From NCBI GenBank assembly GCA_017431785.1, contig JAFRKJ010000091.1:1-60922 (forward strand): DNA of 60,922 nt, read 5' to 3'. Made by a program: the position numbers and the translations under genes. Shown here in pieces: positions 1 to 60,922 of this stretch; position 1 is the first letter of the stretch, and every line of letters begins with the position of its first letter. The DNA comes from Bacillota bacterium (GTDB taxonomy: Bacteria > Bacillota > Clostridia > Peptostreptococcales > Anaerovoracaceae). The notes below the pieces were generated by a model, which ran no database searches, was not told where the DNA came from, and worked only from the letters and a program-made list of their open reading frames with translations.

Positions 1-3
1 AGT

Positions 4-19
4 TGGCACGTGGATTGCT
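4..19 (+). promoter_or_regulatory. Sigma-54 (-24/-12) promoter of the ornithine operon
   Basis: The sequence reads TGGCACG, four bases, then TTGCT. The GG is at 5-6 and the GC at 17-18, exactly 12 bp apart, which matches the RpoN consensus TGGCACG-N4-TTGCW at every defined position. Transcription would begin near base 30 and give a leader of about 55 nt before the ATG at 85. Sigma-54 control of amino-acid fermentation genes is known in Clostridia. The enhancer-binding activator should lie upstream, outside the window. Confidence 0.85.
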
Positions 20-84
20 TTATAATACGGCACACAAATAAGTTATTAATTACAATTAAATTTTATGATGAAAAGGAGACAAAC

Positions 85-1143
85 ATGGAAAACGTAAAAG
101 TAATCATTTGGGGACTCGGCGCAATGGGCGGCGGCATAGCTGATATGCTGCTTTCAAAGAAAGGCGTAGACATTGTTGGTGTTGCTGGAAGAGAACACAA
201 GCAGGGACACTCAATGTATGAGTTCATTAAGACTGAAAAGGGCGACAGAGAAGATGTTATCATCAAGGCACCGGAAGAAATCATCAAGCCGGGCGCAGCT
301 GACATCGTAATCCTCTGCACTGACTCCTTCACAAAGGAAGCATTCCCACGCCTCAAGTTCATCCTGGAGCAGGGCCTCAACTGCATCACTTCTGCTGAAG
401 AAATGGCTTATCCTGCAGCTCAGAATCCTGAACTGGCAGCTGAACTCGATAAAATCGCTAAGGAAAACGGCGTATCCGTTCTGGGAACTGGTATCAACCC
501 TGGTCACATCATGGACCTGCTCGTACTCGTTATGACTGGCTGCATGATCAACGTAGATCACGTTCTCTCAAGAAGAGTTAACTCACTGTCACCGTTCGGA
601 CCTGTTGTTATGCATGAGCAGGGCATCGGCGTTTCCGTTGAAGAGTTCAAGGAAAGAAAAGCTAACGGCACAATGTCAGGTCACGTTGGATTCGCAGAAT
701 CCGTTGGCATGATCGCTGAAGGTCTCGGCCTGAAGGTTGAAGAGTTCGCTCAGGACATGAACCCTATCGTAACAGATGTTGACAGAAAGTCACCTTATGG
801 CTTCGCAGCAGCTGGTTCATGCGCAGGCGTTGCTATGGAAGCAGACGCAACTCTGTCAAACGGCATGAAGGTAAGAATGGAGCACCCACAGCAGATCGAG
901 CCTGAACAGGTTGGAGTACAGACTGGTGACTATGTAATCCTCGAAGGAACTCCTGCAGTTAACATGGTTAACAGCCCAGAGGTTGAAGGTGGTCTCGGAA
1001 CAATCGCAATGTGCGCTAACATGATTCCGCAGGTTATCAACGCTGAGCCTGGTCTGAAGACTATGATCGACCTGCCTATTCCTCGTTGCCTGATGGGTGA
1101 TGTAAGAGACAGAATCGATCCTGCTAAGAAGATCGTTAAGTAA
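85..1143 (+). CDS. ord: 2,4-diaminopentanoate dehydrogenase
   Basis: Oxidatively deaminates 2,4-diaminopentanoate, the product of ornithine aminomutase, to 2-amino-4-ketopentanoate using NAD(P)+ in the cytoplasm. The 352-residue protein opens with a Rossmann dinucleotide-binding loop, G10-L-G12-A-M-G15, and is full length for the family. The reading frame is open upstream to base 10, but the ATG at 85 has AAAAGGAG at the right distance and is the start chosen. It is the first gene of the ornithine operon, directly behind the sigma-54 promoter. Assignment rests on sequence recognition plus the adjacent ortAB-oraSE genes. Confidence 0.93.
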   Translation: MENVKVIIWGLGAMGGGIADMLLSKKGVDIVGVAGREHKQGHSMYEFIKTEKGDREDVIIKAPEEIIKPGAADIVILCTDSFTKEAFPRLKFILEQGLNCITSAEEMAYPAAQNPELAAELDKIAKENGVSVLGTGINPGHIMDLLVLVMTGCMINVDHVLSRRVNSLSPFGPVVMHEQGIGVSVEEFKERKANGTMSGHVGFAESVGMIAEGLGLKVEEFAQDMNPIVTDVDRKSPYGFAAAGSCAGVAMEADATLSNGMKVRMEHPQQIEPEQVGVQTGDYVILEGTPAVNMVNSPEVEGGLGTIAMCANMIPQVINAEPGLKTMIDLPIPRCLMGDVRDRIDPAKKIVK

Positions 1144-1173
1144 TTAAGCAAACAAAATCAATAGAAACAGACG

Positions 1174-1203
1174 CGAGGCACCCGGGGTAACCAGAGTGCC
1201 TCG
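1174..1203 (+). other. Intercistronic hairpin between ord and ortA
   Basis: Arms CGAGGCAC (1174-1181) and GTGCCTCG (1196-1203) pair perfectly over 8 bp with a 14-base loop. No T-run follows, so this is not a standard terminator. It more likely marks an mRNA processing or stabilising site inside the operon. Confidence 0.6.
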
Positions 1204-1227
1204 TATCAACAAATAAGGAGAGAAAAA

Positions 1228-1533
1228 ATGGCAAAAAAAGGCGATTGGGTTCGCATCCACAGCATCGTTCTGAAGGCAGAAGAGAGAACAGCGAAACTGC
1301 CTGAGGATACAAAGCACTGCGACCTGGAACAGTGGACAAAGGGCTTCCTGCTTGCAGACGCTGAAATCGGCGACGAAGTAGAAGTTGAAACAGTTGTTGG
1401 CAGAATCGAGAAGGGCACTCTGATCGACGATTTCCCTTACTACGATCACAGCTACGGCAAGTTCGTTCCGGAGCTGATCGAAGTTGATAAGGTTCTCAGA
1501 AAAGAGATGGCAGAGATCGGAGGTGAAAGATAA
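1228..1533 (+). CDS. ortA: 2-amino-4-ketopentanoate thiolase, alpha subunit
   Basis: Small subunit (101 residues) of the thiolase that splits 2-amino-4-ketopentanoate with CoA into acetyl-CoA and D-alanine, the last step of oxidative ornithine fermentation. The N-terminus (KKGDWVRIHSIVL) and length match the OrtA family. It has a clear AAGGAGAG ribosome site, and its TAA overlaps the ortB ATG by one base (TAATG), which suggests translational coupling of the two subunits. No catalytic residue can be assigned by eye; the PLP chemistry resides in OrtB. Confidence 0.92.
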   Translation: MAKKGDWVRIHSIVLKAEERTAKLPEDTKHCDLEQWTKGFLLADAEIGDEVEVETVVGRIEKGTLIDDFPYYDHSYGKFVPELIEVDKVLRKEMAEIGGER

Positions 1534-2942
1534 TGACACTGGCGAAAGATTATGCTTCCGTAATGGGAAGATCAAACGATATCCAGAAAGACGCGCTCGG
1601 TCTGGACTACGCAGAATTTGAAACATCTCCTATCGCATTCGATTATGACAAACTCATGACTTCCACAGGATACACTCTGGAAGAGGTCAACAGAGTACAG
1701 AGCCAGTTCGGCGTTGGAAACACTCCGCTTCTGGAGGCAAGAAACCTGACAAAGCTGGCCCGCAAATATGCGAAACCGGGATTCGGCGCAAGAATCTTCA
1801 TCAAGGATGAGGCTGCCAATCCATCCGGTTCATTCAAAGACAGACGTGCTGCCTGTGCCGTATACCACGCTAAGAAGCTGGGATACAAAGGCGTTATGGC
1901 TGCTACATCAGGAAACTACGGCGCTGCAGTAGCTTCACAGGCTGCTATTCAGGGCCTCAAGTGCATCATCGTTCAGGAATGCTACGACTCCCACGGAGTT
2001 GGACAGCCTGAAATCGTTGAAAAGGCACGTAAGTGTGAAGCACTTGGAGCAGAGGTTGTTCAGCTGACAGTAGGTCCTGAACTGTTCTACTCCTTCCTGT
2101 CAATCCTGGAAGACACAGGTTACTTCAATGCTTCCCTGTATTCACCATTCGGTATCGCCGGCGTTGACACACTGGGTTACGAAATCGTAATGCAGTGCAG
2201 AGAAAAGCTGGGTAAGGATCCGGATATGGTAGTATGCACAACTGCAGGCGGCGGCATGACAACAGGAACTGCCCGCGGCGTCAGAATGGCTGGCTGCGAT
2301 GCAGAAATCGTTGGCGCATCCATCGACCTGTCTGGTCTGTCAATGGCTTCAGACGTTGACTTCAACAAGAAGTCATGTACAACAGGCCATACAGGATTCG
2401 GCGTTCCTTACGCTACAGATCCTGACCACAGTGACGTTCCAAGATCAGCTGCAAGACCGCTGAGATACATGGACAGATACGTAACAATCACACAGGGCGA
2501 AATCATGGAAATGACAGAGATGCTGGCTCAGCTGGAAGGCATCGAAAGAGGACCTGCAGGACAGACTTCACTGGCTGCAGCATTCTCACTGGCTCAGGAA
2601 CTGCCTGAGGATGCAATCCTGGTAGTTTCCGAAACAGAATACACAGGCGCCGGCAAGCACGTACAGCCGCAGCTCTGGTTCGCGAAGGAAAACGGCATCG
2701 AGGTAAAACTCGGCGATCCTAAGGACGAGGTTCCTGGCAAGAGCGTAGTACTGCCATCAAGCCCTAGACTCTTCAAGTATAAGGAAGCTGACATCAACCA
2801 CTTCAGACAGTCCCTGATCAAGAAGGCTGTTAAGAAGGCAGGCGTTAAGCCGACAGACTCAGACCTTGAATTCCTGGCAGAAGAGACAAAGACAGACGTT
2901 GAATTTGTTAAGAAGACACTGGAAGAAAACGGATTACTGTAA
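1533..2942 (+). CDS. ortB: 2-amino-4-ketopentanoate thiolase, beta subunit (PLP)
   Basis: Catalytic PLP subunit (469 residues) that works with OrtA to release acetyl-CoA and D-alanine. It has the fold-type II signature of threonine-synthase-like enzymes: the PSGSFKDRR segment supplies the Schiff-base lysine, K102, and a glycine-rich phosphate loop (TAGGGMTTG) follows in mid-protein. Length is normal for OrtB. It starts inside the ortA stop codon. Codon use is strongly biased, as in ord and oraSE, consistent with high expression. Confidence 0.93.
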   Translation: MTLAKDYASVMGRSNDIQKDALGLDYAEFETSPIAFDYDKLMTSTGYTLEEVNRVQSQFGVGNTPLLEARNLTKLARKYAKPGFGARIFIKDEAANPSGSFKDRRAACAVYHAKKLGYKGVMAATSGNYGAAVASQAAIQGLKCIIVQECYDSHGVGQPEIVEKARKCEALGAEVVQLTVGPELFYSFLSILEDTGYFNASLYSPFGIAGVDTLGYEIVMQCREKLGKDPDMVVCTTAGGGMTTGTARGVRMAGCDAEIVGASIDLSGLSMASDVDFNKKSCTTGHTGFGVPYATDPDHSDVPRSAARPLRYMDRYVTITQGEIMEMTEMLAQLEGIERGPAGQTSLAAAFSLAQELPEDAILVVSETEYTGAGKHVQPQLWFAKENGIEVKLGDPKDEVPGKSVVLPSSPRLFKYKEADINHFRQSLIKKAVKKAGVKPTDSDLEFLAEETKTDVEFVKKTLEENGLL

Positions 2943-2953
2943 GACGGAAACAC

Positions 2954-2977
2954 GGAGGGGAGTCTTCTCCCCTCCGG
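2954..2977 (+). other. Intercistronic hairpin between ortB and oraS
   Basis: A perfect 10-bp stem, CGGAGGGGAG / CTCCCCTCCG, closes a four-base TCTT loop and is followed by GGATAAAA rather than a T-run. It is very stable but lacks the U-tract of a terminator. It may protect or define the 3' end of a processed ord-ortAB message. Confidence 0.65.
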
Positions 2978-3012
2978 ATAAAACAGTCTGAAAAGACAAA
3001 GGAGAAAAAAGG

Positions 3013-3366
3013 ATGAGAAGAGAAGACGATTTTGCAGAACGCAGAAAACACATCGCAGATCTGACAGATGAAGAGCTCTACAACAGATTCTGGGAACTGG
3101 TTGACCAGGTTGTAGACCCTCTGCTTGAGCTCGGAAGAAAGAACACAACTCCTTCCGTAGAGAGAGCTGTTCTTCTGAGAATGGGTGTATCATCACTGGA
3201 TACTCAGAAGGTAGTTGAAGGCTGCATGGACAGAGGTCTCATGGGACATGGTGCTGGCCACGTAGTTTACAAGGTTATGAAAGCACACGACCTCTCAGCG
3301 AAGGAAGCAGCAGAGAAACTCGTTGCAGGCGAATACTGGGACGAAGTAGTAGCAAGTTTCAAGTAA
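3013..3366 (+). CDS. oraS: D-ornithine 4,5-aminomutase, small (S) subunit
   Basis: Small subunit (117 residues) of the adenosylcobalamin- and PLP-dependent mutase that moves the 5-amino group of D-ornithine to C4, giving 2,4-diaminopentanoate. It matches OraS in length and sequence (RREDDFAERRKHIADLTDEE at the start, MGHGAGHVV near the end). A ribosome site (AAAGGAG) lies upstream. The gene ends 12 bp before oraE, so the two mutase subunits are made together. Confidence 0.93.
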   Translation: MRREDDFAERRKHIADLTDEELYNRFWELVDQVVDPLLELGRKNTTPSVERAVLLRMGVSSLDTQKVVEGCMDRGLMGHGAGHVVYKVMKAHDLSAKEAAEKLVAGEYWDEVVASFK

Positions 3367-3378
3367 GGAGGTAGAGAG

Positions 3379-5619
3379 ATGTCAGATTTCAAATTAGCAC
3401 CTAACGAAAAGTTAAACATAAAAGAGATCCTGAAGGACCTCGACAAGTATGAACCAAGAAGAAGAGGCTGGCACTGGAGAGAGCCGGATCCTGGCTGCAA
3501 GCTTGGACCTTTTGAATATCATGATTGTTCAAAGCCTCTGAAGAACAGCGTAGGACTCCCTCCTGCAAAGTACTTCGAAGATGCTGACCCGCAGCCAATG
3601 CCTGTCATCACAACTGAGATCGCTTCCGGTAGATTCGAGGACGATATCAGAAGAATGAGAATGGGCGCATGGCACGGTGCAGACCATCTGATGGTAATCA
3701 GACATATGGGACAGTCCCATATCGACGGCCTGATGGAAGGTACTCCACAAGGTATCGGCGGTGTTCCTATCACACGTAAGCAGGTAAGAGCACAGAGAAA
3801 AGCATGCGACATCATTGAGGATGAAGTTGGTCGTCCGATCAACTATCACTCCTACGTATCAGGCGTAGCTGGTCCTGACGTAGCAGTCATGTTCGCAGAA
3901 GAAGGCGTAAACGGCGCTCACCAGGACCCTCAGTACAACGTACTGTACAGAGACATCAACGCCATCAGATCATTCGTAGACGCATGTGAATCAAAGAAGA
4001 TCATGGCTTGGGCTCAGATGCTCCAGATCGACGGCGCACACAATGCTAACGCAACAGCAAGAGACGCTTGGAAGGTAATGCCGGAACTGATTGTTCAGCA
4101 CTCCATCAACTCAAGATTCTCAGAAAAGGTTGGTATCAGCCCTGATCTGATTTCACTGTCAACAGTACCGCCAACAGCTGTACCTGGACCTCTCATGTAC
4201 TACGATCTGCCTTATGCAGTAGCACTCCGTGACATCTGCGGCAGATACAAGATGAGATGCCAGCAGAACACAAAGTACATCTGCTCCTCCGCAAGAGAAG
4301 CAACGGTAACTCACGTTCTGGATATGTTTATCTCCAAGCTGACTTCCGTAGATATTCAGTCAACAATCACTCCTGACGAAGGAAGAAACGTTCCATGGCA
4401 CATCTACAACATCGAAGCCTGCGACAATGCGAAGCAGACACTGATCGGTATGGACGGCCTCATGGAAATGGTTGAACTGAAGAAGGACGGCCCGCTGAGA
4501 GAGAACGCCAGAGAGATCAAAGAAAGAGCTCTCCTGTTCATGGAAGAAATGGTTGAAGCAGGCGGATACTTCAACGCTGTTGAAGCCGGATTCTTCGTTG
4601 ACTCCGGAAAATATCCAGAGAGAAACGGCGATGGTATCGCACGTAAGCTGGACGGCGGCGTAGGCTATGGATACATCTTCGAGAGAGAAGACGACTACAT
4701 GGCTCCTGTAACAGCTCACTTCGGATACAACAATGTTGAGCAGTACGGTGGAGATCCTGAGAACCCATCAGCTCTCATCGGCGGATGCACATTCGAAGAC
4801 AGAAGCAAGATCGTTTACATCGACGAACTGGATGAAGAAGACAATGTAAACGTAAGACTTGAAAAGGTTGCCAAGTACCACAACGGCGAAGCCATCATTC
4901 CGGAAGTTGAATGGTGCGGAGACGGAATAATCCTGCTGACCATGTGCATTCCGACACATGCCAGAGCTTCCGAAGCAGTTGCTCTGGAGATCGGTCACAG
5001 ACTCGGCCTGGAAGATCCAGTAGTCATCAGTAAGGAAGTTCTCCATCCGGCAGAAGGAACAAGAGTTGAAATGAAGGGTAAGGTTCCATTCGATATCGAT
5101 CCTTCCACACTCGAGATTCCTGCACCGCCGCATCACCAGTCAGATGCAGTTCTCTACAAAGAGTTCGAAGAGCATCCAATGGTAGTTGTATGCGGAACAG
5201 TCGGAAATGACGAGCACTCCGTAGGTCTCCGTGAGATCATCAACATCAAGCACGGCGGAATCGAGAAGTGGGGCGTCAAGGTTAACTACCTCGGCACTTC
5301 CGTTCCTGTAGAGAAGCTGGTTGACGCAGCAGTTGAGCTGAACGCGAACGCAATTCTGGCATCAACGATTATCTCACACGACAATGTTCACTACAAGAAC
5401 ATGAAGAGAATCAACGAGCTGGCAATCGAAAAAGGTATCCGCGACAAGGTCATCATCGCAGCAGGCGGAACACAGGTAATCCCTGAAGAAGCCCGTGAGA
5501 CTGGCATTGACGAAGGATTCGGAAGAGACTCCCACGGAATCGATGTTGCAACATTCCTCTGTGAAGAAGCAATGAGAAGACGTGGAGAAGAGCCACCTGA
5601 AGTACAGGAAGTAATCTAA
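3379..5619 (+). CDS. oraE: D-ornithine 4,5-aminomutase, large (E) subunit
   Basis: Large subunit (746 residues) carrying both cofactors of D-ornithine aminomutase. The N-terminal two thirds form the PLP-binding TIM-barrel region. The C-terminal Rossmann-like domain has the base-off B12 motif D611-x-H613-x-x-G616 (GNDEHSVG), in which H613 would ligate cobalt. An AAGGAGGT ribosome site precedes the ATG. Length agrees with OraE of ornithine-fermenting clostridia. Codon use is as biased as in the rest of the operon. Confidence 0.95.
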   Translation: MSDFKLAPNEKLNIKEILKDLDKYEPRRRGWHWREPDPGCKLGPFEYHDCSKPLKNSVGLPPAKYFEDADPQPMPVITTEIASGRFEDDIRRMRMGAWHGADHLMVIRHMGQSHIDGLMEGTPQGIGGVPITRKQVRAQRKACDIIEDEVGRPINYHSYVSGVAGPDVAVMFAEEGVNGAHQDPQYNVLYRDINAIRSFVDACESKKIMAWAQMLQIDGAHNANATARDAWKVMPELIVQHSINSRFSEKVGISPDLISLSTVPPTAVPGPLMYYDLPYAVALRDICGRYKMRCQQNTKYICSSAREATVTHVLDMFISKLTSVDIQSTITPDEGRNVPWHIYNIEACDNAKQTLIGMDGLMEMVELKKDGPLRENAREIKERALLFMEEMVEAGGYFNAVEAGFFVDSGKYPERNGDGIARKLDGGVGYGYIFEREDDYMAPVTAHFGYNNVEQYGGDPENPSALIGGCTFEDRSKIVYIDELDEEDNVNVRLEKVAKYHNGEAIIPEVEWCGDGIILLTMCIPTHARASEAVALEIGHRLGLEDPVVISKEVLHPAEGTRVEMKGKVPFDIDPSTLEIPAPPHHQSDAVLYKEFEEHPMVVVCGTVGNDEHSVGLREIINIKHGGIEKWGVKVNYLGTSVPVEKLVDAAVELNANAILASTIISHDNVHYKNMKRINELAIEKGIRDKVIIAAGGTQVIPEEARETGIDEGFGRDSHGIDVATFLCEEAMRRRGEEPPEVQEVI

Positions 5620-5635
5620 TCAAATCAATAACAAG

Positions 5636-5777
5636 GACGTTGCGGGAGTGTTCTGTCGAACGCTCTCGCTCTGTCCTCGCATAGCGGTTCTAACCGCTTT
5701 CACACTTGCAGAAAGCTGCAGTTCGAAATCGCTAAGAACCGACGCTGCGGAGGTCGACTTCACACTTCCGCAACGTC
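5636..5777 (+). other. Large structured element between oraE and the reactivator gene
   Basis: The 190-bp gap holds a long nested hairpin. The outer arms GACGTTGCGGGAGTG (5636-5650) and CACTTCCGCAACGTC (5763-5777) pair with one G-T wobble. After a symmetric 4x4 internal loop, GTCGA (5655-5659) pairs TCGAC (5754-5758). CCTC (5675-5678) pairs GAGG (5750-5753), and CGGTTCT (5685-5691) pairs AGAACCG (5735-5741). A small TGCAG/CTGCA hairpin sits in the apex. A competing local hairpin, AGCGGTT/AACCGCT, overlaps the left arm. TCTTTTAT follows the outer stem. It could be an attenuator, a processing site or a dispersed palindromic repeat. Confidence 0.75.
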
Positions 5778-5809
5778 TTTTATATTATAAGGACTAAGGG
5801 TAAACAATA

Positions 5810-7585
5810 ATGAGAGTTGACGTACTAGTAGCAGAAATCGGATCAACGACGACCGTAGTAAATGCATTCAGAAATATCGATAGTGAAAATCCGGAATTCT
5901 GGGCACAGGGACAGGCGCCGACCTCGGTGCTGGAAGGTGATGTCAGAGTGGGACTGCAGGGAGCTATTGATGATCTCTGTGCAAAGCAGGGCATCGACAG
6001 CCTTGAGTATGACGAGATGCTCGCTACTTCATCGGCAGCAGGCGGATTGAAGATGACGGTGCACGGGCTGGTCTATGATATGACAGCCAGAGCAGCCAAG
6101 GAGGCGGCACTGGGAGCAGGCGGCATCATCCACTTCGTAACAGCCGGGAAACTCAGAAGAACAGATCTGGCTAAAATCAAGGAGATCCAGCCGAATCTGA
6201 TTCTCATCGCCGGAGGCGTCGACTATGGTGAAAGAGATACCGCCATCGACAATGCAGAGAAGATTCGCAGCCTCGGATTAAAGACGCCGATCATCTACGC
6301 GGGCAATATTGAAAACCAGGAAGAGATGGAACTCATCTTCGATGAAGAATCCGGACAGAAACTCTATAATGTAGAAAATGTTTATCCTAAGATCGACGAT
6401 ATGAATGTCGAGCCATGCAGAAAGGTCATCCAGGACGCATTCGAAGATCACATCACAAATGCCCCTGGAATGGAACACGTCCGCGACATGGTAAATGGCC
6501 CGATCGTTCCTACGCCTGGCGCAGTCATGCAGGCGACGAAGCTTTTGAACGAGTGCATCGGCGAAGTCGTCGTCATAGACGTCGGTGGTGCGACAACAGA
6601 CGTCCATTCCGTATGCAGAGAATCAGATAACGTCGCCAGGATTCTGACAGCACCGGAACCAATGGCTAAGAGAACTGTTGAGGGCGACCTGGGTGTCTAC
6701 GTCAACAGAACGAAAGTCATCGAATCCATCGGTGAAGAGGAATTCCGTGAAAAGGCAGCGGAAGCCGGTTTTGACCCGGACAAGACGCTGGAAACCTACA
6801 AGGCAATTCCTAAAAATGAAGATGAAATCAAAATGGTCGAGATCCTGACGGAGGAAGCTGTCATGAAGGCAGTGGACCGTCATGCCGGCCAGATCAGATA
6901 TATTTACGGTCCGAGCGGCCGCAGCACCGTTGCTGAAGGCAAGGACCTGACGCCGGTCAAGTACATCGTCGGAACAGGCGGAGCGCTGACAAGGCTTCCG
7001 CACCGCGAGGAAATCATGGGACGTATCTGTGAATACGATCAGACCGGAACGAAACTGTTCCCGACGCATCATGCGAAGATCGCAGTAGACAATGACTACA
7101 TCATGGCTTCTCTCGGCGTGCTCAGTGTCAAGCACAGAGAAGGTGCCATCAAACTGCTCGAGAAATCTCTCGGCTTCAAGTTCGTCAAACCAGAGGAAAG
7201 CCAATATGGTATCAAATCCACAACGCAGCAGAGTGCGGTAGCAGACGGTCCGGCTATTCTGGCTGACGTCGCTGCAGAGCTGGCAGAGAAAGATGCCGAC
7301 CGTGAGGCGATGATCAAGCACATTCTGGAATGTGAAGAACAGGGCTACGACATGACAGCCTACAAGCTGGACTACGGTCTCATCACGGAAGAGGAGGCAG
7401 AAGCTATTGAAGCTGCAAAGGCAGCAGAAGAAGCGGAGAAAGAAGAAGAGTCCAGGGCACTTCGCGACCGCGGCATGATCAGAACAGATGATGTTCTCAA
7501 GATGACGAAGGAAGGACTTCCGACCTGCAACAGAGAATGCCATCTCTGCATGAGAAAAAACTGCAAATTCCGCAAGGAGTGCTGA
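5810..7585 (+). CDS. MutL/GlmL-family protein, presumed ornithine aminomutase reactivase
   Basis: Related to the ATP-dependent chaperones (MutL/GlmL, ASKHA fold) encoded beside B12 mutases, which exchange damaged cobalamin. The 591-residue protein has an N-terminal phosphate loop (VAEIGSTTTVVNAF) and a second one at D257-V-G-G-A-T-T-D264. A Glu/Ala-rich stretch near 530-560 leads to a cysteine cluster at the extreme C-terminus: C573, C577, C580, C585 and C591. Its codon bias is weaker than in oraSE, consistent with lower expression. The structured element just upstream may set this difference. The role is inferred from family and position. Confidence 0.85.
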   Translation: MRVDVLVAEIGSTTTVVNAFRNIDSENPEFWAQGQAPTSVLEGDVRVGLQGAIDDLCAKQGIDSLEYDEMLATSSAAGGLKMTVHGLVYDMTARAAKEAALGAGGIIHFVTAGKLRRTDLAKIKEIQPNLILIAGGVDYGERDTAIDNAEKIRSLGLKTPIIYAGNIENQEEMELIFDEESGQKLYNVENVYPKIDDMNVEPCRKVIQDAFEDHITNAPGMEHVRDMVNGPIVPTPGAVMQATKLLNECIGEVVVIDVGGATTDVHSVCRESDNVARILTAPEPMAKRTVEGDLGVYVNRTKVIESIGEEEFREKAAEAGFDPDKTLETYKAIPKNEDEIKMVEILTEEAVMKAVDRHAGQIRYIYGPSGRSTVAEGKDLTPVKYIVGTGGALTRLPHREEIMGRICEYDQTGTKLFPTHHAKIAVDNDYIMASLGVLSVKHREGAIKLLEKSLGFKFVKPEESQYGIKSTTQQSAVADGPAILADVAAELAEKDADREAMIKHILECEEQGYDMTAYKLDYGLITEEEAEAIEAAKAAEEAEKEEESRALRDRGMIRTDDVLKMTKEGLPTCNRECHLCMRKNCKFRKEC

Positions 7586-7620
7586 AAAAAACAACAATAG
7601 AAAAATAGACACAAATACGA

Positions 7621-7650
7621 AAAAACCGGAGCCCCTTTCTCCGGTTTTTT
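7621..7650 (+). terminator. Rho-independent terminator of the ornithine operon
   Basis: A 9-bp stem AAACCGGAG / CTCCGGTTT encloses a CCCCTTT loop and is followed by a T-run. It ends the operon after the reactivator gene. Confidence 0.9.
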
Positions 7651-7755
7651 CTGTCGTTCATCATTATCATTATCTGTTTTGTGAGGAGGTGTGTCTTTCG
7701 ACACTGTTATAATAGAACAATTAGTTGTCATTTAGCAGTGGATTATGTGAAGGCT

Positions 7756-7784
7756 TTGTGAAGATGGTAAAATGGTGCTATACT
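7756..7784 (+). promoter_or_regulatory. Sigma-A promoter for the MATE transporter
   Basis: TTGTGA (7756-7761), a 17-bp spacer and TATACT (7779-7784). The predicted start of transcription, near 7791, lies downstream of an in-frame ATG at 7789, which argues for the ATG at 7816 as the true start. Confidence 0.6.
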
Positions 7785-7815
7785 GACCTTGCATGAAGAA
7801 AGGACAAACAGTGAA

Positions 7816-9162
7816 ATGGCAAATCAGATAGACATGCTGCATGGATCATTGATGAAGAAGATTCTGCTCTTCGCGCTCCCGCTTGCTGCAACTGGTACGG
7901 TGCAGCAGCTTTTTAATGCGGCGGATGGAATCATTCTGGGCCATTTCGCCGGCAGCGACGCATTGGCTGCTGTTGGAAGCACGGCGCCAATCATCAATCT
8001 TTCCATCAATCTTTTTATCGGGCTGTCCATCGGAGCCAGTGTGGTCATCGCCAATTACATCGGTCAGGGCAGGTCAGACCGTATCAGCGACGCAGTGCAT
8101 ACTGCTGTGATATTGTCCCTGATTGCAGGAGTGACAATCGCGGTGGTCGGAATCTGCATCAGCAGACCAATGCTGCATGCCATGGGATCGCCTGAAAATG
8201 TCATCGGACTGTCCACGGTCTATCTGCAAATCTTTTTCGCAGGCATGCCGTTTATGATGATTTACATCTACTTCTCGGCGATCCTGCGAAGCAAGGGTGA
8301 CACGAAACGGCCGCTCCTGATTTTGCTTGGTTCAGGTATTGTGAAAGTTGCGGTCAGTCTGCTGTTCGTGGTGGTGCTCGGCATGAGCGTCAAAGGAGTT
8401 GCTCTGGCGACGATTATCGCCAACTTCTTGAACAGCGGAGCGCTGGTTTATCTTCTCATGCATGAGGATGGCCCGTTCAGACTCAGACTAAAAAAGCTCA
8501 GAATCAAAAAAGAACATTTCATTAGAATTCTCAAGATCGGTGTGCCCGCTGGAGTGCAGAGCATGGTGTTCTCCTTCTCCAATGTCATCATCCAGTCCAC
8601 GATCAATGGATTCGGATCTGATGCAATCGCGGGATCTGCCGCGGCGGTCAATTATGAGTTTTTCTGTTATTTTGTGCTGAACGCCTTCGGGCAGGCGGCA
8701 GTTACGTTCACAAGTCAGAACTACGGCGCACAAAACGCCGGCCGATGCAAGGAAGTGTTCCGTGACTGCATGCTGCTGGGCGCAGCGGCCATGTTCCTCT
8801 GCAACTTAGGATTTTTCCTCGGGCGGTCGTTCTTCGTGCTGGTGTTCACGACAGACGTCCTGGTTATCCCATGGGCCATGATACGGTTCGGCCACGTGCT
8901 GATTTTTCAGTGGATCGCTTCGTCCTACGAGATCAGCGGCCAGTGTCTGCGCGGTATGGGTCACTCGCTGCTGCCGGCTCTCATCTCCGTCCTTGGGACC
9001 TGCGTTCTGAGAATCGTGTGGATCTATACTTTGTTCCAGTCCTTCGGAACCTTTGAGATGCTGATGAACATCTACCCGATTACGTGGACCGTTACCGGCG
9101 TCGCGACGCTCATCTCGTACGTAATCATCAGTAAAAAAGAATTCAAAAAAATAAGCGGATAG
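7816..9162 (+). CDS. MATE family efflux transporter
   Basis: Integral membrane antiporter (448 residues) of the multidrug and toxic compound extrusion family, normally driven by Na+ or H+. About twelve hydrophobic helices alternate with short loops. The N-terminal segment (LFALPLAATGTVQQLFNAAD) is typical of the DinF/NorM-type clostridial branch. The ATG at 7816 has AGAAAGGA upstream and fits the promoter; an in-frame ATG at 7789 is rejected. The stop codon lies within the stem of the terminator shared with birA. Substrate cannot be deduced. Confidence 0.88.
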   Translation: MANQIDMLHGSLMKKILLFALPLAATGTVQQLFNAADGIILGHFAGSDALAAVGSTAPIINLSINLFIGLSIGASVVIANYIGQGRSDRISDAVHTAVILSLIAGVTIAVVGICISRPMLHAMGSPENVIGLSTVYLQIFFAGMPFMMIYIYFSAILRSKGDTKRPLLILLGSGIVKVAVSLLFVVVLGMSVKGVALATIIANFLNSGALVYLLMHEDGPFRLRLKKLRIKKEHFIRILKIGVPAGVQSMVFSFSNVIIQSTINGFGSDAIAGSAAAVNYEFFCYFVLNAFGQAAVTFTSQNYGAQNAGRCKEVFRDCMLLGAAAMFLCNLGFFLGRSFFVLVFTTDVLVIPWAMIRFGHVLIFQWIASSYEISGQCLRGMGHSLLPALISVLGTCVLRIVWIYTLFQSFGTFEMLMNIYPITWTVTGVATLISYVIISKKEFKKISG

Positions 9163-9186
9163 CAGTGGATGCCATCCGCTTTTTGA
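9152..9186. terminator. Bidirectional terminator between the MATE gene and birA
   Basis: AGCGGAT (9154-9160) pairs ATCCGCT (9174-9180). T-runs flank the hairpin on both strands (TTTTT at 9181-9185; A-rich 9145-9152 on the other side). The MATE stop codon overlaps the left arm. Confidence 0.75.
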
Positions 9187-9194
9187 TATTCACT

Positions 9195-10184
9195 TTATAA
9201 TCTGATGGATACTTCGCCGCTTGTGAGAGTCTGGCGTGTGCCGTCTTCATATTCAACGATGAGGCCGCCCGCATCATCGATGCCGATAGCGCGCGCCTTT
9301 CGCCCGCCCAGTTCCTGGGTAGGGTCTTTGCGGTATGTGCCTGTGTAGACTGTGATTTCCCGGCCGACGACCATAGAGCGGCGGCGGTAGGAATCCATAA
9401 ATCCAGATAAGTCCTTCGTATAGCGGAGGACTTTTTCCGTGATTGATGCGGCGAGAAGAGATTTCTCGTGGCCATTAAGACCTTCATTGGAAATGCTGCC
9501 CGCAATACCGGTAAGCTCAGGCGGAAAACTCTTTTCCGAGGTGTTGACGCCGATGCCGATGATCAGAGAATCGATCTGACCTGTTTCAAAATCTGTGGTC
9601 GCTTCCGTGAGAATGCCGCAGACCTTTTTTCCATCCAGATAAATGTCATTGACCCATTTGATTTCTGTTGAACAACCGCACAACTCATCGATGGCTTCGC
9701 TGGTTGCCGCAGCGGCCGCGACAGTGACCATAGAAGATCTGCTGATATCGAAGTCCGGTCTGATGACGATGCTCAGATACAGTCCGTCTCGAGGAGAGTA
9801 GAACCCGCGGCCGAGACGACCTCTGCCGGCGGTCTGCTGCCGTGCGATCACAACTGCAGGAGCGTTGGTGTTTTTATCAAGAATGAGGCGGCGCGCTTCC
9901 AGATTCGTTGAATCGATCACGTCATATACAAACAGATTCATGCTGCGCAGATCAGCAGGCAGTGCGTTTCTGACTGCATCCTCACTGACAGCCGTTCCTT
10001 CTGATGGCATCATATACCCTCTGTTTGTGACAGCATCGATTTCATATCCTTCATTTCGCAGTGACTTGACTGCTTTACAGACAGCAGCTCTGGATACGCC
10101 GAGCTGGCCGGAAAGCTCCTCGCCGGATATGTATTGATCTCTGTTGTTCTGCAGTGCGGTAAGCACGGAATCCTTGACAGACAT
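9195..10184 (-). CDS. birA: Bifunctional biotin-protein ligase / biotin operon repressor
   Basis: Activates biotin with ATP and transfers it to carboxylase carrier lysines; the N-terminal winged helix makes it a DNA-binding repressor. The 329-residue protein has the HTH at about 1-60. The biotinyl-AMP loop G120-R-G-R-L-G-R126 follows, then the catalytic segment around K176 and K186 (KWVNDIYLDGKK), and a C-terminal SH3-like domain. The start has GAAGGAG upstream. A minus-strand promoter (TTGATA-N17-TACAAT) precedes it. No biotin biosynthesis genes are nearby. Confidence 0.93.
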   Translation of the reverse strand: MSVKDSVLTALQNNRDQYISGEELSGQLGVSRAAVCKAVKSLRNEGYEIDAVTNRGYMMPSEGTAVSEDAVRNALPADLRSMNLFVYDVIDSTNLEARRLILDKNTNAPAVVIARQQTAGRGRLGRGFYSPRDGLYLSIVIRPDFDISRSSMVTVAAAAATSEAIDELCGCSTEIKWVNDIYLDGKKVCGILTEATTDFETGQIDSLIIGIGVNTSEKSFPPELTGIAGSISNEGLNGHEKSLLAASITEKVLRYTKDLSGFMDSYRRRSMVVGREITVYTGTYRKDPTQELGGRKARAIGIDDAGGLIVEYEDGTRQTLTSGEVSIRL

Positions 10185-10206
10185 GCCGAATTCTCCTTCA
10201 AAACCA

Positions 10207-10235
10207 ATTGTAAACTTACCTCAAAAGATTATCAA
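10207..10235 (-). promoter_or_regulatory. birA promoter
   Basis: On the minus strand: TTGATA (10230-10235), a 17-bp spacer and TACAAT (10207-10212), giving a short leader that contains the GAAGGAG ribosome site. Confidence 0.6.
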
Positions 10236-10242
10236 CATCCAA

Positions 10243-10271
10243 TTGCCTGTACCTGCCATTGTGCTTATAAT
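10243..10271 (+). promoter_or_regulatory. Promoter of the heterodimeric ABC exporter operon
   Basis: TTGCCT (10243-10248), a 17-bp spacer and a perfect TATAAT (10266-10271), 34 bp before the first gene. No strong ribosome site is visible between them. Confidence 0.6.
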
Positions 10272-10305
10272 AATTATATTGCGACGAAAACCATAAATTG
10301 AAACA

Positions 10306-12066
10306 ATGAAAACAGTCTTTAGTTATTACAAAAAATATATACCATTCATGTTCATCGTGCTGGTTGCCCTCTTCGGGCAGGTCTGGTGCGAATTATCCCT
10401 GCCGAATTACATGTCGGATATTATCAATAACGGCATTGTCGCAGGGGACATGAACCACATCAAGAGTGTCGGAACGATCATGATCCTGGTTGCTGCGCTG
10501 GCGGCAGTCTGTTCTATCACCGGCAGTCTTTTCGCGACCCTGACTGCGGCGAAGAGCGCACAGCGGATCAGAGGCGACATCTTCCGCAAGGTCACATCTT
10601 TCAGCTCTGCGGAACTGGAGAAATACTCCACAGCATCTCTCATTACAAGGTCCACAAATGATGTGCAGATGGTACAGCAGGCTACGACCATGGCGCTGCG
10701 TATGATGCTGTTCGCGCCGCTGATGGGAATCGGGGCAGTGATCATGGCCCTTCGCACCAGCGTTTCTCTCTCATGGACCATCGCCCTTGCGCTCATATGT
10801 GTCCTGGGGTTGATGCTGTTCTCCTTCGCAGCAGTATTTCCGAAGTTCAAGGTCATGCAGGAAAAACTCGACAGGGTGAACCTGATCATGAAAGAACGTT
10901 TGTCGGGAACGCTGGTCGTCAGGGCGTTCAGAACGGAGGCCAAGGAAGAGGACCGCTTTGACGATGCGAATATAGACCTGACCAAGCTGTACATATTCGT
11001 CAATAAATGCCTGGCGTTCCTGCTTCCGACGATGACATTCATTATGAGCGGAGTCGGACTGCTGATTATATGGGCAGGCGCCCATCTCATAGAAGCAGAC
11101 AAGCTTATGATCGGTGATATGCTGGCGTATCTTCAGTATGCGATGCATGTCATCATGTCGTTCATGTTTGTCACCATGATATTCATCATGCTTCCGAGAG
11201 CCGCAGTTTCCATGAAGAGAATCGGCCAGGTCCTCGACACGAAGCTTTCCGTTATGGATCCGACAGAAGCAAAGGCAATAGAGCCCGGTTCTGAATATAC
11301 CGTTGAGTTCAGAAACGTTTCCTTCAGCTACCCGGATTCCGAAGAGAAGGTGCTGGATAATGTGAGTTTCACGGCGCGGCCCGGACAGACAACAGCAATC
11401 ATCGGCGGAACAGGGAGCGGCAAGTCGACGCTGATCAATCTCATTCCAAGATTCTATGATGCCACAGAGGGACAAGTCCTTCTGGGCGGCACTGACGTTA
11501 GAGATCTGAAACAGACAGAGCTGCGCAGCCACATCGGTCTGGTTCCGCAGAAAGGGATTCTCTTCAGCGGTACAATAGAGAGCAATCTTCGTTACGGCAA
11601 CGAAAATGCATCCGAAGAAGAGCTTGTTAAGGCTGCGGAAATTGCGCAGGCAATGGAGTTTATCAGTGAAAAGCAGGATGGGCTGAGAGAAGAAATCGCG
11701 CAGGGAGGCACGAATGTCTCCGGCGGACAGCAGCAGAGGCTTTGTATCGCGAGAGCACTGGTCAAGAATCCGGACGTGCTCGTCTTTGACGACAGTTTCA
11801 GTGCGCTGGATTTCAGTACAGATAAAGCGCTGAGAAAAGCACTCAAAGAGGAAATCGGCGGACGTACATACATCATCGTGGCGCAGCGTATCAATACGAT
11901 CATCGACGCGGAACAGATTGTCGTTTTGGACAATGGCCGCGTAGTGGGATTGGGGACTCACGAAGAACTCCTCAAATCCTGTGAAATATATAAGGAAATC
12001 GCCCTTTCACAGCTGAACGAAGAAGAACTCAGCAAAGCTGCGGCGTCCGGAAAGGAGGTGCACTGA
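10306..12066 (+). CDS. ABC exporter half-transporter, degenerate-site subunit
   Basis: 586-residue fused membrane and ATPase half-transporter of the MdlA/YheI type. Six helices span roughly residues 10-305. The ATPase domain has Walker A (GGTGSGKST, lysine K373), signature VSGGQ near 472, and Walker B. The residue after the Walker B aspartate D495 is D496 instead of the catalytic glutamate, as in the degenerate subunit of heterodimeric exporters such as TM287/288. Its TGA overlaps the next ATG. Substrate unknown; multidrug or peptide export is the usual role. Confidence 0.9.
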   Translation: MKTVFSYYKKYIPFMFIVLVALFGQVWCELSLPNYMSDIINNGIVAGDMNHIKSVGTIMILVAALAAVCSITGSLFATLTAAKSAQRIRGDIFRKVTSFSSAELEKYSTASLITRSTNDVQMVQQATTMALRMMLFAPLMGIGAVIMALRTSVSLSWTIALALICVLGLMLFSFAAVFPKFKVMQEKLDRVNLIMKERLSGTLVVRAFRTEAKEEDRFDDANIDLTKLYIFVNKCLAFLLPTMTFIMSGVGLLIIWAGAHLIEADKLMIGDMLAYLQYAMHVIMSFMFVTMIFIMLPRAAVSMKRIGQVLDTKLSVMDPTEAKAIEPGSEYTVEFRNVSFSYPDSEEKVLDNVSFTARPGQTTAIIGGTGSGKSTLINLIPRFYDATEGQVLLGGTDVRDLKQTELRSHIGLVPQKGILFSGTIESNLRYGNENASEEELVKAAEIAQAMEFISEKQDGLREEIAQGGTNVSGGQQQRLCIARALVKNPDVLVFDDSFSALDFSTDKALRKALKEEIGGRTYIIVAQRINTIIDAEQIVVLDNGRVVGLGTHEELLKSCEIYKEIALSQLNEEELSKAAASGKEVH

Positions 12067-14039
12067 TGGCAGAAATCAATGAAGAGAGAAAGAATCCTCC
12101 TAAACAGCATGGACCTGGGGGCCGCGCTGCCAGAATGATGCCTGGCGAAAAGGCGAGAGATTTTAAAGGCACTATTGTAACGTTGTTCGGTTATCTGCGG
12201 CCGTACAAGTGGCAGCTCGTGATTGTTGCGGCAGCTTCGCTGCTCAGCACCGTCTTCGCCATCGTTTCACCGACCGTCCTCGGAGCAGCAACCGATAAGG
12301 TGGTAAAGGGCGTCATGGGCAATGGGGTGGATTACCACGGTCTTTTGATGATCATTATCATACTGCTTGCCATGTACCTCATGAGCTGGCTCTTTGGAGC
12401 GATTCAGAGCTGGATTATGGCGATCGTATCACAGAAGATCATTTACACCCTGAGGGAAAAAATGTCCCGAAAGCTCGACAGATTGCCGCTCAAGTACTTC
12501 GACCGTGTTTCCTATGGAGATGTACAGAGCCGCATGGTCAACGATATCGAGACCATCAATCAGACGTTGACGGCAAGCATCACTCAGATGATCACTGCGA
12601 TTATAACGCTGATTGGAATCCTGGTTATGATGCTGCGCATCAGTGTTGTGATGACGCTTGCTGCAATGGTCGTCATTCCGGCCTCTATGATCGTGATAAA
12701 ACTCGTGGTCAGCAGATCCCAGGGGCACTTCAAAAACCAGCAGAAATATCTGGGCAAAGTCAACGGGCATGTGGAAGAGATGTTCTCCGGTCACGACATC
12801 GTGAAAGCATTCAACAGAGAGGAACGTTCTGAAGCGGAGTTCAATGAATACAACGACAAGCTCTATGAATCTGCCTGGAAATCGCAGTTCCTGTCAGGTC
12901 TTATGATGCCTCTGACAATGCTCATCGGCAACATGGCGTATGTCATGGTCTGCTTCCTCGGCGGATATCTGGCCTTAAACGGTAAGGTTTCCATCGGGCA
13001 GATACAGGCTTTCATACAGTATGTCAGATCATTCAACCAGCCTGTGCAGCAGGTGGCGAACATCGCCAACCAGCTCCAGTCCACAGCGGCAGCGGCGGAG
13101 AGAATCTTCGAGCTTCTGGACGAGGAAGAGGAGAAGGATGCTTATGGAACAGAGGAATATCCGGACCCGATCGAAGCCCGCATGGCGCCGGATACCAAGC
13201 CGCTCCGCGGTGATGAGAGCCTGTGGAGCATCGCCCTCAGATATGTGAAAGAAACTGTGAAGGAAGCTGTGAGAAAAGATTCTCTTAAATACGATTTCAC
13301 AGAGGATGTAGATGGTGATGTTGCCTTTGAACATATCAAGTTCGGATATGTACCGGGAGAACCGATCATCAAAGATTTCTCCTTTGAAGCCAGAGCAGGG
13401 CAGCGTGTTGCCATCGTAGGGCCGACAGGCGCCGGCAAGACGACGTTGGTCAAACTGCTGATGAGATACTACGAATTGGATGGCGGACGGATTCTTGTAG
13501 ATGGCGTGGACATCAGGGGGATGAGCCGGCATGAATTGAGAAGCAAGTTCGGAATGGTTCTTCAGGACACATGGCTTTCCAGCAATTCCATTAGAGAGAA
13601 CATCAGATACGGCAGAACGGACGCAACAGACGAAGAAGTCGAACGGGCAGCAAAGGCAGCTCATGTAGATCACTTCATCAGAACGCTGCCGGGCGGATAT
13701 GATATGGAGATCAATGAAGAAGCAACAAATATCTCAGCAGGACAGAAACAGCTCCTCACGATAGCAAGAGCAATTCTGGCAGATGCGCCGATACTCATAC
13801 TGGATGAGGCGACAAGTTCCGTCGATACACGAACAGAGAGAATCATCCAGAAGGCCATGGCGAACCTTATGGAGAACAGGACCAGCTTCATCATTGCTCA
13901 CAGACTTTCCACCATAAAAGACGCCGACCACATTCTGGTTCTCGATCATGGGGATATCGTGGAACAGGGAAGCCACAAAGAGCTTCTCGAGCGCGGCGGC
14001 TTCTATGCGAAGCTGTACAACAGCCAGTTTGCAAACTGA
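12066..14039 (+). CDS. ABC exporter half-transporter, catalytic-site subunit with long linker insert
   Basis: 657-residue partner of the preceding half-transporter. It has six membrane helices, Walker A (GPTGAGKTT, about residue 452), an unusual signature ISAGQ (556-560), and a canonical Walker B with E581 after D580, so this subunit would supply the intact catalytic glutamate. Between membrane and ATPase domains lies an extra acidic/basic stretch of about 50 residues (roughly 353-410) absent from most relatives, which explains the length. An N-terminal basic tail precedes the first helix. Confidence 0.9.
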   Translation: MAEINEERKNPPKQHGPGGRAARMMPGEKARDFKGTIVTLFGYLRPYKWQLVIVAAASLLSTVFAIVSPTVLGAATDKVVKGVMGNGVDYHGLLMIIIILLAMYLMSWLFGAIQSWIMAIVSQKIIYTLREKMSRKLDRLPLKYFDRVSYGDVQSRMVNDIETINQTLTASITQMITAIITLIGILVMMLRISVVMTLAAMVVIPASMIVIKLVVSRSQGHFKNQQKYLGKVNGHVEEMFSGHDIVKAFNREERSEAEFNEYNDKLYESAWKSQFLSGLMMPLTMLIGNMAYVMVCFLGGYLALNGKVSIGQIQAFIQYVRSFNQPVQQVANIANQLQSTAAAAERIFELLDEEEEKDAYGTEEYPDPIEARMAPDTKPLRGDESLWSIALRYVKETVKEAVRKDSLKYDFTEDVDGDVAFEHIKFGYVPGEPIIKDFSFEARAGQRVAIVGPTGAGKTTLVKLLMRYYELDGGRILVDGVDIRGMSRHELRSKFGMVLQDTWLSSNSIRENIRYGRTDATDEEVERAAKAAHVDHFIRTLPGGYDMEINEEATNISAGQKQLLTIARAILADAPILILDEATSSVDTRTERIIQKAMANLMENRTSFIIAHRLSTIKDADHILVLDHGDIVEQGSHKELLERGGFYAKLYNSQFAN

Positions 14040-14137
14040 TAAAAAAATATGCACGCCGGCGTATTATTCCCATGTGTTTGTGGTATAATAGGCGGGATGA
14101 AATAAGAGAACATTAAACCTTATGAAAGGGATAAAAG

Positions 14138-15001
14138 ATGAATAATAACAAAACACCTGCAAGTACAGTTATCTTCTACATCATCGGCATCATACTGCTG
14201 ATTGTTTCCGCATTTATGCTTGCCACGGCAATCACTTATACGAAAACATACCTGCAGTCCTATGATGCATCATTTTCTGATATGTGGTCTAATTCGATCC
14301 AGTACATCATAACGCAGTTCGTTCCGTATCTTGGAATGGGCGTCATCTGTTTGGGTCTTGGCAGAGCCATCAAGGGAACTGCCGCTACAAAGGCAGCAGC
14401 GCCGAAAGCAGAAGCAAAGGCAGAAGCCGTAGAGGCACAGCCGGCGGAAGCAGCACCGAAGGCGGAGCTGAGCGAAATGGATGAGGGCAAAATCGAAGAT
14501 CTGATCAGAAGAATCGATACTAACAGAGAAGTACTCAGCATCAAGATCGAAGAAAAGGAAAAGAGAGATTCCTACAGGATCAAAGAACTGGAGAAGAAGG
14601 TAGAAGACTTCCTGGCTGACGTCAAATATATCAATGAACCATTGGAAGAACTGGTTTACAAGCAGGCGGCGGGCGTTGATGAAGCAGAAGAAGCACCGGC
14701 ACAGGCTGAAGCAGAAGAGGCTGCAGCAGAAGTGGGTGCAGTACCGCAGATCTTCAGAATGGCGAGAAACCTGACGATGCCGCAGTGTCCGGCTGTGGAA
14801 TCTGCACCAGAGGTTGCGGAAGCAGCCGCTGAGGTTGGTGCAGTACCGCAGATCTTCAGAATGGCCAGGAATCTGACCATGCCGCAGTGCCCGGTTGTGG
14901 AATCTGCAGCAGAGGTCGCGGAAGCAGCTGCTGAGGTTGGTGCAGTACCGCAGATCTTCACCGTGTCCAGAAACATGACCATGCCGGCAGCATCAAAATA
15001 A
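14138..15001 (+). CDS. Membrane protein with coiled coil and 34-residue C-terminal tandem repeats
   Basis: Not recognised as a named family. The 287-residue protein has two hydrophobic helices (about 10-34 and 56-78), an Ala/Glu/Lys-rich stretch (80-110), and a charged coiled-coil region (about 112-170). The C-terminus repeats a 34-residue unit two full times and a third in part, beginning at residues 197, 231 and 265. Each unit carries the core AEVGAVPQIF followed by RNLTMP or RNMTMP. A GAAAGGG ribosome site precedes the ATG. The repeat core may be a docking motif for a partner protein; this is inference only. Confidence 0.75.
   Translation: MNNNKTPASTVIFYIIGIILLIVSAFMLATAITYTKTYLQSYDASFSDMWSNSIQYIITQFVPYLGMGVICLGLGRAIKGTAATKAAAPKAEAKAEAVEAQPAEAAPKAELSEMDEGKIEDLIRRIDTNREVLSIKIEEKEKRDSYRIKELEKKVEDFLADVKYINEPLEELVYKQAAGVDEAEEAPAQAEAEEAAAEVGAVPQIFRMARNLTMPQCPAVESAPEVAEAAAEVGAVPQIFRMARNLTMPQCPVVESAAEVAEAAAEVGAVPQIFTVSRNMTMPAASK
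14726..14998 (+). repeat. 102-bp in-frame tandem repeat (2 full copies plus a partial)
   Basis: Copies start at 14726, 14828 and 14930, exactly 102 bp (34 codons) apart. The third ends at the stop codon. Differences between copies are mostly at codon third positions, so the peptide appears to be under selection. Confidence 0.9.
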
Positions 15002-15032
15002 CGCGACCCGAAGACATAAAGCAGGAGACTCA

Positions 15033-15464
15033 ATGAAACGTTATAAATCATCACGAATGATCAGAATGGAACATCTCAACCATCACGGGAACCTGTACGC
15101 GGGACAGGGAATCGAGTGGATGATCGAGAATTCCTTCATAGTAGTAAACTGTGAGTACGGCGATCCTCAGGGACTGCTGTACAAGAACACCCATAAATTT
15201 GATTTTTACAAGTCCGTCAATCCAGGCGATATCGTCTATTACGAAGGACTGATTGTCAGAACCGGAAGAACGAGCATCACAATCAGAGTAGGACTCTATG
15301 ATGAGAAGACAGGAGCCCTCCACGCGGAGGGATTCACCACATTTGTTTCCGTGGACCCGGAGACGGGAAGTCCTGTCCCTCACGGCATCACCCTCGATGA
15401 GCCTGCGGATGAAGAGGAAGTCAAATGGAGGGAAGAAGCTGACAGTTTCTTCAGAAAGAAATAG
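15033..15464 (+). CDS. Acyl-CoA thioesterase, hotdog fold
   Basis: 143-residue single hotdog domain related to YciA/BACH-type acyl-CoA hydrolases, which release free acid and CoA. The segment HLNHHGNLYAGQ near residues 14-25 corresponds to the family's helix-start motif containing the active-site Asn/His region, and the central strand DIVYYEG is typical. It is followed by a strong terminator, so it ends the transcription unit that may begin with the repeat protein. Chain-length preference cannot be read. Confidence 0.8.
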   Translation: MKRYKSSRMIRMEHLNHHGNLYAGQGIEWMIENSFIVVNCEYGDPQGLLYKNTHKFDFYKSVNPGDIVYYEGLIVRTGRTSITIRVGLYDEKTGALHAEGFTTFVSVDPETGSPVPHGITLDEPADEEEVKWREEADSFFRKK

Positions 15465-15468
15465 AAAC

Positions 15469-15501
15469 AAAAAGCCGGAATTTCATATTCCGGCTTTTTA
15501 A
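15469..15501 (+). terminator. Terminator after the thioesterase gene
   Basis: A 12-bp stem AAAAAGCCGGAA (15469-15480) / TTCCGGCTTTTT (15488-15499) with a TTTCATA loop and a T-tract. Confidence 0.92.
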
Positions 15502-15561
15502 GAGGGGTCTGTTATGGTATAATATTCGATTGAGAATAGCCCTCAGAAGAAGGAGAAATGA

Positions 15562-16623
15562 ATGTTCGACAAGCTTGATTTTATAACTGAAAAATACGAT
15601 GAACTCTCAAAGAAAGTTTCAGATCCTGATGTGATAAACAACCAGCCTGTATGGCAGAAGTACATTAAGGAAATGGGCGAAATTGAGCCAATCGTCAAGA
15701 AATACACGGAATACAAAAAAGCAAAAGAAGACCTTGCAGAAGCGAAGGAAATGCTCGAAGACGGCGATGAAGAAATGAGAGAACTCGCCAAGATGGAAAT
15801 CGGCGATCTCGAAGAAGCGATTTCATCAGCGGAAGACGAGCTGAAGATATTGCTTTTGCCGAAGGACCCTAACGACGAGAAAAACGTTATTCTGGAAATC
15901 AGAGCCGGCACAGGCGGTGAAGAAGCAGCACTCTTCGGAGCGGATCTTCTCAGAATGTACACCCGTTACGCCGAGCGGAACCGCTGGAAGACTGAGCTCA
16001 TGGATATCAGCGAAACAGGAATGGGCGGCGTCAAGGAAGCTGTCATGCTCATAAAGGGCAAGGGTGCGTATTCAAGGCTCAAGTTTGAGAGCGGTGCACA
16101 CCGGGTGCAGCGTGTTCCAGAGACGGAATCCAGTGGCAGAGTCCACACATCCGCAGCAACGGTAGCGGTGCTTCCTGAGGTCGATGACGTTGAGATCGAT
16201 CTGGATCCAAACGATGTAAGAGTTGATGTGTACCGTGCATCCGGCAACGGCGGTCAATGCGTCAATACGACAGACTCTGCAGTCAGACTGACCCATGAGC
16301 CGACAGGGCTTGTTGTCACATGCCAGGATGAGAAATCGCAGATCAAGAATAAGGACAAAGCGTTCAAGGTTCTGAAGGCAAGACTCTATGATCTGGAGAT
16401 GCAGAAACAGCAGGATGAGATTGCAGGACAGAGAAAGAGCCAGGTCGGAACAGGCGACAGAAGTGAAAGAATCAGGACATACAACTTCCCACAGGGAAGG
16501 GTTTCCGATCACAGGATCGGGCTGACACTTTATAAGCTGGAGACATTCCTCGACGGCGATCTCGATGAAATCATTGACGGTCTCATTACAGATGACCAGG
16601 CAAGAAAGATGGCGGATTTCTAG
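15562..16623 (+). CDS. prfA: Peptide chain release factor 1
   Basis: Recognises UAA and UAG stop codons and triggers peptide release on the ribosome. The 353-residue protein carries the tripeptide selector P186-E-T188 in the RF1 context ([12 protein letters not shown]) and the catalytic G230-G-Q232. RF1 rather than RF2 is indicated by the PxT selector. An AGAAGGAG ribosome site precedes the start. No prmC methyltransferase, which usually neighbours prfA, is found here; a threonylcarbamoyl-AMP synthase follows at 17 bp. Confidence 0.96.
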
Positions 16624-16640
16624 GAAACGGCGAATAACTT

Positions 16641-17684
16641 ATGAGTGAAAAGAAAAACACACTGATATTAGAACCTACTAAGGAGAATATAGAGAAGGCA
16701 GCGAGAATCATACGCAAAGGCGGACTGGTCGCATTTCCAACGGAGACGGTTTACGGTCTCGGTGCAGACGCCATGAATGCAGATGCAGTAGGCAAAATCT
16801 ACGAAGCCAAGGGAAGACCAAGCGACAATCCGATGATCGTGCATATTTCCAGAGCAAGTGATATCGGACAGTTGACGCCGATGCTCTCACCGCAGATTGT
16901 TGAGATCATCGATAACTTCTGGCCGGGTCCGCTGACCATCGTTGTCAAGAAGAAACCGGACGTTCCGGACAGGACGACAGGCGGGTTGGATACAGTTGCC
17001 GTCAGACTGCCTGACAGCGAAGTGGCAAGAGAGCTCATCAGCGCATCCTGCTGTCCGATCGCAGCACCAAGCGCAAATCTCTCCGGAGGACCAAGTCCGA
17101 CGAGAGCGCAGGATGTCATCGATGATATGAACGGCAGAATAGACGCGATCATTACAGGCGAAGACTGCAGAGTCGGAATAGAATCCACAGTATTGGATCT
17201 TTCCGGTGAAGAGCCGGTCATACTCCGTCCGGGCATCATAACGGCGGAAGCGATTGAAGCGGCACTGGGAAGAGAAGTTAAATATGACGAATCTCTGAAG
17301 GAAGCGGCGAAGCATGTACAGCTTGACCCATCCCAGGGTGTGAGCGAGTCGGACTTCAAACCGAAGTCACCGGGCATGAAGTATAAACATTACGCCCCGA
17401 AGGCAGAGATGGTCGTCGTGGAAGGAGAAAGAGAACGGGTCAAGGAAGAAATCGCCAGACTCAAAGCACTGAACGAGAAGATCGGAAACAGTGTCGGCGT
17501 CATTCTCTTCGAAGAAAAGGCCTTCCTTGAAGCGGCCCATGACTTCTTTGCAAAACTCAGAGATCTGGACAATGAAGGCGTGGATATGATTCTGGCAGGA
17601 GCCTTAAGCGACAGTGACGGCGTCGGCTTCGCAGTCATGAACAGAATGCTCAAGTCAGCCGGATACAACATAGTGAAAGTATAA
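16641..17684 (+). CDS. L-threonylcarbamoyladenylate synthase (Sua5/YwlC type)
   Basis: Makes threonylcarbamoyl-AMP from threonine, bicarbonate and ATP for the t6A37 modification of ANN-decoding tRNAs. At 347 residues it is the long Sua5 form: a YrdC domain (about 10-205, with KGGLVAFPTETVYGLG and the PSANLSGGPSPT segment) plus the C-terminal Sua5 domain introduced by KSPGMKYKHYAPKA. It is 17 bp downstream of prfA and 18 bp upstream of rpiB, so the three are probably cotranscribed. That order is common in clostridia. Confidence 0.94.
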   Translation: MSEKKNTLILEPTKENIEKAARIIRKGGLVAFPTETVYGLGADAMNADAVGKIYEAKGRPSDNPMIVHISRASDIGQLTPMLSPQIVEIIDNFWPGPLTIVVKKKPDVPDRTTGGLDTVAVRLPDSEVARELISASCCPIAAPSANLSGGPSPTRAQDVIDDMNGRIDAIITGEDCRVGIESTVLDLSGEEPVILRPGIITAEAIEAALGREVKYDESLKEAAKHVQLDPSQGVSESDFKPKSPGMKYKHYAPKAEMVVVEGERERVKEEIARLKALNEKIGNSVGVILFEEKAFLEAAHDFFAKLRDLDNEGVDMILAGALSDSDGVGFAVMNRMLKSAGYNIVKV

Positions 17685-17702
17685 TCATGATCGGAGGAGG
17701 AA

Positions 17703-18134
17703 ATGCTGGTAGCAGTAGCAAGTGATCACGGCGGATTCGCCCTGAAGGAAAAAGTAAAAGAATATCTGAGAGAGCGCGGCGATAAGATCGTGGATCTTGG
17801 GACAACAAGCGAAGAGTCGGTAGATTACCCGATCTACGGCAAAGCCTGCGCAGAGGCGGTTGCTTCAGGAAAGGCAGAACGCGGCATCGTTTGCTGCGGA
17901 ACCGGAATTGGAATCTCAATTGCAGCGAACAAAGTCAAGGGCATCAGATGCGGTCTTTGCACCAGCGTCGAAATGGCTGAGCTTACCAGGAAGCATAATA
18001 ACGCGAACATGCTGGCCATGGGCGGCAGAACCACGGATCCGGATCTGGCAATGGAAATCGTCAAGGCTTTCATGGATACAGAGTTTGAAGGGGGCAGGCA
18101 CAAACGCCGCACCGATATGCTCGATGAAATGTAA
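17703..18134 (+). CDS. rpiB: Ribose 5-phosphate isomerase B
   Basis: Interconverts ribulose 5-phosphate and ribose 5-phosphate. The 143-residue protein has the N-terminal SDHGGF loop and the active-site cysteine C65 in VCCGTGIGISIAANK. Length and motifs fit RpiB rather than the allose- or galactose-specific relatives. A CGGAGGAGG ribosome site is present. It precedes upp, as in many Firmicutes, linking ribose phosphate supply to nucleotide salvage. Confidence 0.93.
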   Translation: MLVAVASDHGGFALKEKVKEYLRERGDKIVDLGTTSEESVDYPIYGKACAEAVASGKAERGIVCCGTGIGISIAANKVKGIRCGLCTSVEMAELTRKHNNANMLAMGGRTTDPDLAMEIVKAFMDTEFEGGRHKRRTDMLDEM

Positions 18135-18157
18135 ACAACGCTTGAATGCGATGTTTG

Positions 18158-18174
18158 CCGCGGCGCCGCCGCGG
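18158..18174 (+). other. GC-rich hairpin between rpiB and upp
   Basis: CCGCGGC and GCCGCGG (7 bp) close a three-base GCC loop. The following T-run lies too far downstream (18190-18195) for a classic terminator, so partial termination or mRNA processing is more likely. Confidence 0.45.
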
Positions 18175-18216
18175 TGAGATAAATCAGTTTTTTCAAAGGA
18201 AGAAAGGCAGGGAAAA

Positions 18217-18846
18217 ATGGGAAAAATCTATGTTTTCGATCATCCGTTAATTCAGCACAAAGTTGCACTGATCAGACAGAAGGAAACTGGCACGAAGGAT
18301 TTCAGACAGCTGGTTGAAGAGATTGCGATGCTCATGACCTTTGAGTCCACCAGGGATCTGGCGCTTGAGGACGTTGAGATTGAAACACCGATCTGCAAGA
18401 CTACTGTCAAAATGCTGAAGGGCGAGGACGTGGCAATCGTTCCGATCCTCAGGGCAGGCTTAGGTATGGTAGAAGGCATCCAGAAGATCATCCCGAATGC
18501 CAAAGTTGGTCACGTTGGACTTTACAGAGATCCTGTTACACATGAGCCGCATGAATACTACTGCAAGATGCCGGATGACATCGACAAGAGAAAGATCCTC
18601 GTCACAGACCCGATGCTGGCAACAGGCGGAAGTGCAGTGGCAGCGATTGATTTCGTAAAGGCAAGAGGCGGCAAGGATATCACATTCATGTGCCTCATCG
18701 CTGCACCAGAAGGAATCGATGTTCTTCAGAAAGCACATCCGGATGTAGATATTTATATCGCAGCTAAGGATGAATGCCTGAACGAAAACGCATACATCGT
18801 ACCAGGTCTCGGCGACGCCGGCGACAGAATCTTCGGAACGAAGTAA
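18217..18846 (+). CDS. upp: Uracil phosphoribosyltransferase
   Basis: Salvages uracil with PRPP to UMP. The 209-residue protein matches the family throughout: LTREKE-like N-terminus, [10 protein letters not shown] substrate loop, and the PRPP-binding [10 protein letters not shown] motif near residues 130-140. GAAAGGCAGGG lies upstream as ribosome site. A GC-rich terminator follows, separating it from tyrS. Confidence 0.95.
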
Positions 18847-18871
18847 ATCAATAAGGAAACGAATACCTCAG

Positions 18872-18916
18872 AGCAGCCCGCGCAGCTCCGCGGGCCTGCT
18901 TTGATTCTCTTTTTAA
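18872..18916 (+). terminator. Terminator between upp and tyrS
   Basis: GCCCGCG (18876-18882) pairs CGCGGGC (18889-18895), extended by AGCAG/CTGCT, and is followed by a T-rich tract ending in TTTTT. Confidence 0.8.
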
Positions 18917-18960
18917 ACTGCAAATCATAATAATCAAAAACAGACAGGAGACAACACAAC

Positions 18961-20325
18961 ATGAATTACAATCTGATTCCGGACAACGTAAGCAAATTCG
19001 ATAACGTGTACGATGTTCTGAAGGAACGCGGATTCATTGAACAATCCACTGACGAAGAGAAGGTCAGAGAGCTTTTGCAGAATGAAAAGGTCAAGTTCTA
19101 CATCGGATTCGACCCGACTGCAGACTGCCTGCATGTAGGTCACTTCATGCAGGTCATCATCATGATGTACATGCAGAAGTTCGGACATACGCCGGTCGTT
19201 CTCATCGGCGGCGGAACCGGAATGGTCGGCGATCCGTCAGGAAGAACCGATATGCGCCAGGTCATGGACATTGAAACAATCGAGCACAACTGCGAACAGT
19301 TCAAGAAACTCTTCGACCAGTTCCTGGAGTTCGATGAAGAGTGGAAATACGAAGGAAATGAAGGCGTATATACGCCGGGTCACGAGAACAAGACGCCGGA
19401 ACCGGGAATGGCCATTGCTGTTAACAACGCACGTTGGCTCAGACCGCTGAACTACATCGACTTCCTGCGTGAAATCGGTTCCTTGTTCAACATCAACACC
19501 ATGCTGAGAGCAGAGTGCTTCAAGCAGAGAATGGACCGTGAAGGCGGACTGACCATGTTCGAACTGAACTACATGCTCATGCAGAGCTACGATTTCATGG
19601 TCATGGCCAGAGACTTCGACGTGAAGATCCAGTTCGGCGGAAACGACCAATGGTCAAATATCATCGGTGGTGTTGATCTCACAAGAAAGAAAGTCGGTAA
19701 AGAAGTCTACGGAATGACATTCTCCCTGCTGACCAACAGTGAAGGCAAGAAGATGGGAAAGACCCAGAAGGGCGCCCTTTGGCTTTCACCGGAGAAGACC
19801 TCACCGTATGAGTTTTATCAGTACTGGAGAAACGTTGGCGATGCGGATGTGGAGAAGTGCCTGAGAATGCTGACATTCCTTCCGATGGATGAGGTGAGGA
19901 GACTGGCCTCCCTGAAGGACCAGGAGATCAACAAAGCGAAGGAGATTCTCGCCTTTGAGGTAACGAAGCTCGTTCATGGCGAAGAGGAAGCAGCAAAGGC
20001 GCAGGAAGCAGCACGCGCAGCATTTGGCGGCGGCGGTGCAGCGGCGGCCAACCTTCCAGTCATCGAAATCGGTGCAGAAGATCTTCAGTCAACGGATAAA
20101 GAAGGAAACCAGCTTGGCGGGCTTGGTGTGGCTGCGTTCCTGACGAAGCTTGGGCTGACAGGAAGCAACAGAGACGCTATGGATGTTATCAGACAGGGCG
20201 GACTGAAAATCGACGGTGAGAAAGTCACGGATCCAAAGACTCTCATCAAAACAGACTCCTTCAAGGAAGAAGGAATGCTCGTCGAAAAGGGCAAGAAGAA
20301 AAAAGTCATTGCGAAACTGAAATAG
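18961..20325 (+). CDS. tyrS: Tyrosyl-tRNA synthetase
   Basis: Charges tRNA-Tyr. The 454-residue protein has the class I HIGH-type motif H58-V-G-H61 and the KMSKS-type motif K264-M-G-K-T268. A C-terminal S4 RNA-binding domain spans about 385-450. It is somewhat longer than usual because of an insertion of about 25 residues near 140 ([14 protein letters not shown]) and an Ala/Gly-rich linker before S4. The ribosome site is CAGGAGA. No T-box leader fits in the 114 bp upstream. Confidence 0.95.
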
Positions 20326-20344
20326 ATAATGCGATAAACAGATC

Positions 20345-20380
20345 AAAAGTGCCGGAGGAGGAATCTTCCGGCACTTTTTC
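20345..20380 (+). terminator. tyrS terminator
   Basis: AAGTGCCGG pairs CCGGCACTT around a GA-rich loop and is followed by TTTTC. Confidence 0.88.
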
Positions 20381-20442
20381 TGTATCATAATATTGATTCA
20401 AAGACTTGAGAGCTTCGATCGATCTAAATACGAGGATTTCTC

Positions 20443-21402
20443 TCAAATGCGGATATCACCCTCTGCGAGAATGGCGGCACTTCCGCCGATCTTGATTGCA
20501 GAGCCGTTTACAATGGAACGGATTTCAGACGGCCGGCCCATAGCCTCGCCCTGGATAAACAGGCATTCTGCCTTGCCGCCAATCAGCTCATTCCGCTGCA
20601 GATAGTAGGTGAGGGATCCGTTTGCTGTTCCGGTTGCGGCTTCTTCGTCGATATCACAGACGGGAGCGAAGTCTCTGCAGTAAGCATCGATATCATCACG
20701 TCCGCCGGCGGAACTTCCACCGCGGTGCTTGCCGCCATCTAAAGCGAACGCATGGATACTGAGGACATCCCGTTCTCTTGTAAAATCAGTCAGCGCAGCA
20801 AAATCAGGGGACATCTTCGCAAGCTCAGATCTTGAGGCAACCGGAAGCATGATGTCCGGCAGACCTGTTGAGATGATTTCCGGCTTCAATCCGCTGCCGT
20901 CCCCGCCGTTGGCAAGGCACTGCTGCTCAAGTACCGGAATATTGTCTTCGTACCGTATGCCGAGTATCGTGTAGAGTTCCCGGAGAGTCGTTTCATCATC
21001 GATGATCCCTTTGTATTCCGGCGCAGCCATGTCCATCAGAATGGAATCTTCGCCGATTACAATATCCAGATCACTGGCCATCGTCTTGTTCAGCACGGTT
21101 GTTCCGGCTTTGACGAGTCCTGCCTCACGCAGACAATGGAAACTGGCAATCGTCGCGTGTCCGCAGAGATCCACCTCGGTAGCCGGCGTAAAGTAACGCA
21201 CATGGAACGAATCATATGCACCATCCGCATCTGCTTCGGACAGAGGTTTGATGAACGCAGTCTCTGAGTACCGCAGTTCGGCTGCGGTCTTCCGCATGAT
21301 TTCATCATCTGGGAATTCGGATCCTTTGTCCAGAATCACGACACCGGCGGGATTTCCGCCAAATACTTCTTTCGTAAAAGCGTCTGCTATATAGAATTTC
21401 AT
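20443..21402 (-). CDS. PhzF-family isomerase/epimerase
   Basis: 319-residue member of the PhzF superfamily (diaminopimelate-epimerase-like fold). The N-terminus MKFYIADAFTKEVFGGNPAG is diagnostic, and E47 in RYSETAF is the general acid/base of the family. The second lobe contains GATG-like EEAATGTANGSL. Three in-frame ATGs are possible; the one at 21402 has GGAGG eight bases upstream and is chosen over 21408 and 21429. It converges on tyrS. The physiological substrate is unknown; phenazine synthesis is not implied. Confidence 0.87.
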   Translation of the reverse strand: MKFYIADAFTKEVFGGNPAGVVILDKGSEFPDDEIMRKTAAELRYSETAFIKPLSEADADGAYDSFHVRYFTPATEVDLCGHATIASFHCLREAGLVKAGTTVLNKTMASDLDIVIGEDSILMDMAAPEYKGIIDDETTLRELYTILGIRYEDNIPVLEQQCLANGGDGSGLKPEIISTGLPDIMLPVASRSELAKMSPDFAALTDFTRERDVLSIHAFALDGGKHRGGSSAGGRDDIDAYCRDFAPVCDIDEEAATGTANGSLTYYLQRNELIGGKAECLFIQGEAMGRPSEIRSIVNGSAIKIGGSAAILAEGDIRI

Positions 21403-21503
21403 TTCCATAACCTCCGAATAATTATGCATCAGTACGATATAACAGTATTATACAATGATTCCGCAGGGACATGTCAACAGAATGAAAAACGATGAGGCAA
21501 ATG

Positions 21504-21535
21504 AAAACCCTCTGCTCCAAAGAGCAGAGGGGTTT
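21504..21535 (-). terminator. Terminator of the class III aminotransferase gene
   Basis: CCCTCTGCT and AGCAGAGGG form a 9-bp stem with a CCAAAG loop. On the minus strand a GTTTTC tract follows. Confidence 0.85.
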
Positions 21536-21569
21536 CGATAGTTATTACACCGATTTGTCTGATTTCCGA

Positions 21570-22961
21570 TTACAGAAGGTTATAAGCCTTACCTACTTCT
21601 GCCAGTGCTTCGTCCAGTGCTGCCAGAACCTTATCGATTGTTTCGTCAGCCTGTACGAGAGGTGGCTCGATTCTTACTGTCTGAGCGTTAACCAGAGTAC
21701 CTGCAGTCATTACCTTTCTAGCGAACAGAGCCTTCGTTACTTCGTGGCCGATTTCGTCAGTAGGGAATTCCATGCAGATCAGCATTCCTGCTCCTCTGGA
21801 AGTAGTCAGAACCTTTGGATACTTCTCATGCAGCTTCTGCAGACCAGCCAGATATTTCTCGCCCTTTGCCTTTGACAGTGCAGGGAGATCGTTCTCCAGC
21901 ATGTATCTGATTGTTGAAATAAATGCTGCGCAAGCGAGTGGGTTACCACCGAAAGTAGGTGATCCGAGGATCCATGGGTTCTCGAACATCTTACCTTCAC
22001 AGCCAGTACCAACACCTGACTTCTCATAAGTCCAAGGTCTTGCGATGATACCAGTGATAGGTACCAGACCACCGGATGAAGCCTTACCATAAGTCATGAT
22101 GTCTGGAGTAACTCCTTCGTAGTCGCATCTCCACATTGTGCCTGTACGTCCAAGTCCTACCTGGATTTCGTCGAAGATCAGAGCTACGCCGTGATCGTCA
22201 GCGATCTCTCTCAGAGCCTTGAGGTAGCCATCAGGTGGGATCATTACGCCAGCTTCGCCCTGGATAGGCTCTACGATGATACCAGCAACCTTTTCGCCAA
22301 CAGCTTCCAGGTTTTCGATAGCAACTCTTGCTGCATCAGCATCACCAAACTTAACGTGCTGAACCTGCTGTACCATAGGGATATAGTCTTCTCTGTAAGC
22401 GCCCTTGCCGCCCATTGAGATAGCGCCCATGGACTTGCCGTGGAATGCACCTACAGTTGAGATGTACCATCTGCCGCCTGTTGCCAGTCTAGCCAGCTTC
22501 AGAGCCATTTCTACAGCTTCAGCTCCGCCGTTTGTGAAGAAGCAGTACTGCAGGTCGCCCGGAGTGATCAGTCCCAGCAGGTGAGCCAGATAACCTCTGA
22601 GTGGGTCAACCAGTTCCTGTGAATGCAGGGAGTATCTGTTGAGCTGTGCCATTACAGTCTTCTTGATTTCAGGGTTGCCGTGTCCGCAAGCGAAGATACC
22701 GAATCCGCCGAGGCAGTCGATAAATTCAGTTCCGTGCAGATCTCTGAATACATCGCCTTCGTCTTCCCATTCGATGAATGCAGCATCTGTTGAAACAGAC
22801 TTTCTGTATTCGAGCCAACCTGGGTTAACGTTCTCGTTGAAGTTAGCAATTGATTCCTTCATGATTGCTTCTTTCTGATCTTCAGTCAGTGAATCTGCTT
22901 CAATCAGACCAACAACTCTCTTAGCTTCTTCTAAAGCTTTTGCCATGTTTCTTTCAGTCAT
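21570..22961 (-). CDS. Class III aminotransferase, putrescine aminotransferase (PatA/YgjG) type
   Basis: 463-residue PLP enzyme that closely resembles E. coli PatA, which moves the putrescine amino group to 2-oxoglutarate. Shared features include the N-terminal helix and NVNPGWLEYRKS, then FIDCLGGFGIF, GAFHGKS, EPIQGEAGV, D264-E-I-Q267 and the Schiff-base lysine K293 (YGKASSGG). Ornithine or another diamine is an alternative substrate. AAGGAGGT lies six bases before the ATG. Codon bias is as strong as in the ornithine operon, so expression is probably high. It is divergent from ornithine racemase. Confidence 0.87.
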   Translation of the reverse strand: MTERNMAKALEEAKRVVGLIEADSLTEDQKEAIMKESIANFNENVNPGWLEYRKSVSTDAAFIEWEDEGDVFRDLHGTEFIDCLGGFGIFACGHGNPEIKKTVMAQLNRYSLHSQELVDPLRGYLAHLLGLITPGDLQYCFFTNGGAEAVEMALKLARLATGGRWYISTVGAFHGKSMGAISMGGKGAYREDYIPMVQQVQHVKFGDADAARVAIENLEAVGEKVAGIIVEPIQGEAGVMIPPDGYLKALREIADDHGVALIFDEIQVGLGRTGTMWRCDYEGVTPDIMTYGKASSGGLVPITGIIARPWTYEKSGVGTGCEGKMFENPWILGSPTFGGNPLACAAFISTIRYMLENDLPALSKAKGEKYLAGLQKLHEKYPKVLTTSRGAGMLICMEFPTDEIGHEVTKALFARKVMTAGTLVNAQTVRIEPPLVQADETIDKVLAALDEALAEVGKAYNLL

Positions 22962-23282
22962 GTTATGACCTCCTTAAATTTTGGAATACTTTTGTTTACT
23001 GTCCGGAAATGACAGTTTCGGTATAACTATTAGCGCATATCTCACACTTTAGCATGCCAGTATGCTACTGTACATATTATAGACCTATCGCACATCAATT
23101 GAAACAACAAGTTTGCACTATGTTGATGAAATTGACGAATTATATTGCCGATTTCAAAATATTTATACATTAGCTTATCGCCCCCCTGTCAGTGTCAGAT
23201 TACACTGTCTTGTTTTGACAATGATAACAATAAAGGATAGAATGAGAGCAGTGTAAAATTCATGAAAATAGGAGATAGAACA
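22962..23282. promoter_or_regulatory. Divergent control region between the aminotransferase and ornithine racemase
   Basis: This 321-bp gap holds no gene. Rightward promoter: TTGACA (23215-23220), 17 bp, TAGAAT (23238-23243). Leftward -10: TATAAT on the minus strand at 23076-23081. Two 18-bp inverted repeats share a 6-6-6 layout: TAGCAT/ATGCTA at 23050-23067, over the likely leftward start, and CAGTGT/ACACTG at 23190-23207, just upstream of the rightward -35. A third hairpin, ACTGTC/GACAGT (22998-23016), lies in the leftward leader. The positions suggest one repressor site and one activator site. Confidence 0.6.
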
Positions 23283-24395
23283 ATGTATCCAAAACTGATT
23301 GTTAACTTAAAAAAACTCAGAGAAAACATCGACGCCTGTGCGAAGATCACGAAGGAAGAGGGCGACTGTTCTCTCATGCTCGTCACGAAGGGCGTATGCG
23401 CGGATGAGAAAGTCTGCGATATGATCATGGATCATCCGCAGGTGGACTACATGGCGGATTCCAGAGTTCTGAATCTTGCGAAATATCATGACAAAGCCAA
23501 TGAAAAGGGTAAGCAGACGGTGCTTCTCAGACTGCCGATGCTGGGCGAAATAGAGGATGTTGTCAGATATGCAGACGTCAGCTTCAATTCCGAGATGAGT
23601 ACGCTGAATGCACTGAACGAAGAGGCCGGACGTCAGGGCAAAACCCATAAAGTCGTTCTCATGATCGACCTGGGCGATCTGCGCGAAGGAATGTTCTTCA
23701 AAAATGAAGACGAAATCTTTAATACCGTGGATGCAGTGGAAGGAATGGAACACCTGGAGCTTCACGGAATCGGCGTAAATCTGACTTGCTATGGCGCGAT
23801 TATTCCGAAGAACGACAACCTGTCCGTTCTTGCTGATTTTGCAGAAAGAATCGAAGCAAGACTCGGAAGAAAGCTCGACATGGTATCAGGCGGCAATTCC
23901 AGTTCCATCTATCTGATCTGGAAGGGACAGATGCCGGAGAAGATCAGCAACCTGAGACTGGGCGAAAGTTTCCTTCTTGGAAACGACACCGCGTATGGCG
24001 AAACAGTTCCGGGTGCGGTTCACGATACACTCATCGTGGAAGCACAGATCATAGAACTGAAAGAGAAACCATCTCTGCCGATTGGTGAAGTGGGTAAGGA
24101 TGCATTTGGAAATGTGCCTGTATATGAGGACCGCGGCATCATCAAGAGAGCGATTCTCGGTATCGGCAAACAGGATACTGAAGTTGACGGCATGATTCCT
24201 GTAAAGCAGGACGCTGACGGCAACTGGATCGATGATGAGTCCATCGAAATCCTGGGAGGTTCTTCCGACCATACTCTGATGGATATGACGAAGGCAGACA
24301 GAGAGTACAAGGTAGGAGATACTGTAACATTCAGACTTGAGTACGGCGCTATGCTGAAGGTCGCAACAAGTCCTTACGTTGAGAAAGAATACTGA
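23283..24395 (+). CDS. orr: Ornithine racemase (PLP, alanine-racemase-like fold)
   Basis: Converts L- to D-ornithine, the substrate of ornithine aminomutase. The 370-residue protein has the N-terminal alanine-racemase barrel with a likely Schiff-base lysine at K36 (MLVTKGVCAD). Further signatures are MIDLGDLREGMFF, HGIGVNLTCYG and SGGNSSS. It resembles Orr of amino-acid-fermenting clostridia rather than classic Alr. The ATG at 23283 follows AGGAG; an upstream in-frame ATG at 23262 lacks one. It sits apart from ord-oraSE and is preceded by an excellent sigma-A promoter. Confidence 0.85.
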   Translation: MYPKLIVNLKKLRENIDACAKITKEEGDCSLMLVTKGVCADEKVCDMIMDHPQVDYMADSRVLNLAKYHDKANEKGKQTVLLRLPMLGEIEDVVRYADVSFNSEMSTLNALNEEAGRQGKTHKVVLMIDLGDLREGMFFKNEDEIFNTVDAVEGMEHLELHGIGVNLTCYGAIIPKNDNLSVLADFAERIEARLGRKLDMVSGGNSSSIYLIWKGQMPEKISNLRLGESFLLGNDTAYGETVPGAVHDTLIVEAQIIELKEKPSLPIGEVGKDAFGNVPVYEDRGIIKRAILGIGKQDTEVDGMIPVKQDADGNWIDDESIEILGGSSDHTLMDMTKADREYKVGDTVTFRLEYGAMLKVATSPYVEKEY

Positions 24396-24404
24396 TAAGG
24401 GGAA

Positions 24405-25235
24405 ATGAGCTACAGAGTCAGGACCAATTTATTCGAGGGGCCTTTTGACTTGCTGGTCTATCTGATAGAGCATGCAAGGATGAGCATTTACGATATCAGG
24501 ATATCTGAGATCACGGCCCAGTATATGAAATATGTTGAGCAGATGCGGGAGGCAGATGTAAATCTGGCGTCCGAGTTTATGGTGCTCGCAGCGCAGCTTC
24601 TCGAAATCAAGTCCAAGATGCTTTTGCCTCGCACCGTAATCGATGAAGAGGGAGAGACGGTCTACGAAGATCCACGTACAGAACTGGTGGCCAAGCTTGC
24701 CGAGTACAAGAAATACAAAGCGGCCTCCGAAATGCTGGAAGAACGACGTGAGATCGCGGCAGCTTCGCTGGAGAAACCGCAGGAGGATCTGACGGAATTC
24801 ACAGGAGAACCGGACGAGTATCTGATTCTCGATGCGGACAAGTTCAAGCTGGCCTTTGAGGATTTCCTGCAGCGCAAAAAAAGACTGGATGAAATCAGAG
24901 CCCATCACATCAGAACAGAGAAACAGAGAATCACTACAGAAGCGAGAATCGCAGGAATCCGGAACTTCTTCAGAGAGCTTCCGGAAGGGCAGCGGGCAAA
25001 CTTCAACGAGCTCGTACAGAACAAAGAAAGCAAGTATGACATCTCCGTCACGTTCTCATCTGTTCTGGAAATGATGAAAGAAAGGCAGCTCGATGCAGAA
25101 CAGAGAAAGCTGTTCGGCGACATAGAGGTTTACGCGACAGAGCATCTGATGGATGACCCGGCACCTGCCGATGAAACAACGGTTGAGGGCGAGCAGCCGG
25201 CTGAGGAACAAGAGGTAGCAAAGAATGGCGAATAA
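24405..25235 (+). CDS. scpA: Segregation and condensation protein A
   Basis: Kleisin subunit of the SMC-ScpAB complex that compacts and separates chromosomes. The 276-residue protein starts with the typical YRVRTNLFEGPFDLLVYLIE and contains ASEFMVLAAQLLEIKSKMLLP. The C-terminal winged helix is near 200-245, followed by an acidic tail. AAGGGG lies just before the ATG, and the end overlaps scpB by 11 bp, which suggests coupled translation. Confidence 0.95.
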   Translation: MSYRVRTNLFEGPFDLLVYLIEHARMSIYDIRISEITAQYMKYVEQMREADVNLASEFMVLAAQLLEIKSKMLLPRTVIDEEGETVYEDPRTELVAKLAEYKKYKAASEMLEERREIAAASLEKPQEDLTEFTGEPDEYLILDADKFKLAFEDFLQRKKRLDEIRAHHIRTEKQRITTEARIAGIRNFFRELPEGQRANFNELVQNKESKYDISVTFSSVLEMMKERQLDAEQRKLFGDIEVYATEHLMDDPAPADETTVEGEQPAEEQEVAKNGE

Positions 25236-25914
25236 GACAATCAAATCAGCAATTGAATCGATGATGTTCGTATGGGGAGAGCCCCTGCACATCAAGGATA
25301 TTGCAGACATCTTCAATGTGGATAAAAAAGAAATATACGATGCATGCAAAGAGCTTCAGGAAGAGTACGAACAGGAAGGACGCGGCATTGTGATCCGTGA
25401 AGTCAATAAGAGCTTCCAGTTCGTGACCAGAAAAGAGAATCTGGGATATATCGAGAGACTCTGCACGCCGGTGAGACGCAGGAGACTATCCCAGTCCGCC
25501 CTTGAAACACTGGCCATCGTAGCCTACAAGCAGCCTGTGACGAAGGGAGAAATCGAAGCCATCAGAGGCATCCGCTGCGACAGAGTTCTGGAAGGTCTTG
25601 CAGCCAAAGGACTTGTGGCGGTCACTGGCCGTGCGGAAACAGTCGGCAGACCGAATTACTACGGAACGACCAACGAGTTCCTCAAGCAGTTTGAGTTTGA
25701 GTCTCTCAAGGATCTTCCGAAGATCGAAGATCTGGAAGGCGCGATCTTCGAAGCGGAAGAACCGCCGGTATTTGCGGGCGTCGTAGGACAGATGTCGCTG
25801 GAGGAATTTGCAGTAGAAAAGGCGGATGAGCCGGTTGGAGAGACGCCGGACGAAACAGCCGGCGAGGCAATGGGAGAAGCAGCCGACGAGGCGGCCGGCG
25901 AAGACAGCGAATAG
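25225..25914 (+). CDS. scpB: Segregation and condensation protein B
   Basis: Partner of ScpA in the condensin complex, with two winged-helix domains in residues 1-165 (KSAIESMMFVWGEPL; RRRLSQSALETLAIVAYKQP; GRPNYYGTT). Beyond the conserved core the last 60 residues form an acidic, Glu/Ala-rich tail (GETPDETAGEAMGEAADEAA), probably disordered. At 229 residues it is longer than usual because of this tail. Confidence 0.94.
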   Translation: MANKTIKSAIESMMFVWGEPLHIKDIADIFNVDKKEIYDACKELQEEYEQEGRGIVIREVNKSFQFVTRKENLGYIERLCTPVRRRRLSQSALETLAIVAYKQPVTKGEIEAIRGIRCDRVLEGLAAKGLVAVTGRAETVGRPNYYGTTNEFLKQFEFESLKDLPKIEDLEGAIFEAEEPPVFAGVVGQMSLEEFAVEKADEPVGETPDETAGEAMGEAADEAAGEDSE

Positions 25915-25961
25915 GAGCTTCCGGCGCGCGGCAAAAATGCGCACCCAAATCATCAGATAGT

Positions 25962-25991
25962 TTGCACACAAACGAATATATGAAGTATAAT
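25962..25991 (+). promoter_or_regulatory. Promoter and leader hairpin of the NhaC-family gene
   Basis: TTGCAC (25962-25967), 18 bp, TATAAT (25986-25991). The leader then contains AATTTAC-TTCG-GTAAATT (26003-26020), a 7-bp stem with a stable UUCG tetraloop, well before the ribosome site at about 26055. Confidence 0.65.
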
Positions 25992-26068
25992 GATGCTGTA
26001 CAAATTTACTTCGGTAAATTGTCGAAATCATTATGCTTCTTTTTTATTATCTGGAAGGAGGGTTTGTT

Positions 26069-27583
26069 ATGTCGTTAAAAGAACAAAACGATATTATCGC
26101 TAACGAGATAGCGACATTCAACGCCAGGAAGTCCCTGCTTGCGGCTGCGATCATCATCGTTGCCACATTCATACTTAAAATCTTCCTGCCTGATGATCCC
26201 GCCCAGTTCGGCGTACTGTGTACGATTCCGGCACTGCTCATGATTCTCTACATATTTATCACGAAGAGAATCATCGAAGCGCTGACCATCGGTGCGGTAG
26301 TAGGATTCATCATGGTTGGAGAAAGTGGATCAAACACCTTGCAGGCCTTCAGTGATTCATTGCTGTCAACAATGATGTCGGAAGACATTGCATGGCTGAT
26401 CATCGTCTGCGGACTGATGGGCGGCATCATCTCCCTGATTGAACGATCAGGCGGTGCATACGCATTCGGACAGTGGGCGGCAAAACGGGCAAGGAGTGAG
26501 AAACCTGCACTGATCTGGACATGGATCCTGGGATGCATCATCTTCATCGATGACTACCTCAATTCCATGACAGTCGGTTCCTGCATGGCTCCGCTGACGG
26601 ACAAGCATAAAACTCCAAGAGAGATGCTCGCTTATGTATGCGACTCGACAGCAGCTCCGCTGTGCGTACTCATTCCGATTACCACGTGGTCAGTGTTCTG
26701 CGGAAGAATCCTCGTAAAGAACGGCTGGCAGGTAGGTGACGCCAGCGAAATCGAGATGTTCGTCAAGACCATCCCATTCAACTTCTATGCGTGGATCGCA
26801 GCACTGATTGTACCGCTGGTTATCATAGGGGTTGTGCCTAAGATCTTCGGCATGAAAAAAGCGTACCAGAGAGTCGCTGATGGCGGACCACTGGCTCCTC
26901 CGGGATCTGAGAAAATTTCAATTCTTGCCAGCGACCACGGAGATGAGATGAACATTCCGGAGAAACCTCATATGTTCAACTTCTTTATTCCGATCATCTG
27001 CCTCGTAGGATTCACGATTCTCTTCGATACAGATATGGAGATGGGCGTACTCGCAACACTGGTCGTCATGTTCATCATGTATATGGCGCAGAACATCATG
27101 TCAGCAGCGGAATTCTGGGATATCATCATCAAGGGTATCCAGAACATGATCCTGCCGCTCATGCTGATGGTAATGGCATTCGTATTTGCAGATATGAATG
27201 AACAGATCGGATTCACCAAATGGTGTATCGAGTCAGCGACAAATGTCATGACTCCGGCAACAGCACCAATGATCATCTTCCTGGTACTTGCCTGCACAGA
27301 GTTTATTACAGGCACAAACTGGGGAATGTACATCATCGCACTGCCGATCATCATTCCTCTGGCCATGAACATCGGCGTAGACATGCCTCTGGCAGTCGGA
27401 GCCTGCATCTCAGCCGGCGTATTCGGCTCACACATCTGCTTCTACTCAGATGCAACGGTACTGACGTCAGCTGCCTGCGGATGCGACAACTTCAGACATG
27501 CATTCACGCAGATGCCTTACGGTATCATCTCAGCCATTATCTCCTTCATCTTCTATGCCGTATTTGGTTTCATCATGGCATAA
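26069..27583 (+). CDS. NhaC-family sodium/proton (or amino acid) antiporter
   Basis: 504-residue membrane protein with about eleven to twelve helices. Family signatures are IIVCGLMGGIISLIERSGGA, IFIDDYLNSMTVG with its paired acidic residues, and GVFGSHICFYSDATVLTSAA. Some clostridial members of this family exchange amino acids or their breakdown products, and the setting among ornithine-related genes would allow that, but the sequence does not prove it. The ATG at 26069 has AAGGAGGG upstream; an earlier in-frame ATG at 26033 is less likely. Confidence 0.85.
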   Translation: MSLKEQNDIIANEIATFNARKSLLAAAIIIVATFILKIFLPDDPAQFGVLCTIPALLMILYIFITKRIIEALTIGAVVGFIMVGESGSNTLQAFSDSLLSTMMSEDIAWLIIVCGLMGGIISLIERSGGAYAFGQWAAKRARSEKPALIWTWILGCIIFIDDYLNSMTVGSCMAPLTDKHKTPREMLAYVCDSTAAPLCVLIPITTWSVFCGRILVKNGWQVGDASEIEMFVKTIPFNFYAWIAALIVPLVIIGVVPKIFGMKKAYQRVADGGPLAPPGSEKISILASDHGDEMNIPEKPHMFNFFIPIICLVGFTILFDTDMEMGVLATLVVMFIMYMAQNIMSAAEFWDIIIKGIQNMILPLMLMVMAFVFADMNEQIGFTKWCIESATNVMTPATAPMIIFLVLACTEFITGTNWGMYIIALPIIIPLAMNIGVDMPLAVGACISAGVFGSHICFYSDATVLTSAACGCDNFRHAFTQMPYGIISAIISFIFYAVFGFIMA

Positions 27584-27620
27584 GACAACGGGAAAGCGAT
27601 AAAGCAAAAACAATAAAATG

Positions 27621-27650
27621 GGCGCCGCGAAGGCGGCGCCTTTGTTGTGC
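27621..27650. terminator. Terminator between the antiporter gene and nfo
   Basis: GGCGCCGC/GCGGCGCC hairpin. T-rich flanks on both strands (TTTGTTG on plus; ATTTTATTGTTTTT on minus) suggest it serves both converging genes. Confidence 0.75.
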
Positions 27651-27669
27651 AATATTCTTTGCAACCAAC

Positions 27670-28503
27670 CTATCGCGAAGTCCAACTTCGGAGTAGTTCG
27701 ATTTCTTTCTTATATCCTTCGAATTCATTTGGGGTTTCGAGAATGCATGGTTTGCCAATCAGCTTCGGATGATTGATGAATCGGCCGATGGTATCCAGAC
27801 CCAGTTCACCTTCTCCGATACAGGCATGGCGGTCTTTGTGAGACCCAGGCGGATTTTTGCTGTCGTTGATATGCAGCGCCTTCAATTTATCCAGACCGAC
27901 AATGCGGTCGAATTCTTCGAGCACGCCATCAAGGTCGCCTATGATATCGTATCCGGCATCGCTGATGTGACAGGAATCCATACAAACACCGATTTTGTCT
28001 TTCTCTTTGACGCCGTCGATGATGGCGGCGATCTCCTCAAATCTTCCTCCCACTTCGGAGCCTTTGCCCGACATGGTTTCGAGCAGCACGGTCGTTGATT
28101 GCTGTGGCGTAATAATGACGTTGAGCAGGGAGGTGATCATTTCAATGCCCGCTTCGACACCCTGGCCGACGTGGCTGCCGGGATGGAAGTTGTAGTAATG
28201 CCCCGGCAGGAACTCCATTCGCTGCATGTCATCTTCCATGCAGATCTTTGCGAATTCACGGACGTTCTGTTTGTCGCTGCACGGGTTCAGTGTGTACGGC
28301 GCATGCGCAACCAATTTGCCGAAATGGTTTTCTTCCAAAAGCACCCGCAGAGCAGCAGCGTCATCAGGATCGATTGCCTTTGCCTTGCCGCCTCTGGGAT
28401 TGCGCGTAAAGAAAGCGAAGGTATTCGCGCCGGCTTCGATTGCCTCGCGTCCCATCGCTTCAAATCCGTTTACAGATGATAAGTGGTAACCTAAGTAGAG
28501 CAT
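27670..28503 (-). CDS. nfo: Endonuclease IV (AP endonuclease)
   Basis: Cleaves DNA 5' of abasic sites in base-excision repair. The 277-residue TIM barrel binds three zinc ions. Ligand-bearing segments visible are [59 protein letters not shown] and IGEGELG. Its ATG overlaps the TAA of the upstream TSCPD gene by one base (TAATG), so the two are translationally coupled. Confidence 0.94.
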
Positions 28504-28757
28504 TACCGCGCTCCGTTTCTGGCCATCGTGACAGCTTTGGCCAGCTGGTCGGCGCAGGAGGTCGGCTTGAATCCGCAGGTGTTGCCGGTGAAGGCTTCGG
28601 AAATGGCATCGACGGTCCAGCCGTCCACGATCTTGGAGATGGCTTTGAGGTTGCCGTTGCAGCCTCCGGTAAAGACGATGTTGGATACCACATCGCCGTC
28701 GAGATCAAACTCTATTTTGATAGGGCAGACACCCTTCGGAAAGTATGTGTGTTTCAT
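28503..28757 (-). CDS. TSCPD-domain protein (TIGR03905-like)
   Basis: Small protein of 84 residues with four conserved cysteines ([23 protein letters not shown]). It matches the short TSCPD family found in Firmicutes. A related domain forms the C-terminus of B12-dependent ribonucleotide reductases, but no function is established for the stand-alone form. The ATG at 28757 has a GAAAGGA ribosome site; further upstream in-frame codons do not. It is coupled to nfo. Confidence 0.8.
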
Positions 28758-28895
28758 ATGTGTGGGTCCTTTCTGACGCACCGCATAGCGGCGCTTCTTA
28801 AATGTTGTTATGATTCCGCATTTAACGGTTTTTTTCATTTATAATATCAAGTGCAAGCTATTATAACACAAGAAAGATGAAAGGAAAAAGCAGCC

Positions 28896-30062
28896 ATGAA
28901 AGAAAACAAGGGAACAAAGAGAAACCTGAAATTCATATTCGCGGCAGCATTCATTATGATCCTTGCGATGGGCACCATTGCCCTGACCGGATGTGGAGGC
29001 AGCGGAAGCACAGATCAGGCGGCGGAGGAACCAGAGGTAATCATCAATCCGCTCACGGGTATTGAGGTTGAGTCAGAAGATGCACTCCCGGCTAGACCGG
29101 TACAGGTATCCATTCCGAACGATACTTATGGAGCAGTACCGCAGTCGAACATTTCCTATGCAGATATAATCTATGAATTCCCTGTAGAGGGTGAACTCAC
29201 AAGATTGCAGGCCATATTCTATTCACAATTCCCGGATAAAGTCGGCCCGCTCAGAAGCGTGAGATACTACTTCGTCGATACAGCGACAGAGTACAAGGCG
29301 TTCCACGTTGGATACGGATGGGGCAAGCACGCCAGAAGTTACATGAAGAGCAACAACGTACCTCATATCAACGGAATGCAGGAGACAGAGATGTTCTATC
29401 GTGTCAGCGATAAGAGCGCACCGAACAATGCATATATCGATTGGGCAACCATCGAAAAAGCAGAACAGGATCAGGGCGCATTAGATGAGAAGCAGAAGAT
29501 CAAGCCTTGGAAGTTCCGTGATGATAAGTGGAAGGAAGAGATGAAGCAGGCAAAGGCTGATGCACAGGCTCTCATCGATGAGAAGGGCGACAGCACAGAT
29601 GAAGAAGACGTAGCAGCGGTTGAAGAAGCAAAGGCGCTTCTGGCTGAGCCGGAGAAGGCGTCTGAACTCAGCGTCAAGTCACTTGGCTGCAACAGCACCT
29701 GCAAGTATGACGAGGAGTCAGGCAAGTACCTGAGATTCTGGTATGGCGAGCCTTTCATCGACAAAGAAACCGGAGAACAGCTCCAGTTTGATAACATTCT
29801 CGTTCAGAAAGTACACAGCGACACCATGACAGATGATGAGACAGGCGCACCGGATCCAAAGGGCAGACTCACAATCGATATGTTTGCCGGCGGTGAAGCA
29901 CTGCTCTTCACACAGGGCGAGGTCGTAAAGGGTACATGGGCCAGAGACGGCGTGAACAGCAGAACTGTTTTCAAGGATGAAAACGGCAAGCAGTTCAGAT
30001 TCACTCCTGGCAAGACATGGGTATACGTCCTCGACCAGGGCAAAGAATTCTCATATGAATAA
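28896..30062 (+). CDS. DUF3048 (YerB-like) lipoprotein
   Basis: 388-residue exported lipoprotein. A basic N-terminus and hydrophobic stretch end in the lipobox LTGC, with C33 as lipidation site, followed by a Gly/Ser spacer. The DUF3048 N-terminal domain is recognisable from NPLTGIEV, VGPLRSVRYYFVD and FHVGYGWG. A Lys/Glu/Ala-rich insert (about 190-255) precedes the C-terminal DUF3048 domain (WARDGVNSRTVF). YerB-type proteins have no established activity. The ribosome site is AAAGGAAA. Confidence 0.86.
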   Translation: MKENKGTKRNLKFIFAAAFIMILAMGTIALTGCGGSGSTDQAAEEPEVIINPLTGIEVESEDALPARPVQVSIPNDTYGAVPQSNISYADIIYEFPVEGELTRLQAIFYSQFPDKVGPLRSVRYYFVDTATEYKAFHVGYGWGKHARSYMKSNNVPHINGMQETEMFYRVSDKSAPNNAYIDWATIEKAEQDQGALDEKQKIKPWKFRDDKWKEEMKQAKADAQALIDEKGDSTDEEDVAAVEEAKALLAEPEKASELSVKSLGCNSTCKYDEESGKYLRFWYGEPFIDKETGEQLQFDNILVQKVHSDTMTDDETGAPDPKGRLTIDMFAGGEALLFTQGEVVKGTWARDGVNSRTVFKDENGKQFRFTPGKTWVYVLDQGKEFSYE

Positions 30063-30103
30063 AAACAAAAGAAACATCACTTCAAACGAATAAACCTTAT
30101 GAT

Positions 30104-30137
30104 AAAGGGACTGCCCGGAAGAGCAGTCCCTTTTCAT
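30104..30137. terminator. Bidirectional terminator between the lipoprotein gene and the PBP gene
   Basis: AAAGGGACTGC (30104-30114) pairs GCAGTCCCTTT (30123-30133), followed by TTTTC. The A-rich left flank gives a T-run on the minus strand. Confidence 0.85.
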
Positions 30138-30178
30138 GTGTTGTATTCAAGTTGATCTGCTTAATGATACGTGCCTTC

Positions 30179-31528
30179 TTAATCGACCAGATCCTGCAGA
30201 ACCGTGTTGATGACAGCGCCGCCTACTTCGGATCCGTAACCGCTGTTCTCTACGACAACGACGAAAGCATAAGGATTGTTCTCGTCATTCAGGAAACCGG
30301 TGAACCAGGCGTTCGGTCTATCCTGTCCTTCGACTTCTGCCGTTCCGGACTTTGCACAAAGTGCAAGACCAGGGAAGGCACTTTCGCCGCCGTAATGGTT
30401 CTCAACATTGTTGCGCATCATGCTGGTCAGTGCCTCTGCCGTTTCCTCATCGATCATATCATCGGTCTTCAACGCAGTTGTTGCTGCGTCGAGCTTTTCT
30501 GAAACAATATTAGAAGGCTTGATGATAGATGGCATAACAGCGGTACCGCCATTTGCGATGGCGCCCATGTAAACCATCATGCCGCATGGATTGACCATAT
30601 CATGCCACTGACCGATACCGGTCCAGGCGAGATTCACACCGCCGTCAGGATAATCAAAGGTTCCTGCTTTTGTCTCAATGCCGTCGATATCGTAACTTCT
30701 GTCGAGACCAGCTTTTTTCACATACTTCTTCAATGTCCTGCTGCCGACCTTTTCGGAGAGTTTTGCAAAGTAGCAGTTGCAGGAAACTTCAAGAGCCTCC
30801 TTTAATGAGACTGTTCCGTGGACAGACAGATCGGTGACTTCATCTCCGTGACCGTAGTCTATGCTGCCCTCACAATCGACTTCATAGCTGTATGCGTCGT
30901 CCTGAGTTTCGATCGACGCAGCCGCTGTCACCAGTTTGAAGGTTGAACCAGGTGCAAAGGTTGCGGATATGAAGCGGTTGATGTATGCGCCCTCCGGAAT
31001 CGTCGATGGCGGATCCGCCGGATCATAGGTCGGGGAGCTGACCATGCAGACGATTTCTCCGGTTTTATAGTTGTATACGCCTACGGTGCCTTTGCGGCCC
31101 GAAAGCGCGCGGTAAGCAGTTGCACAGATATCCCCATCCAAGGTCAGGGAAACATCTTCACCGTCGTTGTTGAGACTGTAGATTCCGTTGATGAAGTCAA
31201 AGCCGATCATCCGTTCAAGGAAGACTCTGTTGGCGCCGGTTGAGATGTTGTTGTCTCTGTCTCCGGTGATGTGCATGCACGCAGCACGGACATCGGAGTC
31301 ATCATTATAGATCATTCCATCCGAGGTGTTTCGCATGAGCAGTTCGCCATCTGTATCATACAGGGCGCCTTTGGCCAGGTCTCCGTCGGCGTAGACATCA
31401 CGGTTTCCTTCGTAGACTGCCCAGGCGCCGCCTTCATTCCAGTCCTCGTAGATGAAGAAGCAGACGCCGCCGAGAAGAATAAGGCCGAACAGGAGGCACA
31501 ACAGAGCGCGTTTTTCAATTTTTTTCAT
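30179..31528 (-). CDS. Penicillin-binding protein transpeptidase (class B, PbpA-like)
   Basis: 449-residue membrane-anchored D,D-transpeptidase that crosslinks peptidoglycan. It has one N-terminal helix (about 8-27) and the three active-site motifs S195-T-F-K198, S249-C-N251 and K393-S-G-T396. The pedestal domain is short, as in the PbpA proteins paired with an FHA/FtsW-type gene in actinobacteria and clostridia. It starts four bases inside the upstream FtsW-like gene (ATGA), with AAGGAGG upstream. The pair would form a SEDS polymerase and bPBP complex. Confidence 0.92.
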   Translation of the reverse strand: MKKIEKRALLCLLFGLILLGGVCFFIYEDWNEGGAWAVYEGNRDVYADGDLAKGALYDTDGELLMRNTSDGMIYNDDSDVRAACMHITGDRDNNISTGANRVFLERMIGFDFINGIYSLNNDGEDVSLTLDGDICATAYRALSGRKGTVGVYNYKTGEIVCMVSSPTYDPADPPSTIPEGAYINRFISATFAPGSTFKLVTAAASIETQDDAYSYEVDCEGSIDYGHGDEVTDLSVHGTVSLKEALEVSCNCYFAKLSEKVGSRTLKKYVKKAGLDRSYDIDGIETKAGTFDYPDGGVNLAWTGIGQWHDMVNPCGMMVYMGAIANGGTAVMPSIIKPSNIVSEKLDAATTALKTDDMIDEETAEALTSMMRNNVENHYGGESAFPGLALCAKSGTAEVEGQDRPNAWFTGFLNDENNPYAFVVVVENSGYGSEVGGAVINTVLQDLVD

Positions 31529-33714
31529 CGCTTGCCTCCTTTCTTCCCGTCGTTAAAGATACCATCGTTTCCGAATATATCATCAAGAGTCAGAGGGCCT
31601 TCTTCCTCTGCTTTTGTATTATTCTTCGTCGCCGGTGAGTCGAATTTGCCGAAGAAGTCTTCATCGCTTACTTCCGTATATCTTACCGCCTTAGGGTGCT
31701 GCAGCTCTTCGCGACGCACGCCAGGCTTCGCCGGCGCTGGCTTTGAAGCAGGAGCTGGTGCTTTTTTCGGTGCCGGTGCAGGTGCTGCTTCTGAACTTTT
31801 GCGTCTGAACAGCGTCCGCTCCGGTTCAGGCTGCGGTTTTGGCTTGGCCACTTCCGGTGCTGGTTTGGAACGCACCGGTTCTGGAACCCGTGCTTTTGGT
31901 TCCTTGTTTTTCTTCGGCGGTTTCTTATATTCTTCGCCCAGAAGAGCATAGAGGTCTTCCGGATCGTAGATGTCTACAGCAGATACGGATTCAACAGACC
32001 TGAGTCCCTTATCAGGATCCTTTTCGTGGATGCGCACCGCAAGGCTCGCGTTCTGGCGTGTGTCTGCCGCCTTCAGGAATGCCAGCATACCCCATGAAAC
32101 GATCATGCTGGTACCGCCGGATGAAACGAATGGGAAGGTAACACCGGTCAGCGGCAGCAGGTCGACGGATCCGAACACATTCAGGATCGCCTGGAACATG
32201 AACATGGATGTAGCCGCGCACGCTGCGATACTGTAGTAAGTCGAACGACCTGCAATGATGGATCTGTACGCAAAGACACCAAGGGTGATGATGCAGAGCA
32301 CAGAAAGGACAGCGATGACGAGTCCCCACTCTTCTGCCAGCATTCCGAATACCAGGTCAGTGCTTGCGGCAGCGACATCACTCAGGTTTCCTTCCCCTGC
32401 GCCAAGGCCGGGGATTCCGCCGCTTGCGATAGATGTCATAGTCTGAACCTGCTGGAAGCCGGCGTCGGTAGGGTCATCCCAAACGTGCCGCCATACCGAG
32501 AATCTGTCAGCGATATACGGTTTGAATCTAAGCACCATCAGTCCCATCAGGCCGGCGCCGCCGAGTACGAGGAACATCTTGGTGAAGTCACCGCTTCGCA
32601 GGAAGGAAATCACCAGATACGTTGCGAAGAATATCATGGCCGTACCGAAGTCACCCATGATGGCAAGGCATCCCAGACAGAATATGCTGAAGCCCAGGAA
32701 TATGGCGAGATTCTTTCGCTGCTGCAGCTCATTCAGAGAAGCGGCACCGATGAATATGAACGCGATCTTTACGAGTTCGGAAGGCTGGAATGTAAATCCG
32801 CCCAGACTGATCCAGTTCTGGGATCCATATGCGATCGTACCGATTGCCAGATTGAGGATGAGCAGGAGTACGCTCGCGCCGAGAAATACCGGGATAAGCT
32901 TCTTGGCTTTGTTCAGGTCACGAAGGAACCAGCACATTGCGAAGAAGAGCATGACGCCGAGCAGGACGCAGATGGCCTGCTTCAGTACTGCATATGGATA
33001 AGCCGACGCGGTCAGCGAAAGACTTAATGTCGATAGGAAGAACGCAATCAGCTCCACCTCAAAACCGGTTCTTCTGAGCATGCGGAGGCAGATGACATAT
33101 GCCCACATCGTGGCACACAGGATGATAAAGGCAGCCGTGAGCTGGCCCGGATACTCATCTCCGAGAGCGACATGGAACTGAATTACAGTGAGAAGTTGGA
33201 AGATGGTGATCGCCAGCATGGAGATCCATGGGGAAGTCCGCTTGGTGTGGCGTTTTCTCTTTTCGATGTTTTCAATACGCTCCCGTGCACTCAGAGGGTA
33301 AAGCTGGAAGTCCCCGCCGCCGACTGTAAGGGTGTCGCCTGCACGTAGAATGGCTGGTTCTGTTACTCTCCTGCCGTTGATAAAGGAACCGTTTTTCGAA
33401 TTGAGATCCCGGTATTCCCACACGCCCTCAGAGTCACGCACGAGGGTGCCGTGACTTCTTGAGACCCCACTCAGATTCAGGATGATATCACATCCGCGGG
33501 CGCGGCCCAGGAGATTTTCCCAGTGGGTGAGGGGAACGGTGCTGGAATCCGGGCACTTCAAATATGCCCAGATCTCAGAAGGATTGCGCATTCTGAGCAG
33601 GGCAAAAATCTGATGCAGCAATATGAGGATTGCCAGCCCCATACAGACCCATCTGACGCCTGTCGTAAAGTACAGGGTCACATATTCCATTATTCCGTCG
33701 TATCCGTTGTCCAT
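31525..33714 (-). CDS. FHA domain fused to FtsW/RodA (SEDS) protein
   Basis: 729-residue fusion. One helix (about 20-40) is followed by a forkhead-associated domain (65-140) with the phosphothreonine-binding signature G70-R71, S85-R-S-H88 and N108-G109. A SEDS glycosyltransferase/flippase-like membrane domain of about ten helices follows (roughly 165-555; FQPSELVKIAFIF, GIPGLGAGEGN). A Pro/Ala/Lys-rich cytoplasmic tail (about 590-729) ends the protein. The fusion suggests control by a Ser/Thr kinase, none of which is in the window. The start at 33714 lacks a good ribosome site; 33690 is an alternative. Confidence 0.88.
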   Translation of the reverse strand: MDNGYDGIMEYVTLYFTTGVRWVCMGLAILILLHQIFALLRMRNPSEIWAYLKCPDSSTVPLTHWENLLGRARGCDIILNLSGVSRSHGTLVRDSEGVWEYRDLNSKNGSFINGRRVTEPAILRAGDTLTVGGGDFQLYPLSARERIENIEKRKRHTKRTSPWISMLAITIFQLLTVIQFHVALGDEYPGQLTAAFIILCATMWAYVICLRMLRRTGFEVELIAFFLSTLSLSLTASAYPYAVLKQAICVLLGVMLFFAMCWFLRDLNKAKKLIPVFLGASVLLLILNLAIGTIAYGSQNWISLGGFTFQPSELVKIAFIFIGAASLNELQQRKNLAIFLGFSIFCLGCLAIMGDFGTAMIFFATYLVISFLRSGDFTKMFLVLGGAGLMGLMVLRFKPYIADRFSVWRHVWDDPTDAGFQQVQTMTSIASGGIPGLGAGEGNLSDVAAASTDLVFGMLAEEWGLVIAVLSVLCIITLGVFAYRSIIAGRSTYYSIAACAATSMFMFQAILNVFGSVDLLPLTGVTFPFVSSGGTSMIVSWGMLAFLKAADTRQNASLAVRIHEKDPDKGLRSVESVSAVDIYDPEDLYALLGEEYKKPPKKNKEPKARVPEPVRSKPAPEVAKPKPQPEPERTLFRRKSSEAAPAPAPKKAPAPASKPAPAKPGVRREELQHPKAVRYTEVSDEDFFGKFDSPATKNNTKAEEEGPLTLDDIFGNDGIFNDGKKGGKR

Positions 33715-33791
33715 GATTGATTTTTATTATTCTGTGTCTCTCGGATTGTATGTGTTGCTTTTGTATATTATATATTATCGGTTTGTGTCGT

Positions 33792-34745
33792 TTATATGTG
33801 CTGCAGAGCAATTGCTACGATTGGTATCGTTATGAGAGAAAGAATCGTGGTCAGCATAACGCCTTTCGTGGCGAATTCAACATCTGCGTGATATCTTTCA
33901 CTGAGTATGACGGAGAGCATTGCGCAAGGCATGGCTGCTTCCATGATGATGACTGTTCCGAACAAAGTGCCGCCGCCGATGATCAGCTTGACCAAAATGA
34001 GAGCGACAGCTGGAGCGACCAGCAGTTTCAGCAGACATACCAGATAGGAAGGTTTGCTGCGGAACATGTCCTTAAAGCTGATGCGGGCCAGATGCGCCCC
34101 AACGATCATCATAGCAAGCGGGCTTGTTGCGCTGCCGATGGCATCGACGGGTCCTCCGATGATCGGCGGAAGGGTAATGCGGCAGACATAGAACAAAAGC
34201 CCGATCAGTACGCCGATAAAGCACGGGTTGACCAGACCGCTGACGGTCTCCTTGAAGCCCATCTTTTCCTCACCCTTGGCTGCCTGTCTGATCAGCGTGA
34301 CACCGATGGTGAACATCAGAACGTCAAAGGATGAGTCGCAGATCGCGCCGTAGAAGACGCCCTCTTTGCCAAAGAGGCCGTCCAGTACCGGCAGTCCCAG
34401 GAATCCGGTGTTTCCGAAGACCATCATGAAAGCCATGATGCCGCTTTGGGATACCGGAAGCTTGATGACAGAAGTGAGGATTTTGGAGATGATCATGGCG
34501 ATGATGACAACGCCGATGAAAATCAGCACAACATATCCGCAGTTCTGCAGCTTTTCCATGGAGAATTCCATCTGCATCGCGGCTATGACAAGGCAAGGAT
34601 ATGTCACATTTGTGATGATATTCGATACCCCTTGTGTGTGGTTCGTATTGATGATGCCGAACTTCATGATGATGTAGCCCGGAAGAATCATGATGAATAC
34701 TTTAGCCAGCGCCAGAATGACATCCGGCGCGCCCATACTTACCAT
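33792..34745 (-). CDS. AEC family transporter (auxin efflux carrier fold)
   Basis: 317-residue membrane protein with about ten helices in two repeats, characteristic of the AEC/malonate carrier family. Signatures are MKFGIINTNHTQGVSNIITN near the start, GNTGFLGLPVL in the middle and LAMMIVGAHLA. Substrates of bacterial members are mostly unknown organic acids. The ATG at 34745 is preceded by AAAGGGGAAA; the frame is open further upstream. A second, distinct AEC carrier lies at 45944-46885. Confidence 0.86.
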   Translation of the reverse strand: MVSMGAPDVILALAKVFIMILPGYIIMKFGIINTNHTQGVSNIITNVTYPCLVIAAMQMEFSMEKLQNCGYVVLIFIGVVIIAMIISKILTSVIKLPVSQSGIMAFMMVFGNTGFLGLPVLDGLFGKEGVFYGAICDSSFDVLMFTIGVTLIRQAAKGEEKMGFKETVSGLVNPCFIGVLIGLLFYVCRITLPPIIGGPVDAIGSATSPLAMMIVGAHLARISFKDMFRSKPSYLVCLLKLLVAPAVALILVKLIIGGGTLFGTVIIMEAAMPCAMLSVILSERYHADVEFATKGVMLTTILSLITIPIVAIALQHI

Positions 34746-34833
34746 AAAGAGATTTCCCCTTTCAGTGCAAAAACTCACTGTAATTATAACTGTTTTCGCC
34801 GTAATTAACAAGGACACAGAAGAGTGTTTGTGT

Positions 34834-34848
34834 TAGAATCAAGGCATG
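34834..34848 (+). promoter_or_regulatory. Extended -10 promoter giving a leaderless ABC exporter transcript
   Basis: TGT-TAGAAT (TAGAAT at 34834-34839) is followed by six bases and the ATG at 34846. AGGACA lies 17 bp upstream of the -10. There is no room for a ribosome site after the expected start of transcription. Confidence 0.55.
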
Positions 34849-36591
34849 GAAAACAGCAAAGGCAAGACGAAAGATTTCAACCAACCGACACTAAAAGTAT
34901 TTCTGGAATATTTCAAACCCCACATGGGGCTTTTTGTGCTGGATCTGACCTGCGCGCTGATTGCATCCGCAGTGGATCTGATATTCCCGCTGGTGGCGAG
35001 ACACGCCATGTATCATATGCTGCCGGATAAAGCCTTTGCAGCGTTCTTTCATGTGATGGTGATCGTGGGCATCGCGTTCCTTCTGAAAGCGATCATGCAC
35101 TATATCATCACCTATTGGGGTCACATGTTCGGTGTGCGCGTTGAGGCGGATCTTCGAGACGATCTGTTCTCACACATGCAGAGTCTGGACTTCAACTTTT
35201 TTAACAAGAACAAGACCGGGCAGCTGCTGTCCAGAATGACGGGTGATCTTTTTGAGATCACGGAGATGTCTCACCACGGACCGGAGGATCTGTTCATCGC
35301 AAGCGTCACAATCATCGGCGCGGTGATCATCATGTTTACGATCCAGTGGAAACTCGCCCTCGTCATATTGATTTTGCTTCCGATTGCCCTGATCGTCGTG
35401 ATGCTCAACCGTCGCAGGATGATCAGAACATCCAGAAGGGTCAAAGAAAAACTGGCAGAGATCAACGGCGAGGTGGAATCGGGTCTTTCAGGCGTCCGCA
35501 CGAGCAAAGCCTTCGCCAACGAGGCGGAAGACTACGCGAAATTTGCTGTTGCAAACGACGAATTCAGAACGGCGAAGTGTGATAACTACAAAGCATTCGG
35601 ACTGTTCGCTTCTTCGCTGGAGTTCTTCATGAGCATCATGCCTGTCGTCATCATGGCAGTGGGCGGATGGATCATCATGCGCAACGAGATGAACTACGCG
35701 GATCTGATCACGTTCTATCTTTATATTTCCACGTTCATCACACCGATCAGAAAGCTGGCCGGTTTCATGGAAACGTTTATGAACGGCTGGGCAGGTCTGA
35801 CGCGGTTCGTGGAAATCATGCGCCTCAGCCCGGAGGAAGACGTGGCACCGGGAGAGGGAAAGCCGATCACAGCATATGATATCGATATTGAGGACATCTG
35901 GTTCGCCTATGACGAGAAGAATATGGATGTCATAAACGGTGTCAGCCTCCACGTCAAGGAAGGGGAGACAGTCGCGATCGTAGGTCCGTCCGGAGGCGGC
36001 AAGACGACCCTTTGCCAACTCATTCCGAGATTCTACGACGTGGATAAAGGCGTCATCAGAATCGGCGGCACTGACATCCGTGAAATCGAGAAGAAGACCT
36101 TGCGGAAGAATATCGGAATCGTGCAGCAGGATGTCTTCCTGTTCCCGGAGACGATTGCAGACAATATCCGTTACGGCAGACCGGACGCCACGGACGAAGA
36201 GGTCATTGAAGCCGCGAAGAAGGCCGAGATCTATGATGATGTCATGGCGATGCCGGATGGATTCGCGTCCTACACAGGGGAACGCGGCGTACTGCTGTCA
36301 GGTGGTCAGAAACAGAGGGTATCCATTGCCCGCATCTTCCTGAAGAACCCACCGATCTTGATTTTGGACGAAGCCACGTCAGCGCTGGATACGATTACCG
36401 AAGCCCGCATTCAGGGCGCCTTTGACAAACTGGCGGAGGGAAGGACGACCATCATCATCGCCCACCGCCTGTCCACGATCAAAAGCGCTGACAGGATCAT
36501 TCTCATCGACGAGGGCGTGATCAAAGAAGAAGGCACACATGAAGATTTGATGAAGATTGGCGGACAATACGCATCTTTGTATAAAGTGTGA
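34846..36591 (+). CDS. ABC exporter, fused membrane and ATPase domains
   Basis: 581-residue half-transporter that probably works as a homodimer. It has six helices (about 20-310), Walker A (GPSGGGKTT, K386), signature LSGGQ, and Walker B with D508 and catalytic E509. All catalytic residues are canonical, unlike the degenerate subunit at 10306. The ATG lies only six bases downstream of an extended -10, so translation may be leaderless. It heads a run of five plus-strand genes. Substrate unknown. Confidence 0.9.
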   Translation: MENSKGKTKDFNQPTLKVFLEYFKPHMGLFVLDLTCALIASAVDLIFPLVARHAMYHMLPDKAFAAFFHVMVIVGIAFLLKAIMHYIITYWGHMFGVRVEADLRDDLFSHMQSLDFNFFNKNKTGQLLSRMTGDLFEITEMSHHGPEDLFIASVTIIGAVIIMFTIQWKLALVILILLPIALIVVMLNRRRMIRTSRRVKEKLAEINGEVESGLSGVRTSKAFANEAEDYAKFAVANDEFRTAKCDNYKAFGLFASSLEFFMSIMPVVIMAVGGWIIMRNEMNYADLITFYLYISTFITPIRKLAGFMETFMNGWAGLTRFVEIMRLSPEEDVAPGEGKPITAYDIDIEDIWFAYDEKNMDVINGVSLHVKEGETVAIVGPSGGGKTTLCQLIPRFYDVDKGVIRIGGTDIREIEKKTLRKNIGIVQQDVFLFPETIADNIRYGRPDATDEEVIEAAKKAEIYDDVMAMPDGFASYTGERGVLLSGGQKQRVSIARIFLKNPPILILDEATSALDTITEARIQGAFDKLAEGRTTIIIAHRLSTIKSADRIILIDEGVIKEEGTHEDLMKIGGQYASLYKV

Positions 36592-36604
36592 TAATATACC
36601 AAAC

Positions 36605-37387
36605 ATGGAGAAGAAGATACAAAAGGATATCATGAAACTGGCTTTGAGGGCCGGCGACATCATGATGAAGAGCGGCGCGGAGATTTACCGTGTCGAAGAT
36701 ACGATCGAACGCATCTGCAAAAGCTGCGGCATTGAAAACGTCGATGTCTTTGCAACACCGACAGGTATTTTCATGTCCACAGATAATGAAGATGCAAGTA
36801 ACACCGTGTCATATATCAAGCGCATCAGAAGCAGCGAGACAGATCTCACCAGAATTTCGCGCGTCAACCAGTTTTCCAGATCCTTCACCACAACCGACAT
36901 GACGGTGGAAGAGGGAAATAAGATTCTGGATGACATCGAAAAAAGCAGACCATATCCGTTCTGGATTCGGGCGCTGGCAGCGGCGATGGTCGCATCTTGC
37001 TTCAGCGTCATATTCGGCGGCGGAGCCTTGGATTTCTGCGTGGCAGTAATTGTTGGGCTCATGTGTTACCTGATTTCCCGTTTTCTTGAAAAATATGAAA
37101 TGAACTTTTTTATCAGAGGGTTCTGCTGCTGCGCCTTTGCGGCGTTCTGTTCACTGCTTGCAGCGACATCCATCGACGGGGTCAGCTATGCGCCGGTGAT
37201 TTCCGGCTGCATCATGCTCTTCGTTCCGGGGATCCCGATCACAAATTCCATCCGCGACTTCTTATCAGGCAACATGCTCTCAGGCGTGGCGCGTCTGACA
37301 GAAGCTTGCATTATCAGCGTTTCTCTGGCGGCGGGCGCAGGTGTTGTCATCAAGCTTTGGTACATGCTGGGAGGGATTACATTATGA
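36605..37387 (+). CDS. ThrE-type threonine/serine exporter, N-terminal subunit (DUF1212)
   Basis: 260-residue protein that matches the first half of the ThrE exporter: a cytoplasmic N-terminal domain with LRAGDIMMKSGAEIYRVEDT, then about five helices from residue 120. Two starts are possible. ATG 36605 lies nine bases after an extended -10 (TGT-GATAAT) with no ribosome site. ATG 36632 has AAAAGGA upstream but removes family sequence. I prefer 36605. Its TGA overlaps the next ATG by four bases, so the two halves are coupled. Confidence 0.82.
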   Translation: MEKKIQKDIMKLALRAGDIMMKSGAEIYRVEDTIERICKSCGIENVDVFATPTGIFMSTDNEDASNTVSYIKRIRSSETDLTRISRVNQFSRSFTTTDMTVEEGNKILDDIEKSRPYPFWIRALAAAMVASCFSVIFGGGALDFCVAVIVGLMCYLISRFLEKYEMNFFIRGFCCCAFAAFCSLLAATSIDGVSYAPVISGCIMLFVPGIPITNSIRDFLSGNMLSGVARLTEACIISVSLAAGAGVVIKLWYMLGGITL

Positions 37388-37857
37388 TGCATCTGTTCAC
37401 ACAATTCCTTCTGGCGCTGTTCGCCACATTGGGATTCGCAGTAATTTTCAAGGTACCCGTCAGGCACATTCCAGCCTGTATTGTAGTAGGCGGTCTGGGC
37501 TGGATCACTTATCTCGTTACGGATTACAACCTGGGTTCACCGGTTATGGGTTGTTTCTTCGGAGCGTGCATGGTCGGCCTCTGCAGTATGATATGTGCGC
37601 GTCTCTTCAAGGAAGCCATGACCATCTTCGTCATTCCGGGGATTCTGTGTCTCGTTCCGGGAGCCAAGATTTTTTACACCATGGAAGCGTTGCTCAGAAG
37701 TAATATTGAAGACATGGCCCACGTAGGTATTGAGACACTGATGATGGCAGGGGCCATCGCGATGGGTCTGCTCGTTATGGGCGCGATCATCAAAGTATTC
37801 TGGGCGCTGGTACATAAAACAGTCAACATCAAAGGTTATTTGAAGAGGGAGCTGTAA
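37384..37857 (+). CDS. ThrE-type exporter, C-terminal subunit (DUF3815)
   Basis: 157-residue membrane protein with about four to five helices, corresponding to the second half of ThrE (VPVRHIPACIVVGGLGW, FFGACMVGLCSMICARLFK, IFVIPGILCLVPGAKIFYTM). With the preceding protein it would form a two-piece amino acid exporter. It overlaps the gene before by ATGA and the ACT gene after by TAATG. Confidence 0.85.
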   Translation: MMHLFTQFLLALFATLGFAVIFKVPVRHIPACIVVGGLGWITYLVTDYNLGSPVMGCFFGACMVGLCSMICARLFKEAMTIFVIPGILCLVPGAKIFYTMEALLRSNIEDMAHVGIETLMMAGAIAMGLLVMGAIIKVFWALVHKTVNIKGYLKREL

Positions 37858-38126
37858 TGAAAGCAATAATCACAGTAGTAGGCAAGGATCAGGTCGGAAT
37901 CATGTATAAGGTTTCCGGCATTCTCAACGACAAGCACGTCAATATCGAAGACGTCACACAGACCATTCTGCAGGAGTATTTCACCATGATCATGGTCGTG
38001 AAGATCGATGAAGCAAAGGCGGGATTCCACGAAGTGGATGTTGCCCTGCACGAGATGGCCGAGAGAGAAGGTCTTTCCATTCATGTGCAGAAGGAAGAGA
38101 TCTTCGATACCATGCATAAAATATAA
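37857..38126 (+). CDS. ACT-domain protein (UPF0237)
   Basis: Single ACT domain of 89 residues (beta-alpha-beta-beta-alpha-beta), the small-molecule-sensing fold that often binds amino acids. It begins with KAIITVVGKDQVGIMYKVSG, as in the UPF0237 family. It is almost always encoded next to a UPF0210/PFL protein, as here, which suggests it regulates that partner. The ligand is not known. Confidence 0.88.
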   Translation: MKAIITVVGKDQVGIMYKVSGILNDKHVNIEDVTQTILQEYFTMIMVVKIDEAKAGFHEVDVALHEMAEREGLSIHVQKEEIFDTMHKI

Positions 38127-38151
38127 AGGGAGAGAATGACAGGAGACTGAA

Positions 38152-39507
38152 ATGACGATATACAAAGATGTTCTCGAGACGATCCACATGATCGAAAAGG
38201 AAAACCTGGACATACGGACGACGACCATGGGCATCTCCCTGATGGACTGCTTCGGGAGAGATCACAAAGCGGCATCGGCGAGAGTTTACGACAAGATCAC
38301 AGGACTCGCAGAAAAGCTTGTAGAAACGGCTGATGAAGTGGGAGATGATTACGGCATTAAAATTGTCAACAAGCGCATTTCCGTAACGCCGATTGCTCTG
38401 GCCGGCGCAAACAGCACCGAAGAATGGCTCCTCTATGCAAAGGCATTGGACAATGCTGCAAAAGCAGTAGGCGTCGATATTATCGGAGGCTTTTCTGCGC
38501 TGGTTCAAAAGGGCTGCACCGCAAGCGACGAGAGCTTTATTGAGGCGGTACCATACGCCCTTGCAGAAACAGAAGCCATGTGCAGCAGCATCAATCTGGG
38601 ATCCACAAAAGCCGGCATCAATATGGACGCCGTGAAGAGGATGGGGCCGTTGATCAAAAAGACGGCTTACCTCACAAGGGAGAACAACAGCTTCGGGTGC
38701 GCGAAGTTTGTTGCCTTTGCAAATGCGGTGGAAGACAATCCGTTCATGGCGGGGGCGTTCCATGGCGTAGGCGAAGCAGAAAACGTGATCAACGTCGGTG
38801 TCAGCGGGCCTGGCGTCGTCAGGGAAGCCTTGCGCGGCATGGACGGCGCATCTCTGGATGAAATCGCTGAGAAAATCAAACAGACGGCTTTCAAAATCAC
38901 GAGAGCGGGGCAGCTCGTGGGCAGGGAAGTGTCGGCGCGGCTCGGGATTCCGTTTGGCATTCTGGATTTGTCTCTTGCCCCTACGCCTGCGATCGGCGAC
39001 AGCGTTGCTGAGATATTGGAAGCAATGGGCCTTGAACGGTGCGGTGCGCACGGAAGCACGGCGGCGCTGGCCATGCTGACGGATGCGGTCAAGAAGGGCG
39101 GCATCATGGCGTCCGGTCATGTAGGAGGACTTTCGGGTGCCTTTATCCCTGTCAGCGAAGACAACAGAATGATTGCGGCTGCGGAGGAGGGTTGTCTGAC
39201 CTTTGATAAGCTGGAGGCGATGACCAGCGTCTGCTCCGTAGGACTCGACATGATCGCAATACCGGGTGACACACCGGAGGATACCATTTCCGCCATGATT
39301 GCCGACGAAGCGGCAATCGGCGTCATCAACAACAAGACAACAGCCGTCAGAGTGATTCCGGCCTACGGAATGAAGGCAGGGGACAAGGTCGACTGGGGAG
39401 GACTCTTCGGATCGGCACCTGTCATGGAAGTCAACACGTTCTCAAGCAGTCAGTTCATACAGCGCGGAGGCCGCATACCGGCTCCGGTGCATTCTTTTAA
39501 GAACTAA
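38152..39507 (+). CDS. UPF0210 / PFL-family protein (DUF711)
   Basis: 451-residue protein of the DUF711/UPF0210 family, whose fold resembles pyruvate formate-lyase-type barrels, but whose reaction is unknown. Recognisable segments are [16 protein letters not shown] at the start, then [35 protein letters not shown] and [16 protein letters not shown]. It lies 25 bp behind its usual ACT-domain partner and ends the five-gene unit. No glycyl-radical motif is visible, so true PFL chemistry is unlikely. Confidence 0.87.
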
Positions 39508-39519
39508 ACAGAATATATA

Positions 39520-40398
39520 TTATACATTGGCGCGCACCCAGCGGCGTGCGCAGCTGATGAATTCACGCGCGGCCCTCGTGCATCCGGTCAGGGATCTGGT
39601 TCCGATTCCTACGGTGCGTCTGAGGGTCGGTTCAAATTCCATGTATTTCAGCGGGAACGGCATGTCGTTCAGCTGTATCTGCGGGCTGATGCAGAGGCCC
39701 AAGCCTTTGCTTGCCATAGCCATGGCGGCGTAGTCATTATCTACAGTGAACGCCGTCTGCGGTTTGATGCCATCGGTGAAGATCAGAGAATTGAAATCCT
39801 GTTTATCGTAAGTCATCATGATGTAAGGATAGTCGCCGATCATGGAGCGGGGAAATGTCTTATGCGTTGCCATAGGATGATCCGTCGACATGACAACCAT
39901 GAGCGGTTCCTCCATGAGCGCGAAGAAATCGATGGCTTTTGAGACTGGCGGCGAGGCCATAAATCCGCAGTCAACCTGACGGTTGTAAATCATATCTTCG
40001 TTTTTTTGGTCTTCTTCATAACTGATGATTTCAATGTTGATATTCGGGTAGTCTTTTTTGAAGGTGCTGATGATGCCGGGAAGCCAGTGGATATAAACGC
40101 TGCTGAATGTCGAAACACGGACCGTTCCGGCATCCAGATTCTTCACATCATTGATCGCTTCTTCCAGGTAATGCTCTCTGTCGGCAATGTCCCGAATATA
40201 CGGGAGCAGCGCATCTCCTTCCGGTGTCAGTCTGACGCCTCCATACTCGCGGTAGAACAGCTGCAGCCCGCATTCTTCTTCCATTGAATTGATGATATAA
40301 CTGATCCCCGCCTGTGTGTAGCCGAGGATGTCCGCAGCTTTTTTGAAGCTGCCGGTTTCTACGACTTTCAGAAATACTGTTGCGTTCAATTTTTCCAT
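39520..40398 (-). CDS. LysR-family transcriptional regulator
   Basis: 292-residue regulator with an N-terminal winged helix (1-60; FKKAADILGYTQAGISYIIN) and a LysR substrate-binding domain (about 90-290). GAGGAG precedes the ATG. The C-terminus is basic (CARRWVRANV). It is divergent from the small gene at 40573. LysR proteins usually control a divergent neighbour, so the 67-residue gene or the dehydrogenase beyond it are candidate targets. The inducer is unknown. Confidence 0.9.
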   Translation of the reverse strand: MEKLNATVFLKVVETGSFKKAADILGYTQAGISYIINSMEEECGLQLFYREYGGVRLTPEGDALLPYIRDIADREHYLEEAINDVKNLDAGTVRVSTFSSVYIHWLPGIISTFKKDYPNINIEIISYEEDQKNEDMIYNRQVDCGFMASPPVSKAIDFFALMEEPLMVVMSTDHPMATHKTFPRSMIGDYPYIMMTYDKQDFNSLIFTDGIKPQTAFTVDNDYAAMAMASKGLGLCISPQIQLNDMPFPLKYMEFEPTLRRTVGIGTRSLTGCTRAAREFISCARRWVRANV

Positions 40399-40476
40399 AA
40401 TGGTTCTCCTCGGTCGGTGTGCAGTCTAAAAAATAGGATATAAGTAATTTAAAGATTATATATAAAAAATCACCGT

Positions 40477-40505
40477 TTTACTTTTATCTTCTCAATCAGT
40501 ATAAT
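40477..40505 (+). promoter_or_regulatory. Promoter of the 67-residue gene
   Basis: TTTACT (40477-40482), 17 bp, TATAAT (40500-40505), in the intergenic space shared with the divergent LysR gene. Confidence 0.55.
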
Positions 40506-40572
40506 ACAATCACAAACAGAGATAAAGAGAAATCTCAAAGGATTAAAGATAAAGAAAATGGAGGTATGACAA

Positions 40573-40776
40573 ATGAGAAACAACATGACAAGAGAACAGA
40601 TGATGAGCTCCTGCAGAAACGCACTTTCCTTCCTGGCAGGCGTTGACAATGCAACAATGAGAGACGTAGCAGAAATGAACATGAGATCCCGCTGCAACGG
40701 TCAGCAGGGAACAGCAGAAGTCGTAGAAAGCATCTGTGGCGAAAGAGCAGCAGCAGGTGAAGATTTCAGCTTCTAA
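40573..40776 (+). CDS. Small protein of unknown function (67 residues)
   Basis: I do not recognise this protein. It is supported as a real gene by GGAGGT seven to eight bases before the ATG, a TATAAT promoter upstream, a strong terminator 57 bp after the stop, and codon use like the highly expressed genes of the window. It is soluble, rich in Met, Arg, Glu and Ala, with two cysteines well inside (SSCRNAL, SRCNGQQ) and a third near the C-terminus (SICGE). No membrane segment or signal peptide is seen. Confidence 0.72.
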   Translation: MRNNMTREQMMSSCRNALSFLAGVDNATMRDVAEMNMRSRCNGQQGTAEVVESICGERAAAGEDFSF

Positions 40777-40833
40777 GGAGCAACAGAAGAAACCATATTA
40801 CAGGTGATTCTACAATAACAGAAATTCATTCAG

Positions 40834-40863
40834 AAGAGCGCGGCGCCTCCGCGCTCTTGTTGT
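40834..40863 (+). terminator. Terminator of the 67-residue gene
   Basis: A 10-bp stem AAGAGCGCGG / CCGCGCTCTT with a five-base loop, followed by GTTGTTG. Confidence 0.78.
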
Positions 40864-40951
40864 ATGGTGACCTGAAAGATGCTTGTGCAATTGTTTGTAT
40901 GGACATTGATTGTAAGATTTATCTGGGACAATAAAAAAACACAGCTTAATA

Positions 40952-40980
40952 GTGACGAGGCCAGATCATAAGGGTATAAT
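40952..40980 (+). promoter_or_regulatory. Promoter of the isocitrate/isopropylmalate-type dehydrogenase
   Basis: GTGACG (40952-40957), 17 bp, TATAAT (40975-40980), 60 bp before the ATG. GGAGGG provides the ribosome site. Confidence 0.55.
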
Positions 40981-41040
40981 GTATTCGTATAGATAAATAC
41001 GAGCGACGTTTCAAATCAGAACAACCAACAGGAGGGAAAA

Positions 41041-42168
41041 ATGTCATATCAAGAGCATTTCGAGCAGATCGTAAAGGATCAGCTGGAGAGAGTTGAAAGA
41101 ATGAAGAACGCGCCGGCTGCGCCGGATTTCGCAGCAATGGACAAGGTAGTCATCGGAGCAATCGATGGAGACGGCATCGGCCCGATCATCATGGATTCCT
41201 GCAGAGAGATCCTGAACAAGCTGCTGGCCGATGAAATCGCCAGCGGAAAGATTGAGATTCGCACCATCAAGGGACTGACCATTGAGAACAGAGTAGAAAA
41301 ACTGCAGGCAGTTCCGGATGACGTACTCGCTGAGATCAAAGAGTGCGACCTGCTTCTCAAGGGTCCGACCATGACACCGGGCAAAGGCGACAACCTTCCG
41401 AATATCGAGAGCGCAAATGTTAAGCTGAGAAAAGAGCTCGACCTGTTCGCAAATGTAAGACCTGTTGTCATTCCGGAGAAGGGTATTGACTGGATGTTCT
41501 TCAGAGAGAACACAGAAGGCGAATACGCTTTGGGCAACAGAGGCATCGACATCAACGATGACATCTCAATCGATTTCAAAGTAACCACAACAGCAGGTAC
41601 GAAGAGACTTGCAAGAGCTGCATTCGAACACGCTAAAAACAACGGCAACAAGAATGTTACGATCGTAACCAAAGCCAACATCATGAAGAAGACAGATGGT
41701 AAGTTCCTGGAGCTCTGCTATGAGATGGCGAAGGAATATCCGGAAATCAAGACGAATGACAGATACGTTGACATCATGAGCGCGAACCTGATCAATGAAC
41801 TGGTCAACAAGGACTTCAACGTATTCATCCTGCCGAACCTGTATGGCGATATCATCACTGACGAAGCGGCCCAGATGCAGGGCGGCGTAGGTACTGCAGG
41901 AAGCGCCAACATCGGAAGCAGATATGCGATGTTTGAAGCGATCCACGGTTCTGCTGAGAGAATGATCAAGGAAGGTCGCGGCAAGTTCGCAAATCCGGCA
42001 AGCATCTGCAGAGCAGCAGTCATGATGCTGCACCACATGGGAGCGTTTGAGAAGGCAGACATCCTGGAGAAGGCTCTTGATGCAGCAGCAGAAAACGTCA
42101 ACATCATCCGTGACGGAAGCGGAGATACCGCAGACGACTTCACGAAGTTCGTGCTGGAGCAGCTGTAG
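41041..42168 (+). CDS. Isocitrate/isopropylmalate family dehydrogenase (probably NAD-isocitrate type)
   Basis: 375-residue beta-decarboxylating dehydrogenase. Family motifs are GDGIGPIIMDS near residue 38, FRENTEGEYALGNRG for substrate binding, a catalytic-lysine segment TKANIMKKTDG, and the metal-binding NLYGDIITDEAAQMQGGVG. The sequence looks nearer to NAD-dependent isocitrate dehydrogenase than to LeuB, but homoisocitrate or another 2-hydroxy acid cannot be excluded. An N-terminal extension of about 30 residues precedes the core. No leu genes are nearby. A GntR regulator follows. Confidence 0.82.
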   Translation: MSYQEHFEQIVKDQLERVERMKNAPAAPDFAAMDKVVIGAIDGDGIGPIIMDSCREILNKLLADEIASGKIEIRTIKGLTIENRVEKLQAVPDDVLAEIKECDLLLKGPTMTPGKGDNLPNIESANVKLRKELDLFANVRPVVIPEKGIDWMFFRENTEGEYALGNRGIDINDDISIDFKVTTTAGTKRLARAAFEHAKNNGNKNVTIVTKANIMKKTDGKFLELCYEMAKEYPEIKTNDRYVDIMSANLINELVNKDFNVFILPNLYGDIITDEAAQMQGGVGTAGSANIGSRYAMFEAIHGSAERMIKEGRGKFANPASICRAAVMMLHHMGAFEKADILEKALDAAAENVNIIRDGSGDTADDFTKFVLEQL

Positions 42169-42212
42169 AAGGAAGCTGCGGCAGACTGCAGCAGCGTAAG
42201 TTATAGAGCGGG

Positions 42213-42266
42213 TTTGCTGACATAATACGGGTTTATTGAGATAATGTATAAGTTCAGTGAGACAAT
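42213..42266 (+). repeat. Three phased direct repeats at the GntR gene start
   Basis: TTTGCTGACATAAT (42213-42226), TTTATTGAGATAAT (42232-42245) and a diverged copy, GTTCAGTGAGACAAT (42252-42266). Their TGARAYAAT cores are spaced 19 and 21 bp, close to two helical turns. They are candidate autoregulatory sites. Confidence 0.55.
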
Positions 42267-42900
42267 GGAAACAAACAGTGCGCCCGCGTCCGCGGGCGTT
42301 CTCGCTAAACTGCAGGAAGATATTCTGACCGGGCAGATGAAACCGGGAGAAAAGATCGTCGAGCAGAGATTGTGCGAGCGGTACGGCGCCAGCAGAACGC
42401 CTGTAAGGGAAGCTTTGCGCCAACTTGAACTGGATGGCCTTGTAGAGTATATCCTCAACAGAGGTTACTTCGTCATCGGCATGTCCGATCGGGATTTCGA
42501 GGACATGTTTGACCTGCGCAAAGCCTATGAAATGCAGGCTGTGAAATGGGCGATCGAGCGGATCACGGAAGAAGAAATGGAGAATCTGGAGGAAACCTTC
42601 GAGTTCATGGAATTCTACACCATGAGAAATGACATCGAAAAGATGCAGGTCATCAATGCGGGATTTCACCAGATCATATATGAGGCATGCAAGAACAGAA
42701 TGCTTCAGAAACTCCTGACCGCCTTTCAGACGTACCTCAAATACAAAAGCTCTGAAGTCGTCCACCAGGAGAACTACCTTTCTGTAGTGCTGGAAGAACA
42801 TAGGGCGATATTCAAGGCGTTTATGGATAAGGATCCGCGTGAAGGCGGCCGTGCTATGGAGATCCACGTGAACCGTGCGAAAGAGCGCCGCTGCGGATAA
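42244..42900 (+). CDS. GntR-family regulator, FadR/FCD subgroup
   Basis: 218-residue repressor or activator with an N-terminal winged helix (about 20-85; LCERYGASRTPVREALRQLE) and an all-helical FCD ligand domain (about 90-215) that typically binds organic acids through a metal site. The start is uncertain: ATG 42244 and ATG 42265 both lack a good ribosome site, and 42265 removes only seven residues. The likely target is the adjacent dehydrogenase or the gene itself; three phased repeats lie over the start region. Confidence 0.87.
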   Translation: MYKFSETMETNSAPASAGVLAKLQEDILTGQMKPGEKIVEQRLCERYGASRTPVREALRQLELDGLVEYILNRGYFVIGMSDRDFEDMFDLRKAYEMQAVKWAIERITEEEMENLEETFEFMEFYTMRNDIEKMQVINAGFHQIIYEACKNRMLQKLLTAFQTYLKYKSSEVVHQENYLSVVLEEHRAIFKAFMDKDPREGGRAMEIHVNRAKERRCG

Positions 42901-42902
42901 GA

Positions 42903-44183
42903 CTACAGGATGCCGCTGACGAGTGTGTCGAAGAGCCTCTTGTTGATTTTCTTCACCGGCGCACCGGAAAGATTGGATAGCACGACAGTTACCAGATCAA
43001 GCTCCGGACAGATCCAGAAACTTGCGCGGAATCCGTCGTCGGTCCCTTCGTGGCCGAGCAGTTGATACGTGTGCTGGATACCATCGCCGGCAGAAACTGT
43101 CTGCTTGCGCATGAACCAGCCAAGTCCCATCTGCTCACCGTTGTTTGGAACGACAGCATACTGCTTCCAGATGGCTTGATAGGTTTCTGGCTTGAGGAGC
43201 GGTCCACCGCATGAGGTATCACCGCTGCGGGATGAGGCAAGATGAGCATTGCCCCAGCGCAGAAGATCACGCAGATTGGAAGTCAGCGTGGAACTCGGCG
43301 CATGCTGACGTGTATAAGGATAATATTTGACAGGTCCGATCGAACGATCGGACTTTTTTTCATGTGGACTTGCCATACATGCAGGGAAAGGGCAGTCTTC
43401 CGCAGCAAAGTCAGCGAATCCCGGCCGTTCGAAGGTCTTCATGGTCGAATTGGTCATGCCCGCCGGTTTCAGAAGATATTCCGCGATGAAATCTTCATAG
43501 GACAGTCTGCTGTTTCCGCCTGGCATGCGGTCAGAGTATTCGGATACAATTTGTCCGAGAATCTCATAGACGATGTTGCTGTAGCGGAACCGGTTTTGCG
43601 TCGGAGATTCCGCGTCAGCAGCAGAAAGTGTCTGTTGTTCCGGCTGCAGCTGCAACATTGGTTGCGCTTGCGGTTCCCATAGCATCGGCTGGTTGATAAC
43701 TTCTTCCGATTCATAGACATATCTTCGCAGAGAGTCCTCATCAGTTTCGCAGTCATACCAGCGATAATCGTCAACATCCCCGAGTCCTGATGTATGAGTA
43801 AGCATGTTCCAGAGCTTAATGTCCTCATATCGCTTATCTGCGATGTGAAAATCCGGCAGGATATCACAAAGCCTGTCTTCCAGATGCAGAACGCCGGCTT
43901 CCACCAGCAGCATAATTGCAGAGGACGTGAACAACTTGGAGACGGAGGCACAGTGGAAGATATCGTCTGCCTCAAGGGGAGTGCGGGTCATGTAATCCCG
44001 ATACCCGCGCACACCGAGGAATTCCAGAGGTCCGTCTGTGATTTCTTTTGCAGCCGCTGTTTTTGTCTGTCCCAGACTTGTTCCGCCGATGGAAACACCG
44101 ATCGCCAGACCAGGCAGATCGTTCAGATTCATGATTTCATCGAGGAAATCGTTGCAGGTTTCAAATATAATCTTTCTATCCAT
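42903..44183 (-). CDS. Beta-lactamase-like serine hydrolase (class C fold)
   Basis: 426-residue penicillin-binding-like serine hydrolase, with S80-V-S-K83 as nucleophile motif and Y201-S-N203 as second motif; a C-terminal HEGTDDGF takes the KTG position. No signal peptide is visible, so it is probably cytoplasmic. An unusual Gln/Pro-rich insert (about 167-197) lies just before the YSN motif. It ends two bases from the GntR gene. On the minus strand TGA-TATACT ends six bases before the ATG, so its message is probably leaderless. Esterase or peptidase activity is equally possible. Confidence 0.85.
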   Translation of the reverse strand: MDRKIIFETCNDFLDEIMNLNDLPGLAIGVSIGGTSLGQTKTAAAKEITDGPLEFLGVRGYRDYMTRTPLEADDIFHCASVSKLFTSSAIMLLVEAGVLHLEDRLCDILPDFHIADKRYEDIKLWNMLTHTSGLGDVDDYRWYDCETDEDSLRRYVYESEEVINQPMLWEPQAQPMLQLQPEQQTLSAADAESPTQNRFRYSNIVYEILGQIVSEYSDRMPGGNSRLSYEDFIAEYLLKPAGMTNSTMKTFERPGFADFAAEDCPFPACMASPHEKKSDRSIGPVKYYPYTRQHAPSSTLTSNLRDLLRWGNAHLASSRSGDTSCGGPLLKPETYQAIWKQYAVVPNNGEQMGLGWFMRKQTVSAGDGIQHTYQLLGHEGTDDGFRASFWICPELDLVTVVLSNLSGAPVKKINKRLFDTLVSGIL

Positions 44184-44734
44184 ATTGCAAGTATATCATA
44201 TCTTTTATGTCTGCAACATTTATCGACCCATTTAAGACCTTCTAAGCAGATTGGGTCTACGTTACAATTTCGTCCTCCATGGTCTGCCTGCTTTTCTGCT
44301 CCCGAAAGGGAAAAACTAGGGGTTTTGTAGCTGTAGCACAACGATATCTTCAAGGCTTCGTCGGTTTTTTTGAGCTTTTCTGCATAAAGAACAGGGATAC
44401 GTTGACCTAAACGGGCTTGAACCTTTCAGGTAGGTTGATTTTCATGGCAGACGATTATCTGTAGTTGACCCAAACAACCATTGCCCCCTTTATTAGGGAT
44501 GAATCAGCGACTGCTGAACTATCATAATCCGACAAATCTCAATTTATCGTTAGGATTCGTTCCTGCTTAGGGCTGACCCGAAGGAAAGGCGACCCGAATG
44601 AATATTTGTTAATATCACAGAATGTACACACATATCTGTTATATAATAAGGCGCAAGAAAGCGGCAGACGATAACGGAGCCGCATCATGAAGACTACAAA
44701 GACAGACCACATCAGGAGAGGAAAGGGGTTTAAC
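44184..44734. other. Gene-poor 551-bp stretch between the serine hydrolase and DUF1002 genes
   Basis: No convincing gene is seen on either strand. The left edge holds the leaderless promoter of the serine hydrolase (TATACT on minus at 44190-44195). The rest contains several copies of a short GACCYAA-like motif: GTTGACCTAAAC at 44401, GTTGACCCAAAC at 44464, two GACCCGAA copies near 44576 and 44591, and an inverted TTGGGTC near 44251. A TATAAT at 44642-44647 may drive the DUF1002 gene. It may be a decayed mobile element, but no transposase remnant could be confirmed. Confidence 0.5.
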
Positions 44735-45559
44735 ATGAACAAGAAAAAGGGATTAGCAGTGATTCTTGCCTTTGCACTGGCGTTTACCATGAGCATGAGC
44801 TCGGTTGCCTTTGCGGCAGAAGGTGATGGCTATCTGGCGTTGGGAAGCGATTTGTCGGAGTCCGAACGCAATACTGTAATGGATCTGCTCGGAGTCGATG
44901 ATCCGGAGAATTACAATGTGATCTACGTTACGAATGCAGAAGAGCATAAGTATCTGGATAGTTACGTTGACACCGATCAAATCGGAAGCAGGGCGCTGTC
45001 CTCTGTTCTGATCAAAGAACAGGGCGGCAGCGATATCGATGTTGAGATCCATAACATCGGCTACTGCACGGAGGGCATGTACAGGAATGCGCTCCAGACA
45101 GCAGGGGTCGAAGGTGCGGAAGTCGTCGTCGCAGGACCTTTTGAGATTTCAGGAACGGCAGCCCTCGTTGGAACCATCAAAGCATATGAAGAGATGAGCG
45201 GCGAAGACGTGGATGATGAAGTCATCGAAGGAGCGGTCGATGAATTGACGACCACCGGCGAAGTCGGTGAAGAACTCGGCGATAAGGAAGCCGCAGAAGA
45301 TATCGTTTCACAGGTCAAAGAAGATCTGGCGGATGATCCTGACATGTCCGACGATCAAATCGTGGAATCAATCAAGCAGGCTGCCAGCGAAGCAGGCTAC
45401 GATCTGTCGGAAGCTTCAATTGAGAAAATTAAAAGCATGGTCAAGAATCTGCAAGGACTGAATATCGATTGGAGCGGTCTCAAGGAGAAGCTCAATCAAA
45501 TCAGTGAAAGCAGCTGGTATCAGAGATTATTGAACTGGTTCATGAAGTTCTTTGAATAA
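44735..45559 (+). CDS. DUF1002 (YpuA-like) secreted protein
   Basis: 274-residue exported protein. It has a signal peptide (1-24) with the likely cut AFA-AEGDG. The DUF1002 domain follows, recognisable from YLALGSDLSESERNTVMDLL and the segment containing GTAALVGTIKAYEEMSG. The C-terminal third is acidic and helical and ends in an amphipathic WYQRLLNWFMKFFE. The function of the family is unknown. The ATG at 44735 has GAAAGGGG upstream; an earlier in-frame ATG at 44687 is less likely. The DUF202 gene follows 13 bp later. Confidence 0.85.
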   Translation: MNKKKGLAVILAFALAFTMSMSSVAFAAEGDGYLALGSDLSESERNTVMDLLGVDDPENYNVIYVTNAEEHKYLDSYVDTDQIGSRALSSVLIKEQGGSDIDVEIHNIGYCTEGMYRNALQTAGVEGAEVVVAGPFEISGTAALVGTIKAYEEMSGEDVDDEVIEGAVDELTTTGEVGEELGDKEAAEDIVSQVKEDLADDPDMSDDQIVESIKQAASEAGYDLSEASIEKIKSMVKNLQGLNIDWSGLKEKLNQISESSWYQRLLNWFMKFFE

Positions 45560-45572
45560 GGAGGAAAACAAA

Positions 45573-45947
45573 ATGCCGACACAGGACGATCTGGCCAGAG
45601 AACGGACGGAGCTGTCAGAGCTGCGTACCGGTATGGCGACGGAGCGTACGGACCTTGCCTATGAGAGGACGGCGCTCACCAATTCACAGACCTTTCTTGC
45701 CTATTGCAGAACTGCAATCGGTACGTTTGCAGCGGGCATCGGAATGTTTGAGTTCATCGATAATCCGGAAATCGTCCATATCGGCATGGGAATGATGATA
45801 GCTTCGCCGATTATCGTTATCATCGGAGCAATACATTTCCTGAGAGTACGCCACAGACTGGAACGGGAGGCCGAGCGGCGCAAACAGGTCGCTGCCAGAA
45901 TCGAGCAGGAATACAGAGAGGCTCACGAAGAACAATCAGAAAACTAA
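45573..45947 (+). CDS. DUF202 (YidH-like) membrane protein
   Basis: 124-residue inner-membrane protein with two helices (about 45-62 and 72-95). DUF202 is recognised from ERTALTNSQTFLAYCRTAIGTF. The N-terminus is a charged heptad-like stretch in which ER/LR-T-x-L recurs every seven residues (RERTEL, LRTGM, ERTDL, ERTAL). A charged coiled-coil tail follows the second helix. AAGGAGG precedes the ATG. The end overlaps the converging AEC gene by four bases. Function unknown. Confidence 0.84.
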   Translation: MPTQDDLARERTELSELRTGMATERTDLAYERTALTNSQTFLAYCRTAIGTFAAGIGMFEFIDNPEIVHIGMGMMIASPIIVIIGAIHFLRVRHRLEREAERRKQVAARIEQEYREAHEEQSEN

Positions 45948-46885
45948 AGAAACAGTTTCGTAAGGAAGAATGTCCAGAGCGCCAGGGTGCCCAGTGAGAA
46001 GAACGTAGTGGAAGCTACGCCTTCAGCGGCAAGCTTGGCGTTTTTGTTATAGCGGTTGCAGAGAATCGTCGTGATTGCTGCCGAAGGCATCGCCATGAGG
46101 AACACATGCACGACCATGACGAAATTGCTGACTGGCAGCAGCATGTCGACGCCGAGGGTGAAGAACGGGACCACGATCAGGGAAACGACACAGAGGAGAA
46201 GGTTTCTCGGGGTGAAGATCTCCTTGATTTTGCTGTTTGAGAGGTTGATGCCCACGATGAACATGGCGACAGGAGAAACGGTCGCCGCCATGAGCTGCAG
46301 GGTGCTGTCGATAAATGCCGGGAAGTGGAATCCGCTGATGAAAATCAGAAGACCTGCAATGGAGGAGAGGAACGGAACGCTCAGCATCCGAACCATCAGC
46401 TTCATGGTGAACAGCTTTTCGCCTTTTTTATGCAAAAGCATCACGACCCCGATGGAATACATGAACGTCGTGAAAATGATATTCATGATGATCGCCAGAA
46501 ACAGACCGTATTGCCCGAACATTACCGTTGTGAGAGGATAGCCCATGAAGCCGCAGTTTGTGAACGCCAGCTGGACGGAGTAGATCCCCTTGTCCTCCGC
46601 CGGAATGGATTTGATCCGGTTGATGACGAGGGTGGTGATGACAGCGATGACAATTGTGACAATAGCAAAAGCAATCATAGACCAGATGATATCGTTAAAG
46701 ATTCTGTCATTGATCTCATTGCGCTGCATACTTTGCAGAATCATGCACGGCACGGCGACATTCAATACGAATGCGTTCAGTGTGGTCAGGGCATCATAAG
46801 GAACCAGCCGGATCTTATACACGAAGTATCCGATTCCGACCAGTAAAAAAATGCTTAATATTTTCAATAGAATTTCCAGAAACAT
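45944..46885 (-). CDS. AEC family transporter, second copy
   Basis: 313-residue carrier of the auxin-efflux fold with about ten helices (MFLEILLKILSIFLLVGIGY; NCGFMGYPL; VAMFIVGINLS). It is clearly diverged from the carrier at 33792. On the minus strand TGA-TACAAT ends six bases before the ATG and no ribosome site is present, so the message is probably leaderless. It lies downstream of the 74-bp repeat array and could also receive read-through from the decarboxylase. Substrate unknown. Confidence 0.84.
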   Translation of the reverse strand: MFLEILLKILSIFLLVGIGYFVYKIRLVPYDALTTLNAFVLNVAVPCMILQSMQRNEINDRIFNDIIWSMIAFAIVTIVIAVITTLVINRIKSIPAEDKGIYSVQLAFTNCGFMGYPLTTVMFGQYGLFLAIIMNIIFTTFMYSIGVVMLLHKKGEKLFTMKLMVRMLSVPFLSSIAGLLIFISGFHFPAFIDSTLQLMAATVSPVAMFIVGINLSNSKIKEIFTPRNLLLCVVSLIVVPFFTLGVDMLLPVSNFVMVVHVFLMAMPSAAITTILCNRYNKNAKLAAEGVASTTFFSLGTLALWTFFLTKLFL

Positions 46886-46920
46886 ATGGGTATTGTATCA
46901 CAGAACCAAGGGTGAGTGAT

Positions 46921-47236
46921 ACTTCGATTTGTGGTTAAACGTTTCCTGTTCCGTCTCCGCAGCCACACCTCGAACGCAGTATCAAGGGTCCCGGACTTCG
47001 ATTTGTGGTTAAATGTTTCCTGTTCCGTCTCCGCAGCCACACCTCGAACGCAGTATCAAGGGTTCCGGGCTTCGGTGTGTGGTTAAACGTTTCCTGTTCC
47101 GTCTCCGCAGCCACATCTCGAACGCAGTATCAAGGGCTCCGGGCTTCGGTGTGTGGCTAAGCGTTGCCAATGCCGCCTCCTCGACCACACCTCGAACGTA
47201 GTATCAAGGGTCCCGGACTTCGATGTGTGGTTAAGC
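46921..47236. repeat. 74-bp tandem repeat array with hairpin-forming units
   Basis: Units begin at 46921, 46995, 47069 and 47143, exactly 74 bp apart, with a partial fifth at 47217-47236. Each unit holds two arms, TTCGATTTGTGGTT-like and AGCCACACCTCGAA, that can pair over about 14 positions with one or two mismatches, so each unit can form a stem-loop. The first three are nearly identical; the fourth has diverged in the middle. The array fills most of the 388-bp gap between two minus-strand genes. It is not CRISPR, because there are no unique spacers. Confidence 0.9.
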
Positions 47237-47273
47237 TCCGGAACCGTTATTTTCATAGTTGATTCTCTATGTG

Positions 47274-48734
47274 TTATTTGCCTACTGCAATACGCCCTTC
47301 CGCGTCGATGCCCATGACTTTTTCGCCCTGCCCTCGAAGGAGCTGAATGTACGCAATTTCTTCTGCGCCGATTTCCTCGCCCGGACAGATGAGAGGAATG
47401 CCAGGTGGATATGGGATGAGTGAAGCAGCGCAGATTCGGCCGGCGGCTTCTTCGAGAGGGATCAGTTCTTTCATGATCGGGACATCATGAATCGTTCTGT
47501 GCTTCGTCCACAGCGCAGCGCCGGCAGTATCAGCAGCAGCTGTGTCGGCGGCACTGGCACTTCTGCGTCCGGCAGACAGTTTTTTCAGCGCTTCCAGCAG
47601 ACGATCGTAGTCGCGGCGGCTGTTTCCGATTCCTGTCATGCACATGAGGATGTTGCCTGTTACCAGTTCTGCATAGATCTCATGCTCAAGAAGCGCCGCT
47701 TCCAGCTGATGTCCATCGAAACCACAGGCACTCATATCCAAATTGATCTTCGTCATGTCCATCGCCTGGCGGGCGCCGTCTGTGACACGCATGAATTTCA
47801 GGCCGTTGATGGAAGAAGCTTTTCTGTAGAAATACTCGAGATTATCGCGCCACTCGCCCATAAGATCGGCGCCGTGGTCAGCCAGAATATCTGCATTGAT
47901 ATCCAATGAAGCCATGAGCAGATAAGATGGGCTGGTGCTTTCGATCTGCTGCAGCTTATCCTCAAGATGAAGCAGGTCGTGGAAGCGACTGCCTGCGGGA
48001 ACATTCAGCACCGCGCTCTGCGTAAAAGAGCAAAGCGTCTTATGGGTGCTGTTGATGACCAGGTCAGCCCCCTGGGTTTCCGCGGACTCCGGGACACCGA
48101 AGACATCGCCAGCCTCGGCACCTTCAAAGAACTTCAGATGAGCTCCGTGCGCCTGATCCACGATCAGGTATTTTCCGGCGCTGTGCACGATGTCCGCAAT
48201 GGTGCGGATGTCGCTGCAGATGCCGTAGTAGTTCGGGCTAGGCAGAATGACGGCAGAAGCATCAGGATTCTCTTCGAGCAAACGAGCGATTTCTTCAGGT
48301 GCAACTGGTCCGGTGATTCCGTACTCCTCCACCATGGATGGATAGGCGTAGACCGGCTTGATGCCCCCCAAAGTCAGTGCGTTGAAGATGGCCTTGTGAC
48401 AGTTTCTCGCCATGATCAGTTTACCCCTGGCAGGAACACAAGTCAGAATCGATGCGATAAGACCCGCGCTGGAACCGTTGATCAGGAGATAGGATGCCTT
48501 TGCATCATACAGGTTCCGGTATTTCGCCATGGTGTCGGCGATAATGCCTTCCGTTTGAAAGAGATTGTCCGCTCCGACGATTTCAGTAATATCGCAGCCG
48601 ACAATGCTGTTGAGGAAATCCTCGTAACCGTACTTCCGAAGAAGCCGGTCGCCCTTGTGGCCGGGCATATGGAAAGACACCGGATCTTTGCCGGCGTGCG
48701 CTAACAGAAACTGTGTAATGCCTTTGCTGTTCAT
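47274..48734 (-). CDS. Orn/Lys/Arg decarboxylase family protein
   Basis: 486-residue fold-type I PLP decarboxylase of the short (Bacillus SpeA-like) form lacking the N-terminal wing domain. Features are FHMPGHKGDR near residue 21, INGSSAGLIASI, the cofactor-binding D193-Q-A-H196 and the Schiff-base lysine K232 (STHKTL). A low-complexity Ala/Ser/Thr/Asp insert lies near 392-412 before the C-terminal domain. It may act on arginine, ornithine or lysine; the sequence does not decide. AGGAGG precedes the ATG. Confidence 0.87.
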   Translation of the reverse strand: MNSKGITQFLLAHAGKDPVSFHMPGHKGDRLLRKYGYEDFLNSIVGCDITEIVGADNLFQTEGIIADTMAKYRNLYDAKASYLLINGSSAGLIASILTCVPARGKLIMARNCHKAIFNALTLGGIKPVYAYPSMVEEYGITGPVAPEEIARLLEENPDASAVILPSPNYYGICSDIRTIADIVHSAGKYLIVDQAHGAHLKFFEGAEAGDVFGVPESAETQGADLVINSTHKTLCSFTQSAVLNVPAGSRFHDLLHLEDKLQQIESTSPSYLLMASLDINADILADHGADLMGEWRDNLEYFYRKASSINGLKFMRVTDGARQAMDMTKINLDMSACGFDGHQLEAALLEHEIYAELVTGNILMCMTGIGNSRRDYDRLLEALKKLSAGRRSASAADTAAADTAGAALWTKHRTIHDVPIMKELIPLEEAAGRICAASLIPYPPGIPLICPGEEIGAEEIAYIQLLRGQGEKVMGIDAEGRIAVGK

Positions 48735-48800
48735 CTTCTAACCTCCTGGTTTCTTATGGTGACCATTGTATCATGCGTCAGTCATAATAACAATAATTAA

Positions 48801-48826
48801 GAATGTATGTTCTTGAACAGATGTTC
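48801..48826 (+). promoter_or_regulatory. Tandem LexA (SOS) boxes over the radical SAM gene promoter
   Basis: GAACAGATGTTC at 48815-48826 is a perfect match to the Gram-positive LexA core GAAC-N4-GTTC. Immediately upstream GAATGTATGTTC (48801-48812) matches at seven of eight defined positions. The promoter is TTGAAC (48813-48818), 17 bp, TATAAT (48836-48841), so the main box overlaps the -35 and spacer. The operon is predicted to be DNA-damage inducible. Confidence 0.75.
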
Positions 48827-48847
48827 GGAACGTAGTATAATCAACCC

Positions 48848-50263
48848 ATGGAAGAGAAACTCATGCAAAAGCTGCAAATCCTGGCGGACAGCGCCAAGTA
48901 TGATGTGTCCTGTTCAAGCAGCGGGGCGAGCCGTGCGGCGGGCGGAAGAATGGGAAGCACCCACACTTCCGGGATCTGCCACAGTTGGGGTGCGGACGGA
49001 AGATGCATTTCCCTGCTCAAGGTTCTCCTTACGAACAAGTGTGTTTACAACTGCGAGTACTGTGTGAACAGGCGGACCAATGATGTTCCGAGGGAGTCCT
49101 TTGAACCGGACGAGCTGGCGAGGCTGACGGTGGAGTTCTACAGAAGAAATTACATTGAGGGGCTTTTTCTGAGCTCAGCCGTTGAAGTGTCGCCGGACTA
49201 CACTGCGGAGAGGATCTTGCAGTGTCTGGAGTTATTGAGATATAAATATGGTTTTATGGGATACATTCATGCCAAGGTGATTCCGGGCGTATCCCGGGAG
49301 CTGCTTCACAGAATCGGTCTTGTGGCGGACCGGCTGAGTGTGAACGTTGAAATGCCTTCTCGGGAAAGTCTGGCTGCCTTTGCACCGCAGAAGAAAGTCG
49401 AGCAGATTTTCGCGCCGATGAAGCAGATCACGAATACCCTGATTGAGACCAAATCACTGAAAGGGCCGGGTACTATGTTCAAAGGCCAACGGCTGAATGA
49501 CGCCAGCAATTATCTGGGACCAGCCGGACTGGCTGATGGCACGGCAGAAGATTCCGTAACTTCTGCACTTTCCCTGGCTAAGGGCGCCCGCAGGAAAGGC
49601 TCTTTTGCTGCAGCGGGGCAGACGACGCAGATGATCATTGGTGCGGGCAATGAGAGTGACGCCAGCATCCTGGCCACGAGCGAAAACCTCTACCGGACTT
49701 TTAAGATGAAGAGGGTCTATTACTCCGCCTACATTCCGGTCGTCGATTCTCCGATCCTGCCGGACAAAAGCACCGCGCCGCCGCTCAGGCGGGAACACAG
49801 AATCTACCAGGCAGACTGGCTGCTCAGATTCTATGGGTTTACCGTCAGCGAGCTCTTCAAGAGCGGCGGTGAGAATCTGGATCCGGATCTGGATCCGAAG
49901 GTGACATGGGCTCTACGCAATCTGGACGAGTTTCCGGTTGAAGTCAACACGGCTTCCTACGAGCAGCTGATGCGGATCCCGGGGATCGGGCACTTGTCTG
50001 CGAAACGCATCATGCGGCAGAGACGTTTTGCTGCCGTCCGGTTTGATGACCTGAAGAAAATGGGAGTGGTCATCAAGAGAGCTAAATACTTTGTGCTGTG
50101 CTGCGGAAGATACTATGGCGACAGGTGTTTCGCACCTGAGACGATCAAGAATTCATTGCTGCAGATGGAGAGTGGACTGCAGCTGTCAATGTTCGACAAT
50201 GACTGGAAGAGAATCGAGGAAGGGGAGCGCCAGGAGAAGCTGGCAGCGGCAGGTGTGATCTGA
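48848..50263 (+). CDS. Putative DNA modification/repair radical SAM protein (TIGR03916 type)
   Basis: 471-residue radical SAM enzyme. The [4Fe-4S] cluster would be held by C65, C69 and C72 (CVYNCEYC), and the N-terminus KLQILADSAKYDVSCSSSG is typical of the family. A helix-hairpin-helix DNA-binding motif near 370-395 (MRIPGIGHLSAKRIM) follows. The reaction is unknown. ATG 48848 is six bases after TATAAT, which would be leaderless; ATG 48863, with GGAAGAG upstream, is an alternative. The DUF4130 gene lies 18 bp downstream, the usual pairing. Confidence 0.87.
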   Translation: MEEKLMQKLQILADSAKYDVSCSSSGASRAAGGRMGSTHTSGICHSWGADGRCISLLKVLLTNKCVYNCEYCVNRRTNDVPRESFEPDELARLTVEFYRRNYIEGLFLSSAVEVSPDYTAERILQCLELLRYKYGFMGYIHAKVIPGVSRELLHRIGLVADRLSVNVEMPSRESLAAFAPQKKVEQIFAPMKQITNTLIETKSLKGPGTMFKGQRLNDASNYLGPAGLADGTAEDSVTSALSLAKGARRKGSFAAAGQTTQMIIGAGNESDASILATSENLYRTFKMKRVYYSAYIPVVDSPILPDKSTAPPLRREHRIYQADWLLRFYGFTVSELFKSGGENLDPDLDPKVTWALRNLDEFPVEVNTASYEQLMRIPGIGHLSAKRIMRQRRFAAVRFDDLKKMGVVIKRAKYFVLCCGRYYGDRCFAPETIKNSLLQMESGLQLSMFDNDWKRIEEGERQEKLAAAGVI

Positions 50264-50281
50264 GATCCGCCGGATATCGTT

Positions 50282-51061
50282 ATGACAGACTATTTATATG
50301 ACGGAACATTTGAAGGATTGCTTACCTGTGTATATCACCACTATTATACAGATAAGGCATCGGGTATCTATCCGAAGGAGAGTTATCAGCCCAGTATGCT
50401 GAACGGTTACATGGAAGTAGAGACAGAGCAGGACAAGTCAGACCGCGTCTATGAGGCCATAACGTATAAGATATCTGATTATTCTCTGCGGCTGATTTAC
50501 CGTGCTTACCTTTCCGGGATTGACGGGAAGGAGAACGTGATTTTAAGGTACATTCTTCTGGGCTTTCGGATCGGGCCGTCGATTGGATCCATGCATTCCC
50601 TGCCTGAAGTGAAGGCGCTCGAGGATATCGTACGCAAAGTCGGCAATGAACGTGAGCGTATGCTTCAATTTGTGCGGTTTGAAATCATGGAAGGAACAGC
50701 TGCAGGCGGTCCGCAGATTCTCTATGCGAAGGTCGAACCAGAGCACGACGTGATAGCCCTCGTGGCGCACCATTTCTCGGAACGGTTCAAACATGATCCG
50801 GTCATCATTCACGACATCGGCCGCGCAAAGGCAATCGTTGCCTTTGAAGGAGACTGGTATGTGACAGACTTCGACGGAACTCATCTGCCGGACGGCAGCG
50901 GATTTGTCATGTCGGAGGATGAGATGTCCTATCAGAGCCTCTGGAGGACTTATTTCGACCACATCGCCATCAAAGAGCGCATCAACCCGCGCTGTCAGAA
51001 GAACCACATGCCGGTCAGATACTGGAAGCATCTGACCGAAGTGAATGGGATCGAGGCGTGA
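50282..51061 (+). CDS. DUF4130 putative DNA metabolism protein (TIGR03915 type)
   Basis: 259-residue partner of the radical SAM protein. It starts with LYDGTFEGLLTCVYHHY, as in the TIGR03915/DUF4130 family, and continues with ILRYILLGFRIG and the C-terminal YQSLWRTYFDHIAIKERIN and RYWKHLTE. Some homologues are fused to a uracil-DNA-glycosylase-like domain, which supports a repair role. The biochemical activity is unknown. The sequence between the genes lacks a good ribosome site, so translation may depend on the upstream gene. Confidence 0.86.
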   Translation: MTDYLYDGTFEGLLTCVYHHYYTDKASGIYPKESYQPSMLNGYMEVETEQDKSDRVYEAITYKISDYSLRLIYRAYLSGIDGKENVILRYILLGFRIGPSIGSMHSLPEVKALEDIVRKVGNERERMLQFVRFEIMEGTAAGGPQILYAKVEPEHDVIALVAHHFSERFKHDPVIIHDIGRAKAIVAFEGDWYVTDFDGTHLPDGSGFVMSEDEMSYQSLWRTYFDHIAIKERINPRCQKNHMPVRYWKHLTEVNGIEA

Positions 51062-51079
51062 TGATTAGGGTGTGTGTTC

Positions 51080-52426
51080 TTATAAGACCATGGCAGTATG
51101 GGATCCAGTGCAGAGCACATCGCCACGCTTCAGGTTTGATTTGTACTTCTTGAACTGGGCCGGGGTGAGGCTGATGATTTTCAGTGGAGCTTCCTGACCG
51201 GCAGCCTTATACTTGTTGTTGATGAGGGTCACCGCTGACTTAAGGGATTCCGCGTTGACCGCTCTCACTCTGTACTTATACTTCTTCCCATGATAGGAGG
51301 TGTAGAACTGATAGCTCGTGTTGATTCCTGCTGCGCCGATCGCGGTCATGCACAGCGGCGTACAGGAAGTGTCGACCTTTGTCTTGATCTTGGATGGTTT
51401 GAATCCGACTTTGGAAGCCGCGTTGTACAGGCTGTTTCTGGCAGTTACTCCTGCCTGGCTGTTTTTGTAGTTGTCATAACCGATATTGTTATTGGCGCAT
51501 GCGGCCTGAACAAACTGCGCAGCAATCTCGGCCTTTGCAGGATCCGTAAGCCTGATGACGAACTTCCATTTTCTATATTTTTTCGATCCGCTGTATACGT
51601 ATCTGCTGGTTTTAACCTCGTTCCCTCTCTGATCGCCAGCTTTGCCACCGATCGCTTTCCCACGTTCATCCTGGCAGGCTTCGCCGATCTTACCGCTCGG
51701 AGCCTTATAGACTGCGTTGATCTTAATGGTTACCGTCGCGTTTGCCGCGGTATAAACGGATGTCTCGCTAGCCTTTGCGGTGATCTTCACCGTACCATTT
51801 TTATGCTTCAAAGTGACGACTCCGGAAGCGGAAACCGTCGCAAGTTTCGTATTGCTGCTTGTGTAACTCATGCTACCGCTGGGTGCCTTGAGCTTCAGCG
51901 TGAGAGAATTGGTTTTGACCGTTACAGAATAGGTCTTGGTGCCGGAGATCGTCTGCGCACGCTTGTTGACGGTGACGTTAACAGTCTTTGTTGTACTGTA
52001 GTAATCATCCGTTTCCTGCGCTGTGATCGTAATCGTGGACGAACCTTCTACGCCATTCAGATGCACTAGGCCGTTACTTGATACTGTGAGGACCGAGTTA
52101 TTGCTGCTTTTGTATGTGAGCGCTGTCGCTGCTGATGCGTTCAGTAAGAAGTCACCATCATCGACATACTTTGTATAGGATGCCTCACACGAGATGGTCT
52201 GTTTCTGCTTAACGGGAGTTGTTGACGGCTGTTCCGGTTCCGATGGTTCCGGAATCGCTTCCTGTTCAACTTCCTGGATCTCAACCTGGCTTTGCGGATC
52301 GTCTGCTGTGATTTCCACGCCAGCCCCTTCTTCCTGTGACGGAGTATCTGCAAATACGCCTGTTGGATAGATGACGAATGCCATAATGATTGCTATTGCG
52401 ATGCATATGATTCTTTTCTTACTCAT
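51080..52426 (-). CDS. Secreted Big2-type repeat protein with C-terminal cysteine-hydrolase-like domain
   Basis: 448-residue exported protein. It has a signal peptide (about 1-26, cut VFA-DTPS), a Pro/Glu-rich linker (30-75) and two bacterial Ig-like Big2 repeats (about 76-155 and 157-238). A C-terminal domain (245-448) resembles phage-type NlpC/P60-like amidases: AIGGKAGDQRGNEV, then C355 (VDTSCTPLC) and H443 (GSHTAMVL), probably catalytic. It likely acts on the cell wall. AGGAGAG precedes the ATG. It is divergent from the ECF sigma gene. Confidence 0.75.
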   Translation of the reverse strand: MSKKRIICIAIAIIMAFVIYPTGVFADTPSQEEGAGVEITADDPQSQVEIQEVEQEAIPEPSEPEQPSTTPVKQKQTISCEASYTKYVDDGDFLLNASAATALTYKSSNNSVLTVSSNGLVHLNGVEGSSTITITAQETDDYYSTTKTVNVTVNKRAQTISGTKTYSVTVKTNSLTLKLKAPSGSMSYTSSNTKLATVSASGVVTLKHKNGTVKITAKASETSVYTAANATVTIKINAVYKAPSGKIGEACQDERGKAIGGKAGDQRGNEVKTSRYVYSGSKKYRKWKFVIRLTDPAKAEIAAQFVQAACANNNIGYDNYKNSQAGVTARNSLYNAASKVGFKPSKIKTKVDTSCTPLCMTAIGAAGINTSYQFYTSYHGKKYKYRVRAVNAESLKSAVTLINNKYKAAGQEAPLKIISLTPAQFKKYKSNLKRGDVLCTGSHTAMVL

Positions 52427-52474
52427 GATGTTTTCTCTCCTTTTTTCGATCTATCTTTTGTCCCCTTTTGCTCA

Positions 52475-52500
52475 TGTAACACGCAAAAAAGAAGAGTGTT
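52475..52500 (+). promoter_or_regulatory. Possible third copy of the ECF promoter motif
   Basis: TGTAACA then AGTGTT at the same spacing as the two stronger copies (TGTAAC 52475-52480, GTT from 52498). The flanking conserved bases are missing, so this is weaker. It points toward the sigma gene from within the leader of the divergent secreted-protein gene. Confidence 0.35.
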
Positions 52501-52548
52501 GCAGTGAAAACAGGGCTTTTTTGCCGTGAAAAATGTTTTTTAAAATGA

Positions 52549-52600
52549 ACAGAAAAAGTGTGTAACACCAGGCCTCTTGGAGTGTTTTAAAAGATAGGAA
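52549..52600 (+). promoter_or_regulatory. ECF-type promoter of the sigma factor operon
   Basis: TGTAAC at 52561-52566, 17 bp, then GTTTTAAAAG from 52584, with CAGAAAAAGTG directly upstream and TAGGAATCCATA downstream. The same pattern recurs before the gene at 57065. This suggests the sigma factor transcribes its own operon. Confidence 0.7.
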
Positions 52601-52719
52601 TCCATAAACAGTGCATCTGCAAATCCAGGGGTGATATAATTCACAATAGAGTTGATGATGTAACTGTTTGAGAAGAGTATTGGGATAGGGCACCATCTTA
52701 ATCAGGAAGCAATATAAAC

Positions 52720-53214
52720 ATGGATGGAAGGCTTATAGCTGAGCTCTATGATAAATACAGAGAGGAAATACTGCTGTACGTATATTCGCTCTGTCATAGT
52801 ATGGAGGCTGCCGAAGATATCACGCAGGAAGTTTTCGTGAAGGCGATTCTGACGATACCGGAGCATCAGGAAAACCTCAGAGCGTGGCTCTACATGGTAG
52901 CCAGAAACCTGACATATAACCATAGCCGCAAGAACAAGAACAAGGCAAAGGCAGTAGAGAAGCTCAAACATGAATCAGGCGTTGAGGCTGATATCAGCGA
53001 AAAGGTGATTATGAAGGAGCAATACAAAGAACTCTACAATGCCATCGGCAGACTGAATGAGAACTATCGAGAGATATTGATCATGCAGTACTTCGGCAAC
53101 ATGCAGTTGAAAGATGTCGCTGCCGTGTTAGGCATCACACATGGTAATGCCAGGGCCTTGGCCCACAGGGCAAGGAGCAAGCTAAAAGAATTAATGGAGG
53201 AAAACCAGCCATGA
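52720..53214 (+). CDS. ECF-type RNA polymerase sigma factor
   Basis: 164-residue sigma-70-family protein with region 2 (about 1-75; SLCHSMEAAEDITQEVFVKA) and region 4 (about 110-160; LQDVA-like LKDVAAVLGITHGNARALAH) joined by a short linker, the layout of extracytoplasmic-function factors. AGGAAG precedes the ATG. It overlaps the membrane regulator gene by four bases (ATGA), the standard sigma/anti-sigma arrangement. Its promoter motif recurs before a surface-protein gene downstream. Confidence 0.92.
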   Translation: MDGRLIAELYDKYREEILLYVYSLCHSMEAAEDITQEVFVKAILTIPEHQENLRAWLYMVARNLTYNHSRKNKNKAKAVEKLKHESGVEADISEKVIMKEQYKELYNAIGRLNENYREILIMQYFGNMQLKDVAAVLGITHGNARALAHRARSKLKELMEENQP

Positions 53215-54428
53215 CATATCGTGAAAAACTTGAGCTGTACAGCCAGGGGAAGCTCGATGAACAACAGACAAAAGAAATAGAGAGAGAACTGGAAAAGCAG
53301 GAAGCGCTGGCCGACTATCTCTTCGAACACCAGGCGCCGCCGGGAATGGATGATCTGTTCGACGGAACGTCTCCTTTTGGTATCGATAAAGAGCAAGAGG
53401 CATCTGAGGTAAACGAAGAAACAGAAGATGAGTCGGCTGCAATTGCAAAGCAGATTAACAGTTCCATCAGAAGAGCCTTCATCAAAACCGGCGTGATCGC
53501 AACGATAATCGCCGTTATTCTCACCCTGTTTATCGTGTTTGCGCTGCCACATATCGTTTCGGCGTTTTACTATAACCCATCCCAAAGTATAGGCACAGAT
53601 AGTAATGGAGTTAAGGTTGAGCAGTTTGAACGGGATATGAGTGTATATTCAGAAATGTTTATGCCAGAACTGGGACCACAGATAAGCGTCGGTACTGAGA
53701 ATTATGGGTATGGGAATTATAGTTATTATCTCGATGCTCGTTTTGAAGTTGGATCAGATAACGAATACGAAGTAGTGAAACATGTTTATACTGGAAACAT
53801 TAAAAGAAATAGCGTGGTATGCTACAACTATGAAGAATTGGAATCCTTCAACAAACAGGAAAGTTATATTACTGGGGATGCCAATTCAGTATCAAGAGAG
53901 CTGGATAGAATGAACGAGACCGATTTGTATTATGCATACGTAACTCTTGATCGTGATGTGCCATATGAAGAATTTTACGCGGATTATGTAGGAAATGATG
54001 TGTACGGAACAAATGGGAGTTGGGTATGGTGCGGTGTCAGGGTTTCTGACGATGAAAAAATCAATGGCTATTATAATGAAGGATTTTTTGCAACAGCGTG
54101 CCAGAATCGTTCAAGCTGTGAATACGATGTGACTAAATACCCAAATCTGATATGGCAGGAAGGAAGTGAAGATATTGATACCGAGCAAAAGGCAATAACA
54201 CATTTCAAAAGCATGATTCGATATCTTACAGATAATGAGAAGTTTGCAAGTCTTGATAACCATTTGAATATAATGCATGATTTATGGAGTATTGATGAAA
54301 CAGAGAAATACATATCTAATAATGGCATAAATGTTTATGGTTTCATATATGTTTCGAACAAAAAACATATTGTAAATGTATCAAAAGATAACAATATTAT
54401 TCAAGTAGCAGTAAAGAATGCGTTTTAA
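53211..54428 (+). CDS. Membrane-bound anti-sigma factor (sigma factor regulator type)
   Basis: 405-residue single-pass membrane protein. The cytoplasmic part (1-90) starts with YREKLELYSQGKLDEQQTKEI and has an acidic middle. One helix lies at about 93-115 (GVIATIIAVILTLFIVF), and a large extracellular domain (about 118-405) follows. It resembles the Sigma_reg_N/Sigma_reg_C families. It would hold the ECF sigma factor at the membrane until an outside signal arrives. From about base 53,580 the DNA becomes clearly more AT-rich. GGAGG lies before the ATG. Confidence 0.83.
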   Translation: MTYREKLELYSQGKLDEQQTKEIERELEKQEALADYLFEHQAPPGMDDLFDGTSPFGIDKEQEASEVNEETEDESAAIAKQINSSIRRAFIKTGVIATIIAVILTLFIVFALPHIVSAFYYNPSQSIGTDSNGVKVEQFERDMSVYSEMFMPELGPQISVGTENYGYGNYSYYLDARFEVGSDNEYEVVKHVYTGNIKRNSVVCYNYEELESFNKQESYITGDANSVSRELDRMNETDLYYAYVTLDRDVPYEEFYADYVGNDVYGTNGSWVWCGVRVSDDEKINGYYNEGFFATACQNRSSCEYDVTKYPNLIWQEGSEDIDTEQKAITHFKSMIRYLTDNEKFASLDNHLNIMHDLWSIDETEKYISNNGINVYGFIYVSNKKHIVNVSKDNNIIQVAVKNAF

Positions 54429-54440
54429 GCAAGGATTAAT

Positions 54441-56954
54441 ATGATGAAGTCACAAACAATAAAAATAATGAACAACTCACTCATTATAGTCATAATTTCG
54501 GTTTTTTTGGTTGGAGCTAGTTGTTTTGGATATGCATATGGTAAAGGGAACACAACAGATATCACGGCGCCTACAATTGATGCATTGGTTATAAGAAACG
54601 CAGACAATATTGACGCGCAGGGAGAAATGACTATTGAGATAGATATCACAGAAGACGAATCAGGTTTAGGTCAAATATCACTCCAATTTGTGAATGAATT
54701 AGGCCATGTTGCAACAATAAAATATGAAACATTTGATGCCCCATTGTTTTCTGGAAGCTATGTAATAAAAATACCTATTGAGAATCGATTAGCAAACGGA
54801 GAGTATACGTTGACTACCGTTGATGTCATAGACATTAATGAGAATCCTCGCCTTTGTGAGATAGAAGGTGAAACTATTAACGTAGTTAATTCGACACTAG
54901 ATGGAATACCACCTGTGATTAATAGTATTTCCATCCTCAATCCAGAGGAGGTTGATGCAGGGGAAGATTTGGTGATAGACATTGATTTTACAGAAGAAAA
55001 TGGAATTAATGAAATATTGTTGATCTTTGTGCGTAAGGAGGGTCATGGAACAACGATAAGACAACCAATAGATCCACCACTCACTACAGGGAGGTATACA
55101 ATTGCCATCCCCCTTAATAACGAGTTTGAAAACGGCAACTATTCCCTACAGAGCGTTTCAGTTTTTGATGGTAATTCCTACGGACAATTTTTCAACAATT
55201 CTGAAGATGAGTATGTAATCAACGTTATTAATTCAACCGCTGATGCAACATATCCGGTTATTAATAGCATAGAGTTACAAACTCACAGCATTACACTTCC
55301 GGGTGTGTTACATATTAAGGTGGATTTTGAGGAGACTGATAACCCATATTGGATAGGGTTTTCTTTTCGCAATGAGGAGGGACATGAAATAGGCTTCATG
55401 AAGGAGTTGTCCTCTATAGAATCAGGGCAGCACACATTTGATTTTCTAATAAACCCTTTTGAAGAATCGGGTACTTATTCCTTATTATCGGCGGCAATTG
55501 AAGACAAAATGGGTAATCATACGGTTTATTGCCTAAATAAAGAAGATTTTGAAGGCATTTCTGCTCAACATTTTATGGATTTAAGCACGATTTGTGAGAA
55601 TCGGGAATTAATTTTAAAGAGTGCATTTGAAGTGTCGTTCTATAAATCAAGCGGGGCCATTTCATCATTATTAGAAAGCATTAATAATGCAGAGGAGGGT
55701 AGTGTTGGTATTATTGACTGCAGAACAAACACAATCATACCAAAAGAAGTTTTTGAAGCAATTGCTGGGAAAAACATTACTCTAGTTTTTCAGGATGAGG
55801 ATATCCAATGGGTTTTCGAAGGCCTAAAAGTAAAAAAAGAGAAATGTAAAGACATTGATTTGGCGACAAACATACATGGAGAAAACGGCAAGAATCTGGG
55901 ATATGTTGATGATAGTGAAGTCCTGGTAATTGACTTCATGGACAACGGAGAATTACCAGGAGAGGCGACAGTAAGAATCAGCGATGCTTTTATTTCAGCG
56001 AAATATATGGGTGGCACTAAGCACCTGATGTTGTCTTATGTTGATGGAAATTGTATCACTGTTGAAGATACAAACGTAATAATAGAAGAAGATGAAGCAG
56101 CCGTTCTCAAAATAACACATAATTCTAGATATATATTATCAAGTGGGCCGCTTTCGATTGATGATGCAAAGGTGTCTGTTTCAAATTGTATATATAACGG
56201 AGATTGGCTGAATCCATCTGTAACAGTAACACTTAATGGCAAAAAACTGGATTCAAAGTACTACACGAAGAAATATGATAATAATAAGAATGTTGGAACA
56301 GCGACGGTAAAAGTGAGTGGCAGAGAATCTTTCGGCTACAAGGGAGAGGCATCGGGAACATTTCACATCAACCCGAAAAAAGCAGTCATTTCCAAGGTGT
56401 CTGTTGGACAGAAGAAAATCATTGTGGCGATGAGCACAAAACCGTCCGCAACAGGTGGAACAACCTATAAGATCGAGTACAGAGTTGCAGGGCAGGGAAG
56501 TTGGAAGTCAACGACAACAACCAGCAATACAAGGACGATACAAAAGCTGCAAGCGGGAAAGAAATATCAAGTAAGAGTCAAAGCGTATAAGGGCGCAAGA
56601 GTGGGTGCCGTCAGCGCAACTAAGACTTCCGCCAAAGTCCTCAGTCCTCCGAAGGTCAAAAAAGCAAACCCAATAACTGTCACTACAACGACCAAAAAAG
56701 TTAAGGCATCAAAAGTTAAAAAGGCAGCGCAGACGGTAAAAGCAATCACCGTAAGCAAGGCGAAAGGAACGGTAACCTATTCAAAGGTCAGCGGAGCTAA
56801 AAAACTAACAGTCAACAAGAAGACAGGGAAGATAACCGTAAAGAAAAAAACAAAGAAGGGGACTTATAAAATAAAAGTAAAAGTGAAAGCTGCCGGAACA
56901 GCTAATTACGCAGCGAAGACAAAAACTGTCCAAGTAAAGATCAGAGTGAAGTGA
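54441..56954 (+). CDS. Large exported surface protein with Ig-like repeats, FN3 domain and basic tail
   Basis: 837-residue protein with an N-terminal hydrophobic signal/anchor (about 10-30). Three repeats of about 110 residues follow (roughly 35-150, 152-268 and 270-385), each beginning with a PTID/PVINSI strand. A divergent central domain, an MBG-type segment (about 575-640), a fibronectin type III domain (645-735) and a strongly Lys/Thr-rich Ig-like C-terminus come after. No LPXTG anchor is present; the basic end may bind wall polymers. It is 12 bp behind the anti-sigma gene and so within the operon. DNA is AT-rich. Confidence 0.8.
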   Translation: MMKSQTIKIMNNSLIIVIISVFLVGASCFGYAYGKGNTTDITAPTIDALVIRNADNIDAQGEMTIEIDITEDESGLGQISLQFVNELGHVATIKYETFDAPLFSGSYVIKIPIENRLANGEYTLTTVDVIDINENPRLCEIEGETINVVNSTLDGIPPVINSISILNPEEVDAGEDLVIDIDFTEENGINEILLIFVRKEGHGTTIRQPIDPPLTTGRYTIAIPLNNEFENGNYSLQSVSVFDGNSYGQFFNNSEDEYVINVINSTADATYPVINSIELQTHSITLPGVLHIKVDFEETDNPYWIGFSFRNEEGHEIGFMKELSSIESGQHTFDFLINPFEESGTYSLLSAAIEDKMGNHTVYCLNKEDFEGISAQHFMDLSTICENRELILKSAFEVSFYKSSGAISSLLESINNAEEGSVGIIDCRTNTIIPKEVFEAIAGKNITLVFQDEDIQWVFEGLKVKKEKCKDIDLATNIHGENGKNLGYVDDSEVLVIDFMDNGELPGEATVRISDAFISAKYMGGTKHLMLSYVDGNCITVEDTNVIIEEDEAAVLKITHNSRYILSSGPLSIDDAKVSVSNCIYNGDWLNPSVTVTLNGKKLDSKYYTKKYDNNKNVGTATVKVSGRESFGYKGEASGTFHINPKKAVISKVSVGQKKIIVAMSTKPSATGGTTYKIEYRVAGQGSWKSTTTTSNTRTIQKLQAGKKYQVRVKAYKGARVGAVSATKTSAKVLSPPKVKKANPITVTTTTKKVKASKVKKAAQTVKAITVSKAKGTVTYSKVSGAKKLTVNKKTGKITVKKKTKKGTYKIKVKVKAAGTANYAAKTKTVQVKIRVK

Positions 56955-56981
56955 TTGTTAAAAAACTTTTTCTTCATCAAC

Positions 56982-57035
56982 CAGAAAAAATGTGTAACAT
57001 TATTCGATTTGAAGTGTTATAAGAGTAGGACTTCA
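56982..57035 (+). promoter_or_regulatory. ECF-type promoter of the second surface-protein gene
   Basis: CAGAAAAAATGTGTAACATT with TGTAAC at 56995-57000, 17 bp, then GTTATAAGAG from 57018 and TAGGACTTCATAG after it. It aligns base for base with the promoter before the sigma gene from the -35 flank through the -10 and beyond. Confidence 0.7.
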
Positions 57036-57064
57036 TAGAAGGATCAGTTTTACAGGAGGAAAGA

Positions 57065-58930
57065 ATGAAAAGGAACAAATTGTTGAGCTGGATACTGTCA
57101 CTGGTCATGGCGCTTACTGTTTTTTGCATTCCGACAGGTGGAGCTTATGCAGAGGAAAATGAAGAAGATGAATTGGGCCTTTCTGTCAATGTGCAGGATA
57201 GTGAGGTTTTTCTTGAAGATGAGGTAGAATACAGTGCGATTCTGAAGGGTACAGACAAAGCCTTCAGCAAACAAATCACTTTGAAGAAAAAGAACGAAGA
57301 CGGAACCTGGAAACCGTATTGGGGCATATCTAAGTTGATATGGCATAACGCTGACCCTTCTGTTGCCGGTTTATCGCTGCAGGTACCAGGTTATGAGAGT
57401 TATATCACATATGATGAAGAAACAGTGATGTATGATAGTGGATATAATGGGTATGGCACAACGGGTGTCTGTCCTTTCCTCAGGCTTGTTCCAAAGAAAG
57501 CCGGGGATGTGCATTTGAGTGCGGAGATATTCGAAGAGAATGAAGAAGGAGAAGAAAGTGTTGAACCTAAAACTCTTGACCTGACGATTCATATTTCAGA
57601 TGAGGATGTAATACATTACTGTTTTGCAAAATGCGTTTTTCATGAAGACACAGGGGAGATAGAATATATCCCGCTCGGGACAGAAATCAACTATGAAGAA
57701 GAAAGTGAAAATGGCGAACGTGGAGTAGAACTTACTGTTTTTCATGATAGATATGGCAGTTGGCAGATTTTTAAGAATATCACCAAATTAGTTTGGCATA
57801 ACGACAACCCTGAGGTTGCAACTTTAGCCTATGATGGAGATGATGGAAGTATTGAGTCATCTGAGCAAACGGTTATTCCGACAGCTCATGGTGACGGAAC
57901 GATACCTTCGTCAGTAAGAATTCGGCCCCAAAATGGTGGAACTGTAACTCTGAGCGTGGATGTATATGGCGCATATAATCTTGAATGGGATCACGAGTGT
58001 CTTATGGCTACAGTACCTATCAAGATAACGATACCACAAATAGCTGCAGATAGGATTAAATTCAGCGAGTACTTGAATAACGACCGGCGTGGCTACATCA
58101 CCAATGCAGATTATGATACACAGACGGTGATAGGCGAGTTTCGTACAGCGAATGATTACTATGCTGGCGGGTACGATGGTACTGCCTACAAAGTTACCAA
58201 TACTGATATTAAAAACATGGTCGTTACAGTAAAAGTGGGTAATAATACTTATACAACGAAACCATACTATGTCAGTGATCCTGGCGCTTACAGGTACAAA
58301 GTCAAATTTGCAAAAGTTGCTGCCGGAACAGCAGTAACCGTAACTTACAAGATGGGGGCATACAGCAGAACAGAAAAAAATAAAGTGAAGAAAAAAGTGA
58401 CGCCAACGGTCATATACAAGAATCAAGTCTATAACGGTAAGTTCCTCAAGCCAAAAGTCACCGTTAAAGTAGGGAATACGACGTTGAAACAAGGCACAGA
58501 TTACCATCGTGAAGGTGTAGGAAAAAAGAACGTTGGCAAAAACAGCTTTGAACTATTTGCCAATGTCCAGGATTCTCCGAACGGCAAATATAGCTTTTAC
58601 GTAGTGAAAAGCTACAATGTCAATCCTATCGGAACTTCACTCAAGTCGCTGACAAAGGCAAAGAAAGCGATTACAGTCAAGTGGAATAAGCAGGCAACCA
58701 AGATGTCAACTTCAAGAATCACCGGATATCAGATTCAGCTGGCGACCAACAGCGGGTTTACAAAGAACAAAAAGCTGGTAACGGTCAAGGGATATGCAAC
58801 GGTTTCTAAGAAAGTTAAAAAGCTTAAGAGAAAGAAAAGATACTATGTACGAATCAGAACATACAAGATCGTAGGCGGAACGAAATACTACTCCACATGG
58901 TCAAAATCCATGAATGTTAAGACAAAGTAA
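57065..58930 (+). CDS. Exported surface protein with two Ig-like repeats and C-terminal FN3 domain
   Basis: 621-residue secreted protein. The signal peptide (1-29, cut AYA-EENEE) is followed by two long Ig-like repeats (about 34-180 and 185-325) recognisable by ISKLIWHNADPSVA and ITKLVWHNDNPEVA. An MBG-like segment (about 455-520) and a fibronectin type III domain (about 525-620) end the protein; the C-terminus is basic. AGGAGG precedes the ATG. It has its own ECF-type promoter and a terminator after it. No sorting signal is seen. Likely envelope-associated adhesin or wall-binding protein. Confidence 0.82.
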   Translation: MKRNKLLSWILSLVMALTVFCIPTGGAYAEENEEDELGLSVNVQDSEVFLEDEVEYSAILKGTDKAFSKQITLKKKNEDGTWKPYWGISKLIWHNADPSVAGLSLQVPGYESYITYDEETVMYDSGYNGYGTTGVCPFLRLVPKKAGDVHLSAEIFEENEEGEESVEPKTLDLTIHISDEDVIHYCFAKCVFHEDTGEIEYIPLGTEINYEEESENGERGVELTVFHDRYGSWQIFKNITKLVWHNDNPEVATLAYDGDDGSIESSEQTVIPTAHGDGTIPSSVRIRPQNGGTVTLSVDVYGAYNLEWDHECLMATVPIKITIPQIAADRIKFSEYLNNDRRGYITNADYDTQTVIGEFRTANDYYAGGYDGTAYKVTNTDIKNMVVTVKVGNNTYTTKPYYVSDPGAYRYKVKFAKVAAGTAVTVTYKMGAYSRTEKNKVKKKVTPTVIYKNQVYNGKFLKPKVTVKVGNTTLKQGTDYHREGVGKKNVGKNSFELFANVQDSPNGKYSFYVVKSYNVNPIGTSLKSLTKAKKAITVKWNKQATKMSTSRITGYQIQLATNSGFTKNKKLVTVKGYATVSKKVKKLKRKKRYYVRIRTYKIVGGTKYYSTWSKSMNVKTK

Positions 58931-58949
58931 GATGCCATATAGCACGGCA

Positions 58950-58985
58950 AAAGGGCAGTCGCAATAGACTGCCCTTTACCTTTTA
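58950..58985 (+). terminator. Terminator after the surface-protein gene
   Basis: AAAGGGCAGTC (58950-58960) pairs GACTGCCCTTT (58967-58977) around GCAATA, followed by ACCTTTTA. Confidence 0.85.
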
Positions 58986-59040
58986 TGGTATAATTTCCTA
59001 TCAGTTTAAATCATTCCACGAACGTCAAAGGGTGATCGGC

Positions 59041-60922
59041 ATGAAGCATTTCGGGCGCAGACTTCCTGCGGTCCTTTTGGGATTCATTCTCATAGCGATG
59101 ATGGTTCTGGCGGTGCCGGCGGAGGTGTTCGCAGAAGATTACGGTTCTTCTGTGCCGACGCGGGTCACCAAGTATTTTAATGTGGACGTTCAGGTCAATG
59201 AAAACAACAGCTACGAGTTTACGGAGACCGTGGGGACCGTCTTCAACACGGAAGGGCACGGGATCTACCGGAACGTGCCGACGACTTTCGACGGCATCAG
59301 TGAGAAGGTCGACTCCGGCTGGTGTGCGACCGATCCTGTAGAGATCTATGAAGAAAACGGATACTACGTGATGCAGATGGGATCCGGCTCAAGTTATATC
59401 TACGGTGACCATGAGTTCAAATACGGATATAGAATGGCCTTCAGAGATGACAGGGACGATTCAGGCGACTATATGTATATAGATGTACTTCCGACTGATT
59501 GGCAGACCCCGATTGAATCTTCCGAGATCACTGTCACAATGCCGAAGGATATCGAAGAAGACTGGACGACTGTATATATTGGAAAATACGGTTCCGAGTA
59601 CGATGATACAACGGATTCCTGGGAACTGGAAGGAAACAGGACGATCAGAATCAAGGCAGAGGATCTGGATAAGGGCGTGGGAATCACGGTTCTGACGAAG
59701 CTTCCGGAAGGTTACTGGGTCGGCGAGGATGACGGTAATGGGACCAGAACGACAGCAACGGCCCTGCCGGCGATTCTGGCGCTTTTGCTTGGGGCTCTTT
59801 GGACGAGGTTCGGCAGGAGACAGCACATCGTGGAAACAATCGAGTTCCGTCCGCCGGAAGGGGTTACCCCTGCGGAGATCGGTCTCATTATCGACGGAGT
59901 TCTGGACAAGAAGGACATGGTATCCATGTTCGTCTACTTCGCCCACAAAGGCTACATGACAATTGAAGAAGAAAAGAAGAAAAGATTCATCTTCACGAAG
60001 CTGAAGGACATAGACGATAGCGAGAAAGAATTCGCAAAGATGCTCTTCAATGGGCTTTTTGAAGATGGAGATGTCATATATACGAAGAATATGGGAGAAG
60101 ACTTCGCATACAGCTACCGCGCTGCATGCGACACGCTGGAAGCACAATTCGGCGATGTGATTCCGACTTCGACGAAAGTTCTGCAGAGACTCAGCGGCCT
60201 CGCAATGATTATTCTCGCAGTTGCAGTTCCGATTATGGGAATTGGCTATATGCTGCGGCCGGATGGATATGTCTTCGGTTCGATCATCACCGCGTTCATT
60301 GCGATGTTCATGACGGGACGGCTGAGAAACAGCTACCGGAACAGAATGTCCGGGAAAAAGACGGGATCGAGGGTTTACCGGATCATACTCTGGGCAATCG
60401 ATGCAGCGGCTCTTCTGGTGACAGCGGTCGGCGTCGGCAGTGCTTTTGAGAGCGTTATCGTAGGCGCGATATACTTCATCGGGTTCGGCGCGAGCCAGTT
60501 CTTCAATGTGTACTGCGGCAGACTTTCGGATAGTGCGGCCGGAATCATGGGCAAAGTGTTGGGCTTGCGAACCTTTATCAAGACGGCAGAGGTCGACCGG
60601 ATCGAAGCCCTTGTCGAGGAAGATCCGGAATACTTCTACAGCATTCTGCCGTACGCCTATGTTATGGGGCTGACGAACAAGTGGATCAAGAAGTTCGAGA
60701 ACATAAATGTGATGGCGCCTGACTGGTATCATACCTATAACACGACCGGAACATATATGCCGATATTCTACATGAACGACTCAATGAGCGGCATGACGAG
60801 CGCAGTCACGACATCGATTGCGCCGCATCTTCCGGCGGGAACGTTTAGTGGAAGCGATATCGGCGGCGGCTTCTCCGGCGGTGGTTTCTCCGGTGGAGGC
60901 GGTGGATTCTCCGGCGGCGGAG
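59041..60922 (+). CDS. DUF2207 membrane protein (3' end beyond window)
   Basis: Partial: 627 codons are present and the frame is still open at the window edge. It has a signal peptide (about 1-31), an extracellular DUF2207 domain (32-230; YFNVDVQVNENNSYEFTE, GHGIYRNVP), a helix near 237-255, a cytoplasmic stretch, then further helices at about 380-425 and 440-480. The C-terminus enters the Gly/Ser/Phe-rich tail (SGGGFSGGG repeats) typical of this family. TATAAT near 58990 and AAAGGG before the ATG support the start. Function unknown. Confidence 0.86.
   Translation, partial: MKHFGRRLPAVLLGFILIAMMVLAVPAEVFAEDYGSSVPTRVTKYFNVDVQVNENNSYEFTETVGTVFNTEGHGIYRNVPTTFDGISEKVDSGWCATDPVEIYEENGYYVMQMGSGSSYIYGDHEFKYGYRMAFRDDRDDSGDYMYIDVLPTDWQTPIESSEITVTMPKDIEEDWTTVYIGKYGSEYDDTTDSWELEGNRTIRIKAEDLDKGVGITVLTKLPEGYWVGEDDGNGTRTTATALPAILALLLGALWTRFGRRQHIVETIEFRPPEGVTPAEIGLIIDGVLDKKDMVSMFVYFAHKGYMTIEEEKKKRFIFTKLKDIDDSEKEFAKMLFNGLFEDGDVIYTKNMGEDFAYSYRAACDTLEAQFGDVIPTSTKVLQRLSGLAMIILAVAVPIMGIGYMLRPDGYVFGSIITAFIAMFMTGRLRNSYRNRMSGKKTGSRVYRIILWAIDAAALLVTAVGVGSAFESVIVGAIYFIGFGASQFFNVYCGRLSDSAAGIMGKVLGLRTFIKTAEVDRIEALVEEDPEYFYSILPYAYVMGLTNKWIKKFENINVMAPDWYHTYNTTGTYMPIFYMNDSMSGMTSAVTTSIAPHLPAGTFSGSDIGGGFSGGGFSGGGGGFSGGG

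Follow-up and report, generated by a model that had tools for sequence, protein, structure and literature searches.

An Anaerovoracaceae genome carries a locus where one promoter-like sequence stands before a sigma factor gene and again before genes for surface proteins, which raises the question of whether that sigma factor reads these sites and how far its regulon extends. The window, which is the whole stretch of DNA analysed, spans 60,922 nucleotides. The reading that accounts best for the sequence, and which we hold with considerable confidence, is that the locus is a self-contained ECF sigma/anti-sigma switch that uses TGTAAC-N16-TGTT promoters and whose regulon is local. Its features are collected in Table 1.

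Table 1. Predicted genes and control elements of the locus (positions are those of the window)
Feature	Position	Strand	Basis
Divergent gene, 448 aa, Big_2 and endolysin-like (ELLD) domains, signal-like start (by eye)	51080..52426	-	PF25309, PF02368
Third site, near-palindromic; probable ECF-type promoter TGCAAC-N16-TGTTACA of the divergent ELLD gene	52475..52503	-	
Putative ECF-type promoter of the sigma operon, TGTAAC-N16-TGTTTTA	52561..52589	+	Foreign matrices rank 4 (17-site), 3 (4-site)
Extended -10 like word TGATATAAT, between ECF site and sigma gene	52632..52640	+	
ECF sigma factor, 164 aa	52720..53214	+	PF04542 and PF08281 above cut-off
Predicted membrane anti-sigma factor, 405 aa, outer Sigma_reg_C domain	53211..54428	+	PF13791 57.5 bits, cut-off 25
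ORF3, 837 aa, fn3 and weak Ig-like matches, N-terminal signal-like stretch (by eye)	54441..56954	+	
Putative ECF-type promoter of ORF4, TGTAAC-N16-TGTTATA	56993..57021	+	Foreign matrices rank 1 (17-site), 2 (4-site)
ORF4, 621 aa, signal-like start (by eye)	57065..58930	+	
Terminator-like hairpin behind ORF4, 11 pairs	58950..58977	+	

The sigma factor consists of regions 2 and 4 only, as in group 4 (ECF) factors, and its best solved relative by sequence is SigW of B. subtilis (5wuq, E 5.8e-15). The anti-sigma gene overlaps the sigma gene by 4 bp and its product has a single hydrophobic stretch at approximately residues 93–118, judged by eye. PF13791 is present in 20 of 20 members of the anti-sigma alignment, from which an HTH fusion of the same genome (L087) and a truncated copy (L169) were left out. 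Sigma_reg_N (PF13800) matches two of these 20 members and, at E 0.01, does not match the window protein, and a structure search with the alignment profile reached only E 0.085 at best. ORF3 begins 12 bp after the end of the anti-sigma gene and is therefore probably part of the same operon; a counterpart, 31% identical, lies at the equivalent place in genome G065. The fn3 match of ORF4 (23.2 bits) is below the cut-off of 25, its C-terminal part (about residues 450–621) is found again in many proteins of the family, and the genome holds four more regions related to it. Both ORF3 and ORF4 look like exported proteins with fn3 or Ig-like parts. The divergent protein matches PF25309 at 106.4 bits (cut-off 27) and PF02368 at 29.1 bits. 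Here, Cys355 and His443 are invariant in 9 of 9 aligned ELLD sequences (8 were taken from 11 ELLD matches), which suggests, without proving, that this protein is a Cys-His wall enzyme. The region scanned contains 10 terminator-like hairpins, against a shuffle mean of 4.6.

Direct reading of the window confirms what the earlier note had described: two closely aligned promoters and a third copy. The blocks at 52550 and 56982 align as CAGAAAAAGTGTGTAACA / CAGAAAAAATGTGTAACA, then AGTGTTTTAAAAG / AGTGTTATAAGAG, then TAGGAATCCATA / TAGGACTTCATA, with 33 of the first 44 bases identical, and the core, TGTAACA-N13-AGTGTT (which is TGTAAC-N16-TGTT), is exact at 52475, 52561 and 56993. Two details of spacing had to be corrected. 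The gap between TGTAACA and AGTGTT had been given as N14 and is 13; with N14, the window yields one two-mismatch match at an unrelated place. Similarly, the TAGGA block does not have the fixed spacing ascribed to it, as its first base lies 14 bases beyond that of AGTGTT in one case and 13 bases in the other. When up to three mismatches are allowed, the window contains 16 matches against a shuffle mean of 11.0, a background level. Transcripts would be expected to start near 52596, 124 nt ahead of the sigma ATG, and near 57028, 37 nt ahead of the ATG of ORF4.

The word TGATATAAT could possibly be a basal housekeeping promoter; this assignment is uncertain, and the promoter scan has no entry for it. 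TATGAT words resembling it occur upstream of sigma in G065 and G015. The alignment joins the words of those two loci only (2 of 3 loci), not that of the window, and a conserved housekeeping promoter was rejected on these grounds.

Since the motif was picked from the window sites, independent evidence comes from homologous loci and from matrices trained on foreign sites. Relatives of the anti-sigma factor were found in 22 of 296 genomes searched, the source genome counted. In 19 of the 21 others a sigma gene could be recognised, at 21 loci in all; G018 and G124 yielded no such locus. The pattern [TC]GT[AGC]AC-N16/17-[CT]GT[TA].., which was composed after inspecting the same sequences, precedes the homologous sigma gene in 18 of the 21 foreign loci, and by eye in 19, as L047 fits with one relaxed base; strict TGTAAC is present in 14, and two loci (L053 and L059) lack the motif before sigma. 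The boxes are kept at these sites, and spacers and flanks vary. The commonest form outside the family of the window is TGTAACC with CGTTTAT; within that family it is TGTAACA with TGTTATA, TGTTTTA or CGTTATA. In G048, the motif lies some 360 bases ahead of the sigma start.

A matrix built from 17 foreign sigma promoters, none of them from the source genome, was run over both strands of the window (121,774 positions). It placed 56993+ first (23.6), the third site read from 52503- second (11.6), 39524- third (11.34) and 52561+ fourth (8.50). A second matrix, built from the four closest of the 17 sites, placed 52503- first (25.5), 56993+ second (18.8) and 52561+ third (13.56), with 57620- next (13.23). 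Column-shuffled versions (500 of each matrix) never put three of their top four in the two intergenic stretches, with either matrix; at least two fell there in 2 and 1 of them, and at least one in 41 and 29. Two features of the rankings count against the ECF reading: 39524-, an unrelated place, outscores 52561+ with the 17-site matrix, and 57620- comes close behind 52561+ with the four-site matrix.

The strand of the third site needs separate treatment, as its minus strand also reads TGCAAC-N16-TGTTACA, separated by 48 bases from the divergent start codon (first base 52426). The core boxes are ambiguous at this site: the core-only four-site matrix scores 15.33 on both strands, and the core-only 17-site matrix ranks the plus strand sixth (9.67) and leaves the minus strand outside its ten best. 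What favours the minus strand is therefore the spacer, the flank and the position. With spacer and flank included, the minus strand scores far above the plus strand, at 11.56 against -4.96 (17-site) and 25.55 against 4.80 (four-site), and both the distance and a ribosome-site-like word, AGGAGAG, suit the divergent gene. The site therefore probably directs transcription of the divergent Ig/ELLD gene from the minus strand, with a start probably near 52468, 42 nt ahead of its ATG. The main competitor, to which we give perhaps one chance in four, is that the site acts on the plus strand as another promoter of the sigma operon, likewise autoregulated, which would put the divergent ELLD gene outside the regulon. 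The strict TGTAACA...AGTGTT on the plus strand and the core-only scores favour this possibility, whereas the full-matrix scores and the fit to the divergent gene argue against it, as does a sigma-70-type scan in which 52427–52719 has no site. The suggestion that the divergent Big2/hydrolase gene might belong to the regulon is strengthened at the level of sequence.

How firmly the surface proteins belong to the circuit depends on the neighbours of the homologous pairs. In G065 (the contig of L031), which is the closest among the loci whose neighbours are complete, the motif occurs before sigma and also before a different, small, exported-looking protein. By eye, from lists of ORFs, the wider homologous loci have the sigma/anti-sigma pair but no cargo of this sort, so that the link to cargo rests on the source genome and G065; the contig of G015 terminates inside the anti-sigma gene. 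It could be argued from this that the sigma operon alone is regulated, with the ORF4 site being a vestige or transcription of ORF4 coming mostly from upstream read-through, given that the recurrent feature of the family is the site before sigma and the cargo is lineage-specific. We consider this very improbable: the two matrices give the ORF4 site first or second place in the window, its 37-nt leader is suitable, and in G065 a site of this kind precedes the exported-looking gene downstream. ORF3 would come under sigma control by position only. Just as improbable, finally, is that the repeated blocks serve a dimeric regulator as inverted-repeat operator (TGTAACAC...GTGTTATA) and are no -35/-10 pair: the arms do match at 6–7 of 8 positions in the source genome, G065, G015 and G166, but only 5 of 8 match in G156 and G018, and 2–4 of 8 in the other 12 sites tested (L047 and two N17 sites were set aside) while the -35/-10 boxes persist, and two same-genus loci have N17, so a palindromic operator, with its symmetry lost beyond the lineage, was rejected.

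The extent of the regulon was examined in the source assembly (2,724,508 bases, 96 contigs, 81% complete) and in relatives. The expectation had been that the motif would be enriched genome-wide upstream of secreted repeat proteins. Instead, exact TGTAACA-N13-AGTGTT has three matches in this 81% complete genome, all in this one 4.5-kb locus, and none elsewhere, though four more ORF4-related regions exist. One further match appears at one mismatch, and the counts at up to two mismatches (24+25, against 11+27 for the reversed pattern) are at background level. TGTAAC-N16-TGTT likewise has three matches, these same sites, and the reversed pattern has five (2+3); thus it is the place of the matches that is unusual and not their number.

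In eight whole genomes, TGYAAC-N16-YGTTWYA gives 10 matches (reversed pattern, 12), nine of which are at these loci: three at the window locus, two in G065, one at each of the sigma loci of G015, G156 and G166, and one before a shortened anti-sigma gene in G018. The tenth, in G166, is 55 bases ahead of a GH3 gene and overlaps a hairpin with a T tail, and so is taken as chance. There is no match to this pattern in G031 and G048, as the sites there have N17; a scan with N17 found one exact match in each, at the sigma gene, and 10 against 8 reversed at up to one mismatch. In 12 genomes of the order, TGTAAC-N16-CGTTTAT has nine exact matches, six at the sigma promoter, and 53 matches against 80 reversed at up to one mismatch. 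The three matches elsewhere lie within a reading frame, before an unrelated frame, and in G184, where the sequence that follows the match resembles the beginning of a degraded sigma gene, although a tblastn search with the window sigma gave no match at that place. Neither the order-wide nor the N17 scan has an excess of matches besides the sigma promoters. Three sigma genes of the source genome that resemble the window sigma have no TG[ATC]AAC word in the 220-base stretches searched, which reach 48–63 bases into the frames. A genome-wide regulon was not seen at the sensitivity used, here or in relatives. As far as these patterns show, given that such scans would overlook weaker targets as well as any that the incomplete assembly lacks, the regulon seems confined to its own locus.

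Further support for recognition of these sites came from covariation between the -10 box and sigma region 2.4. The target sites have the AAC of the -35 element; the -10 is TGTT here. Among 19 sigmas whose site is labelled, 13 have CGTT or CGTA. At residue 67, all six TGTT sigmas, the window's included, have Asn, and the 13 CGTT/CGTA sigmas have Asp (12) or Ser (1); three columns fully separate the groups, counting those with no more than two residue types among the TGTT sigmas. On the sigma tree (20 rows, L172 being without a labelled site; the G223 sigma and a second G153 sigma were left out), the G156 sigma (CGTT, Ser67) sits inside an otherwise TGTT clade with support 86/99. The label requires two changes on this tree, a number as low being reached in 2 of 500 label shuffles. 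By motif, residue 67 matches Asp66 in the DXXR of Tt-RpoE1, which mutagenesis has linked to -12G in the -10 element (PMC3397946). This covariation supports, but does not prove, that the sigma factor reads these sites. Two points count against the pattern: it involves only two tree changes, with near-copies among the sequences, and the base varying here is -13, whereas Asp66 of Tt-RpoE1 concerns -12G.

In B. subtilis, YhdL carries Sigma_reg domains, and the family of its outer domain is common with the window anti-sigma factor; the SigM regulon is larger than the one described here. SigM with YhdL/YhdK is alike in having an ECF factor and a membrane anti-sigma gene in its operon (PMC11081497). 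It differs in that the NCBIfam SigM models stay below cut-off on the window sigma (TIGR02950, 96.9 bits against 147.95; NF007226, 82.7 against 199). Undecaprenyl phosphate has been proposed as the signal for SigM/YhdLK (PMC11081497), and could be considered for the window switch as a lead only, because the window sigma does not reach the SigM models.

The hallmarks of ECF systems, as described in a review, include AAC/CGT promoters, a co-transcribed anti-sigma factor and positive autoregulation (PMC8103513). The window shares with such loci a two-domain sigma, an overlapping anti-sigma gene, an AAC-type -35 and a site before its own gene; unlike them, its lineage has TGTT in place of a CGT -10, and its regulon, with cargo of the Ig/fn3 and ELLD kinds, seems to be purely local. 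Tt-RpoE1 of Thermoanaerobacter tengcongensis, an ECF factor, uses tGTTAC-N16-CGTC and activates its own gene in vitro, and its 16-base gap is that of the window sites, whereas its anti-sigma factor, Tt-TolB, is another protein and its DXXR position holds Asp, not Asn as in the window (PMC3397946). SigV/RsiV of C. difficile with LbpA is also an ECF operon bearing envelope genes, and LbpA, an RsiV relative without the sigma-binding part (PMC9044953), is similar to the product of the shortened anti-sigma gene of G018; RsiV is not among the matches and nothing at the window locus hints at lysozyme sensing.

In the proposed mechanism, the membrane anti-sigma factor (Sigma_reg_C type) would hold sigma until an envelope signal frees it. 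RNA polymerase with the freed sigma would then bind the TGTAAC-N16-TGTT promoters and transcribe sigma, anti-sigma and ORF3 as their own operon, a positive autoregulation, as well as ORF4 from the second promoter and, probably, the divergent Ig/ELLD wall-enzyme-like gene. The cargo may in this way serve to remodel the envelope. Sequence comparison backs the earlier proposal of an ECF-type promoter, sigma/anti-sigma autoregulation and control of neighbouring exported proteins. The accompanying remark, that no such system had been described, is overstated for the circuit, which has the standard ECF/anti-sigma layout; the cargo set alone did not turn up in a literature search of titles and abstract openings. 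The circuit type is ordinary; the cargo is lineage-specific.

These results supply a testable promoter rule, TGTAAC-N16-[C/T]GTT, for an ECF family of this order; in C. difficile, a start-site paper describes the consensus for its three ECF factors as still to be identified (PMC7438776). They also point to conditional control as likely for a wall-enzyme-like protein and for two surface proteins of the Ig/fn3 type, and make the Asp/Asn change a small test case for shifts in promoter specificity. A tentative view of the origin, more doubtful than the switch itself, is that an order-wide ECF family, mostly a self-regulating pair with a Sigma_reg_C anti-sigma factor, has turned into a cassette that captures exported cargo, every copy having its promoter before whatever surface genes adjoin it, and that the -10 changed from CGTT to TGTT in step with the change of the sigma contact residue from Asp to Asn, which would keep the circuit private.

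Recent horizontal transfer of the cassette was considered and is not supported, the four-fold sites being well diverged (identity 0.51–0.64 for sigma and 0.39–0.42 for anti-sigma). By eye, the flanking genes differ among the window, G065 and G015. The G+C content is 0.36–0.41 over 53001–59000, against about 0.46–0.54 elsewhere in the window.

In the related genome G018, a family-type promoter lies immediately 5' of an anti-sigma relative that is missing approximately its first 45 residues and has no sigma gene adjoining it. The shortened protein is reminiscent of LbpA of C. difficile, described in PMC9044953 as an RsiV relative without the sigma-binding domain. At the G184 locus, a family-type promoter is followed by sequence that, on visual inspection, resembles the 5' end of a degraded sigma gene; no sigma was detected there by tblastn.

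In the window's own genome (G000), a helix-turn-helix domain is fused to Sigma_reg_C, and the anti-sigma-type outer domain is thus also employed in what is probably a DNA-binding protein.

Coordinates of the related loci
Feature	Locus	Contig
Shortened anti-sigma relative, family-type promoter	L082:9001-10143	G018:C11
Family-type promoter, possible degraded sigma gene start	L186	G184:C1:267590
Helix-turn-helix/Sigma_reg_C fusion	L087:2257-3603	G000:C58
Sigma/anti-sigma pair flanked by DUF5684 genes	L083:7989-11892	G156:C7

In G156, the two DUF5684 genes lie one on each side of the pair. Within the window, G+C is 0.36-0.41 over 53001-59000, versus about 0.46-0.54 elsewhere.
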